Source: Aneurinibacillus aneurinilyticus ATCC 12856
GTDB taxonomy: Bacteria > Bacillota > Bacilli > Aneurinibacillales > Aneurinibacillaceae
Assembly: GCF_000466385.1 (NCBI RefSeq)
Contig: NZ_KE952845.1
Span: forward strand, 1,824-65,823
Reading direction: 5' to 3'
DNA length: 64,000 nt
Shown here: positions 1-64,000 of the stretch, piece after piece
Position numbering within the stretch: position 1 is the stretch's first letter
How the letters are laid out: the number at the start of each line of letters is the position of its first letter
Position numbers and translations under genes: made by a program
Notes under the pieces: generated by a model
Seen by the model: only the letters and a program-made list of their open reading frames with translations
Told to the model about the DNA's origin: nothing
Databases searched by the model: none

Positions 1-373
1 ACAGGAAAAGTAATCGACCGCACGAAAGATACGGCACGTGTTCACCTGGATACCAATGGAAATACGCTGCTCAATTGAGTTAGCAGTAAATGAAGATGGC
101 CCCGCTAAAGACACATACAATGAGATTGATATCATGATTGTAAAAGCAACGGAACATGAATTTGATTTGAACAATGCAGGGTTATTGAAGGCATATAACC
201 GCATCGAGAAATTCGAGCTGCCGCCACGACTAGATAGCTTTCATATGGGTTAACCGTCACCGGCTGCCAGAAGAGGTACTTGAATACGAAGTAGAGCGAG
301 AGCGGCAGAAGTTTTTCTGCATAGCGGCTGAAATGATTACAGAGGAAAATATGAAACGAACGATGCGGACATG
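1..373 (+). pseudogene. Decayed gene remnant read in three successive frames
   Basis: No family recognised. Frame 1 is open from the window edge to a stop at 76-78. Frame 2 is open from about 78 to a stop at 251-253. Frame 3 is open from 234 to a stop at 371-373. Each piece has protein-like composition, for example a frame-2 stretch with EIDIMIVKATEHEF and a frame-3 stretch with RHRLPEEVLEYEVERER, and they join end to end. The simplest reading is one C-terminal region broken by two frameshifts. The alternative is that the frame-2 segment is a short separate gene starting at 38 or 56. It lies next to a phage-associated type of toxin gene, so a prophage relic is possible but not shown. Confidence 0.35.
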
Positions 374-382
374 ATAGATAGC

Positions 383-411
383 TTGCAGCTACATCATAGC
401 ATTGATATAAT
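383..411 (+). promoter_or_regulatory. Sigma-A promoter for the antisense RNA of the toxin locus
   Basis: TTGCAG at 383-388 and a perfect TATAAT at 406-411 are separated by 17 bases. This is a near-consensus vegetative promoter reading right. Transcription would start near 418 and run against the 3' end of the toxin transcript. Confidence 0.6.
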
Positions 412-417
412 GAATGT

Positions 418-577
418 AAGCATTATTCAATGAATATACTAAAAAAGACCGCTCGGTGCTACCAACACCAAACGGTCATGCACAATAGACGTCCCTAACA
501 AGGGCGTGGCTCATACGATGGATAAAGCAAGAGATAGGTCCCCTGGTCTTCCAAACTCAAGGGGGCCTATTTCTTTT
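418..577 (+). ncRNA. Putative antisense antitoxin RNA of a type I toxin-antitoxin pair
   Basis: This is the expected transcript of the promoter at 383-411. It ends at a GC-rich hairpin (arms GGTCCCCT at 538-545 and AGGGGGCC at 560-567) followed by a T-rich tract. It contains no convincing reading frame. It would be complementary to the last codons and the whole 3' UTR of the toxin mRNA on the other strand. Convergent overlap at the 3' ends is the arrangement known for Bacillus pairs such as txpA/RatA and bsrG/SR4. The ends are predicted from sequence only. Confidence 0.5.
436..474 (-). terminator. Rho-independent terminator of the toxin mRNA
   Basis: On the minus strand a stem with outer arms GACCG/CGGTC and inner arms GGTG/CACC is followed by six T residues. 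It lies about 100 bases past the toxin stop codon and inside the region covered by the antisense RNA. Confidence 0.65.
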
Positions 578-650
578 GGCTAAACGACAGTATAGCTACA
601 ATTAGTGTGCCGAATGCAATCATCAACATCAATGCTTCGAATACTGTCAT
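567..650 (-). CDS. Holin-like type I toxin peptide (27 aa)
   Basis: A 27-residue hydrophobic peptide beginning MTVFEALMLMIAFGTL and ending SFSQKK. The pattern of one membrane span followed by a short basic tail matches the small holin-like toxin peptides widespread in Bacillales. Such peptides insert in the membrane and are silenced by an antisense RNA. A strong ribosome binding site (AGGGGGTG) precedes the ATG. The gene has its own extended -10 element upstream, a terminator downstream, and a converging RNA on the other strand. The 5' UTR contains CTCAAGGG, complementary to CCCTTGAG in the 3' UTR, which could fold the full-length mRNA into a translation-silent form. Family assignment rests on recognition of the peptide pattern; activity is inferred. 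Confidence 0.75.
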   Translation of the reverse strand: MTVFEALMLMIAFGTLIVAILSFSQKK

Positions 651-727
651 AAGCTTCACCCCCTTTCTTACAGGGAGTGAGCCGTAGACCACCCTTGAGG
701 AGCCGTATCAAATTGTGCAATGACAAA

Positions 728-738
728 ATTATACCATA
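728..738 (-). promoter_or_regulatory. Extended -10 promoter of the toxin gene
   Basis: Read on the minus strand this is TGGTATAAT, an extended -10 box (TGn-TATAAT). No good -35 hexamer is visible about 17 bases upstream, which is common for extended -10 promoters. Confidence 0.45.
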
Positions 739-743
739 TCTAT

Positions 744-769
744 GCACTCTTGGATGAGAGTGCTTTTTT
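744..769 (+). terminator. Rho-independent terminator reading right
   Basis: Arms GCACTCT (744-750) and AGAGTGC (757-763) enclose a 6-base loop and are followed by TTTTTT. No obvious gene on the plus strand ends here, so it may stop read-through of the antisense RNA or insulate the peptide gene that follows. Confidence 0.6.
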
Positions 770-828
770 GATAAGTTTTAAATTACAAATAAAGGATGGT
801 GATGTAACATATAGTGATGGAGGAGAAG

Positions 829-1053
829 ATGATGAAGATATTAAAGGGTATATTACTGGCTTTATTTTTACTCATTCCTTGGGCTATGGCTCTCGCAGAA
901 CCGAAACCTGAAGGAAAAGTACAGGATATTCAAAAGCAGGTTGATGCTAATAAGCCTGAAGTACACCAGCCTGTTCTTGGGGCACCAGCGGGTAATACTA
1001 TTGGGGAACAACAAGATGGATATGTAACAAAGGAAGGCTTGTTTGCGTGTTAA
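829..1053 (+). CDS. Small secreted peptide with signal sequence, unknown function
   Basis: Not recognised as a named family. The 74-residue product has a basic start (MMKILKG), a hydrophobic core of about 15 residues and an ALA-E junction near residue 24, which is a typical signal peptidase I site. The mature part is about 50 residues, polar, with QDIQKQVDANKP early and a C-terminal Cys. GGAGGAG lies just upstream of two adjacent ATG codons at 829 and 832; the second has the better spacing. A GTG at 814 in the same frame is less likely. It could be a signalling or toxin-like exported peptide, but no partner gene is next to it. The following 1054-1240 stretch shows no gene. Confidence 0.5.
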   Translation: MMKILKGILLALFLLIPWAMALAEPKPEGKVQDIQKQVDANKPEVHQPVLGAPAGNTIGEQQDGYVTKEGLFAC

Positions 1054-1260
1054 AAGACATCAAGTGAAGCGGAGGGAGCGCTATACATATTGTGTAGTTC
1101 CAGCAGCATCATGATGGACGGTATCATCGAAATTTAGGGATATCGGATAGTGGATGAGGGGCTGACAAAGTCAATGAGTCACTTGTTTCGGTTTTTGTCA
1201 TACGTGAACCTCTCCAAGCAGGAAAAGTTAAGAAAACAAGGTGTACAACCATTCTTTTTA

Positions 1261-2274
1261 TTATTGTAGTCGTTTATCTTTTGTTTGTTTAGAAACCTTG
1301 TCCTGGATAAAATCTTTTACTTCCTGGAGCGATGGCGCGATTGTAACCTTCAGCAACAGTTCGTCGATATATTCATCCTTCGTTAGTTTCTGTATATCTT
1401 CATGTAAAGCTTTTGCAGCGTCTCCAAACTTCGCCTGCAAAAGCACATGTACAGCTTCTCGTTTTCCCTCTTGCCTTCCTTCTTGTCTCCCCTCTTGTCT
1501 CCCCTCTTGTTTTCCTTCTCGTCTTCCTTTCTCATGCCAGGATGTTGTCAATTCCATAATTCGTCCCTCCTCATTAGGATCAAGCTTTTGTAACTCCATG
1601 CGCAAGTGTTGTTCTTCCTCTTCACTCAATTGTAAGTAGGTTTCAAAAAAACCGGTAAGCAATGTCATACGAGCCGGGTCTTGTTCTAACCGTACCAATA
1701 TGCGGAGAAACTCTTTTTTGACTTCGACTCTTTCCTCAGGTGTGTATCCCATTTTGCTTAGTAGTGCAGCCGCTATCGGATTGTCCTGTTGAATATAGTC
1801 TCGCCAGTTTTTTCGCCTCAGTTCCACTTTTAAGAACTGGAATGTCATCACATTGAAGAAAGGGAAGGATATGTGGAGCGTATCAGGTTCTTCCTTAACT
1901 TTATCGTAGCTGAAGATGGCGATCGGCAAAATGCGCCTGCGATATTTTTCATATAGTCGACTAAAATAAATGAACATACGGTCGTGGAAGGAGGTTTGTT
2001 CATACGATTGAGGCTCCACATGAATAATAATGAGACTTTCTTCCCCTCTCAGGTGCGTTTCTACAAGAAGATCGACACGTCGTTTCTCTCCTTTTAGAAT
2101 ATCCGTAAACAGTTCCTCTGATAAAAAAGAGGTATGTTCAAAATCAATGGCTTCATAGGCGTCAGGAAAGAAGAGCGCCATAAACTCTTCAAAAAATGTC
2201 GAAAGGAGCTCCTTAAATAAACGGTCATGATCGGTACGGCCTTGACTATCCGAGAGATTTTCTTCCTTTGACAT
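1261..2274 (-). CDS. Rpn-family recombination-promoting nuclease / putative transposase
   Basis: A 337-residue protein of the Rpn (YhgA-like) family, whose characterised members are PD-(D/E)XK DNA endonucleases that stimulate RecA-independent recombination. The N-terminal half carries the expected core: KRRVDLLVET followed by IIIHVEPQSYEQ, giving the family's D...ExQ arrangement around residues 68-92. Near residues 250-270 it has a run of tetrapeptide units (GRQE/GKQE), encoded by 12-base tandem repeats and typical of this family before the C-terminal tail. The gene is monocistronic on the minus strand, with the ATG just after GGGGGAATCCAA. Members are often lineage-specific and prone to change in repeat number. 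It lies in the accessory stretch at the start of the window. Confidence 0.85.
   Translation of the reverse strand: MSKEENLSDSQGRTDHDRLFKELLSTFFEEFMALFFPDAYEAIDFEHTSFLSEELFTDILKGEKRRVDLLVETHLRGEESLIIIHVEPQSYEQTSFHDRMFIYFSRLYEKYRRRILPIAIFSYDKVKEEPDTLHISFPFFNVMTFQFLKVELRRKNWRDYIQQDNPIAAALLSKMGYTPEERVEVKKEFLRILVRLEQDPARMTLLTGFFETYLQLSEEEEQHLRMELQKLDPNEEGRIMELTTSWHEKGRREGKQEGRQEGRQEGRQEGKREAVHVLLQAKFGDAAKALHEDIQKLTKDEYIDELLLKVTIAPSLQEVKDFIQDKVSKQTKDKRLQ
1460..1531. repeat. In-frame 12-base tandem repeats in the Rpn nuclease gene
   Basis: On the plus strand the unit approximates CCCTCTTGTCTC and recurs about five or six times with variants at the edges, encoding EGRQ-type units on the minus strand. 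The unit length is a multiple of three, so gain or loss would alter linker length without breaking the frame. Confidence 0.7.
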
Positions 2275-2469
2275 TTGGATTCCCCCGTAGATACAATTTT
2301 ATTTTTCATTATATCATGCTTCCCGTAAAGTTGTATTCTGACTATAGACGAGTACAAGGTAATATCGCAGATAAATGCTTTACCTTATGCATTTCTTTAG
2401 AAACAAACTAGCGTTATAATAAAAAAATGGAGTTTTGATAATTCAAAAAAATGAGGAGTATGATTTCCT

Positions 2470-3480
2470 TTGATTATTTCAGAAGACGGTCTCTCTGTTT
2501 ATCCAGTTAAAGTTCCTACAAAATATAACTTACGGTCCTTTAATTTTTATTTACTAGAGGAAGCTGGTTCTTTAACATTGATCGATGCTGGTATAGACTC
2601 TGAAGAATGCTGGGAATGCTTTATGCGGACGATGAATGAAAATGGATATACTCTTCATGACTTGACCCGGATTATTGTTACACATAATCATGAAGATCAT
2701 GTGGGCCTGATTAATCGTATTTCTTCCATAAAAGAAATTCCGCTCTATGCCCATCAAGAATCGATTCATCGCTTGAAAAGGGACAAAGCGTTTTTTTTAT
2801 TACGGATAGAATTTTTTGAACAGCTATATCAAGAAATGGGGTGTGGTGCTGCCGGGGAACAACAGGTTCAAAAGTTGCGGGAGGCTGTACGGAAAAATGA
2901 GAAGAACCGAATTCAGGCAGACATTGTAACGTTTGCTGATGGTGATACAATAGCGGGGATGCAGGTTATAGAAACACCTGGACATTCTTCTGATCATGTG
3001 GTTTTTTTACATGAACAGAAAAAATGGCTTTTCGCTGGCGATCATCTTATTAGTCATATTTCCAGTAACGCGCTTGTCGAACCTGATCGGAATGGCAAAC
3101 GACAATTAACGCTAGTTGAATATGTAGACTCGCTTAAAAAGTGTTTACAGCTTGATGCCGAGATTGTTTATCCTGGCCATGGGGAATTCATCTACAATCA
3201 TAAACAATTGATTACGAAGCGATTACACCGTATTAATGAAAAGGCAGAAAGGATTCTGCGTTTAATCCGAAGCGGAATTTCAACAGCAAATCAATTGGCT
3301 TATGCGTATTATAAAGATAAATATGAAAGCCAGTTCTCATTGGTCATGTCGGAAATTATCGGTCATTTGGATTACTTAGAGACACGGCATAAAGTCCAAA
3401 AAGAGTTGAAAAAAGGTGTGTGGCACTATGATGTGCAACCCGTGAAAGGGGAGGAGGGCTCATATGAATCAAACAATTGA
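2470..3480 (+). CDS. MBL-fold metallo-hydrolase
   Basis: A 336-residue metallo-beta-lactamase-fold hydrolase of the glyoxalase II/RNase Z-like superfamily. The metal-binding motif THNHEDH is at residues 71-77, followed later by TPGHSSDH, a GDH motif and YPGHGE. These supply the usual two-metal ligand set. The C-terminal 90 residues are helical and charged, resembling the winged-helix-like tail of some MBL proteins. The start is a TTG, with GAGGAG 11 bases upstream; an ATG at 2460 is out of frame. A TATAAT at 2415-2420 is a plausible -10. The substrate cannot be read from sequence. Its last codons overlap the start of a nitroreductase remnant. Confidence 0.8.
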   Translation: MIISEDGLSVYPVKVPTKYNLRSFNFYLLEEAGSLTLIDAGIDSEECWECFMRTMNENGYTLHDLTRIIVTHNHEDHVGLINRISSIKEIPLYAHQESIHRLKRDKAFFLLRIEFFEQLYQEMGCGAAGEQQVQKLREAVRKNEKNRIQADIVTFADGDTIAGMQVIETPGHSSDHVVFLHEQKKWLFAGDHLISHISSNALVEPDRNGKRQLTLVEYVDSLKKCLQLDAEIVYPGHGEFIYNHKQLITKRLHRINEKAERILRLIRSGISTANQLAYAYYKDKYESQFSLVMSEIIGHLDYLETRHKVQKELKKGVWHYDVQPVKGEEGSYESNN

Positions 3481-3529
3481 GACGATTCCTGCGCACCGCT
3501 CCATCCGTAAACCGAAGAATAGTCGCTGA
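3464..3529 (+). pseudogene. N-terminal remnant of a nitroreductase / NfrA-like oxidoreductase
   Basis: Behind a strong GGGGAGGAGG site an ATG opens a frame starting MNQTIETIPAHRSIRK and stopping after 21 residues. The motif HRSIRK preceded by an IETI-type helix is the signature start of NADPH-dependent flavin nitroreductases, which are normally 220-250 residues long. No continuation is visible in any frame downstream, so the rest was deleted. The remnant overlaps the stop of the MBL gene, suggesting the two were once co-translated. Confidence 0.6.
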
Positions 3530-3615
3530 CTGCGAGCGGTTCCAAACGATTGTACCTGATTTGATAAGTCGACACATGTTTGTGATGGAGGTAAGAAAAG
3601 AGGGAAGGGCGGTAG

Positions 3616-3729
3616 GCGGGAGCGGTCGGAAAAAGACGCGCTGGCCTTCCTTCTGCCGGGGCGCAGGTTCAGGCTATGAAGCTGTATGGTGCAGAATTTT
3701 ACAGGAAGGGAGAAATGCGTTGCATATGA
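3616..3729 (+). pseudogene. Possible C-terminal remnant of a GNAT acetyltransferase
   Basis: Frame 1 is open here and encodes AQVQAMKLYGAEFYRKGE shortly before its stop. This resembles the last strand-helix of GNAT enzymes of the ElaA type, where an AQ..A..FY...GF..GE pattern is usual. The glycine-phenylalanine turn is not intact and nothing of the acetyl-CoA loop is visible. It lies directly after the nitroreductase remnant, so both may belong to one deletion scar. This is a weak call from pattern alone. Confidence 0.25.
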
Positions 3730-4412
3730 GAAATGTGAGGAGCGACAAAGAAGAAAAGGAGCAAAAAGAGATAGCGAAGGCTACGATTTTTGCGGTATCT
3801 GCTGGAGTTGGTGAGGAGACGGAGCAGATAATTGTTGTTACTACGCCTGATTGGAACAGTCGTCAGGCCCGGCTTCAGGCTTTTGAGAAAGTAGGGGGAA
3901 AATGGGTTCCGGCTCTGCCGCCGATGCCGGCGGTAGTAGGGAAGAATGGATACGCATTGTCTGTGGATAAGAAAGAAGGAGATGCCAAGTCACCCGCAGG
4001 TGTCTACTTCCTCGGAACCGCTTTTGGCACAGCTACAAAACCTGCCGGGGTTACAATGCCTTACAGATTGGTTACACGCCAAGACTACTGGATAGATGAT
4101 AAAACATCCCCCGACTACAATACGTGGGTCCATTATGAAGGCGATCCAAAAAAGAAGTGGAAATCATTCGAGCGTTTGGCTATTCCGTTGTATAAATATG
4201 CGCTGGTGATTCGCTATAATGAAGACCCGGTGATTCCGGGCAAAGGCAGTGCGATTTTTGTGCATATCTGGCGTGGTCCCCAGAGCTACACTGCTGGTTG
4301 CGTGGCGCTGTCTGAAGCGAATGTACTGGCTATAGTAAAATGGCTGGACCCAAAGAAAATGCCAGCGATTGTGCAAGGTCCGGAATCCTTTCTGGCTTCA
4401 TTAGTGAAGTAA
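3720..4412 (+). CDS. L,D-transpeptidase-family protein (YkuD-like)
   Basis: The C-terminal half carries an L,D-transpeptidase-type catalytic motif, HIWRGPQSYTAGCVAL, with His near residue 182 and the nucleophile Cys near 194 of 230. Enzymes of this class form 3-3 cross-links or related bonds in peptidoglycan. The preceding region (VVTTPDWNSRQARLQAFEK, then PAVVGKNGY and SPAGVYFLG) fits the family of stand-alone L,D-transpeptidase-like proteins. The frame stays open back to 3477, but that part overlaps gene remnants. The best-supported start is TTG at 3720, 8 bases after AGGAAGGGAG, with ATG at 3726 as alternative. Family members are normally exported, yet no signal peptide is visible with either start. 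The N-terminus may have been lost in the rearrangement just upstream. Confidence 0.75.
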   Translation: MHMRNVRSDKEEKEQKEIAKATIFAVSAGVGEETEQIIVVTTPDWNSRQARLQAFEKVGGKWVPALPPMPAVVGKNGYALSVDKKEGDAKSPAGVYFLGTAFGTATKPAGVTMPYRLVTRQDYWIDDKTSPDYNTWVHYEGDPKKKWKSFERLAIPLYKYALVIRYNEDPVIPGKGSAIFVHIWRGPQSYTAGCVALSEANVLAIVKWLDPKKMPAIVQGPESFLASLVK

Positions 4413-4424
4413 GTAAAGCATACA

Positions 4425-4463
4425 AAAACGCGAGACGCTCAAGCAGCTTCTCGCGTTTTGTTT
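4425..4463 (+). terminator. Rho-independent terminator
   Basis: Arms AACGCGAGA and TCTCGCGTT with a 12-base loop, A-run before and T-run after. It ends the L,D-transpeptidase gene and, read backwards, could also serve the minus-strand transporter gene. Confidence 0.75.
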
Positions 4464-4478
4464 AATAGAGAAGAAAAT

Positions 4479-4525
4479 AATATACTTTCTTCCGTTTATG
4501 TTGCTTGAAAAACGCGTGAGTTTTT
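4479..4525. repeat. Short copy of the TTTCTTCCG hairpin repeat
   Basis: Contains TATACTTTCTTCCG, then CTTGAAAAACGCG and GAGTTTTT. It aligns with the outer parts of the longer elements at 38428-38595 and 42446-42547 but lacks their inner hairpin sequence. It touches the stop codon of the minus-strand transporter gene. Confidence 0.45.
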
Positions 4526-5594
4526 ATCCTGCAGGCTTTTGTCGTACAAGAAAAATCATCAGTAGCGTACCTGCTCCGAGATAGCCGAATAGCGGATAGA
4601 GATGATGTACTAGCGTGGAGAAGCCGAATTGGCTAATCACATAGCAAACCATCAACAGTCCAGCGATAAGTACCCTCGGACCAGTCTGGAATTGGGGAAG
4701 CGTCTGCAATTGGCGCGTTAGACCGAAGACGTTGCCGACAAGCGTAGTGAAAATTTCTGCCAGAATTACAAGGCTGAACAGCCATTGCACAAGCGGTCCG
4801 AGCGATACGACGATCATTGCCATAGGAACTTCGGCTTGAGCGATAGCAGGTCCACGGACGAGCAATGCATAGTTGCTGAGAAAAAGGAGAATGCCAAGAC
4901 CAATTCCTCCGATTATACTACCGCCGACTAGTACACGGGGGTCTTGTACTGTGCTCCCAAGCGGTACAAGTACGGCCAGTGCGAGTGAAAGATTAAACGC
5001 TACGTACAGGAATGGAGCTAACGTCCATTCGGAAACGGAAGAACGTTCTGTAAAGGGCAGGGAAGTCGCATCGTTCATTAAAAACGTATGAATACCGATA
5101 AGAATAGTAAAGCCAAGCATGAGTGGTACGACAAATGTATTGACCGTCATAATGGCCTGCATACCACGTGAGGTAATAACATACACAAGCAGTGCGGTTC
5201 CGATGATGCCGATCTGATAGAATCCGCCTAATTGCTGGGCGAACAATGCGCCGCTCCCGGCTAGCATAACACCTGTCGTACAAAGCAGCGTAAGCAGCGT
5301 AAATACATTGATCCAGAGACCTGCCTTTTTACCGAATACATACCGGTTGAACTGATGATAAGAAGAAGCGCGAATACGGTGGGCGATCAGCATGATTTTG
5401 GCTCCGGCAAGAATGAATAGAAGAACGCTAACGATAATAATTGGCACGCTTTTGCTTCCATAACGGGTAATAAATTGAAAAATTTCCTGTCCGCTTGCAA
5501 AGCCTGCGCCGACAATTGTGCCAATATACGTGAAGCCGACCTGTAGCATCGCCAGCCATTGAATGGACTGCAAATTTCGTTTCGAGACTCTCAC
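4524..5594 (-). CDS. ykvI: YkvI-family membrane transporter
   Basis: A 356-residue integral membrane protein with about ten hydrophobic segments. The start, with VGFTYIGTIVGAGFASGQEIFQFI near residues 19-42, is the hallmark of the YkvI family, a branch of the amino acid/polyamine/organocation-like fold (LeuT-like). The first helix has an unwound GAGFASGQE segment that in related carriers binds substrate and sodium. The substrate is unknown. It is transcribed alone on the minus strand, divergent from signal peptidase I. The start follows GAGAGGTGAGAG. Confidence 0.8.
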   Translation of the reverse strand: MRVSKRNLQSIQWLAMLQVGFTYIGTIVGAGFASGQEIFQFITRYGSKSVPIIIVSVLLFILAGAKIMLIAHRIRASSYHQFNRYVFGKKAGLWINVFTLLTLLCTTGVMLAGSGALFAQQLGGFYQIGIIGTALLVYVITSRGMQAIMTVNTFVVPLMLGFTILIGIHTFLMNDATSLPFTERSSVSEWTLAPFLYVAFNLSLALAVLVPLGSTVQDPRVLVGGSIIGGIGLGILLFLSNYALLVRGPAIAQAEVPMAMIVVSLGPLVQWLFSLVILAEIFTTLVGNVFGLTRQLQTLPQFQTGPRVLIAGLLMVCYVISQFGFSTLVHHLYPLFGYLGAGTLLMIFLVRQKPAG

Positions 5595-5688
5595 CTCTCA
5601 TTGGTTCATATAATCAACAGGTGTGTTATTTTATATGTATGAGATTGTCCCGGCTGATAGACTGGCCTTACATAGAGAAAAAATCTCG

Positions 5689-5716
5689 TTACATTTTTAA
5701 TGCTTTGTTTTACAAT
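5689..5716 (+). promoter_or_regulatory. Promoter of signal peptidase I gene
   Basis: TTACAT at 5689-5694 and TACAAT at 5711-5716 with a 16-base spacer, about 60 bases before the lepB start codon. Confidence 0.5.
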
Positions 5717-5774
5717 AAAAAGAAATACGGCAGGCCTTGTTCGATTTTGGGAGAAAGCAGGAGGACATATACGC

Positions 5775-6287
5775 ATGATGAAATGGATAAAGGAATGGGT
5801 GCCCGTTATTCTGTTGGCGATTGTACTGAGTGTGACCATTCGTACATACATTGGGGAAGCGGTTGTCGTGCCGAGTGGTTCCATGCTGCCCACGATTCAT
5901 ATTAATGATCGTCTGGCGGTAGATAAAATGACGAGTACGGAAAATTTAAAGCATGGCGATATAGTTGTATTCTATCCGCCTTTGCCTGAAAAGAAAGGCG
6001 AGCGGTTTATTAAACGTCTTATTGGAATGGGCGGCGACACGATTGAAGTGAAGGATGGAGCGTTGTACCGGAACGGAGAAAAAGTGGATGAGCCGTATAT
6101 TAGGGAACCGATGAAATATGATTTTGGGCCGATTACGGTTCCAAAGGGAAAATTCTTCTTCCTTGGTGACAACCGGAATGAAAGCTATGATTCTCATCTA
6201 TGGCCTGAGCCGTTCGTAGACGAGAGCGCTATCGAGGGCAAAGCACGCTTCCGATTCTATCCGTTTACGGATATGCAGTCCATGTAG
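5775..6287 (+). CDS. lepB: Signal peptidase I
   Basis: A 170-residue type I signal peptidase of the short Gram-positive class. It cleaves signal peptides on the outer face of the membrane. One N-terminal transmembrane helix (residues about 9-27) is followed by the catalytic serine in SGSMLPT (Ser36) and the general-base lysine in ERFIKRL (Lys80). The GDNR motif in LGDNRNESYDSH lies near the C-terminus. The frame stays open to 5700, but ATG 5775 has GGAGG 10 bases upstream and matches the family length. It is transcribed alone and ends in a bidirectional terminator. Confidence 0.93.
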   Translation: MMKWIKEWVPVILLAIVLSVTIRTYIGEAVVVPSGSMLPTIHINDRLAVDKMTSTENLKHGDIVVFYPPLPEKKGERFIKRLIGMGGDTIEVKDGALYRNGEKVDEPYIREPMKYDFGPITVPKGKFFFLGDNRNESYDSHLWPEPFVDESAIEGKARFRFYPFTDMQSM

Positions 6288-6288
6288 A

Positions 6289-6327
6289 AAAAGCAGTTTC
6301 TTGGCATGCCAAGAAGCTGCTTTTTTC
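6289..6327. terminator. Bidirectional terminator between lepB and the PBP gene
   Basis: Long stem with arms AAAAGCAG and CTGCTTTT plus inner CTTGGCATGCCAAG, flanked by A and T runs, so it can stop both converging transcripts. Confidence 0.8.
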
Positions 6328-6338
6328 TATATGGGGGG

Positions 6339-8417
6339 TTATTTTCTACCGGATGCTGCCTCCTGTGAAGGAACGGCGGTTGCCGGGTCATACGGTTTGT
6401 CGGTAGGATCCAGCCCCACGTGCTTTTCGTATGAATCATATATCGCCCGGGCGATTAAACCGGCTGAAGAGCTGCCGTATCCCCCTTCCGGTACGATAAC
6501 GGCGACAGCTAGCTTGGGATTGTCCACTGGTGCGAACGAAACGAATACCCCGTTATTGATTGCTTTGTATTTGCGCCATTTAACTTTTTTGGAGAAATCG
6601 ACAGAATCCGGCACATAGATGTCCTGCTGCGAGGTCCCTGTTTTGGCTGCAACACGGTACGGAAAACCGGCAAACGCGTTACGTGCTGTACCTGAACTGG
6701 CAACCTGGGCCATCCCCTGATGAACAATTCTCCAATACGAATCGGACTCTTTTAACACGCTTAACACTTCGGTTTTGAATGGTCGAACAACATTGCCGTT
6801 GATGTCAACAATGCGATCGACGATTTGGGGCCTTACACGTACGCCTTTATTCGCCATAGTAGCCGTGTATTGCGCCAGTTGCATGGTGGTGTACCGGCCC
6901 TGCTGCCCGAAGGAAGCTTGTACCATAGCGGCAACCGGTCCGTACTCTTTATTCATGACAAGGAAGTCCTCACCGCCGGATGACTCGCCCGGCAAGTCGA
7001 CACCTGTCTTTATTCCAAGACCGAATGCATGCATGTATTTCTGCAACACAGGCACAGCATTCTTCTTATATTTTCTGGCCAGATTATGGCCGACGAGCGC
7101 CATATATGTATTGGAGGACTTCTCAATGGCCATCTGTGGTGTTAATGGACCATAAATATGTCCGCTATCATTGCGAATGACATCTCCCGCGCCACCATAT
7201 TGGTATGAGCCCGTGTCAGAATAATAGTAGGGTGCAGTCCCTTCCGATAAGCCCATTAGAACGGTAGCTGGTTTAATTACTGAGCCGGCGGGAACGAGTG
7301 AAGCCGGATGCTTATACGTTTCCAACTGAGCCGTTTTGCCCGTTTTCGGACGTACGTCATACGGTGCACTGCGGATTGTACCGTTTGTGAAGGAATATTG
7401 GTTGGCCTCATATGTTTCCTGATCAGGGCTGGATGTCCAGATGTTCGGGTCGTATTCAGGATAGCTAACCATAGCGACAATCTTGCCTGTCTTTACTTCC
7501 ATTGCGACCGCATAAGCCGTCTTTGCGTAGGAGGCATTACGGCCGGTCGCACGCAGTTTTGGCAGGAAGTTTTTAATGAAATCGCGTGCTTCCATCTGGA
7601 CGCGCTGATCGATCGTCAGGTACAGGTTATGCCCGCTCTTAGGCGGGGCTTCCGCAATCTGTCCCAGGATGGCTTGCTTGGAGTTAATCTGATAAATCCG
7701 ATACCCATTCTCCCCGCGTAATACTTCTTCATAGCTTCGTTCGATGCCGTCGTAGCCAACCATCTGGTTAGGGAGATACGAGTCTTTACGCTGACGATAG
7801 AATTCGATATTTTGATTATCTGCAACGTTAAACGGCCGAACATAACCGATCGCTTGTACCGCTATGTGCTTGGAATCATATTCACGAATCGGTTTGGTTA
7901 CGACAGATACCCCTTTTAATTCAGTACGGTGTTCCGCCAAATAAGCGATTTCTTCTTCAGATAAATCATATTTTAAGTCCTTCTCAAGGAATTTTTGTGT
8001 TTGACGGGGAACGTCAACAATTTTTCCATCCTTGTAATGATATCCTACGTCCATCTTCTTAAGCAGGTCTTCTTTTGTTGTGTTTTTTAAAATTGTAGAA
8101 AGCCGGGTCGCCAGACTAACAAAGTCCGCTTTTTTCATCCCGTTTTCTTCCTGGAATACAGCCGCGAAAGATGCCCGGCTATGCACGATAAGATTTCCAT
8201 GCTTATCATAAATGCTCCCACGCAGCGCGGGAATTGGAACTTTCTTGTCAGACTTGGAAGAGGCTTCCTGTATGTATGTGTCTCCCTGCACTATTTGAAC
8301 ATAGGCCAGCCTGAAAATGACAATAGCAAATATGGAAAAGACCAGCACGAGGAGAAAATTTAAGCGAGAGCAAATCTGTTTACGCCGTTCAGTCTCTTTT
8401 TTTTCTACGTCGAACAT
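6339..8417 (-). CDS. Class B penicillin-binding protein (PBP2/PbpA-like transpeptidase)
   Basis: A 692-residue monofunctional DD-transpeptidase that cross-links peptidoglycan outside the membrane. A single N-terminal transmembrane segment (about residues 21-40) precedes the class B dimerisation domain, which includes RGSIYDKHGN near residue 66. The transpeptidase domain shows all three active-site motifs: SVIK (379-382), SSN (434-436) and KTG (592-594). Its length and the FGLGIKTGVDLPGESSG region resemble Bacillus PbpA/PbpH, which support elongation and rod shape. The start has GTGAGGT upstream. It is monocistronic or followed only by the terminator shared with lepB. Confidence 0.9.
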   Translation of the reverse strand: MFDVEKKETERRKQICSRLNFLLVLVFSIFAIVIFRLAYVQIVQGDTYIQEASSKSDKKVPIPALRGSIYDKHGNLIVHSRASFAAVFQEENGMKKADFVSLATRLSTILKNTTKEDLLKKMDVGYHYKDGKIVDVPRQTQKFLEKDLKYDLSEEEIAYLAEHRTELKGVSVVTKPIREYDSKHIAVQAIGYVRPFNVADNQNIEFYRQRKDSYLPNQMVGYDGIERSYEEVLRGENGYRIYQINSKQAILGQIAEAPPKSGHNLYLTIDQRVQMEARDFIKNFLPKLRATGRNASYAKTAYAVAMEVKTGKIVAMVSYPEYDPNIWTSSPDQETYEANQYSFTNGTIRSAPYDVRPKTGKTAQLETYKHPASLVPAGSVIKPATVLMGLSEGTAPYYYSDTGSYQYGGAGDVIRNDSGHIYGPLTPQMAIEKSSNTYMALVGHNLARKYKKNAVPVLQKYMHAFGLGIKTGVDLPGESSGGEDFLVMNKEYGPVAAMVQASFGQQGRYTTMQLAQYTATMANKGVRVRPQIVDRIVDINGNVVRPFKTEVLSVLKESDSYWRIVHQGMAQVASSGTARNAFAGFPYRVAAKTGTSQQDIYVPDSVDFSKKVKWRKYKAINNGVFVSFAPVDNPKLAVAVIVPEGGYGSSSAGLIARAIYDSYEKHVGLDPTDKPYDPATAVPSQEAASGRK

Positions 8418-8463
8418 CGTGGTTACCTCACACCTTGAACTATATAGTTTCTTTCTCTTTGTC

Positions 8464-8670
8464 TTATATGCTTACACCGGAAGCGAAAATAATAAGGGCA
8501 AATAAAATATAAATAAGATTAAACATCCACCAAATAAGGGGAGGTTGCTGAAAAAATGCATATTTGTAGGGAAATTGATGCTTATGTGTTTTTTTATTAA
8601 AAGAGAGATGCTTTAACAGTAGCATTCCTAAAACAATGAGGGAAAATTTAACGATATCCAGTAAGAACAT
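8464..8670 (-). CDS. Small membrane protein, unknown
   Basis: Not recognised. The 68-residue product has two hydrophobic segments (residues about 4-20 and 45-64) separated by a basic, aromatic loop with KKTHKHQFPYKYAFF. The start is ATG at 8670, preceded by CAGGTGG; a GTG nine bases earlier is in frame but has no ribosome binding site. It lies upstream of the PBP gene in the same orientation, 46 bases away, so it may be co-transcribed with it. Confidence 0.5.
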   Translation of the reverse strand: MFLLDIVKFSLIVLGMLLLKHLSFNKKTHKHQFPYKYAFFQQPPLIWWMFNLIYILFALIIFASGVSI

Positions 8671-8909
8671 GATTTCCACCTGAAGTATAATTTTCCATGC
8701 ATTTACTATTTTACATGAAATGAGGGTGTTTTGCTATCTTTCAATCTGAGCAATCCCCTTGCCAGTGAAATGGACAAGGAGATTTATCGAATCAGATATA
8801 TATAGAAGGGAGCGAGATGAGGAAGCAAAAAATTTTTAAGGGGGATTGTTACGCCCTCTTATGTTTCGGGAATAATTTGAATAAGTATAATAGGACGGTG
8901 AAAATCAAA

Positions 8910-9803
8910 ATGGATAACATTATAGATAAAGAAAAATTATTGTTAATTTACAACCCGATAGCCGGACAGAAAGTAATAAGTCAGATGGTAGGAGACATTG
9001 CTATATCGCTGCAAGAAAGATGGGATGTTACGCTTAGGCCCACATTGCGTCAAGCGCATGCCGAACAGATTGCATACGAAGAGAGCAATAAGTATAACGT
9101 AGTGGCAGTTGCCGGAGGGGACGGAACTGTCCACGAAGTAGTGAATGGCTTGATGCGCTTGGACAGGTGTCCTGTGCTCAGTATTTTGCCTGCGGGTACG
9201 GCAAATGACATCGCCCGCACGCTGCAAATCCCGTTGGATTTGCTGGAAGCGTGTGAATTTATGAAGCAGGAATTGCCACAGGCCATCGATATCGGATGTT
9301 GTGGCGAGCGGTATTTTGTAAATTTTCTTGGTGTAGGACTTATTTCTACGGTGTCGAATGAAATAAAGAACGAAACGAAAACATATTTAAAGCATTTCAC
9401 TTATTATTTGAAATCACTGCAACACTTACAGGAAGATCAGCTATTTCGGACGGTTATTAGAACAGAGACAGAAACGATCGAAAAGGAAGCGGTTATGGTG
9501 TATATAGCCAATGGAATGTCATTGGCAGGCCTCGAACTGTTTACGGACAATGAAATAAACAGCGGGTATCTTGAGGTGATCGTGGTAGAGAATATCGGGC
9601 TTTCCGAAATTGTTAGTGTTTTGTCGTCTTATTTGCGACATGAGCCGTTTCAGCATGACGCGCTCTCCTGTCATAAAGCGTCCTCATTGACACTTGAATG
9701 CAGTCCTGCACAAATCATCGATACGGATGGAGAAGAGAATGGGAAAACACCGGTTGATGTCAGGCTTTTACCTGGAGCCCTTCGTGTTATTGGAAGAGTA
9801 TAG
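8910..9803 (+). CDS. Diacylglycerol/lipid kinase family protein
   Basis: A 297-residue enzyme of the DagK/YegS lipid kinase family, which phosphorylates diacylglycerol or related lipids with ATP to recycle them into phospholipid synthesis. The catalytic-domain nucleotide motif GGDGTVHEV lies at residues 69-77, and LPAGTANDIAR and the IYNPIAG start are characteristic. The C-terminal beta-sandwich domain follows. The frame remains open to ATG 8817, which also has an AGAAGGGAG site, but that start adds 31 residues without family resemblance. ATG 8910, preceded by AGGACGGTG, fits homologues better. It stands alone between oppositely oriented genes. Confidence 0.85.
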   Translation: MDNIIDKEKLLLIYNPIAGQKVISQMVGDIAISLQERWDVTLRPTLRQAHAEQIAYEESNKYNVVAVAGGDGTVHEVVNGLMRLDRCPVLSILPAGTANDIARTLQIPLDLLEACEFMKQELPQAIDIGCCGERYFVNFLGVGLISTVSNEIKNETKTYLKHFTYYLKSLQHLQEDQLFRTVIRTETETIEKEAVMVYIANGMSLAGLELFTDNEINSGYLEVIVVENIGLSEIVSVLSSYLRHEPFQHDALSCHKASSLTLECSPAQIIDTDGEENGKTPVDVRLLPGALRVIGRV

Positions 9804-9841
9804 GCATGCGATGGGGGGATTTTCTAAATAAAATATAATAT

Positions 9842-9867
9842 GTTTCAATCCTCACCTATGTGGAAAG
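9842..9867 (+). promoter_or_regulatory. Possible sigma-B-like promoter of the YflT-like stress gene
   Basis: GTTTCA and GGAAAG are separated by 14 bases, resembling the general-stress consensus GTTTAA/GGGWAW with two deviations. The gene family downstream is sigma-B controlled in Bacillus subtilis, which is why the match is noted. Confidence 0.3.
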
Positions 9868-9917
9868 GAATACATGTCACCACATTAGAAAAATACGAAA
9901 AGGAGCGAGGATACACA

Positions 9918-10274
9918 ATGAATACAAATTGCAAGGTTCAAGAATATGAGAACACAGTACAGGCGTATCAAGCGGTGAATAGCCTGCAAAACGCAGGATA
10001 TACAAAAGATAATATGTATCTGTTTGCCCATGATAAAAATATTTCTAAAGATTTAACAGATACAACAGATACACAAAACATGGGCGTTAGTGAGAAAGGC
10101 GTAATCGATACGGTAGCTAATATGTTCAAAAGCCGGGGAGATGAGCTGCGCAATGAGTTCAAAAATCTTGGCTTTACCCAGGCGGAAGCCGAGCAGTACG
10201 AGGCTCGTCTTGATCAGGGAAAGGTTCTGCTAGTTGTGAAAGATTATCGTGATAATCTGGACCGTTATCTATAA
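9918..10274 (+). CDS. General stress protein, YflT/GSP17M family
   Basis: A 118-residue soluble protein of the heat-induced stress protein YflT family (general stress protein 17M). These proteins accumulate under stress; their biochemical role is unknown. The fold starts with the typical KVQEYENTVQAYQAVNSL helix and carries YTKDNMYLFAHD, which matches the family's flavour of a ferredoxin-like domain. The C-terminus has EAEQYEARLDQGKVLLVV. ATG 9918 follows AAAAGGAGCGAGG and gives the normal family length; the open frame back to 9840 is not supported. Transcribed alone. Confidence 0.8.
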   Translation: MNTNCKVQEYENTVQAYQAVNSLQNAGYTKDNMYLFAHDKNISKDLTDTTDTQNMGVSEKGVIDTVANMFKSRGDELRNEFKNLGFTQAEAEQYEARLDQGKVLLVVKDYRDNLDRYL

Positions 10275-10309
10275 GGAAAAATTTTCGGGATATGGATTTT
10301 GACAAAGGA

Positions 10310-10346
10310 AAAAGTGGTAAGCCTTATTCATGAGGCTTACCACTTT
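10310..10346. terminator. Bidirectional terminator
   Basis: Perfect arms AAAAGTGGTAAGCCT and AGGCTTACCACTTTT around an 8-base loop, between converging genes. Confidence 0.85.
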
Positions 10347-10355
10347 TGTACGTTC

Positions 10356-10958
10356 TTATTTTCGTTTAACTGAGGTGAGCTGCGTTTCCACCCTTTTGCC
10401 GACAAACCAAAGCAAAAAAATAGCGAGAAGCACAACAAGCAGCTTCCACGGTTGCTCAATAAAGGACATAAAGTCGTGCCCGATAAACGAAATGATAAAA
10501 ATCATAATCGCTTTACCAAGCATAATAGCAGCCATGAAGTGACTGGTTGGAATGTTGGAAAGACCAGCCACTACATTTACGAGCGAAGAAGGTGTGAACG
10601 GGAAGCAGGAAAACAGAAAAATGGCGCTGAATCCATGCCGGTTCATCCAATTCATCGCTTCGTTCACCTTCGGATGACGGGTGAGGAAGTTCAGGAAGCG
10701 GTGCTGTCCAAGCTTACGGCATAGCAAGAATACGGTGCCTGCACCGAGACAGACTCCGACCCAGGAATATAAAAACCCGAGCCATAAGCCGTATGCAGCG
10801 GCGTTGCCCGCGACGATGGCTATCAATGGCAACGGCGGGAAGAACGCTTCGATAAACGGCATGAAAATACCTGGAAACGGCCCGAATGATTCATATTTGG
10901 CAAGCAACATTAATAGATTTTCTTCGGAAAAATAGGCTTTTAACTCTGTCCAGTTCAT
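10356..10958 (-). CDS. TVP38/TMEM64 family membrane protein
   Basis: A 200-residue membrane protein of the TVP38/TMEM64 (SNARE-associated/DedA-like, VTT domain) family. The segment GPFPGIFMPFIEAFFPPLPLIAIVAGNAAAYG near residues 27-58 is the characteristic re-entrant region, and FSCFPFTPSSLVNVVAGLS is the second conserved repeat. The wider superfamily includes lipid scramblases and flippases. The role in this organism is inferred to be membrane lipid homeostasis. It is four bases downstream of the esterase gene on the same strand, so the two form an operon. Confidence 0.82.
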   Translation of the reverse strand: MNWTELKAYFSEENLLMLLAKYESFGPFPGIFMPFIEAFFPPLPLIAIVAGNAAAYGLWLGFLYSWVGVCLGAGTVFLLCRKLGQHRFLNFLTRHPKVNEAMNWMNRHGFSAIFLFSCFPFTPSSLVNVVAGLSNIPTSHFMAAIMLGKAIMIFIISFIGHDFMSFIEQPWKLLVVLLAIFLLWFVGKRVETQLTSVKRK

Positions 10959-10962
10959 ATTT

Positions 10963-11682
10963 TCATTTTACCCCAAAAAAGAAGGAAAGTGCATCAGGAA
11001 GTTGATTTTGCCAAAATCCCCAATCATGGCCGCCTTCTTTTTCGGTATATGTAACAAAAGCCTGGCGCTGCTCGAGCAATTGCTTCATTTCACGGTTATA
11101 GCTGAGAAAATCGGCGGTTTTATCTCCGACAGGTACTGCTGTTTCCTGCAAACCGACAAGCATATAGATGGTGAGGTGCGGAAGCTTAGGCTTGCGCAGC
11201 ACGCCTTTCATTACTTCCGGATAGAACGCTCCAGAAAGAGAGAGAACTTTGTTGAATAAATCAGGTCTGTCCAACGCAAGATCAAGACTTACGGTTCCGC
11301 CAAGTGAATCGCCGACAAGTACACGTTCGCTTACGAGGAATTCTTGCTCGACTGCGGGTATGATTTCTTCCAGAAAAAAGGATTTGTAAATATGATTTCG
11401 GCTGCGCCCGGTTCCGTATTCTTCTGTTCGATTTTCACGTGAAACTGTAACAGCTACTATGATGAATGGTAACAGTTTGTTCTTGAGAATCATTTCCTGA
11501 GCGATGGTTGCTCCTCTGCCAAAGTTGAGGAACTGTTCGCCGTCCTGAGCGTACAGTACGGGATAGGCCTGGTTCGAATCATAGTTCGGCGGCAGGTACA
11601 CTTTGTAGGAGCGTGTTTCTTTTAGGTACGCGCTCTCAAGCTCACGGCGCAGGATGGTCCGCTTGCGCAATTTCTCGTCCAT
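10963..11682 (-). CDS. Putative esterase, alpha/beta hydrolase (enterochelin-esterase-like)
   Basis: A 239-residue alpha/beta hydrolase of the Esterase_D/Fes-like family. The nucleophile elbow GDSLGG (Ser near residue 125) is followed by a late His in GGHDWGFW, completing the catalytic triad with an acidic residue between. The start region with YKVYLPPNYD and YPVLYAQDGEQFL is typical. Family members hydrolyse siderophore esters, formylglutathione or other acyl esters; no siderophore genes are nearby, so the substrate is open. It precedes the TVP38 gene in a two-gene operon. Confidence 0.8.
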   Translation of the reverse strand: MDEKLRKRTILRRELESAYLKETRSYKVYLPPNYDSNQAYPVLYAQDGEQFLNFGRGATIAQEMILKNKLLPFIIVAVTVSRENRTEEYGTGRSRNHIYKSFFLEEIIPAVEQEFLVSERVLVGDSLGGTVSLDLALDRPDLFNKVLSLSGAFYPEVMKGVLRKPKLPHLTIYMLVGLQETAVPVGDKTADFLSYNREMKQLLEQRQAFVTYTEKEGGHDWGFWQNQLPDALSFFFGVK

Positions 11683-11721
11683 TTTGAATCAATCCTCCGT
11701 GTTTTTTATATGTATGAGTGA

Positions 11722-12927
<1,206 letters not shown>

Positions 12928-12930
12928 GCC

Positions 12931-13911
12931 ATGGCACAAATGACCATGATCCAAGCCATTACAGACGCACTGCGTACAGAAATGAAAGCTGATCCGAACG
13001 TACTCGTGTTCGGTGAAGACGTAGGGGTGAACGGTGGGGTATTCCGCGCAACGGACGGACTTCAGAAAGAGTTCGGCGAAGAGCGTGTATTCGATACGCC
13101 GCTTGCGGAATCCGCTATCGGCGGCATGGCAGTCGGCCTTGGCCTGCAAGGCTTCCGTCCGGTTGCCGAAATCCAGTTCTTCGGTTTTGTATTTGAGACG
13201 TTTGATGCGGTTGCATCCCAGGCAGCGCGTATGCGCTACCGCTCTGGTGGACGCTATAACTCTCCAATCGTATTCCGCGCGCCGTTTGGCGGTGGCGTGA
13301 AAACGCCGGAATTGCATGCTGACAGCTTAGAGGGGCTGTTCCTGCAAACGCCAGGTGTAAAAGTAGTTATTCCGTCCAATCCGTACGATGCGAAAGGACT
13401 TCTCATTTCCGCTATTCGCGACAATGATCCGGTTATCTTCCTTGAGCATATGAAGCTATACCGTTCTTTCCGCGGTGAAGTACCAGAAGAATCGTACACA
13501 GTTCCGTTAGGTAAAGCGAATGTAGTAAAAGAAGGAAAAGATGTGACCATCGTTACGTATGGCGCTATGGTACAAACATCCTTGAAAGCGGCCGAACAAA
13601 TTGAAAAAGAACGTAATGTATCGGTTGAGGTTATCGACCTGCGTACCATCAATCCGATTGATACGGAAACAATTATTGCCTCCGTTGAAAAAACCAATCG
13701 TGTCGTTGTTGTACAGGAAGCACAAAAACAAGCGGGTGTGGCGGCTGAAGTCATCGCTCAAATCAACGAAAAGGCTATCCTCTCTCTGGAGGCTCCGGTC
13801 GTGCGCGTAACGTCTCCGGATACAGTGTTCCCATTTGCGGCAGCGGAAGATGTATGGTTGCCGGATCCGTCCCGTGTCATCGAAGGTATGAAGAAAGTGC
13901 TCGATTTCTAA
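12931..13911 (+). CDS. pdhB: Pyruvate dehydrogenase E1 component, beta subunit
   Basis: A 326-residue E1 beta subunit that completes the thiamine-binding site with E1 alpha. It begins [14 protein letters not shown], has [14 protein letters not shown] near residue 29 and the C-terminal transketolase domain with [14 protein letters not shown]. Length and order of motifs are normal for the family. It starts three bases after the pdhA stop, with AAGGAG inside the end of pdhA, so translation is coupled. It is followed by a 51-base gap that carries the ribosome binding site of pdhC. Confidence 0.94.
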
Positions 13912-13962
13912 ATCGACCCTTCGATATTATTCGCAACAATACTTAAAGAGGAGGTCCCATCT

Positions 13963-15315
13963 ATGGCGTTCCAGTTCAAGATGCCGGATATTGGTGAAGG
14001 CATCCACGAAGGCGAAATCGTTAAGTGGCATATTAAAGAAGGCGATCAAGTCGAAGAAGACCAGATCATTATGGAAGTACAAAATGACAAGGCGGTTGTA
14101 GAGATTCCCTCTCCCGTAAACGGAAAAGTGCTCGCTATTAAAGTGGACGAAGGAACGGTAGCCGTCGTCGGTGACGTACTCGTCGAATTCGATGCAGAGG
14201 GTGCTGCAGCATCTGAAGGCGCATACGAGCCGCAGAGCGAGACGGCAGATGCTACCGGACGCGATGTAGGAGAAGAGCTGAAAGAGAAATCCGAGCAGGC
14301 GGACGTAGAAAAAACACCGCTAACGCAAGGCCAGGCTCCTGTGCAGCAGAAGGCTGAGCCAGTGGATGAGAACAAGCGCGTATATGCAACACCGGCTGTA
14401 CGTAAGCTGGCTCGCGAACGCGGCATCGATATTCGTCAGGTACAAGCTACAGGTAAAAATGGCCGTGTAACCCGCGAAGACGTAGAGCAATTTGCACAAG
14501 GCGGCGGCAAAGCCCAGGCAGCAGCACCGCAAGCAGAGCAAACACAACAGGTGGCTCAGACAGCAGGCGAGCAAAAACAGGCTCCAGCAGCAGTACAAGC
14601 AGCGTCTGGTGGACTTGAAGAACGTAAGCCGCTTAAAGGTATCCGCAAAGCCATTGCAACCGCAATGACGAAATCGATGTATACCGCGCCGCATGTAACC
14701 ATTATGGATGAAGTGGATGTAACCAAGCTAGTAGAAATGCGCACTCGCTTCAAGCCGATTGCGGAGAAAAAAGAAGTGAAGCTGACATACTTGCCGTTCA
14801 TTGTTAAGGCTGCTATCGCAGGTCTGCGAGAGTTCCCGGAACTGAATGCAAGCATCGATGACGAGAATAACGAAATTATATTGAAGAAATACTACAATAT
14901 CGGTATTGCAGCTGCAACAGATGAAGGATTGCTTGTGCCGGTTATCAAGGATGCGGACCGTAAACCGCTGTGGAAAATTGCGGGCGAAATTTCCGAGCTG
15001 GCCACTAAAGCGCGCGAACGAAAAGCTTCTTCTGATGAGTTGAAAGGAAGTACATTCTCTATTACGAACATTGGTTCTGCAGGGGGCATGTTCTTTACTC
15101 CGGTTATTAACTATCCGGAAGTGGCGATCCTTGGCGTAGGACGCATCGCGAAGAAGCCGGTTGTGAATGAAAATGATGAAATCGTAGCTGCACCTGTTAT
15201 GGCGCTGTCCTTAAGCTTTGATCACCGCCTTATCGATGGTGAGATGGCGCAATTGTATATGAACTATATTAAAGGCCTGCTGCAAAATCCGGAAATGCTT
15301 GTCATGGAGGTGTAA
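13963..15315 (+). CDS. pdhC: Dihydrolipoamide acetyltransferase (E2)
   Basis: A 450-residue E2 core subunit that transfers the acetyl group from lipoamide to CoA. Domains in order: one lipoyl domain (residues 1-80, modified lysine Lys43 in QNDKAVVEI), an acidic/Ala-rich linker, the peripheral subunit-binding domain (about 140-175, with [15 protein letters not shown]), a second Gln/Ala-rich linker, and the catalytic domain. The active-site motif DHRLIDG holds His421 and Asp425. A single lipoyl domain is usual for Gram-positive E2. GAGGAGG precedes the ATG. It ends three bases before pdhD. Confidence 0.94.
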
Positions 15316-15318
15316 TAC

Positions 15319-16731
15319 ATGGTAGTAGGTGAATTTACAACAGAGCTTGATGTGCTGGTGATTGGTGCTGGACCGGGTGGATATGTGGCGGCAATTCGTG
15401 CTGCCCAGCTTGGCAAGAAGGTAGCGATCGTGGATAAGGCAGAAGTCGGCGGCGTATGCCTTAACCGTGGCTGCATTCCGTCCAAGTCGCTTATCTCTGC
15501 CGCCAAGCAGTATGAACAGGCGAAAGAGGGAAGCAGCATCGGTATTAACGTCGAAGGTGTATCCGTCGACATGAAAAAAGTACAGGAGTGGAAGCAAAGC
15601 GTTGTCAATAAATTGACAGGCGGTGTTGGAACGCTTCTTAAAGGAAACGGTGTAGAAGTGATTCCGGGCGAGGCGCTTTTTGTAAGCGAGAATGAGGTGC
15701 GCGTGTTCCATGGTTATGAAGTGAACCGCTACCGTTTTAACCATTGCATTATCGCAACAGGCTCCCGTCCGATCGAGATTCCGGCCTTGCCTTTCAGCGA
15801 GCGCATTCTTTCTTCGACCGAAGCATTGGAATTGGATCATATTCCAGAGCAAATGCTCGTTGTTGGCGGCGGCTATATCGGTATCGAGCTCGGCACTGTG
15901 TTCGCAAAGCTGGGTGCGAAAGTGACTGTGCTTGAAGGCGCGGCCAATATTCTGCCTGGTTTCGAGAAGCCAATGGTACAAATGGTACGCAAAAAGCTGA
16001 AGAAGCTAGGTGTAGAAATCCATACCGAGGCGATGGCGCAATCGAGTGAAGTAACGGAAAATGGCGTAAAGGTAACAGCAAAAATTAAAGATAAGGAAGA
16101 AGTATTCGAGGCGGATTATTGTCTGGTAACGGTGGGACGCCGTCCGAATACGGATGAACTAGGGTTAGAAGCCATCGAGATGAAGCTGACGGACCGTGGA
16201 CTTATCGAGGTTGATAAGCAGTGTAAAACGAGCGTGCCGAATATTTATGCGATTGGTGATGTTGTGGCTGGTCCTGCTCTGGCACACAAAGCGTCATACG
16301 AAGGTAAAGTAGCAGCGGAAGTGATTGCTGGTGAACCAAGCGAAATCGACTATATGGCAATCCCGGCGGTTGTGTTCTCCGATCCAGAGATGGCTACTGT
16401 CGGCTTGACGGAAGAGCAGGCGAAAGAAGAAGGATTCAAGGTGAAAACGGGTCGCTTCTCCTTTGCGGCAAATGGCCGTGCGTTGAGTGTTAATGAAACA
16501 GACGGTTTCGTGAAAGTTGTAGCAAACGAAGAGGATGGACGAGTGCTTGGAGTGCAAATTGTCGGTCCAGAAGCATCTGATCTTATTGCAGAAGCCGGCC
16601 TTGCTATCGAGATGGGCGCAACGCTAGAAGACATCGCGTTAACCATCCATGCGCATCCGACGTTATCCGAAGTAACGATGGAGGCGGCAGAAGCGGCTCT
16701 TGGACACGGTATTCATTCATTGTCCAAGTAA
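15319..16731 (+). CDS. pdhD: Dihydrolipoamide dehydrogenase (E3)
   Basis: A 470-residue FAD flavoprotein that reoxidises dihydrolipoamide with NAD+. The FAD-binding GAGPGG motif is near residue 17, the redox-active disulfide is Cys47-Cys52 in [13 protein letters not shown], the NAD-binding motif GGGYIGIE is near residue 180, and the catalytic HPTLSE is near the C-terminus. It is the last gene of the pdh operon, is preceded by TGGAGGTG inside the end of pdhC, and is followed by a strong terminator. It may also serve other 2-oxoacid dehydrogenases or glycine cleavage. Confidence 0.95.
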
Positions 16732-16744
16732 TGTTTGGTGGGCA

Positions 16745-16787
16745 GAAAAAAGGCAGACGGAATATCAATTCCGGCCTGCCTTTTTTT
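16745..16787. terminator. Terminator of the pdh operon
   Basis: Stem with arms AAAAAAGGCAG and CTGCCTTTTTT and an inner GGAAT/ATTCC helix. The A and T runs on both sides also make it usable by the converging chemoreceptor gene. Confidence 0.8.
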
Positions 16788-16805
16788 GTAGGAAAGGAAT
16801 GGATG

Positions 16806-17687
16806 TTACACATCTGAAGCTTTGCGTTGGATGAGAGATTCGGATACTTCTGCGACTTTCCTTGAGTTTTCTTCAAGTGAAGCCATTGATGCGCTGATTT
16901 GCTCAGTGGCAGCTGCTTGTTGTTGAGCTAAAATGTCGAGGTTTTTGACTTCCTTTACGATTTCTTCAATGGTGCCTGACATTTCCATGAGATTTTTCGA
17001 GATTTCCTCTACATTGTCTCGTGTGCTCGAAGCAAGTTTGCGTACCTCGTCGGCAACGACGGCAAAGCCACGACCCGCATCGCCTGCACGCGCTGCTTCG
17101 ATTGCAGCATTCAGGGCGAGGAGGTTGGTTTGATCGGCAACTTGTTTAATCAGGTTGATGACCTTGCCTACTGTGCTTAGTGCGTTCTGGGCCTTTTGCG
17201 AGTTAACCGATAGAGCACTTACCGCATCCGCCATACCTGTAGCACCGGCAGCGATGTCCTCAGTGGCCTGTGTCGTCTGCTCAGATGTTTGCATCAATTC
17301 TGATGCCATATTTTTAAGCATTTCCTGCTTTTGAATGGGAGTAGAGACTGCGAGGGCTCCGATAAGTCGGCGCTGCTCATCAAACAGAGGAATGCTTGTG
17401 GCCGAGTATCCGAAGCCAAACGCTGATTCCTGATGATCAACAGTGCGGCTGACTTTGCGCTTTTGCTCCAGCGAGCGTCGAAGCGCTGTATTTTCGGGAA
17501 GGCTGCTTCCTTCTCTGAAGCCAAATTTAATATGCTTGCCTTCCCAGTATCCGATAATTTTTTCTGTATCGGAAAGAACAAGCGTACTTTCTTCATTAAG
17601 CATGTCATAAAAATAACGGCAGGATTTTTTTAATGAATCCCACTCGTCATGAAGATGCGATGTTTGGTCTTTTGCGATTTCCGTCAT
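16806..17687 (-). CDS. Soluble methyl-accepting chemotaxis protein
   Basis: A 293-residue receptor without any transmembrane segment. The N-terminal 110 residues form a short sensor of the type seen in YfmS-like receptors, with a [20 protein letters not shown] stretch that resembles GAF/PAS-type small-ligand sensors. The C-terminal coiled coil contains the highly conserved signalling hairpin, including [22 protein letters not shown]. That hairpin docks CheA/CheW. It is shorter than full MCPs and would act in the cytoplasm. ATG 17687 is preferred; an in-frame GTG at 17699 lies too close to AGGAG. No other chemotaxis gene is nearby. Confidence 0.85.
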
Positions 17688-17847
17688 TATTGGGAACACG
17701 CTCCTATTCGATAAGAAATGGTATCTTTTTCATTAGTATTTTCTACTCTTTTCATCATAAACCAAAACCTTACATAAGAGAATATGGAATTAGATAAAGA
17801 GTTTGTTTATAAGTATAAAGTCTTATTCATTTCTTTTAGGAGGCTAT

Positions 17848-18786
17848 ATGAAAATAGGGTTTCGTATTGCAAAAACAGCGTTGGCGGTGGTGCTTTCGAT
17901 TTATTTGGCTCATTTTCTTCGACTGGACACGTATACATTTGCCGGAGTGATCGCTATTTTGACGCTGCAGGCGACGCGGAAGGCTTCCCTCGCTGCGGCA
18001 GGAAAACTGTCGCTTTCCGCAGGCATTACGCTGTTTATCGGTTCAGGGTTGTTTTATTTGCTGGATTTTCGCGTTTATGTTATAGGTCTTATTTTATTGC
18101 TTGCTATTCCCCTGTTAGTAAAAATTGGAGCGGAACGCGGGATCGTGCTCTGCTCCGTCGTTTCGCTTCATCTGTTTGCCGCTGAGGAAATTTCACTTGC
18201 CGTTGTCCAGAATGAGGTGCTGATTTTATTTTCTGGTATGGTGGTGTCATTGCTGGTTAACATGGCGTACATGCCGTCACGGAAGAAGCGGGTGCAGGAA
18301 ATAAGGGAGAAATTAACGGGGGAGTGTGCTTCATTGTTCACACAGCTTGCCAATCATCTTGAAAATGAAGGATATATCTGGGATGGCCGGGAAATTCTCT
18401 CCATTGATGAACTGATCGGACAGGGTAAGGCGGAGGCGCTGTTGAATGCGGAAAATGCGATGACTCGTGACGAGATGAATGATTACCAGTACTTCGAGGA
18501 AAAAGAAAAGCAGTTCGAGACAATAAAGCGAATGCTCGCACTCGTATCCCATGTTCAGAAAGTCGTAGTGCAGGGAGAGATGTTGGCTGTGATGCTGCGT
18601 AAAATTGCGGAGAAGCTTGGTAGGGGGAAACATGCAGAGCTTGGAGGGATGCGTGATGAGATTCGTGTGCTGCGTCGGGAGTACGAAGCCATGCCACTGC
18701 CTACGACACGGGATGAGTTCGAGATTAGGGCGGCTCTGCTGCAGATTTTAAATGAGCTGGAAAGCTATTTGCTGGCGTATCAATGA
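17848..18786 (+). CDS. Aromatic acid exporter (ArAE_1) family membrane protein
   Basis: A 312-residue protein with an N-terminal membrane domain of about five helices (residues 1-145) and a cytoplasmic helical C-terminal domain. The beginning, KIGFRIAKTALAVVLSIYLA, is typical of the ArAE_1/DUF939 family related to Bacillus YqjA and FUSC-type efflux proteins. Transport of aromatic acids is known only for distant relatives, so the substrate is uncertain. ATG 17848 follows AGGAGG; the frame open to 17803 lacks a site. Ends in a terminator. Confidence 0.78.
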   Translation: MKIGFRIAKTALAVVLSIYLAHFLRLDTYTFAGVIAILTLQATRKASLAAAGKLSLSAGITLFIGSGLFYLLDFRVYVIGLILLLAIPLLVKIGAERGIVLCSVVSLHLFAAEEISLAVVQNEVLILFSGMVVSLLVNMAYMPSRKKRVQEIREKLTGECASLFTQLANHLENEGYIWDGREILSIDELIGQGKAEALLNAENAMTRDEMNDYQYFEEKEKQFETIKRMLALVSHVQKVVVQGEMLAVMLRKIAEKLGRGKHAELGGMRDEIRVLRREYEAMPLPTTRDEFEIRAALLQILNELESYLLAYQ

Positions 18787-18798
18787 TGTATAGAAAGC

Positions 18799-18838
18799 AA
18801 TAGGTCTGCACTGCGCTGCGGGCCTATTTTTTGTTTTT
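18799..18838 (+). terminator. Rho-independent terminator
   Basis: Arms AATAGG and CCTATT with inner TGC/GCG pairing, then a long T-rich run. Confidence 0.65.
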
Positions 18839-18844
18839 TTACTA

Positions 18845-18896
18845 TTGACGAAATGTAAAGAGAGAAGTATATTTTCGTTAAGTAAATACTTAACGA
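18845..18896 (+). promoter_or_regulatory. tetR promoter with overlapping palindromic operator
   Basis: TTGACG (18845-18850) and TATATT (18868-18873) are 17 bases apart. Immediately after the -10 lies a palindrome at 18875-18896 with perfect 10-base arms TCGTTAAGTA and TACTTAACGA around AA. Binding there would block transcription start, so the regulator very likely represses itself. Confidence 0.75.
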
Positions 18897-18920
18897 ATTG
18901 AGAGGAAGCTATAGAACACG

Positions 18921-19511
18921 ATGAAAAAACAAACAAATCGTGCTTTGCAAGCTGCAGAGACGAAGACCAAATTAATCGATGCGGCACTGGCCGTGTTTTC
19001 GAGGAAAGGATTTTCCGCAAGTACAACGAAGGATATCGCACGTCAGGCTGGTGTAACCGACGGATTGATTTATCATTATTTTACGTCAAAGGAAGAGCTG
19101 CTATGGGCGGTAATTGATCGGCATACACTAAATGAGTCTTTGCGGCTTATCACACTGGAAATACGAGAGGAAACAGGGCTGGAAGAGGCGTTGACTTATA
19201 TATTGCGTTCGCTCTTCCGTTTGCTGGACGAGAAGGAAGCTCTTATTGCAATGTTCTTCGGTGAATCACACCGTAATCCGGCTATTCAGGAAAAGCTGAA
19301 TCAATTGGTAGCACGCGGTGTACAATTGTTTGCCGGATTTTTAAAAGAACGCAGTACTATTGGCGAGCAGGAGCTGTACATTGCGATTCGCAATATGCTG
19401 AATGCGCTTGTTATGTATTTTCTTATTCATGATCGTGTACAGGACAATAAGAATGAACGTGAGAACTATATCACAGTTACTGTTCATCAATTTATCAAAA
19501 TAATTTCTTAA
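18921..19511 (+). CDS. TetR/AcrR-family transcriptional regulator
   Basis: A 196-residue TetR-family repressor. The DNA-binding domain covers residues 15-62, with the helix-turn-helix in STTKDIARQAGVTDGLIYHYFTSKEEL. The C-terminal helical part would bind the ligand and dimerise. A palindromic operator overlaps its promoter and a related palindrome lies before the downstream FAD monooxygenase, 57 bases away. It therefore probably controls both genes and senses the monooxygenase substrate or a related compound. The start ATG has AGAGGAAGC upstream. Confidence 0.88.
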   Translation: MKKQTNRALQAAETKTKLIDAALAVFSRKGFSASTTKDIARQAGVTDGLIYHYFTSKEELLWAVIDRHTLNESLRLITLEIREETGLEEALTYILRSLFRLLDEKEALIAMFFGESHRNPAIQEKLNQLVARGVQLFAGFLKERSTIGEQELYIAIRNMLNALVMYFLIHDRVQDNKNERENYITVTVHQFIKIIS

Positions 19512-19534
19512 CTATTTCTTTATCTAGTTCATTG

Positions 19535-19548
19535 AGTAAGTACTTACT
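19535..19548 (+). promoter_or_regulatory. Second TetR operator before the monooxygenase gene
   Basis: A perfect 14-base palindrome, AGTAAGTACTTACT. It shares the AGTAA.TACTTA core with the operator at 18875-18896 and lies 20 bases before the monooxygenase start codon. Confidence 0.6.
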
Positions 19549-19568
19549 AAGTGAAAGGGTGGGGAAAA

Positions 19569-20798
19569 ATGGGCGGAAGTGATCTGGAATTTGATGTTAT
19601 CGTGGCAGGAGCAGGACCTGGGGGATGTACGCTGGCATATTTACTTGCGCGGAGTGGGGTAAGAGTCGCGCTGGTAGAGCGTCATAAGGAACTGGATCGC
19701 GAGTTTCGAGGGTACTTTTTTCAGCCGAGTGTGATGAAATTATTTGATCAGATGGGCGTGCTCGATGGGGTGCTTGCTTTGCCTCATCGAAAAATTGACG
19801 CCTTTCACTTCATTGATCATGGAAAAAGGCTATTTTCTGTAAGGTTTGACGATTTGCCGCGTCCTTATCATTTTGGCGTAAATCTTGCGCAGCCTTTGCT
19901 GCTTCAGTTTTTAATTGATAAAGCATCTGCATTTGATAATTTTACTTTCATGAATGGTACTGTCGTGACAGATTTGATTAAAGGAGAGAAAGGTGTATCC
20001 GGTGTACAGGTGAGGAGAGGCAGTGAACGGCTCGAGTTGTCAACAAGGGTAGTAGTTGGTGCTGATGGGCGCTATTCTACCGTACGAAAACTCGCAGGGA
20101 TTGAACAGGAGAAAGAAGAGCATCAATTCGATTTTGTATGGTTTGACATGCCGGCCATAGGAGGAAAAAAGTATCCGTTACAAATACAAATTGAAGATGA
20201 AGGGATGCTGATTCATATACCGATGGGTAAAGATAAAGTGCAAATTGGATGGGTGATTCGCAAAGGAACATACAATGAATTGCGCAGGCAGGGCATCGAA
20301 CAATTCCGCAATCGGTTGAGCGCAGTGGAACCGGGTTTGCAGAGTGGGCTTGCGCGGCATTTGGTTGATTTTAAGCAATGCTCAATATTGGATATTCAGG
20401 TGGCAATGATGAAAAGCTGGGTGCAGGACGGACTGCTGCTCATCGGAGATGCTGCGCACATTGCCTCTCCATTTTCTGGACAGGGAAATAGTTTGGCCAT
20501 TCAAGATGCAGTAGCTGCCCATCCTGTCATTATGGAGGCGCTACGGACGAGTACGGGAATTCTATCGAAGAGAGAGCTTCATCTGTATGAGAAGGAGCGA
20601 CGTCCAGCCGTTGCACAAATCCAAAGCATTCAACGGATGCAGGCGAACATGCTAGGTATCCGTAATCCTCTCCTACTACGACTTCGGCGTACGGCTGTCC
20701 CTATTGTCAGCCATACACCGCTATTTGAAAGAATGCGAAATAAGCTGGCGCTTGGGTCAAAGCCTATACATGTTGCTACCGATTATTTCGTCCGTTAG
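19569..20798 (+). CDS. FAD-dependent monooxygenase (UbiH/PHBH-like)
   Basis: A 409-residue flavoprotein hydroxylase of the p-hydroxybenzoate hydroxylase/UbiH fold. It has the dinucleotide motif GAGPGG at residues 14-19, the DG motif VVGADGRYSTVR near 165-176, and GDAAHIASPFSGQGNS near 290. These are the three flavin/NAD(P)H fingerprints of group A monooxygenases. Such enzymes hydroxylate aromatic compounds, including some antibiotics, so detoxification under TetR control is a reasonable inference. ATG 19569 follows AAGGGTGGGG; a GTG at 19551 is less likely. It ends at a terminator shared with the converging trhO gene. Confidence 0.85.
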   Translation: MGGSDLEFDVIVAGAGPGGCTLAYLLARSGVRVALVERHKELDREFRGYFFQPSVMKLFDQMGVLDGVLALPHRKIDAFHFIDHGKRLFSVRFDDLPRPYHFGVNLAQPLLLQFLIDKASAFDNFTFMNGTVVTDLIKGEKGVSGVQVRRGSERLELSTRVVVGADGRYSTVRKLAGIEQEKEEHQFDFVWFDMPAIGGKKYPLQIQIEDEGMLIHIPMGKDKVQIGWVIRKGTYNELRRQGIEQFRNRLSAVEPGLQSGLARHLVDFKQCSILDIQVAMMKSWVQDGLLLIGDAAHIASPFSGQGNSLAIQDAVAAHPVIMEALRTSTGILSKRELHLYEKERRPAVAQIQSIQRMQANMLGIRNPLLLRLRRTAVPIVSHTPLFERMRNKLALGSKPIHVATDYFVR

Positions 20799-20826
20799 CA
20801 GTATAAGTACAGTAGTATTCAAAAGA

Positions 20827-20855
20827 AAAAAGGCCGGGGAAGTTCCGGCCTTTTG
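20827..20855. terminator. Bidirectional terminator
   Basis: Arms AAAAGGCCGG and CCGGCCTTTT with a short loop between converging genes. Confidence 0.8.
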
Positions 20856-20872
20856 GCAGTATAACAGTACGG

Positions 20873-21823
20873 TTATTTAACGGCTTCCTCTTGTTTAGCA
20901 AGCTGTTCTTTTACATAACGATTATCCTTATGTTCTGCGCATGCTGTGGAGCAGGAGCGTTTGTGCTCATCCTCGCATGCTTCACAGCAGAAGTGCTGCA
21001 CATTACACCATGGATTCGCACAGTTTACATAGCGATCGCTCGGCTTACCGCAGTGTTTACATTTAGAAATAATTACATCCTCTTCAGTTTGGTTAACCGG
21101 TACGGAAATTCGTTCATCGAATACGTAGCATTTGCCGTCGAATAAGCGACCTTGTACTTCAGGGTCTTTACCGTATGTGACGATGCCTCCATGCAGCTGG
21201 GCCACATCGGTGAAGCCTTCATTTAGCAAAAATCCGGATAGCTTCTCACAGCGAATCCCGCCTGTGCAGTACGTGATAATTTTTTTGTCCTTGTAGTCCC
21301 CCAGGTTTTCACGAATCCATTTTGGAAACTCGCGAGAAGAATTAACACCAGGCTTAATCGCACCGCGGAAGTGTCCGATTTCATATTCATAATCGTTACG
21401 ACCATCAATTACGATTACATCGTCACGTTGCAGATGTTCGTAAAATTCCTTTGGACTTAAATATTTACCGGTTGTCTCATTCGGATCAACATCTTGTTCG
21501 AAGCGCCACGTTACCAGCTCTTTTTTGTAACGAACAAAAATTTTCTTGAAGGCATGTTCATCCACTTCGTCGATTTTGAAAAACATATCAGCAAAACGAG
21601 GATCTTGCCGTAGCGTGTCCATATATTGTTCTGTTTGTTTCACTGTCCCGGATAGTGTGCCATTAATGCCTTCATCAGCGACGATAATGCGGCCTTTTAT
21701 ACCTAGATTTTTACAGAAATCCAAATGTTCGGCTGCGAATGTTTCTGCATTTTCAATATGAATGTATTTATAAAATAAAAGCACACGATATGGCTTTTGT
21801 GTTTCCAAATGCTCTTGTTGCAC
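20873..21823 (-). CDS. trhO: tRNA uridine-34 hydroxylase (rhodanese family, TrhO)
   Basis: A 316-residue enzyme of the TrhO/YceA family, which hydroxylates uridine 34 of certain tRNAs to ho5U. The N-terminal ferredoxin-like domain has [16 protein letters not shown] near residues 45-59. The rhodanese domain follows, with its catalytic Cys186 in [10 protein letters not shown] Cys-rich tail (CKHCGK ... [13 protein letters not shown] ... C) near residues 265-305 probably binds zinc and is typical of the Gram-positive form. The best start is GTG 21823, with AAGGAGG about 9 bases upstream; upstream in-frame ATG is unsupported. Monocistronic. Confidence 0.88.
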
Positions 21824-21853
21824 GGAAATCTTCCTCCTTGTTATATGTTTTGA

Positions 21854-21930
21854 TCTCAAGGATGCTGATTATCCAGTACGATGGGAGCATCTTCTCCCTT
21901 CCAACCTATGGATAATCAACAGGTGTGATA
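21854..21930. repeat. Hairpin repeat with GATTATCC terminal inverted repeats (copy 1)
   Basis: A 77-base element whose ends are imperfect inverted repeats of about 21 bases, with cores TGATTATCC and GGATAATCA. The left end, through TGATTATCCAGTACGAT, is also found in the 56499-56630 element. Confidence 0.55.
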
Positions 21931-22061
21931 GTATACTTATTAAATAAATGTAATAATAATTGGCTGTAATTGTAAATATCATAAGCATATTGCATAAGTT
22001 GAGTTACGATACTATATCGTACCATAAATATTACCGAAAAGGGAAGCGGTGATTTATAGCA

Positions 22062-22496
22062 ATGTCAGCATGGTTCGGTTCTTTCATTATCGTCTGGACA
22101 GTTCTTCTTATTTTATTGCTTGCCGTTGGCGGATTTTTCATGTTCCGTAAGTTCTTAAAATCAATGCCGAAGCAGGACGGAATGTCAGAGTTGGACTGGC
22201 AAGACCATTATATTGACAAGACACGTCATATGTGGACAGACGAGACGACAGAGTTGCTTGATGAACTGGTTAGTCCTGTGCCACAACTGTTTCGCGATGT
22301 AGCCCGTCGCAGCATTGCGGGAAAAATCGGGATGCTGGCGCTTGAGGCAGGGGTCAAGCAGATAACGACCGACCTTGTTATCAAGGGATACATTGTGGCA
22401 ACGCCTGCTCGCGACCATAAGTTCCTGGTCGCCCATCTACAGAAGAAGCAGATTGATTTTTCTCCGTATAAGCAGCATCTAAAAATTAATGTGTAA
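22062..22496 (+). CDS. DUF2621-family membrane-anchored protein (YneK-like)
   Basis: A 144-residue protein with a single N-terminal membrane helix (residues about 5-27) and a cytoplasmic helical part. It resembles the DUF2621 family typified by Bacillus YneK, with DWQDHYIDKTRHMW and ELLDELVSPVPQLFRDVARRSI conserved. Function unknown. The start ATG is preceded by AAGGGAAGCGGTG. It is followed by a small possible peptide gene and a terminator. Confidence 0.65.
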   Translation: MSAWFGSFIIVWTVLLILLLAVGGFFMFRKFLKSMPKQDGMSELDWQDHYIDKTRHMWTDETTELLDELVSPVPQLFRDVARRSIAGKIGMLALEAGVKQITTDLVIKGYIVATPARDHKFLVAHLQKKQIDFSPYKQHLKINV

Positions 22497-22513
22497 AGGT
22501 GCCCTTCATCCTA

Positions 22514-22585
22514 ATGTATTTCGGCACTATCGCACTTGTCGTCGAAATCTTTACCGTTCTCTTGAATATGACAAAAAGCTACTAA
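22514..22585 (+). CDS. Possible 23-residue hydrophobic peptide
   Basis: An ATG frame reading MYFGTIALVVEIFTVLLNMT and ending in KSY before TAA, directly before a terminator. The peptide could span a membrane once. AAAGGTG lies 13 bases upstream, which is farther than ideal, and it overlaps no other gene. It may be chance or may be the last gene of the DUF2621 transcript. Confidence 0.25.
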   Translation: MYFGTIALVVEIFTVLLNMTKSY

Positions 22586-22588
22586 GGT

Positions 22589-22629
22589 AAAAGGCCTGCT
22601 GTCCCGGATGGGATAAGCAGGCCCTTTTC
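22589..22629. terminator. Bidirectional terminator
   Basis: Arms AAAAGGCCTGCT and AGCAGGCCCTTTT, followed by T-rich sequence, between converging transcripts. Confidence 0.8.
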
Positions 22630-22632
22630 TTA

Positions 22633-22893
22633 TTAGCAGCAACGTGTCCGTTTTCCGTTTCCGTAGCGTTGTTCAATTGCTTGTCGGAAGAACTCCTTCT
22701 CAGACATGGGTGTCTGTTCATCCTTCGGCGGTGCTGCATGCCAGTAATCCAGATACAACTCATAGTCCGGAATACCGAAGATCATTCGGAACGTCGAGCG
22801 AATCCGCCGCATGAGCGAATGGTTAGCCGATATCTCCTTTACTTTCTCCGGTGGAACATACGATTGTTTCGGACATGCTTCATCGTTCCACAT
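22633..22893 (-). CDS. YbdD/YjiX family small protein
   Basis: An 86-residue protein of the YbdD/YjiX (DUF466) family, found as a partner of CstA-type transporters. The conserved core GIPDYELYLDYW is followed by TPMSEKEFFRQAIEQRYG and a C-terminal RCC, all hallmarks of the family. In Escherichia coli the homologous YjiX-BtsT and YbdD-CstA pairs act together in pyruvate/peptide uptake, and the small partner is needed for transport. The gene is 15 bases downstream of cstA on the same strand, so it is the second gene of that operon. Confidence 0.88.
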   Translation of the reverse strand: MWNDEACPKQSYVPPEKVKEISANHSLMRRIRSTFRMIFGIPDYELYLDYWHAAPPKDEQTPMSEKEFFRQAIEQRYGNGKRTRCC

Positions 22894-22908
22894 TATTTAT
22901 CCCCTCCT

Positions 22909-25011
22909 TTATGCGCTGTGCGAATGACCGCCTCCTCCATAAATAGAAGCGTCGCCTTTGGATTCCACGAAAGGTGCTTCTTGAAGCGAACCACGATACG
23001 TGCCCCGCAGAATGCTAATCCAAACACGCAAGCAGTCGATGATAAGCAGGAGTACGATGCCGACAAAAATCGCAGTCATTATAGCATCTACGCGATCATT
23101 AAAAATCATTTGTTTTGCAGCTTCTATTGTTTTTACGCCTTTAGGCAATTGTCCCTGTTCCAATGCTTTTGAAAAAGCAGAGGCATGGGAGAGAAATCCG
23201 ATGGCCGGCTCGGGATGGAATAGCTTTTGCCAGGCGGCTGTCATTGTGACAGTGAGCAGCCAGGTGAGCGGTACAAGTGTAACCCAGGCGTACACTTTTT
23301 TACCCATTTTCAATATAATGGTCGTTCCGACTGCCAGCGCGATTGCGGCCAACATTTGGTTGGCGATACCGAACAGCGGCCAGAGCGTCTTAATGCCGCC
23401 AAGCGGGTCAATAACGCCCGCATACAGGAAGTATCCCCAGCCCAGACTGATGACGGCGCTAGAGATAATATTGCCGGGCAGCCATGTCATATCTTTGAAT
23501 TTCGGAGCGAAGTTGCCGACCAATTCGCTTACCATAAAACGTCCGACCCGTGTACCGGCGTCGATAGTTGTAAGAATGAATACCGCTTCGAACAGAATTG
23601 CGAAGTGATACCAGAAAGCCATGAGAGCCTTGCCGCCGAGAATAGTCGAGAAAATGACGGACATACCGACCGCAAGTGACGGCGCACCACCTGTACGGGA
23701 TAGAATGGAATTCTCCCCTACGTCTTTTGCCAATTGCGTTAGTTCAGCCGCCGAGACAGTAAAGCCCCATTCTGTAATCGTACGTGCTGCAGCGATGGCA
23801 TCTGTGCCAATAGCGGCCGCTGGACTGTTAATCGCAAAGTAGGTGCCGGGTGTCAGAATGGTAGCGGCGATGAGCGCCATGATGGCGACGAACGATTCCA
23901 TCAGCATACCACCGTAGCCGATGGCGCGGCTGTGGCTTTCCTTAGCAATAAGCTTCGGCGTCGTACCGCTTGATACGAGCGAATGGAAGCCAGAGATGGA
24001 ACCACAGGCAATTGTAATGAATAGGAAGGGGAACAGATTACCGGTGAATACCGGTCCGCTTCCATCAATGAACTTCGTTACCGCAGGCATTTGTAAAGTC
24101 GGCAATGTTAGGATAATGCCGATGCCGAGCAATCCGATCGTTCCGATTTTAAGGAACGAGCTAAGATAATCACGCGGAGCGAGCAGCATCCACACGGGTA
24201 GAATGGATGCGATGAAGCCGTAGATAATCATTAAAATAGCGAGAGCTTCCGGACTAAACGTAAACATGGGTCCAAGGGTAGGCGATTCCGCTACCCATTG
24301 TCCGGCTACGAGTGCAAGCATCATGAGCGCGAATCCGATAAGGGATGTCTCCCCAACACGCCCTGGACGAATATAGCGCATATAAAAGCCCATGAACAGC
24401 GCAATCGGAATGGTCATGGCAATCGTGAAGGTGCCCCAAGGGCTTTCAGCCAGAGCATTGACTACAACAAGTGCCAATACAGCAATAAGAATAATCATAA
24501 TGGCAAGAATACCAACCATGGCAATCAGGCCGCCAACCGGTCCGATTTCTTCCTTCGCGATTTGTCCCAGACTTTTTCCATCACGTCGCATGGAGCCAAT
24601 AAGGATAATAAAATCCTGAACAGCACCTGCAAGAATAACCCCTACAACAATCCAGATAGTACTGGGCAGATATCCCATCTGTGCGGCAAGGGTAGGACCA
24701 ACAAGCGGGCCTGCACCGGCAATTGCAGCAAAGTGGTGGCCGAATACAACCCATTTGTTGGTCGGAACGAAGTCTTTACCATCATTATGAACTTCAGCGG
24801 GTGTTGCCCTTTTGTCATTCAGGTTGAAAATCTTATGAGCGATAAAACGACTATAAAACCGATAAGCGACTGCATAGCTTGCCAGAGCAGCAATTAAAAG
24901 CCAGGCCGCATTGATTTCCTCGCCACGTACAAGGGCAACCCAGCCCCAGGCCACCGCACCGACAAGCGAAATCGCACCCCAGATTAAGATGGAGAACATA
25001 CGGCTCTTCAT
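22909..25011 (-). CDS. cstA: CstA/BtsT family carbon-starvation transporter
   Basis: A 700-residue membrane protein with about 16-18 hydrophobic segments. Diagnostic CstA stretches include FVPTNKWVVFGHHFAAIAGAGPLVGP, then GSMRRDGKSLGQIAKEEIGP and SGFHSLVSSGTTPK. Characterised relatives import pyruvate (BtsT, CstA) or peptides under carbon limitation. The downstream YbdD partner and the upstream LytS/LytT system match the Escherichia coli BtsSR-BtsT logic, where a LytTR regulator turns on the pyruvate transporter. AAGAGGGGATT precedes the start. A LytTR-type direct repeat lies 105-134 bases before the start codon. Confidence 0.92.
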   Translation of the reverse strand: MKSRMFSILIWGAISLVGAVAWGWVALVRGEEINAAWLLIAALASYAVAYRFYSRFIAHKIFNLNDKRATPAEVHNDGKDFVPTNKWVVFGHHFAAIAGAGPLVGPTLAAQMGYLPSTIWIVVGVILAGAVQDFIILIGSMRRDGKSLGQIAKEEIGPVGGLIAMVGILAIMIILIAVLALVVVNALAESPWGTFTIAMTIPIALFMGFYMRYIRPGRVGETSLIGFALMMLALVAGQWVAESPTLGPMFTFSPEALAILMIIYGFIASILPVWMLLAPRDYLSSFLKIGTIGLLGIGIILTLPTLQMPAVTKFIDGSGPVFTGNLFPFLFITIACGSISGFHSLVSSGTTPKLIAKESHSRAIGYGGMLMESFVAIMALIAATILTPGTYFAINSPAAAIGTDAIAAARTITEWGFTVSAAELTQLAKDVGENSILSRTGGAPSLAVGMSVIFSTILGGKALMAFWYHFAILFEAVFILTTIDAGTRVGRFMVSELVGNFAPKFKDMTWLPGNIISSAVISLGWGYFLYAGVIDPLGGIKTLWPLFGIANQMLAAIALAVGTTIILKMGKKVYAWVTLVPLTWLLTVTMTAAWQKLFHPEPAIGFLSHASAFSKALEQGQLPKGVKTIEAAKQMIFNDRVDAIMTAIFVGIVLLLIIDCLRVWISILRGTYRGSLQEAPFVESKGDASIYGGGGHSHSA

Positions 25012-25115
25012 TTGTAAATCCCCTCTTTCTTTCTCTGAAATTTTATGATTTAAAATTTTCTAATAATTGTATTGTAATTGTAGCCTGCTTGGCTATAGCG
25101 TGCTATCGATTTTAC

Positions 25116-25145
25116 ATCAACGGTAGTAAACAATGCATGAACAGT
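25116..25145 (-). promoter_or_regulatory. LytTR-type direct repeat upstream of cstA
   Basis: On the minus strand ACTGTTCAT and ACCGTTGAT are direct repeats separated by exactly 12 bases, the spacing described for LytTR regulators. The second fits the general consensus fully and the first with one deviation. The second overlaps TTGATG, which is 17 bases from TATAGC and could be the cstA -35 box. Farther upstream, an inverted repeat with arms ACAAGTGCAT/ATGCACTTGT (25171-25213) separates lytT from cstA. Confidence 0.55.
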
Positions 25146-25227
25146 AAAAAAAACGATGTTAATAACAGGAACAAGTGCATGCGGCAAAAGGAAAGTCCAG
25201 CCATATGCACTTGTGTATGTAATGACG

Positions 25228-26022
25228 CTAGAAACCGAGTCGAAGCTTAAGATCTTTTACGAGTGTGCGGCTAACGGGAAGAAGCGTTTCTTCCGCATCG
25301 TCAACCCTTACCTGGACAGTACCCTTAAACCATGGAATGAACTCAATGATTCGGCAAAGGTTCACGATATATGTACGATGAATCCGGTAAAATTTCTCCT
25401 CAGGAAGTTTTTTTTCCAGCTCTTGAAGGGAAAAGGATGTGACATAGTTCTCTGTCTTCGTGTGAATGCGCGCGTTGCGGCCTTCGGCAGCGGCATAAAT
25501 AATATCGTCCACCTGGACGAAGGCCACGCTTGTCGCTTTCTCTACAGGAATGCGGGAGAAAGTCATGAATGATTTAGCCATAGGCTGCATCGTTTCGATA
25601 ACCTGGCGTAATGCTTGTTCCAGGGAAGCGGATGTATCCATCCTGTCTACGGGCCCCTGGCTTATCCGTTTGCGAAGCCTTTTCAACGTTTTATCGAGGC
25701 GTTCCTCATTGAATGGTTTGAGCAGGTAATCCATCGCTTCTGTTTCAAAAGCCTGTAGTGCATACGAATCGTATGCAGTAGCATATACGATGTATGGACT
25801 TGCATCGTTTTTGGCTAACTTCTCCGCAATTTCAATCCCTTCGATATCATGAAGATGAATATCCAGGAATACTACATTCGGTTTCTGTGAAGCGATCGTA
25901 TAGAGTGCTTCTTCACCGCTTGCCGCTTCTCCAATAATCTCAACATCTTCGTATTGTTCCAGTAAATAGCGCAGCTCCGAGCGTGCTGGCGCTTCGTCGT
26001 CAACGATGATTACTCGCAGCAT
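25228..26022 (-). CDS. lytT: LytTR-family response regulator
   Basis: A 264-residue response regulator. The receiver domain has the acidic pair DDE at 8-10 and the phosphorylated Asp54 in VFLDIHL. The C-terminal LytTR DNA-binding domain runs from about residue 155, with GRNARIHTKTENY and RIHRTYIVNL typical. Such regulators bind tandem 9-base repeats. Gene pair with lytS, three bases apart; the next gene in the same direction is cstA, which carries a matching site. I infer it controls cstA rather than autolysis genes, as no lrgAB is present here. Confidence 0.88.
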   Translation of the reverse strand: MLRVIIVDDEAPARSELRYLLEQYEDVEIIGEAASGEEALYTIASQKPNVVFLDIHLHDIEGIEIAEKLAKNDASPYIVYATAYDSYALQAFETEAMDYLLKPFNEERLDKTLKRLRKRISQGPVDRMDTSASLEQALRQVIETMQPMAKSFMTFSRIPVEKATSVAFVQVDDIIYAAAEGRNARIHTKTENYVTSFSLQELEKKLPEEKFYRIHRTYIVNLCRIIEFIPWFKGTVQVRVDDAEETLLPVSRTLVKDLKLRLGF

Positions 26023-26025
26023 ATG

Positions 26026-27702
26026 TTATGATACATTCCTTTCCTCCCATGGCATCGTAATTGTACAGACGGTGCCTCCACCAGGATTGCACTCGATTTT
26101 TAAATCATACGGGTTACCATACAGTGCCTGAAGACGGCTTCTCACATTCACAAGACCGATGCCGGATAGGGGACGTGTCTTCGTATACGGTGAAAATCCG
26201 ACACCGTTATCAGTTACGCGAACGGTAAGCGCCTGGTTTTCTTTGCCGATAAAAATATGGACGGTGCCTCCTTCTTTCTTCGCAAGCAGACCGTGTTTCA
26301 CAGCATTCTCTACAATCGGCTGAAGAATCAAACCGGGAATGTGCTGTTTCCAGGCAAGCGGCTGGATATCGGTTTTAACTTGCAGCTTATCCCCGAAGCG
26401 TGCCTGTTCGATTTCGAGATAGGCTTCTACATGCTTCATCTCTTCTTCCACTGTAATAATTCGGTCTCCCTGATGTAGATTGCGCCGGAAAAATTCAGCC
26501 AGATTCACAATGAGGCGCCGGGCTGTTTCCGGTTTGGTACGAATAAAAGAAGAGATTGTATTCAGGGCATTAAAAAGAAAGTGCGGATTAATTTGCGCAT
26601 GTAGCGCCCGGATTTCTGCATCAGCCAAAAGCGAAGCCTGTTTCTCCAGATCGGCGATTTCGAGTTGGGTTGAGAACAGTTGCGCAAGGCCACGTGCCAG
26701 TTCCCAGTCGACAATGGACACTTCATGCTCTCGCTTAAAATACAGCTTTAGTGTACCGACTGTGGATTCCCTCTTGGTGAGTGGAACGATAATGGCAGAG
26801 TGCAGGGGACAATCTTTGCTGCTGCAACCAATCTCTTTTTTATTATGGGCCCAGATTACATTCTGGCTGCGTAACGCTTCCAGCGTTGCTTCTGTCTGCA
26901 AAGGGGTTCCTTTGTTGTGATGATTGTCTCCAGCGCCAATGTGGGCCAAGATGCGTTCTTTGTCAGTAATTGCTACTGCGGCTGCTTCGGTCATGTTGTA
27001 AATAACGCGGGCTGTCTTTTCCGCGGAATGTTCATCGAGTCCCTGGCGCAGTATCGGAAGTGTGATATCGGCGATCTGCAGGGCGCGCTGCGCTTGCATG
27101 GAGCCGATTTTTTCCTCTTCAGCTTTCGCAGCCTGTACAATCATAATGAACAGGGCGATAGCTGAGGCATTGACGAGCATCATTGGGAGTGCAATAATTT
27201 CGACAAGGCGCAACGCCTCTGTGAATGGTCGTGCAACGCTAAGAATGATCAACATCTGCACACCTTCCGCGATGAAGCCGACCAGCCATGCGGCACCCCA
27301 GTGCATAGAGCGGCGATGGTACCTGAGATAGACCAGACCTGCCAGCAGGCCTTCCACAGTCGTCGAGACGGCGCAGGCAATGTCGGTAAATCCGCCGAGA
27401 AAATAGCGGTGTACACCAGCTAGAAAGCCGGTTGCTATACCGACGAGTGGACCGCCCAGAAGACCTGCCATAACAGGACCGATAACCCGGGAGTTTGCGA
27501 GCGCTCCTTCGATAGGGATGGCTGCATACGTTCCATAGATGCCGATAAGTGTACATACTATAATCGTAATGATTTTGTCCCGCGGCCCATCGGTGCGCCG
27601 GAGCATACGGCGAAAAAAGCGAAAACGAGAGAGAAAAAAAGCTAGCACGACAAGTGTGGCGGTGCGTTCAGCCAAATCGATAAACAACGGATGAAGCAGC
27701 AT
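26026..27702 (-). CDS. lytS: LytS-family sensor histidine kinase
   Basis: A 558-residue sensor kinase. Domains in order: a membrane module of five to six helices of the 5TMR-LYT type (residues 1-195, with GALANSRVIGPVMAGLLGGP), a GAF domain (about 210-340), the His_kinase domain with the phosphorylated His in QINPHFLFNALN, and the HATPase domain with VENAVKHG and DNGVGF. Relatives sense extracellular pyruvate (BtsS) or membrane state (LytS). Linkage to cstA favours a pyruvate-type signal. The start has AAGGAGGCG upstream. Divergent from pncB. Confidence 0.9.
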   Translation of the reverse strand: MLLHPLFIDLAERTATLVVLAFFLSRFRFFRRMLRRTDGPRDKIITIIVCTLIGIYGTYAAIPIEGALANSRVIGPVMAGLLGGPLVGIATGFLAGVHRYFLGGFTDIACAVSTTVEGLLAGLVYLRYHRRSMHWGAAWLVGFIAEGVQMLIILSVARPFTEALRLVEIIALPMMLVNASAIALFIMIVQAAKAEEEKIGSMQAQRALQIADITLPILRQGLDEHSAEKTARVIYNMTEAAAVAITDKERILAHIGAGDNHHNKGTPLQTEATLEALRSQNVIWAHNKKEIGCSSKDCPLHSAIIVPLTKRESTVGTLKLYFKREHEVSIVDWELARGLAQLFSTQLEIADLEKQASLLADAEIRALHAQINPHFLFNALNTISSFIRTKPETARRLIVNLAEFFRRNLHQGDRIITVEEEMKHVEAYLEIEQARFGDKLQVKTDIQPLAWKQHIPGLILQPIVENAVKHGLLAKKEGGTVHIFIGKENQALTVRVTDNGVGFSPYTKTRPLSGIGLVNVRSRLQALYGNPYDLKIECNPGGGTVCTITMPWEERNVS

Positions 27703-27803
27703 ATGTACGCCTCCTTATGTGTCCGATTGCATGGTTACCCAAAGTATATCATCCGTATAATCCCCGTCAATTAAGGAAAGAGAGCTTGTGAGGAGATGGA
27801 CTA

Positions 27804-29231
27804 ATGAAAAATTTAACCATGAGTACAGACTTGTACCAGATTAATATGATGTACGCTTATTACAAGAAGGGGATGGCTCGCCAGCGCACGATATTCGATG
27901 TGTTTTTCCGAAAGTCGCCCTGTGGAAGCGGATATGCGATTTTTGCTGGGCTGGATCAAGTGCTTGATTACATCGAGAACATTCATTTTACGGAAGAAGA
28001 TATTACTTATTTGCGTAGCGTTTATCCATATGAAGAAGAGTTTTTGGAAATATTGCGTAATTTTCGCTTTACTGGAAACATCGCAGCCATGAAGGAAGGA
28101 ACGATTGTATTTCCGGGAGAGCCGTTAATTCGTGTGGAGGCGCAGGTTAGTGAGGCGCAGCTTATTGAGACGGCTATGTTGACAATGATTAACCATCAGA
28201 CATTAATCGCTACAAAAGCGGCGCGAATTGTTGGAGCGGCGAAAGGGGATACCGTGCTTGAATTCGGCCTTCGCCGTGCTCAGGGAGCGGAAGCCGGTTA
28301 TTACGGTGCACGAGCTGCGTACATCGGTGGTGTACATGCAACGTCGAACTTGATGGCAGGACAGGATTTCGGCATTCCGGTAAAGGGGACGCATGCCCAC
28401 AGCTTTGTTCAATTGTTCGACCATGAGATGGATGCGTTTACCGCATACAGTGAAGCGTTTCCGGATGAGACAGTGCTGCTGGTAGACACATACGATACGC
28501 TGAGGATTGGTATTCCGCATGCCATTCAGCTTGGTCTTGCGATGAAGGAACGGGGAAAAAGATTGCTGGGTATTCGGCTTGATTCCGGGGATTTGGCGTA
28601 TTTGTCCAAACTGGCGCGCCGGATGCTGGATGAAGCGGGGCTTATAGATGTGGCCATTGTCGCATCCAGCGATCTGGATGAACGGTTGATTCAGGACTTA
28701 AAAAACCAGGGGGCGCAAATTGCCATCTGGGGCGTAGGAACGAATCTCATTACGTCGTACGATTGTCCGGCTCTGGGGGGTGTCTATAAGCTTGCTGCTG
28801 TGGAAAAAGATGGCGAATGGCTGCCGCGTCTAAAGATTTCCGAGAATCCGACCAAGATTACGAATCCAGGATATAAGCAGGTAGTTCGCTTTTATGATCG
28901 AGCGTCGGACAAGCCGCTGGCTGATTTGATTGCACTTGCGGACGAAGATATTCCGCGCGACAGAATTACTTTGTTCGATCCTCTATTTCCGCACAAACGC
29001 AAGACGATCCACAACTATAGAGTTGAATCCTTGCTTCAGCCGGTCATCGAACAGGGCCATCGCTGCTACGATACGCCGCCTTTAGAAAGCATCCGCGCTT
29101 ATGTTCAGCAGCAATTAAGCTGCTTCTCGCCGGAAATTAAGCGGTTGATTAATCCGCATGAATATCATGTTGATTTAAGCCAGAAGCTGTGGGATTTGAA
29201 ACAGAGCCTGATTCATCAGGAGAGGGAATAG
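27804..29231 (+). CDS. pncB: Nicotinate phosphoribosyltransferase
   Basis: A 475-residue enzyme of the Preiss-Handler salvage route, converting nicotinate and phosphoribosyl pyrophosphate to nicotinate mononucleotide with ATP. The N-terminal TDLYQINMMYAYYKKG, FGLRRAQGAEAGYYGARAAYIGG near residue 155 and GIRLDSGDLAYLSK near 260 are family signatures. Length is typical of the Bacillus type. Its product feeds NadD, whose gene lies at 39.8 kb in this window. AGGAG precedes the ATG. Monocistronic. Confidence 0.93.
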   Translation: MKNLTMSTDLYQINMMYAYYKKGMARQRTIFDVFFRKSPCGSGYAIFAGLDQVLDYIENIHFTEEDITYLRSVYPYEEEFLEILRNFRFTGNIAAMKEGTIVFPGEPLIRVEAQVSEAQLIETAMLTMINHQTLIATKAARIVGAAKGDTVLEFGLRRAQGAEAGYYGARAAYIGGVHATSNLMAGQDFGIPVKGTHAHSFVQLFDHEMDAFTAYSEAFPDETVLLVDTYDTLRIGIPHAIQLGLAMKERGKRLLGIRLDSGDLAYLSKLARRMLDEAGLIDVAIVASSDLDERLIQDLKNQGAQIAIWGVGTNLITSYDCPALGGVYKLAAVEKDGEWLPRLKISENPTKITNPGYKQVVRFYDRASDKPLADLIALADEDIPRDRITLFDPLFPHKRKTIHNYRVESLLQPVIEQGHRCYDTPPLESIRAYVQQQLSCFSPEIKRLINPHEYHVDLSQKLWDLKQSLIHQERE

Positions 29232-29258
29232 CATAGATTGAATGAAATAGAAGATTAT

Positions 29259-29285
29259 TGAAACTTTTCCTAATGTTTTTCCGTA
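29259..29285 (+). promoter_or_regulatory. ECF-sigma-type promoter of the SLH-domain protein gene
   Basis: TGAAAC at 29259-29264 and CGTA at 29282-29285 with a 17-base spacer match the cell-envelope-stress ECF promoters (sigma W/X/M type) of Bacillus. It lies just upstream of the leader, and transcription would start near 29292, 31 bases before the ATG. The gene encodes an exported wall-associated protein, which fits. Confidence 0.6.
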
Positions 29286-29322
29286 AAAGAGAATGTAAGA
29301 ATAATTTGGAGGGGGAATCCGC

Positions 29323-30693
29323 ATGAAAAAAGGAAAAGTAGCAGCAGCGGGAATGTTAAGTTTGGCAATGTTAATGGGAACACCGGCATTCAACGTGCTT
29401 GCAGCAGAACCAGCTGTCGCGGTACAACCGCAGGGCGAAACGCTGACGCGGGGAGAGTTTTTCAAAATGCTTGATCAGGCCATTGATCTGCCAAAGAGTG
29501 AAGAAAAGCGTACATATAAAGATGTGCCGCAGGGCAGTGAGTTGGCAGACATCGTAAACAAATTGCAGACGGTAGGCGCTTTGCACGGGTATAACGATGG
29601 CACTGTGCGTCCGGAAGATAAATTGAAATCAGGCGAAGCGATAGCCCTGATTAGTGGTGCGCTAGGCATACCGGATCATCCCGTTCCCGGAGGTTCTTCG
29701 CCGCTTGATTCTGAGCATTGGGCAAGCAACATTGCAAGCTGGATGAAGAGTGCCAAGGTGGATTATAACTGGAATGATCTGGATCGGGCCATTACGAAGC
29801 AAGAAGCCGAATCCCTTGTTAAACAACTGCTGTCTACTTCCAGTGATGCTACAAAGCTTCTGGAAGAAAGCCAGAAGGCGCAGAAGGACATTAAGTCCTT
29901 CAATTTGAAAGGCGACATGTCTTTCAGCATGGTGTTAAAGCAGAATGCGCTGGAGCAACTGTCTGCTGACGAACGTAAAACGTTTGAAGAAATGGCCAAA
30001 AAAGGCATGTCCATGAAAATGGAAGGCGCTTATGTTATGCCTGACTCCATGTATACGAAATCCCATATGAAGATGCCGGATTTCGGACAGGGAGTAGAGC
30101 TGGGAGATATGGAAATCGAGCAATATGTTATCGGCAAGGATATGTATATGCATATGAAGATGCCGGAGATTGCTTCTGCCGATTCCAAGGGTACGTCAGA
30201 ATGGGTAAAAATGAAAGATGCATTCCCGCTGGATATGAAGACGATGATGGAGCAGCAGATGTCTGGCGTTCCGCCGCAGTTAGAGAAAAAGCTGTTCTAC
30301 CGAAGTGCAGGAGAGGGACAGTTGTCGTTCCAGGGACGCATCGATAAGTTATCCGATCTAGCTTCGATGATGAACGGCATGCAGGGAATGGAAGATATGA
30401 CAGCAGCACTTAAAGAGGCAGAAAAAAGCATCGGTGCTATTTATCTTCAAGGGGTTATGAATTTTGATCCGAAGACAAAACTGCCTGTAGATAGCAGCAT
30501 GCAATTTGTCATTTCATTCAATGAAAAAGCTGGTAATGCCGAAGAAATTCCATTCAAGCAAATGATTATGGCTCAAAATGTAAAGTATAGCGATTATAAC
30601 GATAATGTGAAGATCGAACTTCCAGAAGCAGCTAAGCAGGCTAAAGAAGCATCTGCAAATGTAGAAGCGGCCAAACAGGCTACCAAGCAATAA
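29323..30693 (+). CDS. Secreted SLH-domain protein with DUF6612-like C-terminal domain
   Basis: A 456-residue exported protein. A signal peptide (residues 1-28, with cleavage after VLAA) is followed by two S-layer-homology-like repeats (about 37-95 and 96-165). The first has the DVPQGSELADIVNKLQTVGALHGYNDGTVRPEDKL pattern that anchors proteins to pyruvylated wall polymer. The rest (about 170-430) is a LolA-like beta-rich domain rich in Met and Lys, resembling the DUF6612 family, and an Ala/Lys tail ends the protein. Function unknown beyond wall association. GGAGGGGG precedes the start, and an ECF-type promoter lies 38 bases upstream of it. Confidence 0.75.
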   Translation: MKKGKVAAAGMLSLAMLMGTPAFNVLAAEPAVAVQPQGETLTRGEFFKMLDQAIDLPKSEEKRTYKDVPQGSELADIVNKLQTVGALHGYNDGTVRPEDKLKSGEAIALISGALGIPDHPVPGGSSPLDSEHWASNIASWMKSAKVDYNWNDLDRAITKQEAESLVKQLLSTSSDATKLLEESQKAQKDIKSFNLKGDMSFSMVLKQNALEQLSADERKTFEEMAKKGMSMKMEGAYVMPDSMYTKSHMKMPDFGQGVELGDMEIEQYVIGKDMYMHMKMPEIASADSKGTSEWVKMKDAFPLDMKTMMEQQMSGVPPQLEKKLFYRSAGEGQLSFQGRIDKLSDLASMMNGMQGMEDMTAALKEAEKSIGAIYLQGVMNFDPKTKLPVDSSMQFVISFNEKAGNAEEIPFKQMIMAQNVKYSDYNDNVKIELPEAAKQAKEASANVEAAKQATKQ

Positions 30694-30725
30694 AAAAGCA
30701 TATCTCATTGCTTTCGTATGTTTTT

Positions 30726-30763
30726 ACCGGGCGAAAGAAACGCTGCCGTTTCTTTCGCCCGGT
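30726..30763 (+). terminator. Rho-independent terminator
   Basis: Perfect arms ACCGGGCGAAAGAAACG and CGTTTCTTTCGCCCGGT around a 4-base loop, with TTTATT after. Confidence 0.85.
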
Positions 30764-30889
30764 TTATTATTTGAGGGGGAAGGGAGGCTAAAGAAAAGAA
30801 AGTGCGGTATGATAAAGTAAAACTTCTGTCGGCTTAGGGTTCTTCATCCCTTGTCGATGGTTCGTAAATGCGAGAAGGGAGAATGCCAG

Positions 30890-32902
30890 ATGACAACAAG
30901 AACAATTTTTCGTATGGGGCTGGCGCTTTGTTTCTTTTTTTCTTTCCTTCTTTTTCCTTCGACCGTATATCAGGAAACAAAGAACGTAATACGAATTGCA
31001 GGAGATAATCAATTTCCTCCTTTTGAATATTTGAGTGATGCCGGAGTATATTCGGGCTTTAATATTGATATTATGAATGCTGTGTCTATTCAGACGGGAA
31101 CGAACATCGAATATTATCCTATGCCATGGAATCAGGCGGTGCAGGCCTTGCAATCAGGACAGGTCGATGCGATTCAGGGCATGAAAAAAACGGAGGCGAG
31201 AAAAGGAACATACGAATTTTCAGTTCCGTATTTCACCAGTTCACAAGCGATTTTTGTTCTGAAAGATAATATGTTCATTAGAAAAGTGGATGATTTGGAG
31301 GGAAGAAGGGTAGCGGTACAAAAAGGTGATGTCGCGACTGATTTATTAAGCCGGGTCAAGCAGGTTCAGCTTATAGAAGCGGATAACCAGCAGGAAGCCA
31401 TTCAATTGCTGACAGAGGAAAAGGTGGATGCGTTCGTTGGAAATAGAATTACCGGGCAGTATTTCCTTCAGAAGAGCCGCCAGCAGCCATTAACGAAGAT
31501 CGTAGGGGAGCCTCTGGACGCTACCGATTACGGAGTAGCTGTAATGCCCAAGAATAAAGAGTTATTATCTGTATTTAACAAAGGGATTTCCCGGATAAAA
31601 GGCGATGGAACCTACCAGAAAATCGAAAAAAAATGGTTTGGAGAATATATTATGCCGTACAGTTTCAGTCTGCGGCAGACGCTTTTGTATTTGGAGATAG
31701 GCCTTGCGCTTACCTTTGTTATTATCACATGTGTCCTTTGGTGGAATCGAAGCCTGAAAAAAGAAGTTGGGAGACGGACGAAGCAAATTGAGCGCATAAA
31801 TAAGGAATTAGAAAAGAAAATGGTTTTGCTTGAGGGGAATGTACACTTCCAGCAACAATTGTTAAACAGTGCATACAGCTCTTTTATTACCATGGGCCCA
31901 TCCGGAAATATTTCGATGATGAACGATAGGGCGGTGGAGTATTTACATCTAGAAAAGGCAATCATTGGGACTTCCTTTGTACAGACTCCGCTTGCTGCTT
32001 TTATTCCTGAACAAGAAATTCTCGCTGCACTGCAAGACAAAAAAGTTTTTTTGCAAAAAGAGACGGTATGGATAAAAGATCGCTCCGAAAAAAGGAATAT
32101 CGTGTACAGTATCTCCCCTATTCAAACGATGGAAGGAGACAGTGCCGGAGTCGTATTGAATATTATGGACATTACGGAGCAAAAAGAATTAGAAAGAAAA
32201 ATCGCACAGGAAGATCGGCTACGTTCTCTCGGTCAATTGATCGCAGGGATTGCTCATGAAATACGAAATCCGTTAATGTCTATTCTTACCTATACACAAT
32301 TGCTTCCAAAAAAATTCGACAGCCCGGAATTTCGTATTTTTTTTTCACGTCATGTTACGAGTGAAATTACCCGTCTCAACGCGCTGATTAATGATCTGCT
32401 GGATTATTCTCGTCCGAAAAAATCGGACCCTATTGTTTTTCCTTTTTATGAAATGGCACAAGGGATTGTACATTTGTTTAAGCAGAAAGTAAAAGAAGCC
32501 GATGTGGTCATTCGTTGGGAATTCGATGGCGAAGTTTGGGCGATTGCGGATGTACAGCAAATAAAGCAGGTACTAATGAATGTAATTCTAAATGCTATCG
32601 AAGCCGTAGAAAAAGGTGGAATCATTATAATTCGAGGGTATTATGAGGAAGCTAAAGCCGTTCTTCAAGTCGAGGATAATGGAAGAGGAATGTCGGAAGA
32701 GGAGATTCATAAAATGTTTGAGCCTTTCTACAGCAAGAAATTGAATGGTGTCGGACTTGGTCTTTCGGTTACATATCAGCTAATACAGGAAAATAACGGG
32801 GAGATTAGGGCCAGCAGCAGAGAAGGAGAGGGAACAGTTATGACGATTTGGTTACCGGGCTGCAGAAAGGATGAGAACGATGTATCATGTCATGGTAATT
32901 GA
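30890..32902 (+). CDS. Sensor histidine kinase with extracellular solute-binding domain
   Basis: A 670-residue kinase. Domains in order: signal-anchor helix (residues 6-26), an extracytoplasmic family-3 solute-binding domain (about 35-260, with IRIAGDNQFPPFEY and GFNIDIMNAVS), a transmembrane helix near 270-290, a coiled coil, a PAS domain (about 325-430), HisKA with His456 in IAHEIRNPL, and HATPase with DNGRGM and GLGLSV. The family-3 fold usually binds amino acids, so this kinase probably detects one directly. ATG 30890 follows GAAGGGAG. It overlaps the regulator gene by 23 bases, so the two are translationally coupled. Confidence 0.9.
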   Translation: MTTRTIFRMGLALCFFFSFLLFPSTVYQETKNVIRIAGDNQFPPFEYLSDAGVYSGFNIDIMNAVSIQTGTNIEYYPMPWNQAVQALQSGQVDAIQGMKKTEARKGTYEFSVPYFTSSQAIFVLKDNMFIRKVDDLEGRRVAVQKGDVATDLLSRVKQVQLIEADNQQEAIQLLTEEKVDAFVGNRITGQYFLQKSRQQPLTKIVGEPLDATDYGVAVMPKNKELLSVFNKGISRIKGDGTYQKIEKKWFGEYIMPYSFSLRQTLLYLEIGLALTFVIITCVLWWNRSLKKEVGRRTKQIERINKELEKKMVLLEGNVHFQQQLLNSAYSSFITMGPSGNISMMNDRAVEYLHLEKAIIGTSFVQTPLAAFIPEQEILAALQDKKVFLQKETVWIKDRSEKRNIVYSISPIQTMEGDSAGVVLNIMDITEQKELERKIAQEDRLRSLGQLIAGIAHEIRNPLMSILTYTQLLPKKFDSPEFRIFFSRHVTSEITRLNALINDLLDYSRPKKSDPIVFPFYEMAQGIVHLFKQKVKEADVVIRWEFDGEVWAIADVQQIKQVLMNVILNAIEAVEKGGIIIIRGYYEEAKAVLQVEDNGRGMSEEEIHKMFEPFYSKKLNGVGLGLSVTYQLIQENNGEIRASSREGEGTVMTIWLPGCRKDENDVSCHGN

Positions 32903-34235
32903 TGATGAGCCGACTATTTGCCAGTCGCTTACTTTTGCTTTAGAGGATGAGTATCATGTGTATGCATTTACTGATCCGCGAGAAGCACTGCCTCTGTTGG
33001 AGCGTACGGAGATTGCCATTGTTTTGTTGGACTTAAAAATCGGAGAGTATGATGGAATGAAGATATTGGAGGAAATTAAACGCATATCTCCTTCTACCAT
33101 TGTCATTATTATGACAGCTTACGGAAGCATTCCTTCTTCCGTAGAGGCGATGCGCAAAGGGGCCTTTTCCTATGCTACGAAGCCGCTTCATATTGACGAA
33201 TTAGAAGTGCTTATGCAAAAAGCGGAAGAAGTGTATGCACTGCAATCCAAAGTGCGTTGGCTAAGCGATGAATTGGAAAAGGTAACAGATAACAATGGGC
33301 TCATCGGAGAAAGTGCAGCCATGCGCGAAGTTTTTACTTTGATTGATAAGGTAAAAGATATCGGCTCTAATATCCTTATCACAGGAGAAAGCGGAACAGG
33401 AAAGGAAGTGGTTGCCAGAACAATCCATTACGAGAGTAAGCGCAGAAACAAAAGGTTTCAGGCGATTAATTGTGCTGCTATACCATCTCATCTATTGGAA
33501 TCCGAATTGTTTGGACATGAAAAGGGAGCGTTTACGGGAGCGTTGCAACGTAAAGCCGGATTGTTTGTTTTAGCGGACGGAGGTACCATTTTTTTAGATG
33601 AAATCGGTGAGATGGATTTGGCTTTACAAGGCAAGCTATTGCGTGTGCTTCAAGAAAGAAAAGTCATGCCGGTTGGAGGAACAGAAGAAATCGAGATCGA
33701 TGTTCGCATCGTCGCCGCGACCAACAGAGATTTGGCAAAAGAAGTAAAAGAGAACCGTTTTCGTGAAGATTTGTATTACCGTCTCAATGTTATTCCAATG
33801 CATCTGCCTCCTCTTAGGGAAAGAAAGGAAGATATTCCTTTGCTGGTGAAGTTTTTCATTAGAAAAATCGGCGATAAAATGGGCAAGCCTGTAGAAGGAA
33901 TTGCTGAAGAAGCGCTTCGTCTCCTGCAGCAATATTCTTTTCCAGGCAACATAAGAGAGTTACAGAATATGATTGAGAGGGCTATTGCCCTGACGAATTC
34001 TTCCTGTATACAGAAAGATGATTTACCAGCTGAAATCAAAAATCACACGCGTGCTTTTATTAGTAATACGCTTATTCCTATCTATGTAGGAGAGACGATG
34101 GATGAGGTAGAGAAGAAAGTGATTTTACATAATTTGGCTGATTTCAATGGTAACCAGCGAAGAACTGCACAAATCATTGGCATTGGGGAGCGAACGATGC
34201 GGGATAAAATAAAAAAATACAGGGAGCAAAAGTAG
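32880..34235 (+). CDS. Sigma-54-dependent response regulator (NtrC family)
   Basis: A 451-residue enhancer-binding activator. The receiver domain has DDE at 8-10 and Asp51 as phosphorylation site. The AAA+ domain carries Walker A GESGTGKE (169-176) and the sigma-54-contact loop GAFTGA (216-221). A Fis-type helix-turn-helix ends the protein (NQRRTAQIIGIGERTMRDKIKKY). ATG 32880 is preferred because an in-frame ATG at 32871 abuts AAAGG with no spacing. Partner of the upstream kinase. A sigma-54 promoter lies about 85 bases past its stop codon, before hutG, the likely target. Confidence 0.92.
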   Translation: MYHVMVIDDEPTICQSLTFALEDEYHVYAFTDPREALPLLERTEIAIVLLDLKIGEYDGMKILEEIKRISPSTIVIIMTAYGSIPSSVEAMRKGAFSYATKPLHIDELEVLMQKAEEVYALQSKVRWLSDELEKVTDNNGLIGESAAMREVFTLIDKVKDIGSNILITGESGTGKEVVARTIHYESKRRNKRFQAINCAAIPSHLLESELFGHEKGAFTGALQRKAGLFVLADGGTIFLDEIGEMDLALQGKLLRVLQERKVMPVGGTEEIEIDVRIVAATNRDLAKEVKENRFREDLYYRLNVIPMHLPPLRERKEDIPLLVKFFIRKIGDKMGKPVEGIAEEALRLLQQYSFPGNIRELQNMIERAIALTNSSCIQKDDLPAEIKNHTRAFISNTLIPIYVGETMDEVEKKVILHNLADFNGNQRRTAQIIGIGERTMRDKIKKYREQK

Positions 34236-34273
34236 GCGAAAATTGCCGTGCGGCAATTTTCGCCTACTTTTTT
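34229..34273 (+). terminator. Strong terminator after the two-component genes
   Basis: Perfect 20-base arms beginning AAAGTAGGCG and ending CGCCTACTTT around a 2-base loop, followed by a T run. It isolates the two-component operon from the sigma-54 promoter behind it. Confidence 0.9.
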
Positions 34274-34320
34274 GTGGCTTTTTATGTCGTGATGCTGTGA
34301 TGAATTGTGTGTTGTTGTTT

Positions 34321-34337
34321 TTGGTATGAAATTTGCT
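34321..34337 (+). promoter_or_regulatory. Sigma-54 promoter of hutG-gltS
   Basis: TTGGTATGAAATTTGCT contains the -24 GG (34323-34324) and -12 GC (34335-34336) with the required 10-base interval. Upstream, a G/T-rich stretch with two GTGATG units (about 34289-34302) could be part of the activator site. The leader to hutG is about 37 bases. Confidence 0.75.
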
Positions 34338-34384
34338 CTGGTTATATATTTATCAAGCACAACAAAACAACAAGGGAGGCACAA

Positions 34385-35377
34385 ATGTATACGCTAACAG
34401 AAAAAGAATGCTGGGCCGGAAGAGTCGACAGTGAGACGGTGGCCGGGATGTTTCGGTTACATCAGGTAGTGAGAATTGAAGACATTTCTACTTTTGATAA
34501 GAAGCAAGGTGGAAAGGCTATTGGCATTATCGGCTTTCGAAGCGATGAAGGAGTTCGGAGAAATAAAGGCAGAATAGGGGCGTATCATGCTCCCGATGAG
34601 ATAAGAAAAGCGCTGGCATCTTTACCGTATCATTTTCATTCCGAAATTGCGCTATTTGACTTTGGAAATATTAGCTGTGATGATGGAAACCTTGAAGGAG
34701 CACAGGCGGAATTGGGTTCTGTGGTAAAAAAAATATTACAGTTAGATATGTTTCCGTTGATCATCGGCGGTGGACATGAAGTGGCATACGGTCATTTCCT
34801 TGGGGTAAAAGGCCATGCGGGCGGTATAGAGAACGTAGGAATTGTAAATATTGACGCCCACTTTGATATGAGACCGTACGATGAGATGACTAGTTCGGGC
34901 ACAATGTTTAAACAAATTGCGGATGAATGCGCCGCAGAAGGTAAACCGTTCCGCTATTTGTGTGCTGGTATTCAGAAAAGCGGTAACACAAAGCATTTAT
35001 TTGAAACAGCTGACCTACATGGGTGCCAATACATTTGTGAAGACGAAATTTCATGGCAAAACATAGAGGCGACCACTGAGAAGATTAATAACTTTATCGA
35101 ACAAAGCGGGGTAGTTATGGTTACGCTTTGCAGCGATGTTATGGATGCCAGCTATGCGCCGGGTGTCAGCGCCCCCCAACCGTTCGGTATGGAACCGAAG
35201 CTTGTAGCACGCCTCTTGCAGGAAGCCTTGAAAAATAAAAAAGCGATTAGTTTTGATATCGCTGAGATTAATCCGGCCCTGGATGAAAGTGGCCGTACGG
35301 TTAAGCTTGCTGCTGCCATGTTATACAAGGTGATGGATAGCGTGGCTTCTGTCGATGGGGGGGGAATTGTAAAATGA
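34385..35377 (+). CDS. hutG: Formimidoylglutamase (ureohydrolase family)
   Basis: A 330-residue binuclear manganese hydrolase that splits N-formimidoyl-L-glutamate to glutamate and formamide, the last step of one histidine-degradation route. Metal-site motifs are GGGHE (near residue 121), NIDAHFD (near 152) and a late SDVMDASYAPGVSAP. GFRSDEGVRRNKGRIGAYHAP is typical of HutG rather than arginase or agmatinase. No hutH, hutU or hutI is in the window, so this may be a second or separated hutG. ATG 34385 follows AAGGGAGG; the longer open frame is unsupported. It overlaps gltS by four bases. Confidence 0.85.
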   Translation: MYTLTEKECWAGRVDSETVAGMFRLHQVVRIEDISTFDKKQGGKAIGIIGFRSDEGVRRNKGRIGAYHAPDEIRKALASLPYHFHSEIALFDFGNISCDDGNLEGAQAELGSVVKKILQLDMFPLIIGGGHEVAYGHFLGVKGHAGGIENVGIVNIDAHFDMRPYDEMTSSGTMFKQIADECAAEGKPFRYLCAGIQKSGNTKHLFETADLHGCQYICEDEISWQNIEATTEKINNFIEQSGVVMVTLCSDVMDASYAPGVSAPQPFGMEPKLVARLLQEALKNKKAISFDIAEINPALDESGRTVKLAAAMLYKVMDSVASVDGGGIVK

Positions 35378-36579
35378 AGCTGGAATTTACCTTAATTGAA
35401 ACACTGTGTTTAGCCGTGCTGCTGTTGCTGTTTGGGTATTACATCAGAAGAAAGGTAAAGGTGCTGGAGCGCTTTTGTATTCCAGCCCCTGTTATTGGCG
35501 GGTTACTTTTCTCTATTCTTGTTATGATATTGAAGGAAGCAGATGTCGCGACTATTAAACTTGATGTTTCTCTGCAAAGTTCATTTATGCTCGCTTTTTT
35601 TACGACGGTTGGTTTAGGAGCAAGCTTTTCTCTTGTGAAACAGGGAGGAAAATTGCTGATTGTTTACTGGCTTCTGTGTGGTTTTGTAGCTATATTCCAA
35701 AATGTTATTGGTGTTTCTCTGGCGAAGCTTATGGACATCCATCCCCTGCTCGGTGTAATGGCAGGAGCGGTTTCGATGGAAGGCGGGCACGGGGCAGCTG
35801 GAGCTTTCGGACCGACGATTGAGAGTCTGGGCGTTCCTGCAGCGACCACGGTTGGTATTGCCGCTGCTACATTTGGACTTATTTTTGGCAGTTTAATTGG
35901 TGGTCCAATCTCCAGGCATTTAATAACGAAACATGGTTTAAAGCCGCAAGCCTTAAATGAGGAAATCGTATCGTTCGAAGCGGCTGCAGGCATCGACAAG
36001 AGTGAAAGCGATTTAACTGCTACACGTTTCTTTACACATATTGCTCTTATTACTTTTTGTATGAGTATGGGCGTTATTATTAGTAAAGCTTTCTCTCAAG
36101 TTACAAGCTTCGTATTGCCTGAATATGTAGGCGCCATGTTTTTAGCTGTTATTATTCGTAATATAAACGATCGCTTCGGCTTTATGAAGTTTAATCTAAA
36201 TTGCGTCAACCTTATCGGAGATATTTCACTCGGTATTTTCCTGTCTATGGCATTGATGAACCTGAAAATTTGGGAAGTTTTCAGTCTGGCTGTACCTTTG
36301 TTCATTATTTTAATTTTCCAGGTAGTGTTTATCGTTTTATACGGTATATTTGTTGCGTTCCGCTTGCTGGGCAAAAACTATGATGCTGCGGTGATGGTAG
36401 GCGGATTGGCTGGTCACGGACTGGGAGGAACACCTAATGCCATGGCGAATATGGGAGCAATTACGGAGAGATTCGGTGAATCGAAACGGGCGTTTCTCAT
36501 TGTTCCTGTTGTTGGAGCATTTTTAATCGATTTGTTTGGCATACCTAGTATTATTACTTTTATTAATCTTTTTAAATAA
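35374..36579 (+). CDS. gltS: Sodium/glutamate symporter
   Basis: A 401-residue transporter of the GltS family with about ten transmembrane helices in two inverted halves. The two conserved Gly-rich re-entrant motifs are visible: GVMAGAVSMEGGHGAAGAFGP near residue 128 and VGGLAGHGLGGTPNAMANM near 340. It imports L-glutamate with sodium. The start overlaps the hutG stop (ATGA), so both are one sigma-54-driven operon joining glutamate production from formimidoylglutamate with glutamate uptake. Confidence 0.92.
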   Translation: MKLEFTLIETLCLAVLLLLFGYYIRRKVKVLERFCIPAPVIGGLLFSILVMILKEADVATIKLDVSLQSSFMLAFFTTVGLGASFSLVKQGGKLLIVYWLLCGFVAIFQNVIGVSLAKLMDIHPLLGVMAGAVSMEGGHGAAGAFGPTIESLGVPAATTVGIAAATFGLIFGSLIGGPISRHLITKHGLKPQALNEEIVSFEAAAGIDKSESDLTATRFFTHIALITFCMSMGVIISKAFSQVTSFVLPEYVGAMFLAVIIRNINDRFGFMKFNLNCVNLIGDISLGIFLSMALMNLKIWEVFSLAVPLFIILIFQVVFIVLYGIFVAFRLLGKNYDAAVMVGGLAGHGLGGTPNAMANMGAITERFGESKRAFLIVPVVGAFLIDLFGIPSIITFINLFK

Positions 36580-36603
36580 GGGCAAAAATAAAGGCAAAGC
36601 ATA

Positions 36604-36646
36604 AGTGGGGCGGAGAAACATTACGTTTTTCCGTCCCGCTTTATTT
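36604..36646 (+). terminator. Terminator of the hutG-gltS operon
   Basis: Arms around GGGGCGGAGAAA and TTTTTCCGTCCC with one or two mismatches, followed by a T-rich run. Confidence 0.65.
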
Positions 36647-36756
36647 CCTCCTTAGATGACAGGAAGAGGAGGAATATGGTATAGTAAATGCCGGATTTAC
36701 ACAAATCCTATTCGTAAGAAACAACATTTAATTGAAGAAAATTATGGAGTGGTTGC

Positions 36757-37284
36757 ATGCTCTACTCATTATTGTTACCGGATCTGCATGTCGATTCCGT
36801 ATATGATATTGATTTGAATGAATTGAAAAAGCGTGGTATTAAAGGGATTATTACAGATCTGGACAATACGCTAATCGAGTGGAATCGTCCAGATGCAACT
36901 CCGGAACTTGTGAAGTGGATGAAAGAGCTTAAGGAGCAAGGCTTTGCGGTCGTGATTGTTTCGAATAATAGACAAACACGGGTATCCAAAATAGCAGAAC
37001 CGCTCGGGGTACCGTTCATTCATCAGGCAAAAAAGCCGACGACATCGGCTTTTCGCCGGGCTACACGGGAAATGGGGCTGTCTGTACAGGAAACAGTAGT
37101 TATCGGCGATCAGCTTTTCACCGACGTGCTTGGTGGAAAGCGGATGGGCTTTTATACGATTCTGGTCGTTCCGGTAGCGCAAAGCGACGGGTTTATTACT
37201 CGTTTTAACCGGAAGATGGAGAAAGTGGCGTTAAACTGGATGAGAAAACGCGGAAAAATTCCGTGGGAGGATTCGAATGGATAA
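36757..37284 (+). CDS. yqeG: YqeG family HAD phosphatase
   Basis: A 175-residue HAD superfamily IIIA phosphatase. Motif I is TDLDNTLIEW, with the nucleophile Asp34 and acid/base Asp36. IVSNNRQTRV (motif II) and GDQLFTDVLGGKRMG (motif IV) follow. Its substrate is unknown; the C-terminal basic stretch is family-typical. It overlaps yqeH by eight bases and heads the conserved yqeG-yqeH-aroE-yhbY-nadD-yqeK-rsfS-yqeM cluster of Bacillales, linked to ribosome assembly and NAD synthesis. Confidence 0.9.
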   Translation: MLYSLLLPDLHVDSVYDIDLNELKKRGIKGIITDLDNTLIEWNRPDATPELVKWMKELKEQGFAVVIVSNNRQTRVSKIAEPLGVPFIHQAKKPTTSAFRRATREMGLSVQETVVIGDQLFTDVLGGKRMGFYTILVVPVAQSDGFITRFNRKMEKVALNWMRKRGKIPWEDSNG

Positions 37285-38389
37285 GCAAGAAATGATGGAA
37301 CTGTATTGCGCGGGATGCGGTGTAGCTATTCAGACGGAGGATAAAACCTCAGTCGGCTATGCTCCTCCGCAGTCATTGGAAAAAGAAACGGTCATTTGCC
37401 AGCGATGCTATCGTATTCGGCACTATAATGAAGCGTCTACTGTCACATTAGGTGACGACGATTTTGTGCGCATTCTTAATGGGATAGGTGACACCAAAGC
37501 ATTGGTTGTGCAAGTGGTAGACATTTTTGATTTTAATGGAAGCTGGTTGCGCGGTTTGCCGCGTTTTGTAGGAGGCAACCCGATTCTTCTGGTGGGCAAT
37601 AAAGTGGATTTGTTACCGAAGAATGTAAACCGTAATCGTCTGATCAATTGGATGCGGAAGTCGGCTGCCGATCTTGGATTAAAGCCGCTCGATGTTGTGC
37701 TTGTGAGCGCACGCAAGGGTGAAGGCGTAGAGCGATTGGTGCAGGCGATGAATGAATACCGTAAAGGCCGCAACATTTATGTAGTCGGTGTGACTAATGT
37801 TGGTAAGTCATCGTTAATTAACCGTCTGCTTAAGCAGTTTGGTGAATCTGAGATGGATATCACAACATCCCAGTTCCCAGGAACAACATTGGATGTCATC
37901 GAAATCCCGCTTGATGACAAGTCCTCGCTATATGATACGCCAGGCATTGTTAACCGTGATCAGCTTGTGCATAAGGTGGCGCCGCAGGAATTGAAGATAA
38001 TTATGCCGGACAAGCCGATTAAGCCGAAGGTATATCAATTGAATGCCGAGCAAACGATGTTTATCGGGGGGCTGGCCCGAATCGACTTTGTTAAGGGGGA
38101 GCGTCAGCCGTTTGTATTTTACTTATCAAACCATCTGAACATTCACCGTACAAAGCTGGCCAATGCGGACGAGCTGTATGCGAAGCACAAAGGCGAAATG
38201 CTGGCACCGCCAGGACCTGATGCGGCTGAAGCTATCGTGTGGGAGAAGTTCACATTCAAGGTTCCGTCAGGCAAGTATGATATCGTCATTTCTGGACTTG
38301 GCTGGATTGCAATGCATGGCAAGGGCGCGAATGTTGAAGTGCACGTGCCGAAAGGCGTGGCTGCAGGTCTTCGCCCTTCACTTATATAA
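37277..38389 (+). CDS. yqeH: Ribosome biogenesis GTPase YqeH
   Basis: A 370-residue circularly permuted GTPase needed for 30S subunit assembly. An N-terminal zinc-finger (CAGCG near residue 12, then CQRC near 41) precedes the GTPase domain with motifs in permuted order: G4 NKVD (near 111) and G5 SARKG, then G1 GVTNVGKSS (near 174) and G3 DTPG. The C-terminal domain is the YqeH-specific RNA-binding region. Start GGGAGG is inside yqeG. Followed by a terminator, so the downstream genes have their own promoter or depend on read-through. Confidence 0.94.
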   Translation: MDKQEMMELYCAGCGVAIQTEDKTSVGYAPPQSLEKETVICQRCYRIRHYNEASTVTLGDDDFVRILNGIGDTKALVVQVVDIFDFNGSWLRGLPRFVGGNPILLVGNKVDLLPKNVNRNRLINWMRKSAADLGLKPLDVVLVSARKGEGVERLVQAMNEYRKGRNIYVVGVTNVGKSSLINRLLKQFGESEMDITTSQFPGTTLDVIEIPLDDKSSLYDTPGIVNRDQLVHKVAPQELKIIMPDKPIKPKVYQLNAEQTMFIGGLARIDFVKGERQPFVFYLSNHLNIHRTKLANADELYAKHKGEMLAPPGPDAAEAIVWEKFTFKVPSGKYDIVISGLGWIAMHGKGANVEVHVPKGVAAGLRPSLI

Positions 38390-38403
38390 GCCCACCCGTT
38401 TAC

Positions 38404-38426
38404 CCCTGGACTTCAGGGGGTTTTTT
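38404..38426 (+). terminator. Rho-independent terminator after yqeH
   Basis: Arms CCCCTG and CAGGGG with a 5-base loop and then GTTTTTT. Confidence 0.75.
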
Positions 38427-38427
38427 A

Positions 38428-38595
38428 ACATATAATTTCTTCCGATCGCATCACTTGAAAAACTCGCGAGGCATGTGTCAACTGTCTCCCTCACCCGAGA
38501 TACCCGGACGTTTTGTCGGGCCGCCCGAAGTGGCACAAAGCGGCCGTTCGGCATCGTTGTGGAAAAGGACGAGCGGCCATGCCCGCGAGTTTTTC
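38428..38595. repeat. Large TTTCTTCCG hairpin element before aroE
   Basis: Starts with ACATATAATTTCTTCCGATC, then an inverted repeat with arms AAAAACTCGCG/GCATG and CATGC/CGCGAGTTTTT enclosing about 100 bases. A shorter relative lies at 42446-42547. No open reading frame of note; it fills the yqeH-aroE gap. Confidence 0.6.
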
Positions 38596-38656
38596 TTATA
38601 CATAGTTCGTGAGATAAGATGAAAAATAGGAAACTATAGTGAAGAGAGGCGAGTCG

Positions 38657-39520
38657 ATGAACAGTCAAACGGTATTAACCGGATTGTTCGGCCATCCGGT
38701 GGGACATTCCTTATCCCCGCTAATGCATAACCGGGCATTTGCCGAATTGGGGATAAATTTTCGTTATGCAGCGTTTGATATTGAACCCGGGCAGGTACGA
38801 GAAGCGGTAGAGGCAATTCGGGCGCTTGGCCTGCGAGGTGTGAATGTTACGATTCCGCATAAAGTTACAGTCATGGACTATCTTGATGAGGTAGACGCGG
38901 AAGCGAGGGCTATTGGGGCGGTTAATACGATTGTCAATGACGGGGGCAAGCTTATCGGATACAATACAGATGGACGAGGCTATGTGCGTTCTTTAACTGA
39001 GGAGACGGGCGTGGATTTGTCCCGGCAGTCGGCATTGTTGCTTGGAGCAGGTGGCGCAGCACGAGGTGTGGCTGTAGCGCTGCTTGGAGCGGGTCTGGCC
39101 TCGCTGGTCATCACAAATCGGACGAGAGAGAAAGCGGAACAGCTTGCTGAACATCTGCAAGCGATTCATCCGCAAGCGAGCATAACGGTTCAGCCGACAG
39201 AGCGGATAAACGAAGCTCTTGTGGACGCTACGCTTTTGGTGCAGACAACTTCCATCGGCATGCATCCGAATGTAGAAGCAAGTCCGGTATCGAAGGAAGC
39301 GCTGCATGAACGATTACTGGTCAGCGACCTTATTTATAATCCTATGGATACGAAGCTTTTGCGTGATGCAAAAGAGAAGGGCGCTCATACTCATCAAGGC
39401 TTGGGGATGTTTATTTATCAGGGTGCTCTAAGCTTTGAATATTGGACAGGACAGCCAGCGCCTGTGGATGCCATGCGTGAGGCTGTATGGGATGCGCTGC
39501 GCAGCCGTCAGCAAGCATAA
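38657..39520 (+). CDS. aroE: Shikimate dehydrogenase
   Basis: A 287-residue NADP-dependent enzyme that reduces 3-dehydroshikimate in the chorismate pathway. The substrate-binding start GHPVGHSLSPLMHN (near residue 11), NVTIPHK with the catalytic Lys (near 65), NTDGRGYVRS, and the nucleotide motif GAGGAARGV (near 132) are all intact. ATG 38657 follows AGAGGCGAG; the GTG at 38639 is less likely. Twelve bases separate it from yhbY. It sits in the cluster position conserved in Bacillales. Confidence 0.94.
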   Translation: MNSQTVLTGLFGHPVGHSLSPLMHNRAFAELGINFRYAAFDIEPGQVREAVEAIRALGLRGVNVTIPHKVTVMDYLDEVDAEARAIGAVNTIVNDGGKLIGYNTDGRGYVRSLTEETGVDLSRQSALLLGAGGAARGVAVALLGAGLASLVITNRTREKAEQLAEHLQAIHPQASITVQPTERINEALVDATLLVQTTSIGMHPNVEASPVSKEALHERLLVSDLIYNPMDTKLLRDAKEKGAHTHQGLGMFIYQGALSFEYWTGQPAPVDAMREAVWDALRSRQQA

Positions 39521-39531
39521 GGAGGAACAAT

Positions 39532-39825
39532 ATGTTAAAAGGAAAACAAAAGCGGTATTTGCGTTCGTTGGCCCATCATTTGAACCCGATTTTTCAGGTG
39601 GGTAAAGGCGGCGTGAACGAGAATTTGATTACACAGGTCGAAGAGGCACTTGAAGTACGCGAGCTGCTGAAAATATCTGTGCTGAATAATTGTAGTGAAG
39701 ACAAAAATGATGTGGCGGAAGAAATCGCCGCTGGCAGCGGTGCGGACATCGTGCAGATTATTGGCAATACGATCGTGCTCTATAAAGAATCAAGGGAGCA
39801 TAAGACGATTGAGCTTCCAAAATAA
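39532..39825 (+). CDS. yhbY: YhbY family RNA-binding protein (CRM domain)
   Basis: A 97-residue CRS1/YhbY (CRM) domain protein that associates with pre-50S ribosomal particles. The sequence starts LKGKQKRYLRSLAHHLNP and has the conserved VGKGGV (GxxG loop) near residue 23. AAGGAGG precedes the ATG. Its end overlaps the start of nadD by 17 bases. Confidence 0.93.
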   Translation: MLKGKQKRYLRSLAHHLNPIFQVGKGGVNENLITQVEEALEVRELLKISVLNNCSEDKNDVAEEIAAGSGADIVQIIGNTIVLYKESREHKTIELPK

Positions 39826-40408
39826 CCGCAAAAAAGTTGGTCTTTATGGAGGTACCTTCGACCCTATTCATACGGTTCATCTAATTGTGGCAGAGCAGGC
39901 ACGGGACATACTGGCGCTTGATGAGATTTGGTTTCTGCCAGCGCGCATCCCACCTCATAAGCAGGCGAAGCAGATTACCGCCGACGTTCACCGGGTCAAG
40001 ATGATCGCCCATGCAATTGCCAGGCATCCATCCTTTCGGCTCGATACAATTGAGCTTGAACGCGAACCGGAATTGCCTTCTTATACGTATGATACGGTCC
40101 ATATACTAAAGGAGAGGCACCCGGACATCGACTTTTATTTCATTATCGGTGGAGATATGGCGGCCTATCTGCCAAAATGGCACCGTATTGATGAATTAAT
40201 TTCAATGGTACAGTTCGTGGCATTGGGGCGGCCTGGTTATGTGATGGACAATCCGTACATGCAGTGTGTCATCAAGGTGGAGATGCCGCAATTGGATGTT
40301 TCTTCGTCCATGATTCGCAAGAAAGTAGCGCTGGGCCAATCCATTCGATATCTTGTACCGGAGGCGGTAAGAATGTATATAGAGGAGAAACGGTTGTATG
40401 AAGCGTGA
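39809..40408 (+). CDS. nadD: Nicotinate-nucleotide adenylyltransferase
   Basis: A 199-residue enzyme that adenylates nicotinate mononucleotide to deamido-NAD. The nucleotidyltransferase signature GGTFDPIHTVHL (the HxGH-like site, here with TVH) is near residues 14-25, and VSSSMIRKK is the late ATP-binding motif. The third position of the usual GxxHxGH is altered (HTVH instead of HxGH), worth checking but seen elsewhere in the family. The start is inferred as TTG 39809, with AAGGGAG 10 bases before. Overlaps both neighbours. Confidence 0.9.
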   Translation: MSFQNNRKKVGLYGGTFDPIHTVHLIVAEQARDILALDEIWFLPARIPPHKQAKQITADVHRVKMIAHAIARHPSFRLDTIELEREPELPSYTYDTVHILKERHPDIDFYFIIGGDMAAYLPKWHRIDELISMVQFVALGRPGYVMDNPYMQCVIKVEMPQLDVSSSMIRKKVALGQSIRYLVPEAVRMYIEEKRLYEA

Positions 40409-40982
40409 ACAATTGTTGGAAGCTGTACGTGAGCAGATTACAAAGCATCGTTATGAGCATACGTTAGGCGTTGTCGATACAGCTATCCGACTCGCCGACA
40501 AATATGGAGCTGATAAAGAGAAGGCTGAAACGGCAGCTATCCTTCATGATTATTGCAAGTTTTGGCCGGAAGATAGAATGCGTGAGATTATTGAGAGCAC
40601 GCCGACTATTCCGAAGGATTTGCTTGAGCATGATAAAGAATTGTGGCATGCTCATGTCGGGGCCGAGGTCGTTCGAAGCGAGCTGGGCATTGAGGATGAG
40701 GAGATTCTTGATGCGATTCGTTACCATACATCAGGTCGCGAAAATATGACCTTACTGGAGAAGATCGTATGCCTGGCTGATTATATAGAGCCGGGACGCC
40801 AATTTCCGGGAGTTGAAGAGTTGCGCACTGCGGCGGAAGAGGATTTGGACCGGGCGCTGGCCAAGGGACTGGGGGGAACGATTACCTTTCTTGTAAATAG
40901 GGAAAAAAGAATATATCCCCTCACTGTTCTGGCTCGCAATTCCTTACTTAAATTGAAAACGAAAAACGCACAGGAGGAATAA
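40398..40982 (+). CDS. yqeK: YqeK HD-domain Ap4A hydrolase
   Basis: A 194-residue HD-domain protein of the YqeK family, shown in relatives to hydrolyse diadenosine tetraphosphate symmetrically. Metal ligands are His in EHTLGV near residue 20, the HD pair in AILHDYCKF near 49, and later His residues in LWHAHVGAEV and IRYHTSG. It overlaps nadD by 11 bases, and eight bases separate it from rsfS. Confidence 0.92.
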   Translation: MKREQLLEAVREQITKHRYEHTLGVVDTAIRLADKYGADKEKAETAAILHDYCKFWPEDRMREIIESTPTIPKDLLEHDKELWHAHVGAEVVRSELGIEDEEILDAIRYHTSGRENMTLLEKIVCLADYIEPGRQFPGVEELRTAAEEDLDRALAKGLGGTITFLVNREKRIYPLTVLARNSLLKLKTKNAQEE

Positions 40983-40990
40983 AAGCGTAT

Positions 40991-41332
40991 ATGACAGAAT
41001 TGGAAATTGCTCAATTGGCTGCAAAAGCGGCAGAAGATAAAAAAGGGAACAATGTAGTCATCCTTAACCTGCAGGGTCTTTCCATTATTGCTGATTATTT
41101 CGTCGTTTGTCACGGTAATTCCGAAACCCAGGTTCAGGCGATTGTTGATAATATTAAAGATAGTGTGGAAGAAGCTGGCCTTACCGTGCGCGGACGTGAA
41201 GGATATGATGAAGCACGCTGGGTATTGATCGATTTAGGAGACGTTGTCGTACACGTATTCCATCGCGATGAGCGGGAATTCTACAATATTGAGCGCTTAT
41301 GGAAGGATGCTCCCGTTGTCAGCGTTCAGTAG
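40991..41332 (+). CDS. rsfS: Ribosomal silencing factor RsfS
   Basis: A 113-residue Iojap/RsfS protein that binds ribosomal protein L14 and prevents subunit joining in stationary phase. Signature stretches include GNNVVILNL, DYFVVCHGNSETQVQAI and GYDEARWVLIDLGDVVVHVF. AGGAGG lies upstream. Its stop overlaps the start of the following methyltransferase gene. Confidence 0.95.
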   Translation: MTELEIAQLAAKAAEDKKGNNVVILNLQGLSIIADYFVVCHGNSETQVQAIVDNIKDSVEEAGLTVRGREGYDEARWVLIDLGDVVVHVFHRDEREFYNIERLWKDAPVVSVQ

Positions 41333-42077
41333 CTACCGGAAACTGGCTGATGTATATGATCATCTAATGGCGGATGCCCCATATGACCAATGGATGCAGT
41401 TTACGGCCCAGGCATGGCGTATGATGGGAGCGCATCCTCATTATGTGGCGGAGCTTGGCTGCGGCACCGGTTCGCTAACTCGCTATTTGCTTGAGAGGGA
41501 ACTGGAAGTGTGGGGTGTGGATTTATCTGCTGACATGCTGGAAGTGGCGAGGGAGAAAATAGGGCGCAGCCATCCGCATGCGTCTGTTCACTGGCTGAAG
41601 CAGGATATACGCCACCTTTCACTCCCACGAGAAATGGACAGTATTGTAAGCTTTTGCGATACGCTGAACTATATCCCGGACGCCGAAGGGGTACGACAAG
41701 TATTCGCACATGTATTTGATGCACTTGTCTCCGGTGGTACGTTCCTGTTTGATGTGCATACTCCGTACAAAATCGCCGAGGTATTCGGAAATGAATCGTT
41801 CTGCTACCGTGATGAGGATGTAGCATATATCTGGCAAAGCACGTACGATGAAACGGTAGAGACGGTAGAACATGATTTAACGCTATTCGTGGCAGAAGGG
41901 AACGGCTTGTATCGTCGTTTTAACGAGCTGCACCATCAGCGTGCCTATTCACTTGATGATTTGCAGAAATGGCTTGGCGAAACGGGATTCAGCCTTTTAA
42001 GCATTACGGCAGACTTTTCTACCCAGCAGGTAGAGGAAGATAGCGAACGTGCCTTTTTCCTCGTCCAAAAGCCATGA
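41307..42077 (+). CDS. yqeM: Class I SAM-dependent methyltransferase YqeM
   Basis: A 256-residue methyltransferase. YDHLMADAPYDQW near the start and the SAM-binding motif AELGCGTGSLTRYL near residue 50 identify the family, and VDLSADMLEVA and DTLNYIPD follow. The substrate of YqeM is unknown. The start is uncertain: ATG 41307 is next to GGAAGG with no spacing, while TTG 41316 in the same frame has better spacing. Both overlap rsfS. Last gene of the conserved cluster. Confidence 0.88.
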   Translation: MLPLSAFSSYRKLADVYDHLMADAPYDQWMQFTAQAWRMMGAHPHYVAELGCGTGSLTRYLLERELEVWGVDLSADMLEVAREKIGRSHPHASVHWLKQDIRHLSLPREMDSIVSFCDTLNYIPDAEGVRQVFAHVFDALVSGGTFLFDVHTPYKIAEVFGNESFCYRDEDVAYIWQSTYDETVETVEHDLTLFVAEGNGLYRRFNELHHQRAYSLDDLQKWLGETGFSLLSITADFSTQQVEEDSERAFFLVQKP

Positions 42078-42087
42078 GGAACATAAG

Positions 42088-42117
42088 TTGACATCAGGCA
42101 GGTAAGTTGCATATAAT
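42088..42117 (+). promoter_or_regulatory. Promoter of the T-box-leuS transcript
   Basis: Perfect TTGACA (42088-42093) and TATAAT (42112-42117) with an 18-base spacer. Confidence 0.75.
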
Positions 42118-42127
42118 TTTAGATAAT

Positions 42128-42405
42128 TGCAAATGAAGGCCTTGATAAGGAATAGTAATTGCCAAGAAGTGATGCAGAGAGTTAACGGTTGGTGCGAGTT
42201 AACCGCTTGAGGCGATGAACTCACCTTGGAGCCGATAGCGGGAAAAGCAAGTGTGAGTACCGTTATCCGACTCATCCACGTTACGGATGCGAAAGTGGGC
42301 GTCGTTTTTCTAGCAGTGAATTGCTATGCGGCGTTAACTGGGGTGGTACCGCGGGAGTTACGCCTCTCGTCCCTGGATGATTGCAGGGATGGGAGGCGTT
42401 TTTTA
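42128..42405 (+). promoter_or_regulatory. T-box leader (leucine) of leuS
   Basis: A classic T-box riboswitch. Stem I carries the specifier region GAACTCACC with CTC (42220-42222), a leucine codon. The T-box sequence GGGGTGGTACCGCGGG is near 42340; its TGGT would pair with the 3' end of a tRNA with discriminator A, as tRNA-Leu has. A terminator with arms ACGCCTC/GAGGCGT and a T run ends at about 42405. Uncharged tRNA-Leu favours the antiterminator and leuS expression. Confidence 0.93.
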
Positions 42406-42445
42406 ATGGATAAGAAACGATATGTCACTGTAAAGTAAGAAATTT

Positions 42446-42547
42446 ACATATCATTTCTTCCGATCGTATCACTTAAAAAATGCGCGAGGCGTGCGCCAAA
42501 CGCTTTCCTTTTCCTATGGGGCGTGTGGCAATGCTCGCGAGTTTTTC
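42446..42547. repeat. TTTCTTCCG hairpin element before leuS
   Basis: Starts ACATATCATTTCTTCCGATC, nearly identical to the element at 38428, then arms around CGCGAG and CTCGCG flanked by A and T runs. It lies between the T-box terminator and the leuS ribosome binding site. Transcripts that pass the T-box would carry it. Confidence 0.6.
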
Positions 42548-42595
42548 TTGTCGTAGAAGGACATGAATTATGATCACTGTGGAGGTTAGTCATTA

Positions 42596-45055
42596 ATGAG
42601 AGCTTACAAGCCGCATGAAATCGAGCAAAAGTGGCAGCAGTATTGGGATGAAACGAATGCGCACCGTACGAATGAGGACGATGCGAAGGAGAAATTCTAC
42701 TGCCTAGAACAATTCCCTTATCCTTCTGGACGTTTGCATATGGGGCATATGCGCGTGTATTCCATTGGAGATGTGACGGCTCGCTATAAAAAAATGAGCG
42801 GTTATCAGGTTCTTCACCCGATGGGATGGGATGCTTTCGGTATGCCTGCTGAAAACGCAGCTATTAAGCTGGGTGCACAGCCGTCCAAATGGACGTATGA
42901 GAATATTGACTTTATGAAAAATCAGCAAAAAAAGCTTGGTGTCAGCTATGATTGGGAGCGAGAGCTTGCCACATGTTCGCCTGAATATTATAAAATGACC
43001 CAGCAATTATTCCTTTTGTTCTATGAAAGAGGTCTGGCGTACCGTAAAAATGGAGCGGTGAACTGGTGTCCACATGATCAGACCGTACTCGCTAATGAGC
43101 AAGTAGAGGATGGTTGCTGCTGGCGTTGCGGTACGGAAGTAGTCAAGTTGGACCTGGAGCAATGGTATTTTAAAATTACGGACTACGCTGATCGTTTAGT
43201 AAACGATTTGGAACAATTGGCAGGATGGCCGGAGAAAGTCAAAACGATGCAGCGCAACTGGATTGGCCGCAGCACAGGTGCCGAGGTCACATTCGAAGTA
43301 CCGGAAGTGGACGAGAAGCTAACTGTATTCACCACTCGTCCGGATACGCTGTTTGGTGTGACCTTTATGGTGCTGGCACCGGAACATCCAGTTGTACGAA
43401 AATTGATTGCCGGTAAAGAAAATGAGGCGGCAGTGAATGCGTTTATTGAGAAAACGCGAAAAGAATCCGATATTACACGTACTGCAGCTGATGCGCCAAA
43501 AGAAGGGATGTTTACGGGAGCGTACGCCCGTCATCCGCTGACTGGTGAGAATGTACCGATCTGGATTGCCAACTATGTATTGATGGATTACGGTACAGGT
43601 GCTGTTATGGCCGTACCGGCTCATGATACACGTGATTTCGCGTTTGCCCGCCAGTATGACCTTCCGATCAAGCGTGTCATTGTAGCAGAAGGCGAAACAT
43701 TCGATGTGAATGAGACGCTGGCTGAGGCGTATACAGAAGATGGCGTGCTCGTGCAATCTGGAACATTCGACGGAATGCCGAATCGCGAAGCGCTTGTAAA
43801 AATTGGAGATTATCTGAAAGAGCAGGGATTGGGCGGTCAGACGGTTTCCTATCGTTTGCGCGATTGGCTCGTATCGCGCCAGCGTTATTGGGGAGCGCCG
43901 ATTCCGATTATTTATTGCGATGATTGTGGCATCGTTCCGGTGCCGAAGGAGGATTTGCCGGTTATGCTGCCTGAGGATGTCGTCATTGACGGCATGAGCA
44001 ATCCGCTTGCCAAATCCGAAGCATTCGTAAATGTGACGTGTCCGTCCTGCGGCGGACATGCGCGCCGGGAAACCGACACGATGGATACATTCATCGATTC
44101 TTCGTGGTATTACCTGCGCTATACGGATTCAAAAAACGACCAAATTCCATTCAAGTCTGAGAAAGCGAACAAGTGGCTGCCGGTTGACGAATATATCGGT
44201 GGTATTGAGCACGCGATTCTGCATCTTCTCTATTCGCGCTTTTTTACAAAAGTATTGTATGATGCCGGCATGGTGAATTTCACGGAACCATTCAAAAGCT
44301 TGCTGACGCAAGGAATGGTACTTAAGGATGGCGCGAAAATGTCCAAGTCAAAGGGCAATGTTGTTAGTCCAGATGAAATCATCGCCAAGTATGGTGCAGA
44401 TACAGGACGGCTTTTCATTTTGTTCGCTGCTCCGCCGGACCGCGATTTGGAATGGAGCGATAGTGGCGTAGAAGGAAGCTACCGTTTCCTTAATCGCGTA
44501 TGGCGCATGGTGGACGGCCATGCTGAGCTGGTAGCGAGCCACCCTGCTGTTCATTTGTCCGATAGCGCAGCGAAGGACTTGAACCGTACACTGCATGCTA
44601 CTATTAAGAAGGTGAGCGAGGACATTGGCGAGCGTCGTCAATTTAACACGGCAATAAGCTCCATTATGGAGCTTGTGAACAAAATCTACGCTTATCCGGA
44701 AGACGCGGATCGTGGCATGCTTGCACATGCTATCGAAAGTACAATTATTCTGCTTGCACCTTTTGCTCCGCATATTACAGAGGAGATGTGGCGCATTGTT
44801 GGTCATGAAGATAGCGTACATGAGCAGAAGTGGCCTGTGTTTGATGAGACCGCTCTGGTGCTTGATGAAGTAGAGATTGTCGTGCAAATCAACGGCAAGG
44901 TACGTGAGAAGATGGTTATTCCAGCTAATACAACGAAGCAGGACATGGAAGAAATGGCCAACAGCAATGAAAAAATTAAAGAGTTGGTCGCCGGAAAAAC
45001 CGTTCGCAAAGTCATTGCAGTTCCTGGGAAGCTTGTGAATATTGTTGTAGGATAA
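42596..45055 (+). CDS. leuS: Leucyl-tRNA synthetase
   Basis: An 819-residue class I aminoacyl-tRNA synthetase of the bacterial type. The HIGH-equivalent motif HMGH is at 48-51, KMSKS is near 581-585, and the editing (CP1) domain lies between, with [12 protein letters not shown] near residue 245. A zinc-binding-like CxxC pair (CDDCG ... CPSCGG) is near 440-490. Length is normal. GTGGAGG precedes the ATG, and expression is under the leucine T-box. Confidence 0.96.
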
Positions 45056-45146
45056 TCGTTATAGAATTTTGACAACTTGCATGCTATACTTTTGAAAAGC
45101 TTAGCTTTTTAGATTTTGAGATGAGAGAGTATGGAGGAGAGATAAG

Positions 45147-46157
45147 ATGAGAAGAGTGAGTGTTATGATGGCTCTATTTGCGCTGGCATTGTTCGCGCTA
45201 GTAGGATGTAGTCAGGAAACGAAGCAGGGATCTGTACAGCAGAAGGCGGAACAGGCAAGCCCCGATAAGAAAGTGAAGGTTGGTATTACACAAATTGTCG
45301 AGCATCCGGCACTTGATTCGATCCGCAAGGGAATTATTGATCAATTGGCGGACGAGGGCTTCAAAGATGGAGAGACAATGCAATTGGAGTACCTGAATGC
45401 TCAGAATGACATGAATAATGTTGCGACGATCGCTCAACAGTTGGCGGCTGATAAGAAAGATATTATCATTCCGATTACGACGCCTTCTGCTCAAGCGGTA
45501 GCTCAACAAGCGAAAGAAATTCCGGTTGTTTTCTCTGCAGTAACCGACCCGGTGGCGGCCAAGATTGTACCGGCATTGGATAAACCGGGGAAGTATATTA
45601 CAGGTACATCCGACGTGTCTCCAATGGACAAACAAGTGCAGCTTGTGAAAGAATTCGTACCGTCTATGACGAAACTCGGCGTTATTTATAATACGGGGGA
45701 AGTCAATGCTGAAGTGCAGGTGGCTATGATTGAGAAAGCAGCTCAGGCATTAGGGATTAAGGTAGAGAAAGCCGGAATATCGAACTCCAATGAAGTAAAG
45801 CAGCGTGCTGAATCCATCGTTGGCAAAGTAGATGCTATTCTTATTCCGGTTGATAATACGGTTGTATCTTCATTTGAAGCTCTGCTAACTGTAGCCAAAG
45901 CATCCAAGATACCTGTGTTCGCTTCCGACAGCGACACGGTGAAACGAGGTGCGGTGGCTACCTATGGTATTGATTACTATAAGCTTGGTCGGCAGACCGG
46001 TGTGATGGCGGCCCGTGTTTTGAAAGGCGAGAAGCCTGATACAATACCGGTTGAGACGTTAAAAGATGTACAATTGATGATGAATGAGACCGCCGTAAGA
46101 GACTTTGGTCTATCTGTTCCTGACAAATTAAAAGCGGAAACACCAGCTAGCAAATAG
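45147..46157 (+). CDS. ABC transporter substrate-binding lipoprotein (ABC_sub_bind/TrpX type)
   Basis: A 336-residue lipoprotein. The signal sequence ends in the lipobox LVGC with Cys21 as the lipid-modified residue. The mature part (KVGITQIVEHPALDSIRKGI, then NAQNDMNNVATIAQQLAADK) fits the ABC_sub_bind family, whose members bind aromatic amino acids or unknown ligands. Permease and ATPase genes normally follow; here a terminator and comER come next, so it is an orphan component. A TGCTATACT extended -10 is about 50 bases upstream. GGAGGAG precedes the ATG. Confidence 0.88.
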   Translation: MRRVSVMMALFALALFALVGCSQETKQGSVQQKAEQASPDKKVKVGITQIVEHPALDSIRKGIIDQLADEGFKDGETMQLEYLNAQNDMNNVATIAQQLAADKKDIIIPITTPSAQAVAQQAKEIPVVFSAVTDPVAAKIVPALDKPGKYITGTSDVSPMDKQVQLVKEFVPSMTKLGVIYNTGEVNAEVQVAMIEKAAQALGIKVEKAGISNSNEVKQRAESIVGKVDAILIPVDNTVVSSFEALLTVAKASKIPVFASDSDTVKRGAVATYGIDYYKLGRQTGVMAARVLKGEKPDTIPVETLKDVQLMMNETAVRDFGLSVPDKLKAETPASK

Positions 46158-46167
46158 CTCAGACAGA

Positions 46168-46209
46168 CACAAAAAAACTCCTTCCTGGTTAGTGGAAGGA
46201 GTTTTTTTT
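46168..46209. terminator. Bidirectional terminator
   Basis: Arms AAAAAACTCCTTCC and GGAAGGAGTTTTTT with an 8-base loop; it overlaps the last codons of comER on the minus strand. Confidence 0.8.
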
Positions 46210-47025
46210 GTCGGCAAACATTTCTTTTACTTCGAGAATATCCACATCGAATTTTCGATGGGTTGCCTGAATCAGGTGTTCGAATACGTGCTGCGTCTCA
46301 CGATCCAGCACGTGCAGTCCAATACCTGTAACCCCTCCCGGAACGCACACTCTGGCTTGCAGGGTAGGCAACGAGAAGCGACCATCCTCTAGCAAGCGAC
46401 CAAGACCTACAACCATTTCGGTCATCAACCGAGTTGCCTGCTCTTCTGTGATAGCCGTCTCCGATACAGCACTATCGATAAAGCGCTGCAGCAAAAAGCT
46501 GAAAAAAGCAGGCCCGCAGCTAACAATATCAGAAGAGATGCGTGTATTTTGCTCCTCAATTTCAATTGGTACACTAATGGCGGACAGCAAGGTCAGCAGT
46601 TCTGATCGATCGGTTACACATAAACGACTGCCGAACGTTACCAGCGCGGCGCCGCTCAAAGCAGTATTCGTAATGCTTGGAATGACGCGAGCCACCTTGC
46701 AGGGTGTATAAGCCTCCAACTGCTGGACACCGACGGAACTTGTGATGGAAAGCAGGAGCTTATCAGGGGTTAAACAATGCTGAATTTCATCAAGTACGGT
46801 ACGGTAGTCGAGCGGCTTCGTACAGAGAAACAGCACGTCCGCCGCATGTGCCACGTCGATGTTTGTACCGGTAACAAGACCGGCGTTTTTTCTGGCAAGC
46901 GTGCGCGTTTTTTCCGGTGACCGGTTTGAAACGATGATGTGTGCAGGAGGCACGGTGCCGGATTCGATAAAAGCTTCAATTAGAATCGTTCCCATACTTC
47001 CCGCTCCAATAAAGCCGATAATCAT
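46189..47025 (-). CDS. comER: Late competence protein ComER (pyrroline-5-carboxylate reductase-like)
   Basis: A 278-residue protein of the ProC fold. It has an N-terminal nucleotide motif, GFIGAGSMG at residues 4-12, and later CGPAFFSF and GGVTGIGLHVL. ComER is divergent from the comE genes in Bacillus, as here, and is not essential for transformation. In Bacillus it has been linked to sporulation/biofilm decisions. ATG 47025 follows GGAGGG. The expected catalytic tail of true ProC is altered, in keeping with ComER rather than proline synthesis. Confidence 0.88.
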   Translation of the reverse strand: MIIGFIGAGSMGTILIEAFIESGTVPPAHIIVSNRSPEKTRTLARKNAGLVTGTNIDVAHAADVLFLCTKPLDYRTVLDEIQHCLTPDKLLLSITSSVGVQQLEAYTPCKVARVIPSITNTALSGAALVTFGSRLCVTDRSELLTLLSAISVPIEIEEQNTRISSDIVSCGPAFFSFLLQRFIDSAVSETAITEEQATRLMTEMVVGLGRLLEDGRFSLPTLQARVCVPGGVTGIGLHVLDRETQHVFEHLIQATHRKFDVDILEVKEMFADKKNSFH

Positions 47026-47127
47026 CTGAATCCCTCCGGCAATCATGATTGATTAATGTGTATGGGAAAGTCGCAGGATTCAGTACACATATTTTTCCAA
47101 TTATGCTAAAATGCAATTGAATGGAAA

Positions 47128-47376
47128 TTAATTACATAAACTTTGTACCATGTCCGCTGTTACAAGCTTGCGAGGGGGAAGATGATATCGCTGTGCGAGT
47201 TGGTTGATTTGATTGGTGACCTCATTAATCTCCGCTACATTGATAGCATTTCCGCTTTTGCACTGTTCCACTGCACTTTCAATTCTGGCTTCCCGGAGAG
47301 AGTCTAGCTTTCTGTAGAGGGCGATGTATTCCGCTTGTTTAGCTGAGTGGGCAGTGATAGCTTTGTGAACACTCAT
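47128..47376 (-). CDS. DUF2533-family protein (YpbS-like)
   Basis: An 82-residue soluble, helical protein. The start MSVHKAITAHSAKQ and the core ARIESAVEQCKSG...INVAEINEVTNQINQLA...LPPRKLVTADMV resemble the DUF2533 family (Bacillus YpbS). Function unknown. AAAGGAGG lies upstream of the ATG. It sits between comER and comEA on the comER strand and may be co-transcribed with comER. Confidence 0.6.
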   Translation of the reverse strand: MSVHKAITAHSAKQAEYIALYRKLDSLREARIESAVEQCKSGNAINVAEINEVTNQINQLAQRYHLPPRKLVTADMVQSLCN

Positions 47377-47464
47377 GATAAAACCTCCTTTTTTCTGAAC
47401 GGATTCAGTACATGTATATAAAAATTATAGGTAATTTGTTGGCAAACTACAAGTGAAGGGGAGA

Positions 47465-48145
47465 ATGGCATTGAAAAACTGGATGCAGGGAAAGAAGAAA
47501 TGGATTAGTAGTAGTATATGTCTTTTTATTCTCGTTAGTAGTGTTTATTTTTATAACCTTCAGCAAAAACCCGCAGAACAAGCATTTGCCTTCGCTGAAG
47601 CTAAACCAGCCGCACAGACCTCTCAAGAAACAATTGATGAGGCTGCGCGTCGAATGGGAGAGCCGGAAGCGGAACGAAAGACGGATAACGCTCCGTCAGC
47701 GGGTTCTATCTCTATTGTAGTAGATGTGAAAGGTGCTGTAGTGAAGCCTGGTGTCTATGCCTTGCCCAGGGATGCACGTGTCTACCAGGCGATTGGCATG
47801 GCCGGGGGGCTGTTGCCGGAAGCAGATGCAAAGCAGGTCAACGGTGCGCAGTTACTTCAGGATGGTACCATGCTGTATGTTCCACTAAAAGGAGAAGCAT
47901 CCGCTCCTACGACAGCGGGGAGCATGATGAATGCTCCTGCTGCGGAAGAAGGTAAAATAAATCTTAATACGGCAACCTCGGAACAGCTTCAGACGATTCC
48001 TGGCATTGGCCCTGGAAAGGCAGATGCAATTCTTCAATATAGAGAAGAGCACGGGCCATTTAAAACAGTCGACGAGCTTACAGGTGTATCTGGTATCGGT
48101 GCGAAGACAGTGGAGAAAATGAAAAGCAAACTTTTTGTTCAATAA
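47465..48145 (+). CDS. comEA: Competence DNA receptor ComEA
   Basis: A 226-residue membrane-anchored DNA-binding protein of the transformation machine. One N-terminal transmembrane helix (about residues 14-32), a flexible linker, an SLBB domain (about 80-145, with VDVKGAVVKPGVYAL) and a C-terminal double helix-hairpin-helix (INLNTATSEQLQTIPGIGPGKADAI, then VSGIGAKTVEKMK) that binds double-stranded DNA. Start uncertain: ATG 47465 or TTG 47471 after AAGGGGAG; the TTG has better spacing. Here comEA is separated from comEB by metY. Confidence 0.93.
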   Translation: MALKNWMQGKKKWISSSICLFILVSSVYFYNLQQKPAEQAFAFAEAKPAAQTSQETIDEAARRMGEPEAERKTDNAPSAGSISIVVDVKGAVVKPGVYALPRDARVYQAIGMAGGLLPEADAKQVNGAQLLQDGTMLYVPLKGEASAPTTAGSMMNAPAAEEGKINLNTATSEQLQTIPGIGPGKADAILQYREEHGPFKTVDELTGVSGIGAKTVEKMKSKLFVQ

Positions 48146-48161
48146 AAATTTTCGAATTAAG

Positions 48162-48190
48162 TTGACAGGTCGGAATAGTAAGGCTATAAT
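48162..48190 (+). promoter_or_regulatory. Promoter of the SAM riboswitch-metY transcript
   Basis: Perfect TTGACA (48162-48167) and TATAAT (48185-48190) with 17-base spacing. Confidence 0.8.
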
Positions 48191-48234
48191 TACAAACAAG
48201 AACGAAGCAAGCATAATGAAATTTTATAAGTAAT

Positions 48235-48388
48235 CTCTTATCAAGAGCGGCAGAGGGACTGGCCCAATGAAGCCCGGCAACCGGCATGAAATGCAAGGTG
48301 CTAAATCCAGCAAAGCAGTGTGCTTTGGAAGATGAGAGCGATGGTACATACCTACGTAACCAACCCTCTTCTTCCAGGAAGAGGGTTT
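48235..48388 (+). promoter_or_regulatory. SAM-I (S-box) riboswitch with terminator
   Basis: The aptamer runs from CTCTTATC (48235) to GATGAGAG (48338) with the invariant AGAGGGACTGGCCC, CCCGGCAACC and AAGGTGCTAAATCC segments. The terminator hairpin has arms AACCCTCTTC and GAAGAGGGTT at 48362-48388. SAM binding should favour termination and shut off metY. Confidence 0.95.
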
Positions 48389-48402
48389 CTTATTTCTGAT
48401 TT

Positions 48403-48453
48403 AAGAAAGTATATAGCGCTATAAAGCGGGAAAGCAACATATACTTTCTTCCG
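48403..48453. repeat. Inverted repeat between the riboswitch and metY
   Basis: Arms AAGAAAGTATAT (48403-48414) and ATATACTTTCTT (48439-48450) are perfect, with a 24-base loop, and the right arm continues into TTCCG, shared with the hairpin repeats elsewhere in the window. It would fold in the metY leader downstream of the riboswitch terminator. Confidence 0.55.
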
Positions 48454-48461
48454 AAAATTAA

Positions 48462-49787
<1,326 letters not shown>

Positions 49788-49810
49788 CACATATGATATT
49801 TGTTTTTTGT

Positions 49811-49842
49811 AAGGGGCGAGGAAATATTTCCGCCCCTTTTTT
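49811..49842 (+). terminator. Terminator of metY
   Basis: Arms AAGGGGCGAGGAAA and TTTCCGCCCCTT with a short loop and six T residues. Confidence 0.8.
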
Positions 49843-49938
49843 GCGATACTTCTATCCCATCGTTTATTATATAAATAACGTTTGGCATTTCGGTATTGTA
49901 GATTGATTCAGTCGGATATATAGAAAAGAGGGAGATAG

Positions 49939-50442
49939 ATGGACGTACGAAAGTCATGGGATGAATATTTCATGGATCTAGCCTATATGGCGGCCACACG
50001 CGCTACATGTCCGCGTCGGCATGTTGGAGCCGTGTTGACCAGAAACAGAAAAGTTCTGGGCACGGCGTACAATGGAAGTCCGAGCGGCGTCGATTCTTGT
50101 CTGGATGTAGGGTGCATGCTGCACAACTATTACGAAACAGACGGGAATGGTGTAATCCAGGAAAAGCAGAAATGCATTCGCACAATTCATGCTGAACAAA
50201 ATTTGCTGCTATTCACTGATCAGGAAGATCGGCAGGGGGCAACAATCTATGTTACCGATCAGCCGTGCTGGACATGTGCCAATCTTATTGCCAATAGTGG
50301 CATTGCAGAAGTGGTCTATCACAGGGCATACGCCAAAGATTACGAGAAGGTTGCACGGCTATTTGCTCAGAAGAACATTGAATTTCGTCAGATGAAGGAA
50401 TACACACCACCGACTGGTGTTAAGCTGGAGTTTGTGGATTAA
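49939..50442 (+). CDS. comEB: Deoxycytidylate deaminase ComEB
   Basis: A 167-residue zinc-dependent dCMP/cytidine deaminase family protein. The catalytic motif HAE is at 84-86 in TIHAEQN and the zinc cysteines are in PCWTC (Cys110 and Cys113). TCPRRHVGAVLTRNRKVLGTAYNG is typical of dCMP deaminases. It is part of the comE locus by position; the enzyme itself is not needed for DNA uptake and probably supplies dUMP. AGAGGGAG precedes the ATG. Confidence 0.93.
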   Translation: MDVRKSWDEYFMDLAYMAATRATCPRRHVGAVLTRNRKVLGTAYNGSPSGVDSCLDVGCMLHNYYETDGNGVIQEKQKCIRTIHAEQNLLLFTDQEDRQGATIYVTDQPCWTCANLIANSGIAEVVYHRAYAKDYEKVARLFAQKNIEFRQMKEYTPPTGVKLEFVD

Positions 50443-50550
50443 GAGAAATTTTTTTATAAAATACACAAAAATATGGTATGGATGTTAAGCAAGGGGGTAA
50501 AGATGTAGCAAGAGGATATATTCTGTTGAACTACGAACGAGGTGATTTCA

Positions 50551-51135
50551 ATGCAACCGAATGTCGCAACGATCCGTGGTGTATGTGATAATTTTCAAGC
50601 TCCGCAGGAAAGAACAGACGATGTGTACCGCATTGTGGAAGAAGCGAAGACGCGCCCCGAAATCACGGTAGAAGAGAAAAAGACAATGCAGGGTACACTG
50701 CTGCTTGGCTTCTATACCGAACACGGTGTTTTCCGCTTAGTCGTACAAGCGGGTCTGCCGATTAAAGGTCGGCTCTATATAAATGGGATTACTGAAGAAG
50801 AAATGGCAATCAACCCTCTTATCCGTTTGTTTTATGGCTCCGTATATTTGATGGGAGCGAGCGGTATGCTTCGCCTCTATGAAGAAGGAGTAAGCAAGGA
50901 TATTCATTTCCGTGAAGGTCGTATTTATGAGAATAACGGATTTGGGGAAGAGAAAGAGTTGGCCAACATTCTGGTAGAGCAATATATTGATCAGCAAATT
51001 GTTGAAGGTCGCATTAATTTTCTGTTGGAGAAGTTGAACGATTGTATGGTGCAGAAGGAAGAACCGAATACGCATATAATTAAGCAGGAATTGTCTGAGT
51101 TAACGGGACAGTGGAATGAACTGCAGAATTTTTAA
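50551..51135 (+). CDS. Conserved-looking hypothetical protein in the com region
   Basis: Not recognised. The 194-residue soluble product begins MQPNVATIRGV, has a predicted beta-rich middle (TLLLGFYTEHGVFRLVVQAGLPIKGRLYING) and a helical end, and lacks signal or membrane segments. Codon use and spacing look normal, and it has a proper ribosome binding site (GAGGTGAT) and its own terminator, so it is very likely a real gene. An in-frame TTG/ATG nine bases upstream is less likely. Position between comEB and comEC suggests nothing firm about function. Confidence 0.65.
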   Translation: MQPNVATIRGVCDNFQAPQERTDDVYRIVEEAKTRPEITVEEKKTMQGTLLLGFYTEHGVFRLVVQAGLPIKGRLYINGITEEEMAINPLIRLFYGSVYLMGASGMLRLYEEGVSKDIHFREGRIYENNGFGEEKELANILVEQYIDQQIVEGRINFLLEKLNDCMVQKEEPNTHIIKQELSELTGQWNELQNF

Positions 51136-51167
51136 AAGGAAAGAGGAGTATACTCTTTCCTTTTTTT
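51134..51167 (+). terminator. Rho-independent terminator
   Basis: Perfect arms AAAGGAAAGAG and CTCTTTCCTTT with a 7-base loop and a long T run; it begins at the stop codon of the preceding gene. Confidence 0.85.
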
Positions 51168-51240
51168 TACATTTAAATTATCTTTTATGATACAATAAAA
51201 TAAAAACAGAGATACATGCTACAAGGGAGAAAGGAAGGGA

Positions 51241-51882
51241 ATGAGGATGGAAATAGTGCTTCCCAGATTAAATCGGCTGGTTCCTTCATTAGAATCAACA
51301 TTTCATAAATTGGTGGAGGAGCAAGGGGAGTTAAGCGAAGCGATACTGGGATGGATAGATGAGCAGGGAACGCCTCGGGCACGCGAAGCGCTTGAGAATG
51401 TAGCCGGTGAACTGCTGGACGTGGCACAGACCTGTATCTCCATGACTTTCGTACTGGAGGATTTGGCGCCGGATGTAAGATTGGAAGAAATGATTGATGA
51501 CCATCTAGCCAAGCTATTGCGTAAGGGATACTTGCATAGCGTAGCTGGAGACATTTATATTACTGTAAATAAAGATGGCTTTCGGGAGCTGAGCTTGCCT
51601 CGATTGGTTATTCCAGGCGTCACGATGGACAGCACGGTGCTGAACATTTCGGTGGCAATTGGACGATTTGCTCAGTGGATTGGCAAGTTTCGTGGTGCAA
51701 GCGGCGAAGTCAGAAGATATACGGATGAACAGATTCTTAAAGGATGCGGCTTGAACTTATTACATATTGCTCAATGCTGTTTTACGATGCTATACATACT
51801 GGAAGAAACATTTTTGATGGATATTGACGTTCTCATGCGTATGCATATAGATAAATTGAAAAGGCGCGGGTACGTGGGATAA
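51241..51882 (+). CDS. MazG-like protein with internal duplication
   Basis: A 213-residue helical protein with two related halves. Residues about 7-105 carry a MazG-type signature, EEQGELSEAI and then ENVAGELLDVAQTCISM, the paired ExxE/ExxD acidic sets that bind magnesium in nucleotide pyrophosphohydrolases. Residues about 130-210 repeat the pattern as GRFAQWIGKF ... GLNLLHIAQCCFTMLYILEE, with the acidic positions lost. The second half may thus be structural. ATG 51241 follows AAGGAAGGG. The stop overlaps the comEC start by one base, so the two are co-translated. Confidence 0.65.
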   Translation: MRMEIVLPRLNRLVPSLESTFHKLVEEQGELSEAILGWIDEQGTPRAREALENVAGELLDVAQTCISMTFVLEDLAPDVRLEEMIDDHLAKLLRKGYLHSVAGDIYITVNKDGFRELSLPRLVIPGVTMDSTVLNISVAIGRFAQWIGKFRGASGEVRRYTDEQILKGCGLNLLHIAQCCFTMLYILEETFLMDIDVLMRMHIDKLKRRGYVG

Positions 51883-54290
51883 TGGTGAGGCAGCGGACGC
51901 TTTTAATTTGTAGTTTATACATGCTGGGCGGACTTGTTTGCGCTTCTCAGTTTGTTCATAGCGTCCGCGCAGGCCTTGGCCTGCTTTTGCTGACAATTGT
52001 GCTTGGGATTTTGCCACTCTGGCTTCAAAAAGAAGTGTTTTCCCGCTCACTTGTTTTGGTAGGTCTGGCTTGTTTGTGCACAGGTTTTATGTATTATATA
52101 TGGACAGAGCAACGCAACACAAGTGTGTTGCCGGAAGCGGCGAATGCGGCCTTTACTGGACGCATTGAGAGCCCTGTGGTTTTTGATGGAAATCGATGTA
52201 AGTTTACCCTGCGCATCAATAGCTTGGAAGACAAGGAGTTGCTGCGCTCGGAAAAGGTCCAAGCCACGCTTTATTTTCGGGATAAAGCATCACGTAACGA
52301 AGCGGAAAAAGTGCTCGGATACGGCACGGAGCTTGCAGGTCCCATAGAATTAATGATACCGTCTTCCCCTACTAACCCGGAATCATTTGACTATCCCGCC
52401 TATCTTCACTGGCAACGGATTCATCGTCTTGGTAAGATTATGGATATGCGCAGTCTTTCCTATCGAGAAGCTAAACTGAATTTTACCGTGGCTATGATGT
52501 CTTCACAACGGTGGCTGGCGGATCGTGTATCCAGTCTGTTTGCGCCAGAGGCAGCTGGCTTGCTTTCCGGGATGCTTCTGGGAGCGGTGGATGATATTGA
52601 CCCGGATACGTATGCAACGTTTTCTTCATTAGGTCTCACGCATATTGTTGCGATTTCTGGACAGCATATTGCACTGCTGAGCGCAGGGGTGCTCTATGTA
52701 TTGCGCTTATGTGGTGTAACAAAGAGGCGAGCCTATATAACGCTTGCATTATTTCTGCCTCTGTATGTAATTATGAGTGGTTCCAGCGCCTCGGCTGTTC
52801 GTGCCCTTATTATGGGTGAATTCGTTTTGCTCGCATTGATTGTAGGCAGGCTTAAAGACGGATGGAATTTGCTAGGCGCTGCATTTTTGCTTATGATAGG
52901 ATACGATCCGTATTACATTCATAATGTAGGATTTCAACTATCCTACCTCGTTACTTTTGGCTTGCTTGTGTTTGTGCCGCCTATTATGAATAAATGTACC
53001 GCCGGATCATTGGCTATAAGAAGTTTGATCGCGGTTACAATTGCGGCGACATTAGTATCGTTTCCGCTAACAATCTACTATTTTCACGTATATTCTTTTC
53101 TATCACCAATGATCAATTTTTTGTTTGTTCCCTTTGTTAGCATATTGATTGCGCCGCTTTCGGTCGTTTCTATCATTTTGGGGAGCGTACATCCAGCTCT
53201 TGGATTTTTGACGTCCAAAATAGTAGATATTCTGTTGCTTCCTGCACTGCGGTTGTTGCGAATCATAGAGCAGGATTATTCGCTGCGATTCGCTTTTGAG
53301 TCGCCTTCGCTATGGTGGATGCTAGGATATTTCGGCTGGCTTATCTTTCTTACTGCATGGTTATATGATAGAATAACCTTTAATTGGAAAACAAAAACAT
53401 GCCTTGTCCTTTTTCCGGCACTTCTATTTGGTATGCTCTTTTTTTCATGGCTGAAAAAAGAAGTTGTGGTTACTTTTTTGGATGTGGGTCAAGGAGATGC
53501 TATCGTAATTGAAACACCTGGACGTACCGTGCTGATTGATGGCGGGGGTTCTCCGCTCCTTTTTGGGGAGCAGGCGTGGGAGAGGCGACGCGAACCGTTT
53601 AATCCGGTCAAATCTACTGTCATCCCCTTTCTGCATGCAAAAGGAATTTCTTCGCTCGATTTAGTTGTTATGACCCACGGTGATAGCGATCATATTGGCG
53701 GTATTTCCTATTTGCTGGAGCATATGCCTGTTCGGCAGGTAATGGTCAATGGATTGCCAGCCCGTACCGAGATTGAAAAAAAAGTGAATGAATTACTTCA
53801 CTATAAACGTATTCCTATATTGAAGGCTAAACAGGGCCAAGTGTGGAGTGAAGAACCTGGCATCGTCTGGCGGGTTCTGAATCCTGTTCGTGTGCTTTCA
53901 CCAGAAGGGGAAGATAATGCATATTCTGTTGTATTATGGCTTGAAGCATACGGGTCAACGTTTCTATTTACCGGTGATCTGGAACAGGAAGGAGAAATGA
54001 GACTATTGCATGAGAAAGCTGTCGGAACAGTGGATGTGCTTAAAGTAGGCCATCATGGGAGCAGAACCTCAACATCTAAGCCCTGGGTGGAAGCTCTTTC
54101 GCCAAAGCTGTCCGTTATCTCGGCCGGAAAGAAGAATCGGTACGGACACCCGCATCGCGAAGTCATAGAAAGATTGGAAACGAATGGGAGCATCATCCTC
54201 CGCACTGATAGATGCGGCGCAGCGGTCGTACGCGTGCGTGAAGGTGCGCTTACATATAAAACAATGGAATCCAATGCTGGATGCAAATAA
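51882..54290 (+). CDS. comEC: Competence DNA channel protein ComEC/Rec2
   Basis: An 802-residue polytopic membrane protein that carries single-stranded DNA across the membrane. Order: N-terminal helices and OB-like DUF4131 region (to about 220), the competence membrane domain with the HIVAISGQHIALLSAG motif near residue 250, further helices to about 510, and a C-terminal metallo-beta-lactamase domain with THGDSDHIGG near 597 and a late VGHHGS. All parts look intact, so the strain should be able to import DNA if its pilus genes are present. Coupled to the MazG-like gene. Confidence 0.95.
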   Translation: MVRQRTLLICSLYMLGGLVCASQFVHSVRAGLGLLLLTIVLGILPLWLQKEVFSRSLVLVGLACLCTGFMYYIWTEQRNTSVLPEAANAAFTGRIESPVVFDGNRCKFTLRINSLEDKELLRSEKVQATLYFRDKASRNEAEKVLGYGTELAGPIELMIPSSPTNPESFDYPAYLHWQRIHRLGKIMDMRSLSYREAKLNFTVAMMSSQRWLADRVSSLFAPEAAGLLSGMLLGAVDDIDPDTYATFSSLGLTHIVAISGQHIALLSAGVLYVLRLCGVTKRRAYITLALFLPLYVIMSGSSASAVRALIMGEFVLLALIVGRLKDGWNLLGAAFLLMIGYDPYYIHNVGFQLSYLVTFGLLVFVPPIMNKCTAGSLAIRSLIAVTIAATLVSFPLTIYYFHVYSFLSPMINFLFVPFVSILIAPLSVVSIILGSVHPALGFLTSKIVDILLLPALRLLRIIEQDYSLRFAFESPSLWWMLGYFGWLIFLTAWLYDRITFNWKTKTCLVLFPALLFGMLFFSWLKKEVVVTFLDVGQGDAIVIETPGRTVLIDGGGSPLLFGEQAWERRREPFNPVKSTVIPFLHAKGISSLDLVVMTHGDSDHIGGISYLLEHMPVRQVMVNGLPARTEIEKKVNELLHYKRIPILKAKQGQVWSEEPGIVWRVLNPVRVLSPEGEDNAYSVVLWLEAYGSTFLFTGDLEQEGEMRLLHEKAVGTVDVLKVGHHGSRTSTSKPWVEALSPKLSVISAGKKNRYGHPHREVIERLETNGSIILRTDRCGAAVVRVREGALTYKTMESNAGCK

Positions 54291-54457
54291 AGTGAAACTT
54301 TATGCAGTAAGGGTTTCTTCATTTCCTATTGCGTGTTAGTTTAACATATCGAACCTTTAAGGGTAGTTTGTCCTCCGCCTGAGCTTCGTCGATTTGTCCA
54401 AATCTTGAGGTGAGGATATTACTGCCCGTTAAAGCTGGAAAATTTTTTAGATATTCA

Positions 54458-54496
54458 TGCAACATTTAGTGCAACATTTAGTATATACCTTACGTC
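54458..54496 (+). promoter_or_regulatory. ECF-type autoregulatory promoter with a direct repeat
   Basis: TGCAAC at 54470-54475 and CGTC at 54493-54496 with a 17-base spacer match the ECF consensus form. The 12 bases TGCAACATTTAG occur twice in direct succession, 54458-54469 and 54470-54481. This places a second -35-like element one helical turn upstream. Transcription would start about 20 bases before the sigma gene. The rest of 54291-54457 shows nothing further. Confidence 0.5.
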
Positions 54497-54523
54497 TGAG
54501 GTATTGAGAGGGGAGGCACGGGC

Positions 54524-55066
54524 GTGGTTGATGCAGAGTTAGTACGCTCCGCCCAGAACGGGGATCGGGAAGCTCTTGTACAATTGTTGAAAGTGATAGA
54601 GCATTCCGTTTACCGCACCGCTTTTTACGTATTGGGGAACGAGCAAGATGCGCTGGACGCCTCTCAAGAGGCGTTAATTCGAATTTATACGAAAATCGAT
54701 ACCTACCAGGAGAAAGCGAAGTTTTCAACCTGGGTGCAGCGTATCGTGACCAATGTGTGCATAGATAAATTTCGTAAAAAGAAAGAAACCGTATCGATTG
54801 ATCAGCACGAGCTTACCCTGTATGATGTGCAAAACGTAGAGCAGGAAGTGGAAAGGGCGGGAATGGCAGAAGAAGTCAGAAGAGCGATCAAGCGGCTTCC
54901 GGAGCATCAACGTACGGTTGTTACGTTGCGCTACCTCCAGGATTTATCGTACGGAGAAATTGCGGAAGTTATGAATATGCCATTAAATACCGTAAAATCA
55001 TACCTCTATAGGGCCCGGCAACAACTTCAGGAATTACTACATGAATATCAGAAAGGTGGTGTGTAG
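54524..55066 (+). CDS. ECF-family RNA polymerase sigma factor
   Basis: A 180-residue group IV sigma factor. Region 2 spans residues about 20-90 (ALDASQEALIRIYTKIDTYQEKAKFSTWVQRIVTN) and region 4 residues about 115-170 (LPEHQRTVVTLRYLQDLSYGEIAEVMNMPLNTVKSYLYRAR). It starts at a GTG behind GGGGAGG. The next gene, two bases downstream, encodes a zinc-finger anti-sigma factor. An ECF-type promoter upstream suggests positive autoregulation. I cannot assign it to SigW, SigX or another named group from sequence alone. Confidence 0.9.
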   Translation: MVDAELVRSAQNGDREALVQLLKVIEHSVYRTAFYVLGNEQDALDASQEALIRIYTKIDTYQEKAKFSTWVQRIVTNVCIDKFRKKKETVSIDQHELTLYDVQNVEQEVERAGMAEEVRRAIKRLPEHQRTVVTLRYLQDLSYGEIAEVMNMPLNTVKSYLYRARQQLQELLHEYQKGGV

Positions 55067-55067
55067 A

Positions 55068-56339
55068 GTGAGTTGCGAAGAAGCTTATGAGTGGATACAG
55101 CGTGATCTGGACGACGAGCTTACTGATGTTGAAAAAGAAAAGCTAATGCTGCATTTGGCAGCATGCCGGGATTGCTCGTCATTATATGACCGCTTGAACT
55201 CTCTCTCTACGCATCTGGCGCAGCTTCCTATGGTGGAACCGCCATATAGCATTGTAGAATCCATCTTGCCGGAACTTGATCGGATCGATAGCGAACGAAG
55301 CATTCCTCCGATTGCTAAGGAGCAGGCAGCAGCTGTGGAATTACCGCAGCGCCTTTCTCGCAGGGCAATCTGGTATCGCTATATCGGCGGAGCTACGGCG
55401 GCTGGTTTGTTGATATCAGCTGTTGCTTTTATGCTTAATTATACGAATACCGATATCAAGGAGACGGCGCTTTCGACTTCCGAGATCGCCCGTGTGGAGG
55501 ATGCGCCTGGAACAAAAGCGCAAACGATGGCCGGTGCAGGCGATGATAAACAGGCTGAGCTTCACCAGAAACAGCAGACGGAGCTGGAGGGACAGCCTGC
55601 TGAGGCACAGACGCCTGTCGGTGGGAAAGCTGGGGAAGAGCAGCCTTCTGATAATGGCTCCCCTGGCCCGAATACGTCGGGAAGCGTAGATGTTCCTACA
55701 GAGCAGCGGACGCAAGGAGCTTCCAAAGCTCAGGAAGTACATCCTGAGCAACGGCAGGCAAGTGAACAGAAGCCAAAGCCGGAGAATCCGAAGCGGGAGT
55801 CAGCGAATGAACCTTCTGTTCAGCCGAATGCTGAATCGGGGACAGTCAAGCCTAAGCCGGATGAGCCAATTATGAATAGCTCAGATCCTAAGGCAGCAGT
55901 TGCTCAGGTGCCGGAGTCATCCGCAGACAATAAGGCGTCAGCTGATGAGAATGAACCTCCTGTCGATAACAAAAAATCAATCTCGAACGGGTTGATAGCT
56001 TTTGTTCAGGAAGATGGAAAACAGCCGAAAAAACCGGCAAAACAAGGCATAGCTGCGTCAGGGCAAAGCGATGCAAATAAGACAACGAAACAGGAGTATT
56101 TTGTAAGCAAGACAGACAGCGCCCTGCTGGTCCGCAACGCAGATGGGGGCATTGAGTTTGTTACCCATACATGGAACGAGATGTATAATGTATCGTACCG
56201 TTGGATTGGGGAGAAGAAAATTGTGTATAAGCTTGAATACATTGGGCGAAAAGGCGAAGATGGTGTTACGGCTTCACAGCCACAGGAATGGCTAATTGAC
56301 CTTGAAAAAAATGTTGAACGTCCACTTTACAATAAATAA
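55068..56339 (+). CDS. Membrane-spanning anti-sigma factor with long extracytoplasmic domain
   Basis: A 423-residue anti-sigma factor. The N-terminal zinc-binding anti-sigma domain has H29-x3-C33-x2-C36 (HLAACRDC). One transmembrane helix follows at about 105-124. Residues about 135-330 are a low-complexity, Pro/Glu/Lys/Gln-rich region likely disordered and able to reach through the cell wall. A folded C-terminal part (about 345-420, QEYFVSKTDSALLVRNADGG ... YRWIGEKKIVYKLEY) could be the sensor. GTG 55068 is the likely start; the frame open to 55041 overlaps the sigma gene. Co-transcribed with the sigma factor and followed by a terminator. Confidence 0.85.
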   Translation: MSCEEAYEWIQRDLDDELTDVEKEKLMLHLAACRDCSSLYDRLNSLSTHLAQLPMVEPPYSIVESILPELDRIDSERSIPPIAKEQAAAVELPQRLSRRAIWYRYIGGATAAGLLISAVAFMLNYTNTDIKETALSTSEIARVEDAPGTKAQTMAGAGDDKQAELHQKQQTELEGQPAEAQTPVGGKAGEEQPSDNGSPGPNTSGSVDVPTEQRTQGASKAQEVHPEQRQASEQKPKPENPKRESANEPSVQPNAESGTVKPKPDEPIMNSSDPKAAVAQVPESSADNKASADENEPPVDNKKSISNGLIAFVQEDGKQPKKPAKQGIAASGQSDANKTTKQEYFVSKTDSALLVRNADGGIEFVTHTWNEMYNVSYRWIGEKKIVYKLEYIGRKGEDGVTASQPQEWLIDLEKNVERPLYNK

Positions 56340-56459
56340 GCACCCTTTCTTCTCTCGTGCGTATGATGTAGTAAAGGCAACGGTGCTTATCGCTCGGCCT
56401 CCGGGAAAAGGGCCCACCTGGACCTTGAGCGTTTACATATACGCACAGCCTTCCACAGG

Positions 56460-56487
56460 CCATGGCACACTTTGCCATGGTTTTTTT
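56460..56487 (+). terminator. Terminator after the anti-sigma gene
   Basis: Arms CCATGGCA and TGCCATGG with a short loop and seven T residues. The 120 bases between the stop codon and this hairpin show no gene. Confidence 0.75.
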
Positions 56488-56498
56488 GTTTTGTATAA

Positions 56499-56630
56499 TA
56501 TCAAGGGTGTTGATTATCCAGTACGATCTAGAGTGGATAGCCACCACACCGTGCCCCAAACGGGCGTCGGTCCAGCCTTGGCGACACGTGCATCTCCCAT
56601 TCTCCAATATATGGATAATGAACTGGTATA
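56499..56630. repeat. Hairpin repeat with GATTATCC terminal inverted repeats (copy 2)
   Basis: About 132 bases with ends TATCA...TGATTATCC and GGATAAT...GTATA. The left 17 bases through TGATTATCCAGTACGAT are the same as in copy 1, but the inner region is longer and GC-rich. It lies just upstream of holA. Confidence 0.55.
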
Positions 56631-56663
56631 GTATAATATGTAAGGAGGATTGAGGTGACATAG

Positions 56664-57728
56664 ATGGAAATACGGCAAATTGTACGGGATATCAAACAAG
56701 GGAACATCGCTCCTGTGTACGTATTTTATGGCACTGAGCAATATATAGTAGATGAAACTGTTCGATTAATCGAAGCGTGCGTACTGGACGAAGCAAGCCG
56801 GGATTTCAATTATAGTGCGTATGACTTACGTGAGACTCCTGTCCAGACGGTATTGCAGGATGCAGAAACCTTTCCTTTTATGGGAGAGAAACGCGTCATA
56901 CGTGCGTCGTACGCGCTATTTCTGACTGGAAGCAAACTTCCTTCGGGAGCCCCTGAGCATGATATGGATGCGTTAGGTGCGTATATAGAGAACCCGCCGG
57001 ACTATTCGGTGCTTATCCTGGAAGTGGCACAGGACAAGCTTGATGAACGAAAAAAGGTAGTAAAAGCGCTCAAAAAAAATAGTATTATGGTCGAATGCGC
57101 CCCGCTAAAAGAAGCGGCACTTGCTGACTGGGTAGTCCGTCAGGCGAAACGTTACCATGTTGGTATGGATGCAGCAGCAGCAGATCTGTTAATTGCGATG
57201 AGCGGGACGCATTTGCGCCAGCTAGATAAGGAAATTGAGAAGCTGGCAGCCTATGTAGGCGAAGATGGAGAGATTACCGAACCTATTGTGGAGAAGCTGG
57301 CGACACGGGAGCTGGAACATGATATTTTTCGGTTAATCGATAAAATTGCTCGTCTGCAAATTGAAGAGGCGATGCGGATGTATTATGACCTCCAACAACT
57401 TAATACCGGTAGCAGCGAAACGAAAGGAGAAGGGGAACCCTTAAAGATTCTCACGTTACTTGCGCGCCAGTTCCGCATTTTGCTTCAGATTAAAACATTG
57501 CAGCCGCGCGGGTATTCTCAACAGCAAATGGCTTCATTGCTTGGTATTCATCCATATGTTGCCAAGCTGGCGAGCGAGCAGGCGCATGCATTCAACGAAC
57601 GGACTCTTAAGCGGATTATTCACAAGCTTGCGGAGGAAGACATCCGAATTAAAACAGGACAGATTGATAAAGTGCTGGCTCTTGAACTTTTTATTCTAGG
57701 ATTAAAAGATAGTATGCATACACCATAG
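56664..57728 (+). CDS. holA: DNA polymerase III delta subunit
   Basis: A 354-residue delta subunit of the clamp loader, which opens the sliding clamp. It has the family start with VYVFYGTEQYIVDE near residue 19, FGEKRVI-type MGEKRVIRA near 75, and C-terminal LARQFRILLQIKTL and LALELFILGLK. Domain length is normal. The order comEC-(sigma pair)-holA-rpsT is conserved apart from the inserted sigma operon. GAGGTGA precedes the ATG. Confidence 0.93.
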   Translation: MEIRQIVRDIKQGNIAPVYVFYGTEQYIVDETVRLIEACVLDEASRDFNYSAYDLRETPVQTVLQDAETFPFMGEKRVIRASYALFLTGSKLPSGAPEHDMDALGAYIENPPDYSVLILEVAQDKLDERKKVVKALKKNSIMVECAPLKEAALADWVVRQAKRYHVGMDAAAADLLIAMSGTHLRQLDKEIEKLAAYVGEDGEITEPIVEKLATRELEHDIFRLIDKIARLQIEEAMRMYYDLQQLNTGSSETKGEGEPLKILTLLARQFRILLQIKTLQPRGYSQQQMASLLGIHPYVAKLASEQAHAFNERTLKRIIHKLAEEDIRIKTGQIDKVLALELFILGLKDSMHTP

Positions 57729-57736
57729 AATAAAAG

Positions 57737-57770
57737 AAAAAGCGACCATATTACAGGTCGCTTTTTCTTA
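57737..57770. terminator. Bidirectional terminator between holA and rpsT
   Basis: Arms AAAAAGCGACC and GGTCGCTTTTT with an 8-base loop between converging genes. Confidence 0.85.
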
Positions 57771-57792
57771 ATATGAATGCATTCATATATGC

Positions 57793-58059
57793 TTAAGCGG
57801 ACAGGCCGTTAACCTTCTTCGCCAAACGAGACTTCTTACGGGAAGCTGCGTTTTTGTGGATCAGACCTTTGGTTACTGCTTTGTCCAAATGTTTGCTGGC
57901 AGCCTGCAGTGCAGTCTTAGCTGCTTCTACATTGCCTGCTGCTACAGCAACCTCTACTCCTTTGATCGCAGTGCGTAGAGTAGATTTTTGAGCGGCACGG
58001 TGTGCGCGGCGCTTTTCAATCGTTTTTGTACGCTTGATCGCGGATTTAATATTTGGCAT
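57793..58059 (-). CDS. rpsT: Ribosomal protein S20
   Basis: An 88-residue basic helical protein of the 30S subunit. It begins [21 protein letters not shown] and ends with the [21 protein letters not shown] region, both conserved in S20. ATG 58059 sits behind AAGGAGGTG; an upstream in-frame ATG is not needed. The orientation opposite to holA and gpr is the same as in Bacillus. Confidence 0.97.
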
Positions 58060-58206
58060 GAGATTCACCTCCTTGGTGCATCCGATAATACTACTGTTAT
58101 AAAGTCAACAAGAGAAATTGTATCATGTGCTACCAGGGTTTGCAAGAAGGTTTTTCTTCGTATAAATAAACAAGGAACGGGAGAGTATGAAAACGAGGTG
58201 ATATGC

Positions 58207-59316
58207 ATGGAAAAACGGCTTGATTTAAGCGTATATGCTGTACGGACGGATCTGGCGCTAGAAGCGCGCGAGATGGCGACACGGAAACATATGGAGGAGC
58301 TTGCCGGTGTTCGTTTTCATAGTGAGGAAGAAGCAGGGATTACTGTATCAAAGATGGTTATTGAAACGATGGAGGGTGCGGAACGAATTGGCAAAATGCC
58401 GGGGCACTATGTTACTTTGGAAGTGCCAGGCCTGCGTTCACAAGACTCAGAATTGCAGGATCGGGTAGCCACTCGCTTTGCCCAAGAATTTCATGCATTC
58501 CTCGAAGCACTAGGCTTGAAAGAAAAAGACAGTGTACTTATTGTCGGTTTGGGTAATTGGAACGTTACGCCTGATGCGGTCGGTCCTCTGGTAGTAGAGA
58601 ATGTACTGGTAACCCGTCATTTGTTCGAACTTATGCCTGACCGTGTGGAAGAAGGATATCGGCCGGTTAGTGCTGTTTCGCCCGGTGTGCTTGGCATTAC
58701 CGGCATCGAGACGAGCGAAATTGTATACGGAATTATTGAGAAAACGCGGCCTGATTTTATTATTGCAGTTGATGCGCTTGCCTCACGTGCGCTGGAGCGT
58801 GTCAATACGACAATACAAATATCGGATGCAGGAATCAGCCCCGGTTCCGGTGTTGGCAACAAGCGAAAGCCGTTGACAAAGGAAACGCTCGGTATTCCGG
58901 TCATCGCGGTAGGGGTACCTACCGTGGTTGATGCGACAACGATTGTTCATGACACGATTTCGTATATGCTTGCCCATCTGGGTCGTCAGCTTAACGAGGC
59001 AAAAAATCCAAAGCCTGCAAGCCGCCTGATGCCTGGTGGTTTTTCTCTTCCAGGTAAAGTGAAACGATACACGGAGGAGGATATGCCGAATGAAGATGAG
59101 CAAAAAACAATTCTCGGTATGATAGGCGAGCTGGAGGAAACCGAGAAGCGCCAGCTCATTCATGAGGTGCTTGCCCCGCTCGGTCATAATCTTATCGTTA
59201 CGCCAAAAGAAGTTGATGACTACGTCGAAGATATTGCTAATATCATTGCCAGTGGTCTGAATGCGGCTCTTCATCGTTCTATTGATATGGATAATGTGTC
59301 TGCTTATACGCATTAA
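58207..59316 (+). CDS. gpr: Germination protease
   Basis: A 369-residue aspartate-type spore protease (family A25) that degrades small acid-soluble proteins when spores germinate. It is made as a zymogen; the first 15-16 residues, ending before the RTDLALEA segment, form the propeptide. Conserved stretches include [14 protein letters not shown] near residue 118, [14 protein letters not shown] and [32 protein letters not shown]. The long upstream frame overlaps rpsT and is not real; ATG 58207 follows GAGGTG. Expected to be forespore-specific; no clear sigma-F/G box was confirmed. Confidence 0.95.
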
Positions 59317-59366
59317 TGTTATGGGGAAGAAAGTTAAATACTGTGTCCGTCAACGAAGCATGGACA

Positions 59367-59421
59367 GGAACCGCCAAATATTCGGATTCCTTTGAGGGAA
59401 AAACGGTGGCGGTTCTTTTTT
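59367..59421 (+). terminator. Terminator after gpr
   Basis: Arms GAACCGCCA and TGGCGGTTC with a roughly 30-base loop, followed by a T run. The long loop makes it a weaker call. The remaining bases to spoIIP hold no convincing gene. Confidence 0.55.
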
Positions 59422-59566
59422 ATGGAGCGAAAGCACAAGCGTTTTTTTCTTCGCTCTTCTTTTTCTGGAAAATCGGTTCTATGTCCCGTATCGGATTCAT
59501 AGATTAGTAGAAAGCATGGTGAAGACGATGGACAACCATCCGAGCAACAGGAAAGGAGAACGCAGT

Positions 59567-60754
59567 ATGTCGAGGAAAAGTCGCAATTTTATTGTTAATT
59601 TATATGGGGCAGGCGTACAAAAAAGTTTTGTCGTCCTTTCGCTGAGCACGGCGGTTATTTTTGTATTAATGGGAATTCTCTTCGCTTCGCAGGCAGGTAA
59701 GGGATTATCTTCACAGCAAGTAGGAAAGATGACGGTAGCGATGTCGAGCGGCGTACTGCTTCGTACTATGGGCTACGAAATTCCTTATTTTACAGCCGTA
59801 CAAAAGGCTGAGGAGAACATTAATGTATCTTCCTTAGCATTTCGCCTGATCACCAGCATTAATCCGAAAGATCCCCGCAGTTTTCTCGGCAACGAATTGC
59901 CGGGTTTTAGTCTATTTGATACGGAAGTTCTCGTCTCAGGAAAAGATCTCGCGCTAAGCGAGTTGCCCTTCGAATCATCCCCGCCTCCGGAAGCGTTGAA
60001 AAAAGATGCAGCGACAGGAACGGATTCCCAGGCAAAGGTGCAAGAGGAGAAGCCGATGGAGCAGGAAGTGCTGTCTACGAACGGTAGAAAAGTTTTTTTC
60101 ATTTATAACACTCATAATCGGGAATCATGGGTGCATGCTGTTCCAGAGGCACGTGCTAAGAACAATCCGGATTTGGCGATGGATTCGAAGAAAAACGTTA
60201 CGCTTGTGAGTCGGCGCCTTGCACAAACCCTTGAGAAGAATGGCATCGGTTCATCGGTAGGCACGACAGATTTTACGGGCCGACTCATTAATCGGGGTGC
60301 TCCATATGCGCTATCGTATGCTGAATCGTTAAAAGCGGTCAAAGCCGTGATGGCCCAAAACCGGGATTTGGACTATTTCATCGATATTCACCGTGACTCG
60401 CTCCGACGCAAATCTACAACGGTTGCCCTGGACGGAAAATCATACGCACAAATCCACTTCGTCGTCGGCATGCGCAACAAAAATTGGGAGAAAAATCAGC
60501 AGTTTGCACTCAAAGTGCATAATGTAGTCGAAAAGAAATACCCGGGCCTGTCCAAAGGTATATTTGGCAAAAAAGGTGGGAATGGTGAATATAACCAATC
60601 CGTTTCACCGAATGCTATCCTGGTTGAAGTAGGGGGTGTTGATAATACACTAGAAGAATGCTATCGCACGGCGGATGTGCTGGCGGAAGCGATAGCTGAA
60701 GTGTATTGGGAAGCGGAGAAAGCGAATGCGAAGACGCAGCCGAAACGATCGTAA
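59567..60754 (+). CDS. spoIIP: Stage II sporulation protein P
   Basis: A 395-residue membrane-anchored peptidoglycan amidase/endopeptidase of the SpoIIDMP complex that drives engulfment. A transmembrane helix (about residues 22-45) precedes a linker and the catalytic domain, with FFIYNTHNRESW near residue 188, IDIHRDSLRRKST near 275 and VEVGGVDNTLEE near 365. These hold the zinc-site residues. ATG 59567 follows AAAGGAG; an in-frame ATG at 59516 would add 17 residues. It directly follows gpr as in Bacillus. Confidence 0.93.
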   Translation: MSRKSRNFIVNLYGAGVQKSFVVLSLSTAVIFVLMGILFASQAGKGLSSQQVGKMTVAMSSGVLLRTMGYEIPYFTAVQKAEENINVSSLAFRLITSINPKDPRSFLGNELPGFSLFDTEVLVSGKDLALSELPFESSPPPEALKKDAATGTDSQAKVQEEKPMEQEVLSTNGRKVFFIYNTHNRESWVHAVPEARAKNNPDLAMDSKKNVTLVSRRLAQTLEKNGIGSSVGTTDFTGRLINRGAPYALSYAESLKAVKAVMAQNRDLDYFIDIHRDSLRRKSTTVALDGKSYAQIHFVVGMRNKNWEKNQQFALKVHNVVEKKYPGLSKGIFGKKGGNGEYNQSVSPNAILVEVGGVDNTLEECYRTADVLAEAIAEVYWEAEKANAKTQPKRS

Positions 60755-60769
60755 GCGGGAGGGAACACG

Positions 60770-61087
60770 GTGAAGCTGACCGCCAAATTCTTTTTGCTTG
60801 TCGGAGTCTTATTTGCAGGTATTCTGTGCGGCATTAATCTGGCGGAGAAAGGCATCCAGCGCATTGAAGGAGCCTCGGATCAGCCTGTGAAGGGGTTTTA
60901 TATTAAGAAGGTAGAGAACGGACGCTTTGAAGTAGAAGTGCTGGGCAAGCAGGTTGTAACGGAAGACACATTGTCCTCCGCACGAATGTCAAGCGAGAAC
61001 TGGATTAGTCATACAGGAAACAGTGTGCGAAACTGGGTAGTTACGGCCACACGAAATATGATGAAATGGATTATGGATAAGCTATGA
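60770..61087 (+). CDS. yqxA: DUF3679 family protein YqxA
   Basis: A 105-residue protein with an N-terminal membrane helix (residues 5-23) and a short extracytoplasmic part, matching the YqxA (DUF3679) family that lies after spoIIP in Bacillus. It has FFLLVGVLFAGILCGINLAEKGI and a C-terminal amphipathic helix with RNMMKWIMDKL. Function unknown. Start GTG follows GGGAGGG, 15 bases after the spoIIP stop, so the two are co-transcribed. Confidence 0.75.
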   Translation: MKLTAKFFLLVGVLFAGILCGINLAEKGIQRIEGASDQPVKGFYIKKVENGRFEVEVLGKQVVTEDTLSSARMSSENWISHTGNSVRNWVVTATRNMMKWIMDKL

Positions 61088-61089
61088 TG

Positions 61090-61122
61090 AAAAAAGAAAT
61101 CGCCGATGCGGTTTCTTTTTCG
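61090..61122 (+). terminator. Rho-independent terminator after yqxA
   Basis: Arms AAAAAGAAATCGC and GCGGTTTCTTTTT with a 4-base loop. Confidence 0.65.
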
Positions 61123-61214
61123 TTTTGTCATACGCTTATTGCAAGGCATATTGAGAGGAAAGAACAGTATGAACGAGAATTATATAGAACAACACAAATG
61201 AGGGGGAACCAAAA

Positions 61215-62327
61215 ATGAGTATGTATTTGGAGCGATTGAACAGTGTGCGTGAGGAACTGCAAAGTATGGGAGCCGAATCTGCACTTATTACTTCTCCATT
61301 ATCAGTGGCATATCTGACTGGTTTTGTGTGTGATCCGCATGAACGCTTTCTTGGCCTTTTGCTGCGGGATGATAAAGCGGTATTATTCTTGCCTTCGTTG
61401 GAGCAGGGAAAGGCAGAATCAGTGCTAGGCGGCACGAATGCATTAATTCAGGAGATTGTAGGCATACAGGATACGGATAATCCGTACGCTAAAGTGAAGC
61501 AGAACGGCGGGGCGGCAGCTCGGTGTATAGCAGTAGAAAAGGAATATATGAAGCTAAGCCAGGCAGAGCAATTGACTTCGGTATTTGGAAATCCCGTTCT
61601 TAATGATGTGGGTGGCTTTATCTCAAAGCTGCGCAACCGGAAATCGGCTGATGAAATTTTAAAAATCAGGGCTGCGGCAGAGTTGGTGGAGGATGTGCTG
61701 GCGGAAGGATTAAAAAAGGTTAAAGCAGGCATAACAGAAATAGAAATAGTGGCTGAGCTTGAGTACATAATGAAGAGGAAAGGGGCGGATGCACCAGCGT
61801 TTGACACGATGGTGCTTGCAGGAGCCAATTCCGCACTGCCACATGGTGTTCCGGGAAAGACACAGGTGAAGGAAGGCGGATTTCTACTGTTTGATCTCGG
61901 CGTGTTTAAGGATGGATACTGTTCAGATATTACCCGTACATTCGTGACAGGCGAGCCTTCGACAAAGCAGAGGCATATATACGATACAGTACTTAAGGCG
62001 GAAGAGGCGGCCATTCGTGCTGTACAAATCGGGCGTCCGCTGGCTGAAGTGGATCGTGCGGCGCGGCATGTAATTGAAGATGAGGGCTATGGACAATATT
62101 TCACTCATCGCACCGGTCATGGACTTGGCCTAGAAGTGCACGAATATCCTTCCGTTCATGGAGCTAATGAAGAAGCGATAGAGGCCGGTGCCGTATTTAC
62201 AATTGAGCCGGGCATTTATGTGCCGGGGGTAGGCGGCGTCCGGATCGAGGATGATATACATGTTACAAGTCAGGGCGCTGAGGTTTTAACTTCATTCCCC
62301 AAGACTTTAACACGTCTTGATATTTAA
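61215..62327 (+). CDS. pepQ: Xaa-Pro dipeptidase/aminopeptidase (M24 family)
   Basis: A 370-residue metallopeptidase with a creatinase-type N-terminal domain (1-130) and the pita-bread catalytic domain. Metal ligands are visible: Asp in [18 protein letters not shown] (two Asp), His in [13 protein letters not shown], Glu in FTIEPGIYV and Glu in VRIEDDIHV. It removes N-terminal residues ahead of proline. GGGGG precedes the start. In Bacillus yqxA is usually followed directly by lepA, so this gene is an insertion into that order. Confidence 0.9.
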
Positions 62328-62394
62328 ATTGCTGTTCGTACCAGCGCCTGATATAATAATCATTAGTGCATTTTTTCCTCGTGGGAGGTATTGT

Positions 62395-64000
62395 ATGGAT
62401 CGCAGACAAAGACAGGAGAAAATCAGAAACTTCTCCATCATCGCTCACATTGACCACGGTAAATCGACGCTGGCTGACCGCATTCTTGAATTTACCGGTG
62501 CGTTGACCGAACGGGAGCGAGAAAATCAGTTCCTGGATCAAATGGATTTAGAAAGGGAACGCGGCATTACAATTAAGCTGAATGCCGTTCAGCTGAAATA
62601 TAAGGCGAAAGACGGCGAAGAATACATTCTTCACCTGATTGATACGCCAGGACACGTCGACTTTACGTACGAAGTATCACGTAGCTTGGCCGCTTGCGAA
62701 GGTGCTTTGCTCGTTGTGGATGCGGCGCAGGGAATTGAAGCCCAGACGCTGGCCAATGTGTATCTGGCGCTGGATAATGATCTTGAGATTCTGCCGGTAA
62801 TTAATAAAATCGATCTGCCAAGCGCAGAACCGGATCGTGTAAAGCAGGAAGTTGAAGATGTAATCGGTCTCGATACTAGCGATGCGGTGCTTGCTTCAGC
62901 CAAGGCAGGTATCGGAATCGAAGAAATTCTGGAACAGGTAGTAGCGAAGGTGCCTGCTCCGACCGGGGACCCGGATGCACCATTGAAGGCGCTTATCTTT
63001 GATTCCCTGTATGACGCGTACCGCGGCGTTATCGCTTATGTACGTATAGTAGACGGTACTGTGAAAAAAGGTTCGAAAATTAAAATGATGGCGACGGGCA
63101 GTGTATTCGAAGTGACTGAGGTTGGTACACATGCACCGTTCCCGAAACAAGTAGACGAACTAACAGTGGGCGATGTAGGCTTTATCGCTGCAAGCATCAA
63201 AACGGTTCGTGACACAAGGGTCGGGGATACGATTACGCTGGCGGAAAATCCGGCAAGCGAACCGCTACCAGGCTATCGTAAGGTGAATCCGATGGTATTC
63301 AGCGGCATGTATCCGGTGGATAGCGCGGATTACAACGATCTGCGAGAAGCGCTTGAGAAATTGCAGCTGAACGATGCATCGCTGCAATTCGAGCCGGAGA
63401 CATCGCAGGCGCTCGGCTTTGGCTTCCGTTGCGGCTTTTTAGGTATGCTGCATATGGAGATTATTCAGGAGCGTATCGAACGTGAATTCGACATTCCCCT
63501 TATCACGACGGCACCAAGCGTTATCTATCATGTGACAAAAACGGATGGAGAAAAAATTTCCATCGAGAATCCGTCGAACATGCCGGACCAACAGAAAATA
63601 GATTTTATTGAAGAGCCATACGTTAAGGCCTCAATTATGGTGCCGAAAGATTTTGTTGGTGCAATTATGGATTTATGCCAGCGCAAGCGCGGTGACTTCA
63701 TTGATATGCAGTATATCGACGAGACGCGTGTGCAGATCGTGTATGAAATGCCGCTGGCTGAAATTGTTTTTGAGTTCTTTGACCAGTTGAAGTCAAGTAC
63801 GAAAGGGTATGCGTCGTTTGACTATGAATTAGTCGGCTACAAAAAGTCCAAGCTGGTAAAAATGGATATTATGCTGAACGGTGAAGTGGTGGATGCCCTG
63901 TCCTTTATTGTGCATCGGGATACTGCTTATCAACGCGGACGCGTACTATGTGAGAAGCTGAAGGAGCTGATTCCACGACAAATGTTTGAAGTGCCCGTAC
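62395..64000 (+). CDS. lepA: Elongation factor 4 (LepA), truncated by window end
   Basis: The first 535 codons of a translational GTPase of about 600 residues that binds ribosomes and promotes back-translocation or assembly. The GTPase motifs are intact: AHIDHGKST (near residue 17), the RGITIK switch, DTPGHVDF and NKIDLP. The domain order continues through EF-G-like domains with [13 protein letters not shown] and the LepA-specific region at its end. GTGGGAGG precedes ATG 62395. The 3' end lies outside the window. Confidence 0.96.

Follow-up and report, generated by a model that had tools for sequence, protein, structure and literature searches.

A tandem MazG-like protein encoded before comEC in Aneurinibacillus, with metal-motif acids and a conserved loop divided between its halves

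The window, a stretch of 64,000 nucleotides from Aneurinibacillus aneurinilyticus ATCC 12856 (NCBI RefSeq assembly GCF_000466385.1, contig NZ_KE952845.1, positions 1,824 to 65,823 of the forward strand), contains a gene for a MazG-like protein directly before comEC, and the question that this locus raises is what a putative nucleotide-handling enzyme does beside a gene of DNA uptake. A sequence-only reading had proposed that the protein is duplicated, that its synthesis is tied to that of the DNA channel, and that it might act on nucleotides released from incoming DNA or couple competence to nucleotide stress. As argued below, the protein is probably concerned with the management of DNA precursors, not with the uptake of DNA.

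The locus and its expression signals

The features of the locus are collected in Table 1. The open reading frame 3' of the tandem gene encodes ComEC (Pfam Competence, E 3e-56), and the start and stop coordinates confirm the reported one-base overlap, the last base of the TAA of the former gene being the first base of the comEC ATG. This overlap recurs in four of the nine genomes of the order in which the tandem gene precedes comEC, while gaps of ~0–10 bases are found in the other five. Upstream of the tandem gene, a hairpin with a T-rich tail is present in all nine (the tail being weak in one), and an extended −10 element of the form TGnTAnAAT in eight, where ~0.01–0.05 are expected per region. 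With these as candidate terminator and promoter, the tandem gene and comEC seem to form one transcription unit in the Aneurinibacillaceae lineage, within which translational coupling is plausible, and in Aneurinibacillus the tandem gene is apparently transcribed separately from comEB and jointly with comEC. The gene for ComEB had been described as lying next door, but it does not do so directly, as both g50542 and the hairpin intervene. The g50542 frame is kept at 72–97% across Aneurinibacillaceae, with or without the tandem gene. Further upstream, at 48486–49787, an open reading frame that presumably encodes an O-acetylhomoserine sulfhydrylase-like enzyme lies between comEA and comEB and splits the usual comE operon, as it does in relatives L012, L014, L015 and L016. 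The genome holds a single copy of the tandem gene; one extra search row (E 0.4) contains stops and is attributed to chance.

Table 1. Features of the tandem MazG-like gene and its surroundings (window coordinates)
Feature	Coordinates	Strand	Remarks
comEB, dCMP deaminase family	49939..50442	+	Pfam dCMP_cyt_deam_1 E 1e-22; HAE and PCxxC conserved
g50542, 197-aa uncharacterised ORF in the comEB–tandem gene interval	50542..51135	+	sub-threshold DUF4388 match only
Terminator-like hairpin and T-tract, between g50542 and tandem gene	51134..51164	+	from sequence
Extended −10 promoter-like TGATACAAT, 5' of tandem gene	51188..51196	+	consensus match only
Tandem MazG-like protein, 213 aa	51241..51882	+	ATG 51241, stop TAA 51880–51882
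Half 1, residues ~5–100, and half 2, residues ~116–212	within 51241..51882	+	homologous halves
Metal motif of half 1, first part, residues 26–30 (EEQGE)	51316..51330	+	E26, E27, E30 invariant in 19 tandem proteins
Metal motif of half 1, second part, residues 57–60 (ELLD)	51409..51420	+	E57, D60 invariant in 19 tandem proteins
Degenerate equivalent of the first part in half 2, residues 138–142 (VAIGR)	51652..51666	+	alignment of halves; EELGE-like in Negativicutes relatives
Half 2 loop GKFRGASGE, residues 148–156	51682..51708	+	G148, K149, G152, S154, G155, E156 invariant in 19 tandem proteins
Degenerate equivalent of the second part in half 2, residues 172–175 (NLLH)	51754..51765	+	alignment of halves
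comEC	51882..54290	+	Pfam Competence, DUF4131, Lactamase_B; ATG at 51882

Two homologous halves with complementary conservation

Smith-Waterman alignment of half 1 with half 2 scored 73, compared to a mean of 24.1 (sd 4.2) and a best score of 45 in 1000 shuffles (z 11.6), and profile–profile comparison of the halves returned a probability of 99.6% at E 2e-24. The internal repeat exceeds chance and the duplication put forward in the sequence-only reading is borne out; in L020, a Selenomonadales relative, the half-versus-half score reaches 131 (z 24). Structure prediction, which had been suggested as a check, gave a mainly helical AlphaFold2 model (pLDDT 90.4, pTM 0.90) with three main helices in each half. 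The likeness to MazG is real, but weak in this protein taken alone, which scores 17.2 bits against Pfam PF03819 (MazG), below the cut-off of 22. Its second half by itself has zero Pfam matches, and NCBIfam offers no sensible family for the protein nor for 34 single-domain members. We place it in the MazG superfamily because relatives pass the PF03819 cut-off, among them the tandem homologue in G012 (23.2 bits) and single-domain L074 (29.6 bits); at E ≤ 0.1, PF03819 is found in 34 of 34 single-domain relatives scanned and in 18 of 19 tandem proteins. PHROG family phrog_5164 matches the protein in two stretches (E 2e-11), hhalign aligns the single-domain relatives to half 1 at E 4e-40 and to half 2 at E 3e-33, and the best PDB sequence match (E 0.009) is 2q73, which we take to be iMazG. 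Foldseek returned no PDB match at E ≤ 0.001 for either the tandem or the single-domain model. In a second structural comparison, with Z values that are modest for helical bundles, the top PDB row for the tandem model was the staphylococcal phage dimeric dUTPase 5myd (Z 8.5, 148 aligned, rmsd 3.8), with C. jejuni dUTPase (Z 6.3), Leishmania dUTPase (6.0) and E. coli MazG (5.2) further down amid unrelated helical rows. The top rows for the single-domain model all belong to this superfamily: T. maritima MazG-related 2yxh (Z 8.8), mouse dCTPase 6sqz (8.3), human DCTPP1 (8.2) and YpjD (8.0).

The metal motif of MazG proteins has the form ExxE-(12–28)-ExxD. It occurs in the tandem protein in half 1 only, as E27QGE30, 26 residues and E57LLD60, and, as had been noticed before, the first half alone keeps its acids: those at E26, E27, E30, E57 and D60 are replaced in half 2 by V138, A139, R142, N172 and H175. 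Both parts of the motif are present in 121 of 122 single-domain relatives (those of 85–150 aa, a few genomes being counted twice). Within one such domain the motifs follow each other in the order EExGEL, GKFRGxSGE and ELLDVAQT, the loop residues being at least 90% conserved in 34 single-domain relatives. In the tandem proteins this set is split between fused halves, and throughout the 25 aligned rows, where some genomes are represented twice, half 1 carries the acids but lacks the loop, which half 2 contains as GKxxGxSGE. In these alignments, conservation is complementary, with acids in half 1 and loop in half 2. The acids of half 2 are retained, as EELGE-like and ELLDIAQ-like motifs, in the tandem proteins of Negativicutes and of a Clostridia MAG, and are gone in those of Aneurinibacillaceae, Ammoniphilus and an Alicyclobacillaceae MAG, as well as in the tandem protein of G135 (L059). 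Values of dN/dS are ~0.02–0.12 for both halves where estimable, many dS values being saturated and omega resting on few pairs, and 65 of 96 columns of half 1 and 62 of 97 of half 2 are invariant among nine genomes. By these measures both halves are under strong purifying selection, and relaxed decay of half 2, which we considered, was not seen, low dN/dS and many invariant columns being at odds with a decaying half.

In a tree of the separated halves, built on a short alignment of 103 columns in which L059 and L022 form long branches, the half-1 rows group together (97/90), as do the half-2 rows (100/99), and the half-2 rows without acids cluster (99/93). Since half-1 and half-2 rows fall on separate branches, one duplication suffices, and by this tree the tandem form is of single origin. 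The present-day sequences would then represent living stages: single-domain proteins that combine acids and loop, tandem proteins of Negativicutes that have acids in each half and the loop in half 2 only, and the lineage of the window, in which only half 1 keeps the acids and only half 2 the loop. The closest parallel is provided by the dimeric dUTPases (PF08761; C. jejuni 1w2y, Leishmania 2yb0, staphylococcal phage 5myd), which are likewise two-repeat all-alpha chains with a metal site in the N-terminal half only, and which have been proposed to descend from a MazG that was duplicated, became fused and lost the catalytic centre of its C-terminal part (PMC12524310 and PMC2954211, both in excerpt). 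The C. jejuni enzyme is described, in the excerpted text of PMC10014863, as binding Mg by E46, E49, E74 and D77, with K175, R182 and K194 from the later part of the chain acting in hydrolysis; this is the same division of labour as the one proposed here, at the level of chain parts rather than of mapped residues. The tandem protein has no match to PF08761 at E ≤ 1, and the tandem profile has none to the dUTPase_2 proteins of two genomes of the order. Since its halves are much closer to single-domain MazG-like proteins and dUTPase_2 was not found, the duplication looks independent of that of the dimeric dUTPases. Canonical MazG, of the E. coli type and as the long MazG of Bacilli, also has two MazG domains per chain, but the active-site acids of EcMazG lie at 171–196, in the second domain (PMC10014863, same excerpt), and those of the tandem protein in the first half. 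The tandem protein encoded before comEC is genuine, conserved and under firm constraint; it belongs to an established enzyme superfamily, and its half-degenerate state, for which intermediates survive today, is unusual.

Genomic company of the family

Members of the family were found in 128 of the 398 genomes of the phylum sample (E ≤ 1e-8), nearly all of them as single-domain proteins of ~100–120 aa, with a full-length match to the tandem model only in G000, G061, G100, G135 and G167. Named tandem relatives come chiefly from Negativicutes and Aneurinibacillaceae, and also from Ammoniphilus, an Alicyclobacillaceae MAG and a Clostridia MAG; the protein of the window is 89% identical to that of A. 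thermoaerophilus and 87% to that of A. danicus. In one genome (G400; second copy, L176) a divergent family member of ~199 aa (E 2e-12) is found beside the single-domain form.

With one locus read for each of the 128 carriers, a same-strand dCMP deaminase (comEB-type) gene lies just upstream of the family member in 83 genomes and in 33 of 45 families, at up to 350 bp in 81 and at 351–900 bp in two, one being the genome of the window with g50542 in between. This comEB-type gene is the commonest neighbour, and dCMP deaminase, a deaminase of an unrelated family, is the strongest genomic partner, within a usual cluster glyA-(upp)-comEB-MazG-wecA/wecB-atp. The earlier remark that the partner is also a nucleotide enzyme is supported. 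ComEC, in contrast, is encoded next to a family member in 1 of the 128, the genome of the window. The other 45 carriers comprise 15 loci with the same cluster and no same-strand comEB within 900 bp upstream, or with the cluster cut by a contig end, four in which the family member precedes a pcrA-like gene, and 26 in other contexts. Presence of a comEB-type gene anywhere in the genome also goes with the family (126 of 128 carriers versus 234 of 270 non-carriers), the Fisher p of 7e-5 being a guide only as related genomes are not independent; the two carriers without it are genomes that are 83% and 85% complete. In named relatives outside Aneurinibacillaceae, comEB lies within 350 bp upstream at L021, L023, L024 and L026, ~1.1 kb upstream at L018 and ~6 kb away at L019, and was not seen in the loci read near L017, L020 (a short contig), L022 and L025. 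None of the loci read encodes a comEB–MazG fusion protein; where a long frame lies upstream, it is not comEB. When 50,697 phage records were searched by tblastn with one single-domain member as query (E ≤ 1e-4), no phage relatives were found, though phrog_5164 exists. In the literature, judged from titles and with subscription papers mostly outside coverage, we found no paper on a MazG–comEB/comEC neighbourhood; papers on MazG together with dCMP deaminase mostly concern phages by title.

Several loci have features of their own. In L065 and L068, from one family, the single-domain relative lies between hisI(E)-like and pcrA-like genes, named from reading. In L081 (~2150–3377) and L101 (~3002–4297), from two other families, two small membrane-protein-like frames of ~147–154 aa precede it with a 4-base overlap. 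In L059 (7630–8217, G135), what reads as a toxin-antitoxin-like pair of short frames sits between the tandem gene and wecB.

A putative dCTP-to-dCMP step and its alternatives

On balance we lean towards reading the protein as a fused pseudo-dimeric NTP pyrophosphohydrolase of the all-alpha class (MazG/dCTPase/dimeric dUTPase), with one composite site, which would convert a deoxypyrimidine triphosphate into the monophosphate ahead of ComEB. Mg would sit at the acids of half 1, with the half-2 loop completing the substrate site across a predicted interface. The substrate would most likely be dCTP or modified dCTP, and the resulting dCMP would be turned by ComEB into dUMP for dTTP synthesis, or else the step would serve to clear damaged dCTP. 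A comparable route is described for human cells, where DCTPP1 supplies dCMP to dCMP deaminase (dCTP to dCMP to dUMP to dTMP; PMC7162842, in excerpt); dCTPase, DCTPP1 and iMazG are structural neighbours of the single-domain model and, unlike the tandem protein, are not fused. The closest known counterparts, the single-domain MazG-like proteins encoded beside dCMP deaminase in Bacillota (PF03819, ~103–120 aa), share with it the family, the acidic motif, the loop and the comEB neighbourhood. Against this pyrimidine reading, 30 of the 128 carriers have the gene in other contexts without comEB just upstream, and in Aneurinibacillus its apparent transcription with comEC and separately from comEB also counts against a functional pairing with ComEB. 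A gene of the trimeric dUTPase family and canonical MazG (in the genome of the window a separate 501-aa protein encoded elsewhere, and found in the order as well) are already present, so the need for the tandem protein is not obvious. More tentatively, with doubt slightly outweighing belief, it could be a second, independent case of a MazG homodimer gene that duplicated, fused and lost its spare site, the composite site making dCMP for a dedicated dCMP deaminase in a two-enzyme dCTP-to-dUMP module found across Bacillota. If so, a family without an NCBIfam name among the members scanned would gain a pathway, equivalent in bacteria to the human route to dTTP by way of DCTPP1, and the stepwise complementary losses would provide a natural series from symmetric homodimer to asymmetric single-site chain.

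The main alternative to this dCTP-to-dUMP pathway is a general house-cleaning pyrophosphatase for damaged dNTPs such as 5-OH-dCTP, which hands nothing over to ComEB and merely resides in a housekeeping cluster. The preference of mycobacterial MazG for 5-OH-dCTP (over dCTP) and 2-OH-dATP (PMC3855555, in excerpt) is in line with such a role, as are the four carriers in which the relative precedes a pcrA-like gene, but by itself it leaves the specific adjacency to dCMP deaminase unexplained, and we hold it to be rather unlikely. We regard as improbable that the protein is a catalytically dead tandem scaffold, sensor or regulator, for instance of ComEB: neither half is complete if acids and loop must share a half, and the Pfam score is under the cut-off, but neither the half-1 acids nor the half-2 loop vary among 19 tandem proteins, and dN/dS is low in both halves.

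The pathway reading also deals with comEC: the tandem gene lies in the comEB–comEC interval of the comE locus, and this position would account for the adjacency. The tandem gene is present in 10 of 15 genomes of the order and stands directly before comEC in nine of these ten, as it does at an additional locus, L015, where comEB directly precedes it. Two genomes of the same family (G008 and G009) have comEB, g50542 and comEC without any tandem gene, and in the other four genomes of the order that were checked comEB and comEC lie within ~0.5–1.5 kb of each other. Since the interval exists without the tandem gene, this gene lies in, or was lost from, a pre-existing interval, and in Ammoniphilus it is located away from comE. 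The proposed tie to the DNA channel is therefore reasonable within this lineage, where comEC comes next in nine of ten carriers and a common unit is likely, and is not supported in general, since of the 128 carriers in the phylum sample 83 have comEB and 1 has comEC as neighbour; conservation beside comEC is limited in the same way. Still, a role in competence as a nucleotide enzyme linked to ComEC, which would process channel-released nucleotides or connect nucleotide stress with competence, would fit the order-wide position, the overlap in four of nine genomes with short gaps in the rest, the shared promoter-like site and upstream terminator, and the effect of ComEB on transformation in B. 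subtilis (PMC12236230, in excerpt). The single comEC neighbour in the phylum sample, the location in Ammoniphilus and the comE loci of G008 and G009 speak against it, and we consider it quite improbable. No evidence was found for action on nucleotides released from incoming DNA, conserved presence with DNA-uptake genes, as expected of a com gene product, was not seen in the phylum sample, and a competence role is without support outside this order. A competence-specific family as general role was rejected, given comEC adjacency in 1 of 128. For competence research, the location of a gene next to comEC may owe more to synteny with comEB than to function.

A gene matching PF00692 is present in 15 of 15 genomes of the order and in 8 of 8 named ones. 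This family can also match dCTP deaminase, which the weakest matches, those of G416 and G417, may be. That the protein is a missing housekeeping enzyme, as the sole dUTPase of the cell (dimeric dUTPases have the same duplicated architecture; PMC12524310, in excerpt) or as a substitute for HisE (a MazG-family protein replaces it in Desulfovibrio; PMC5764234, in excerpt), is very unlikely: a stand-in for absent dUTPase is disfavoured by these PF00692 genes, and one for HisE by the strong PF01503 (HisE) match found in 14 of the 15 genomes of the order, that of the window included (E 6.5e-24).
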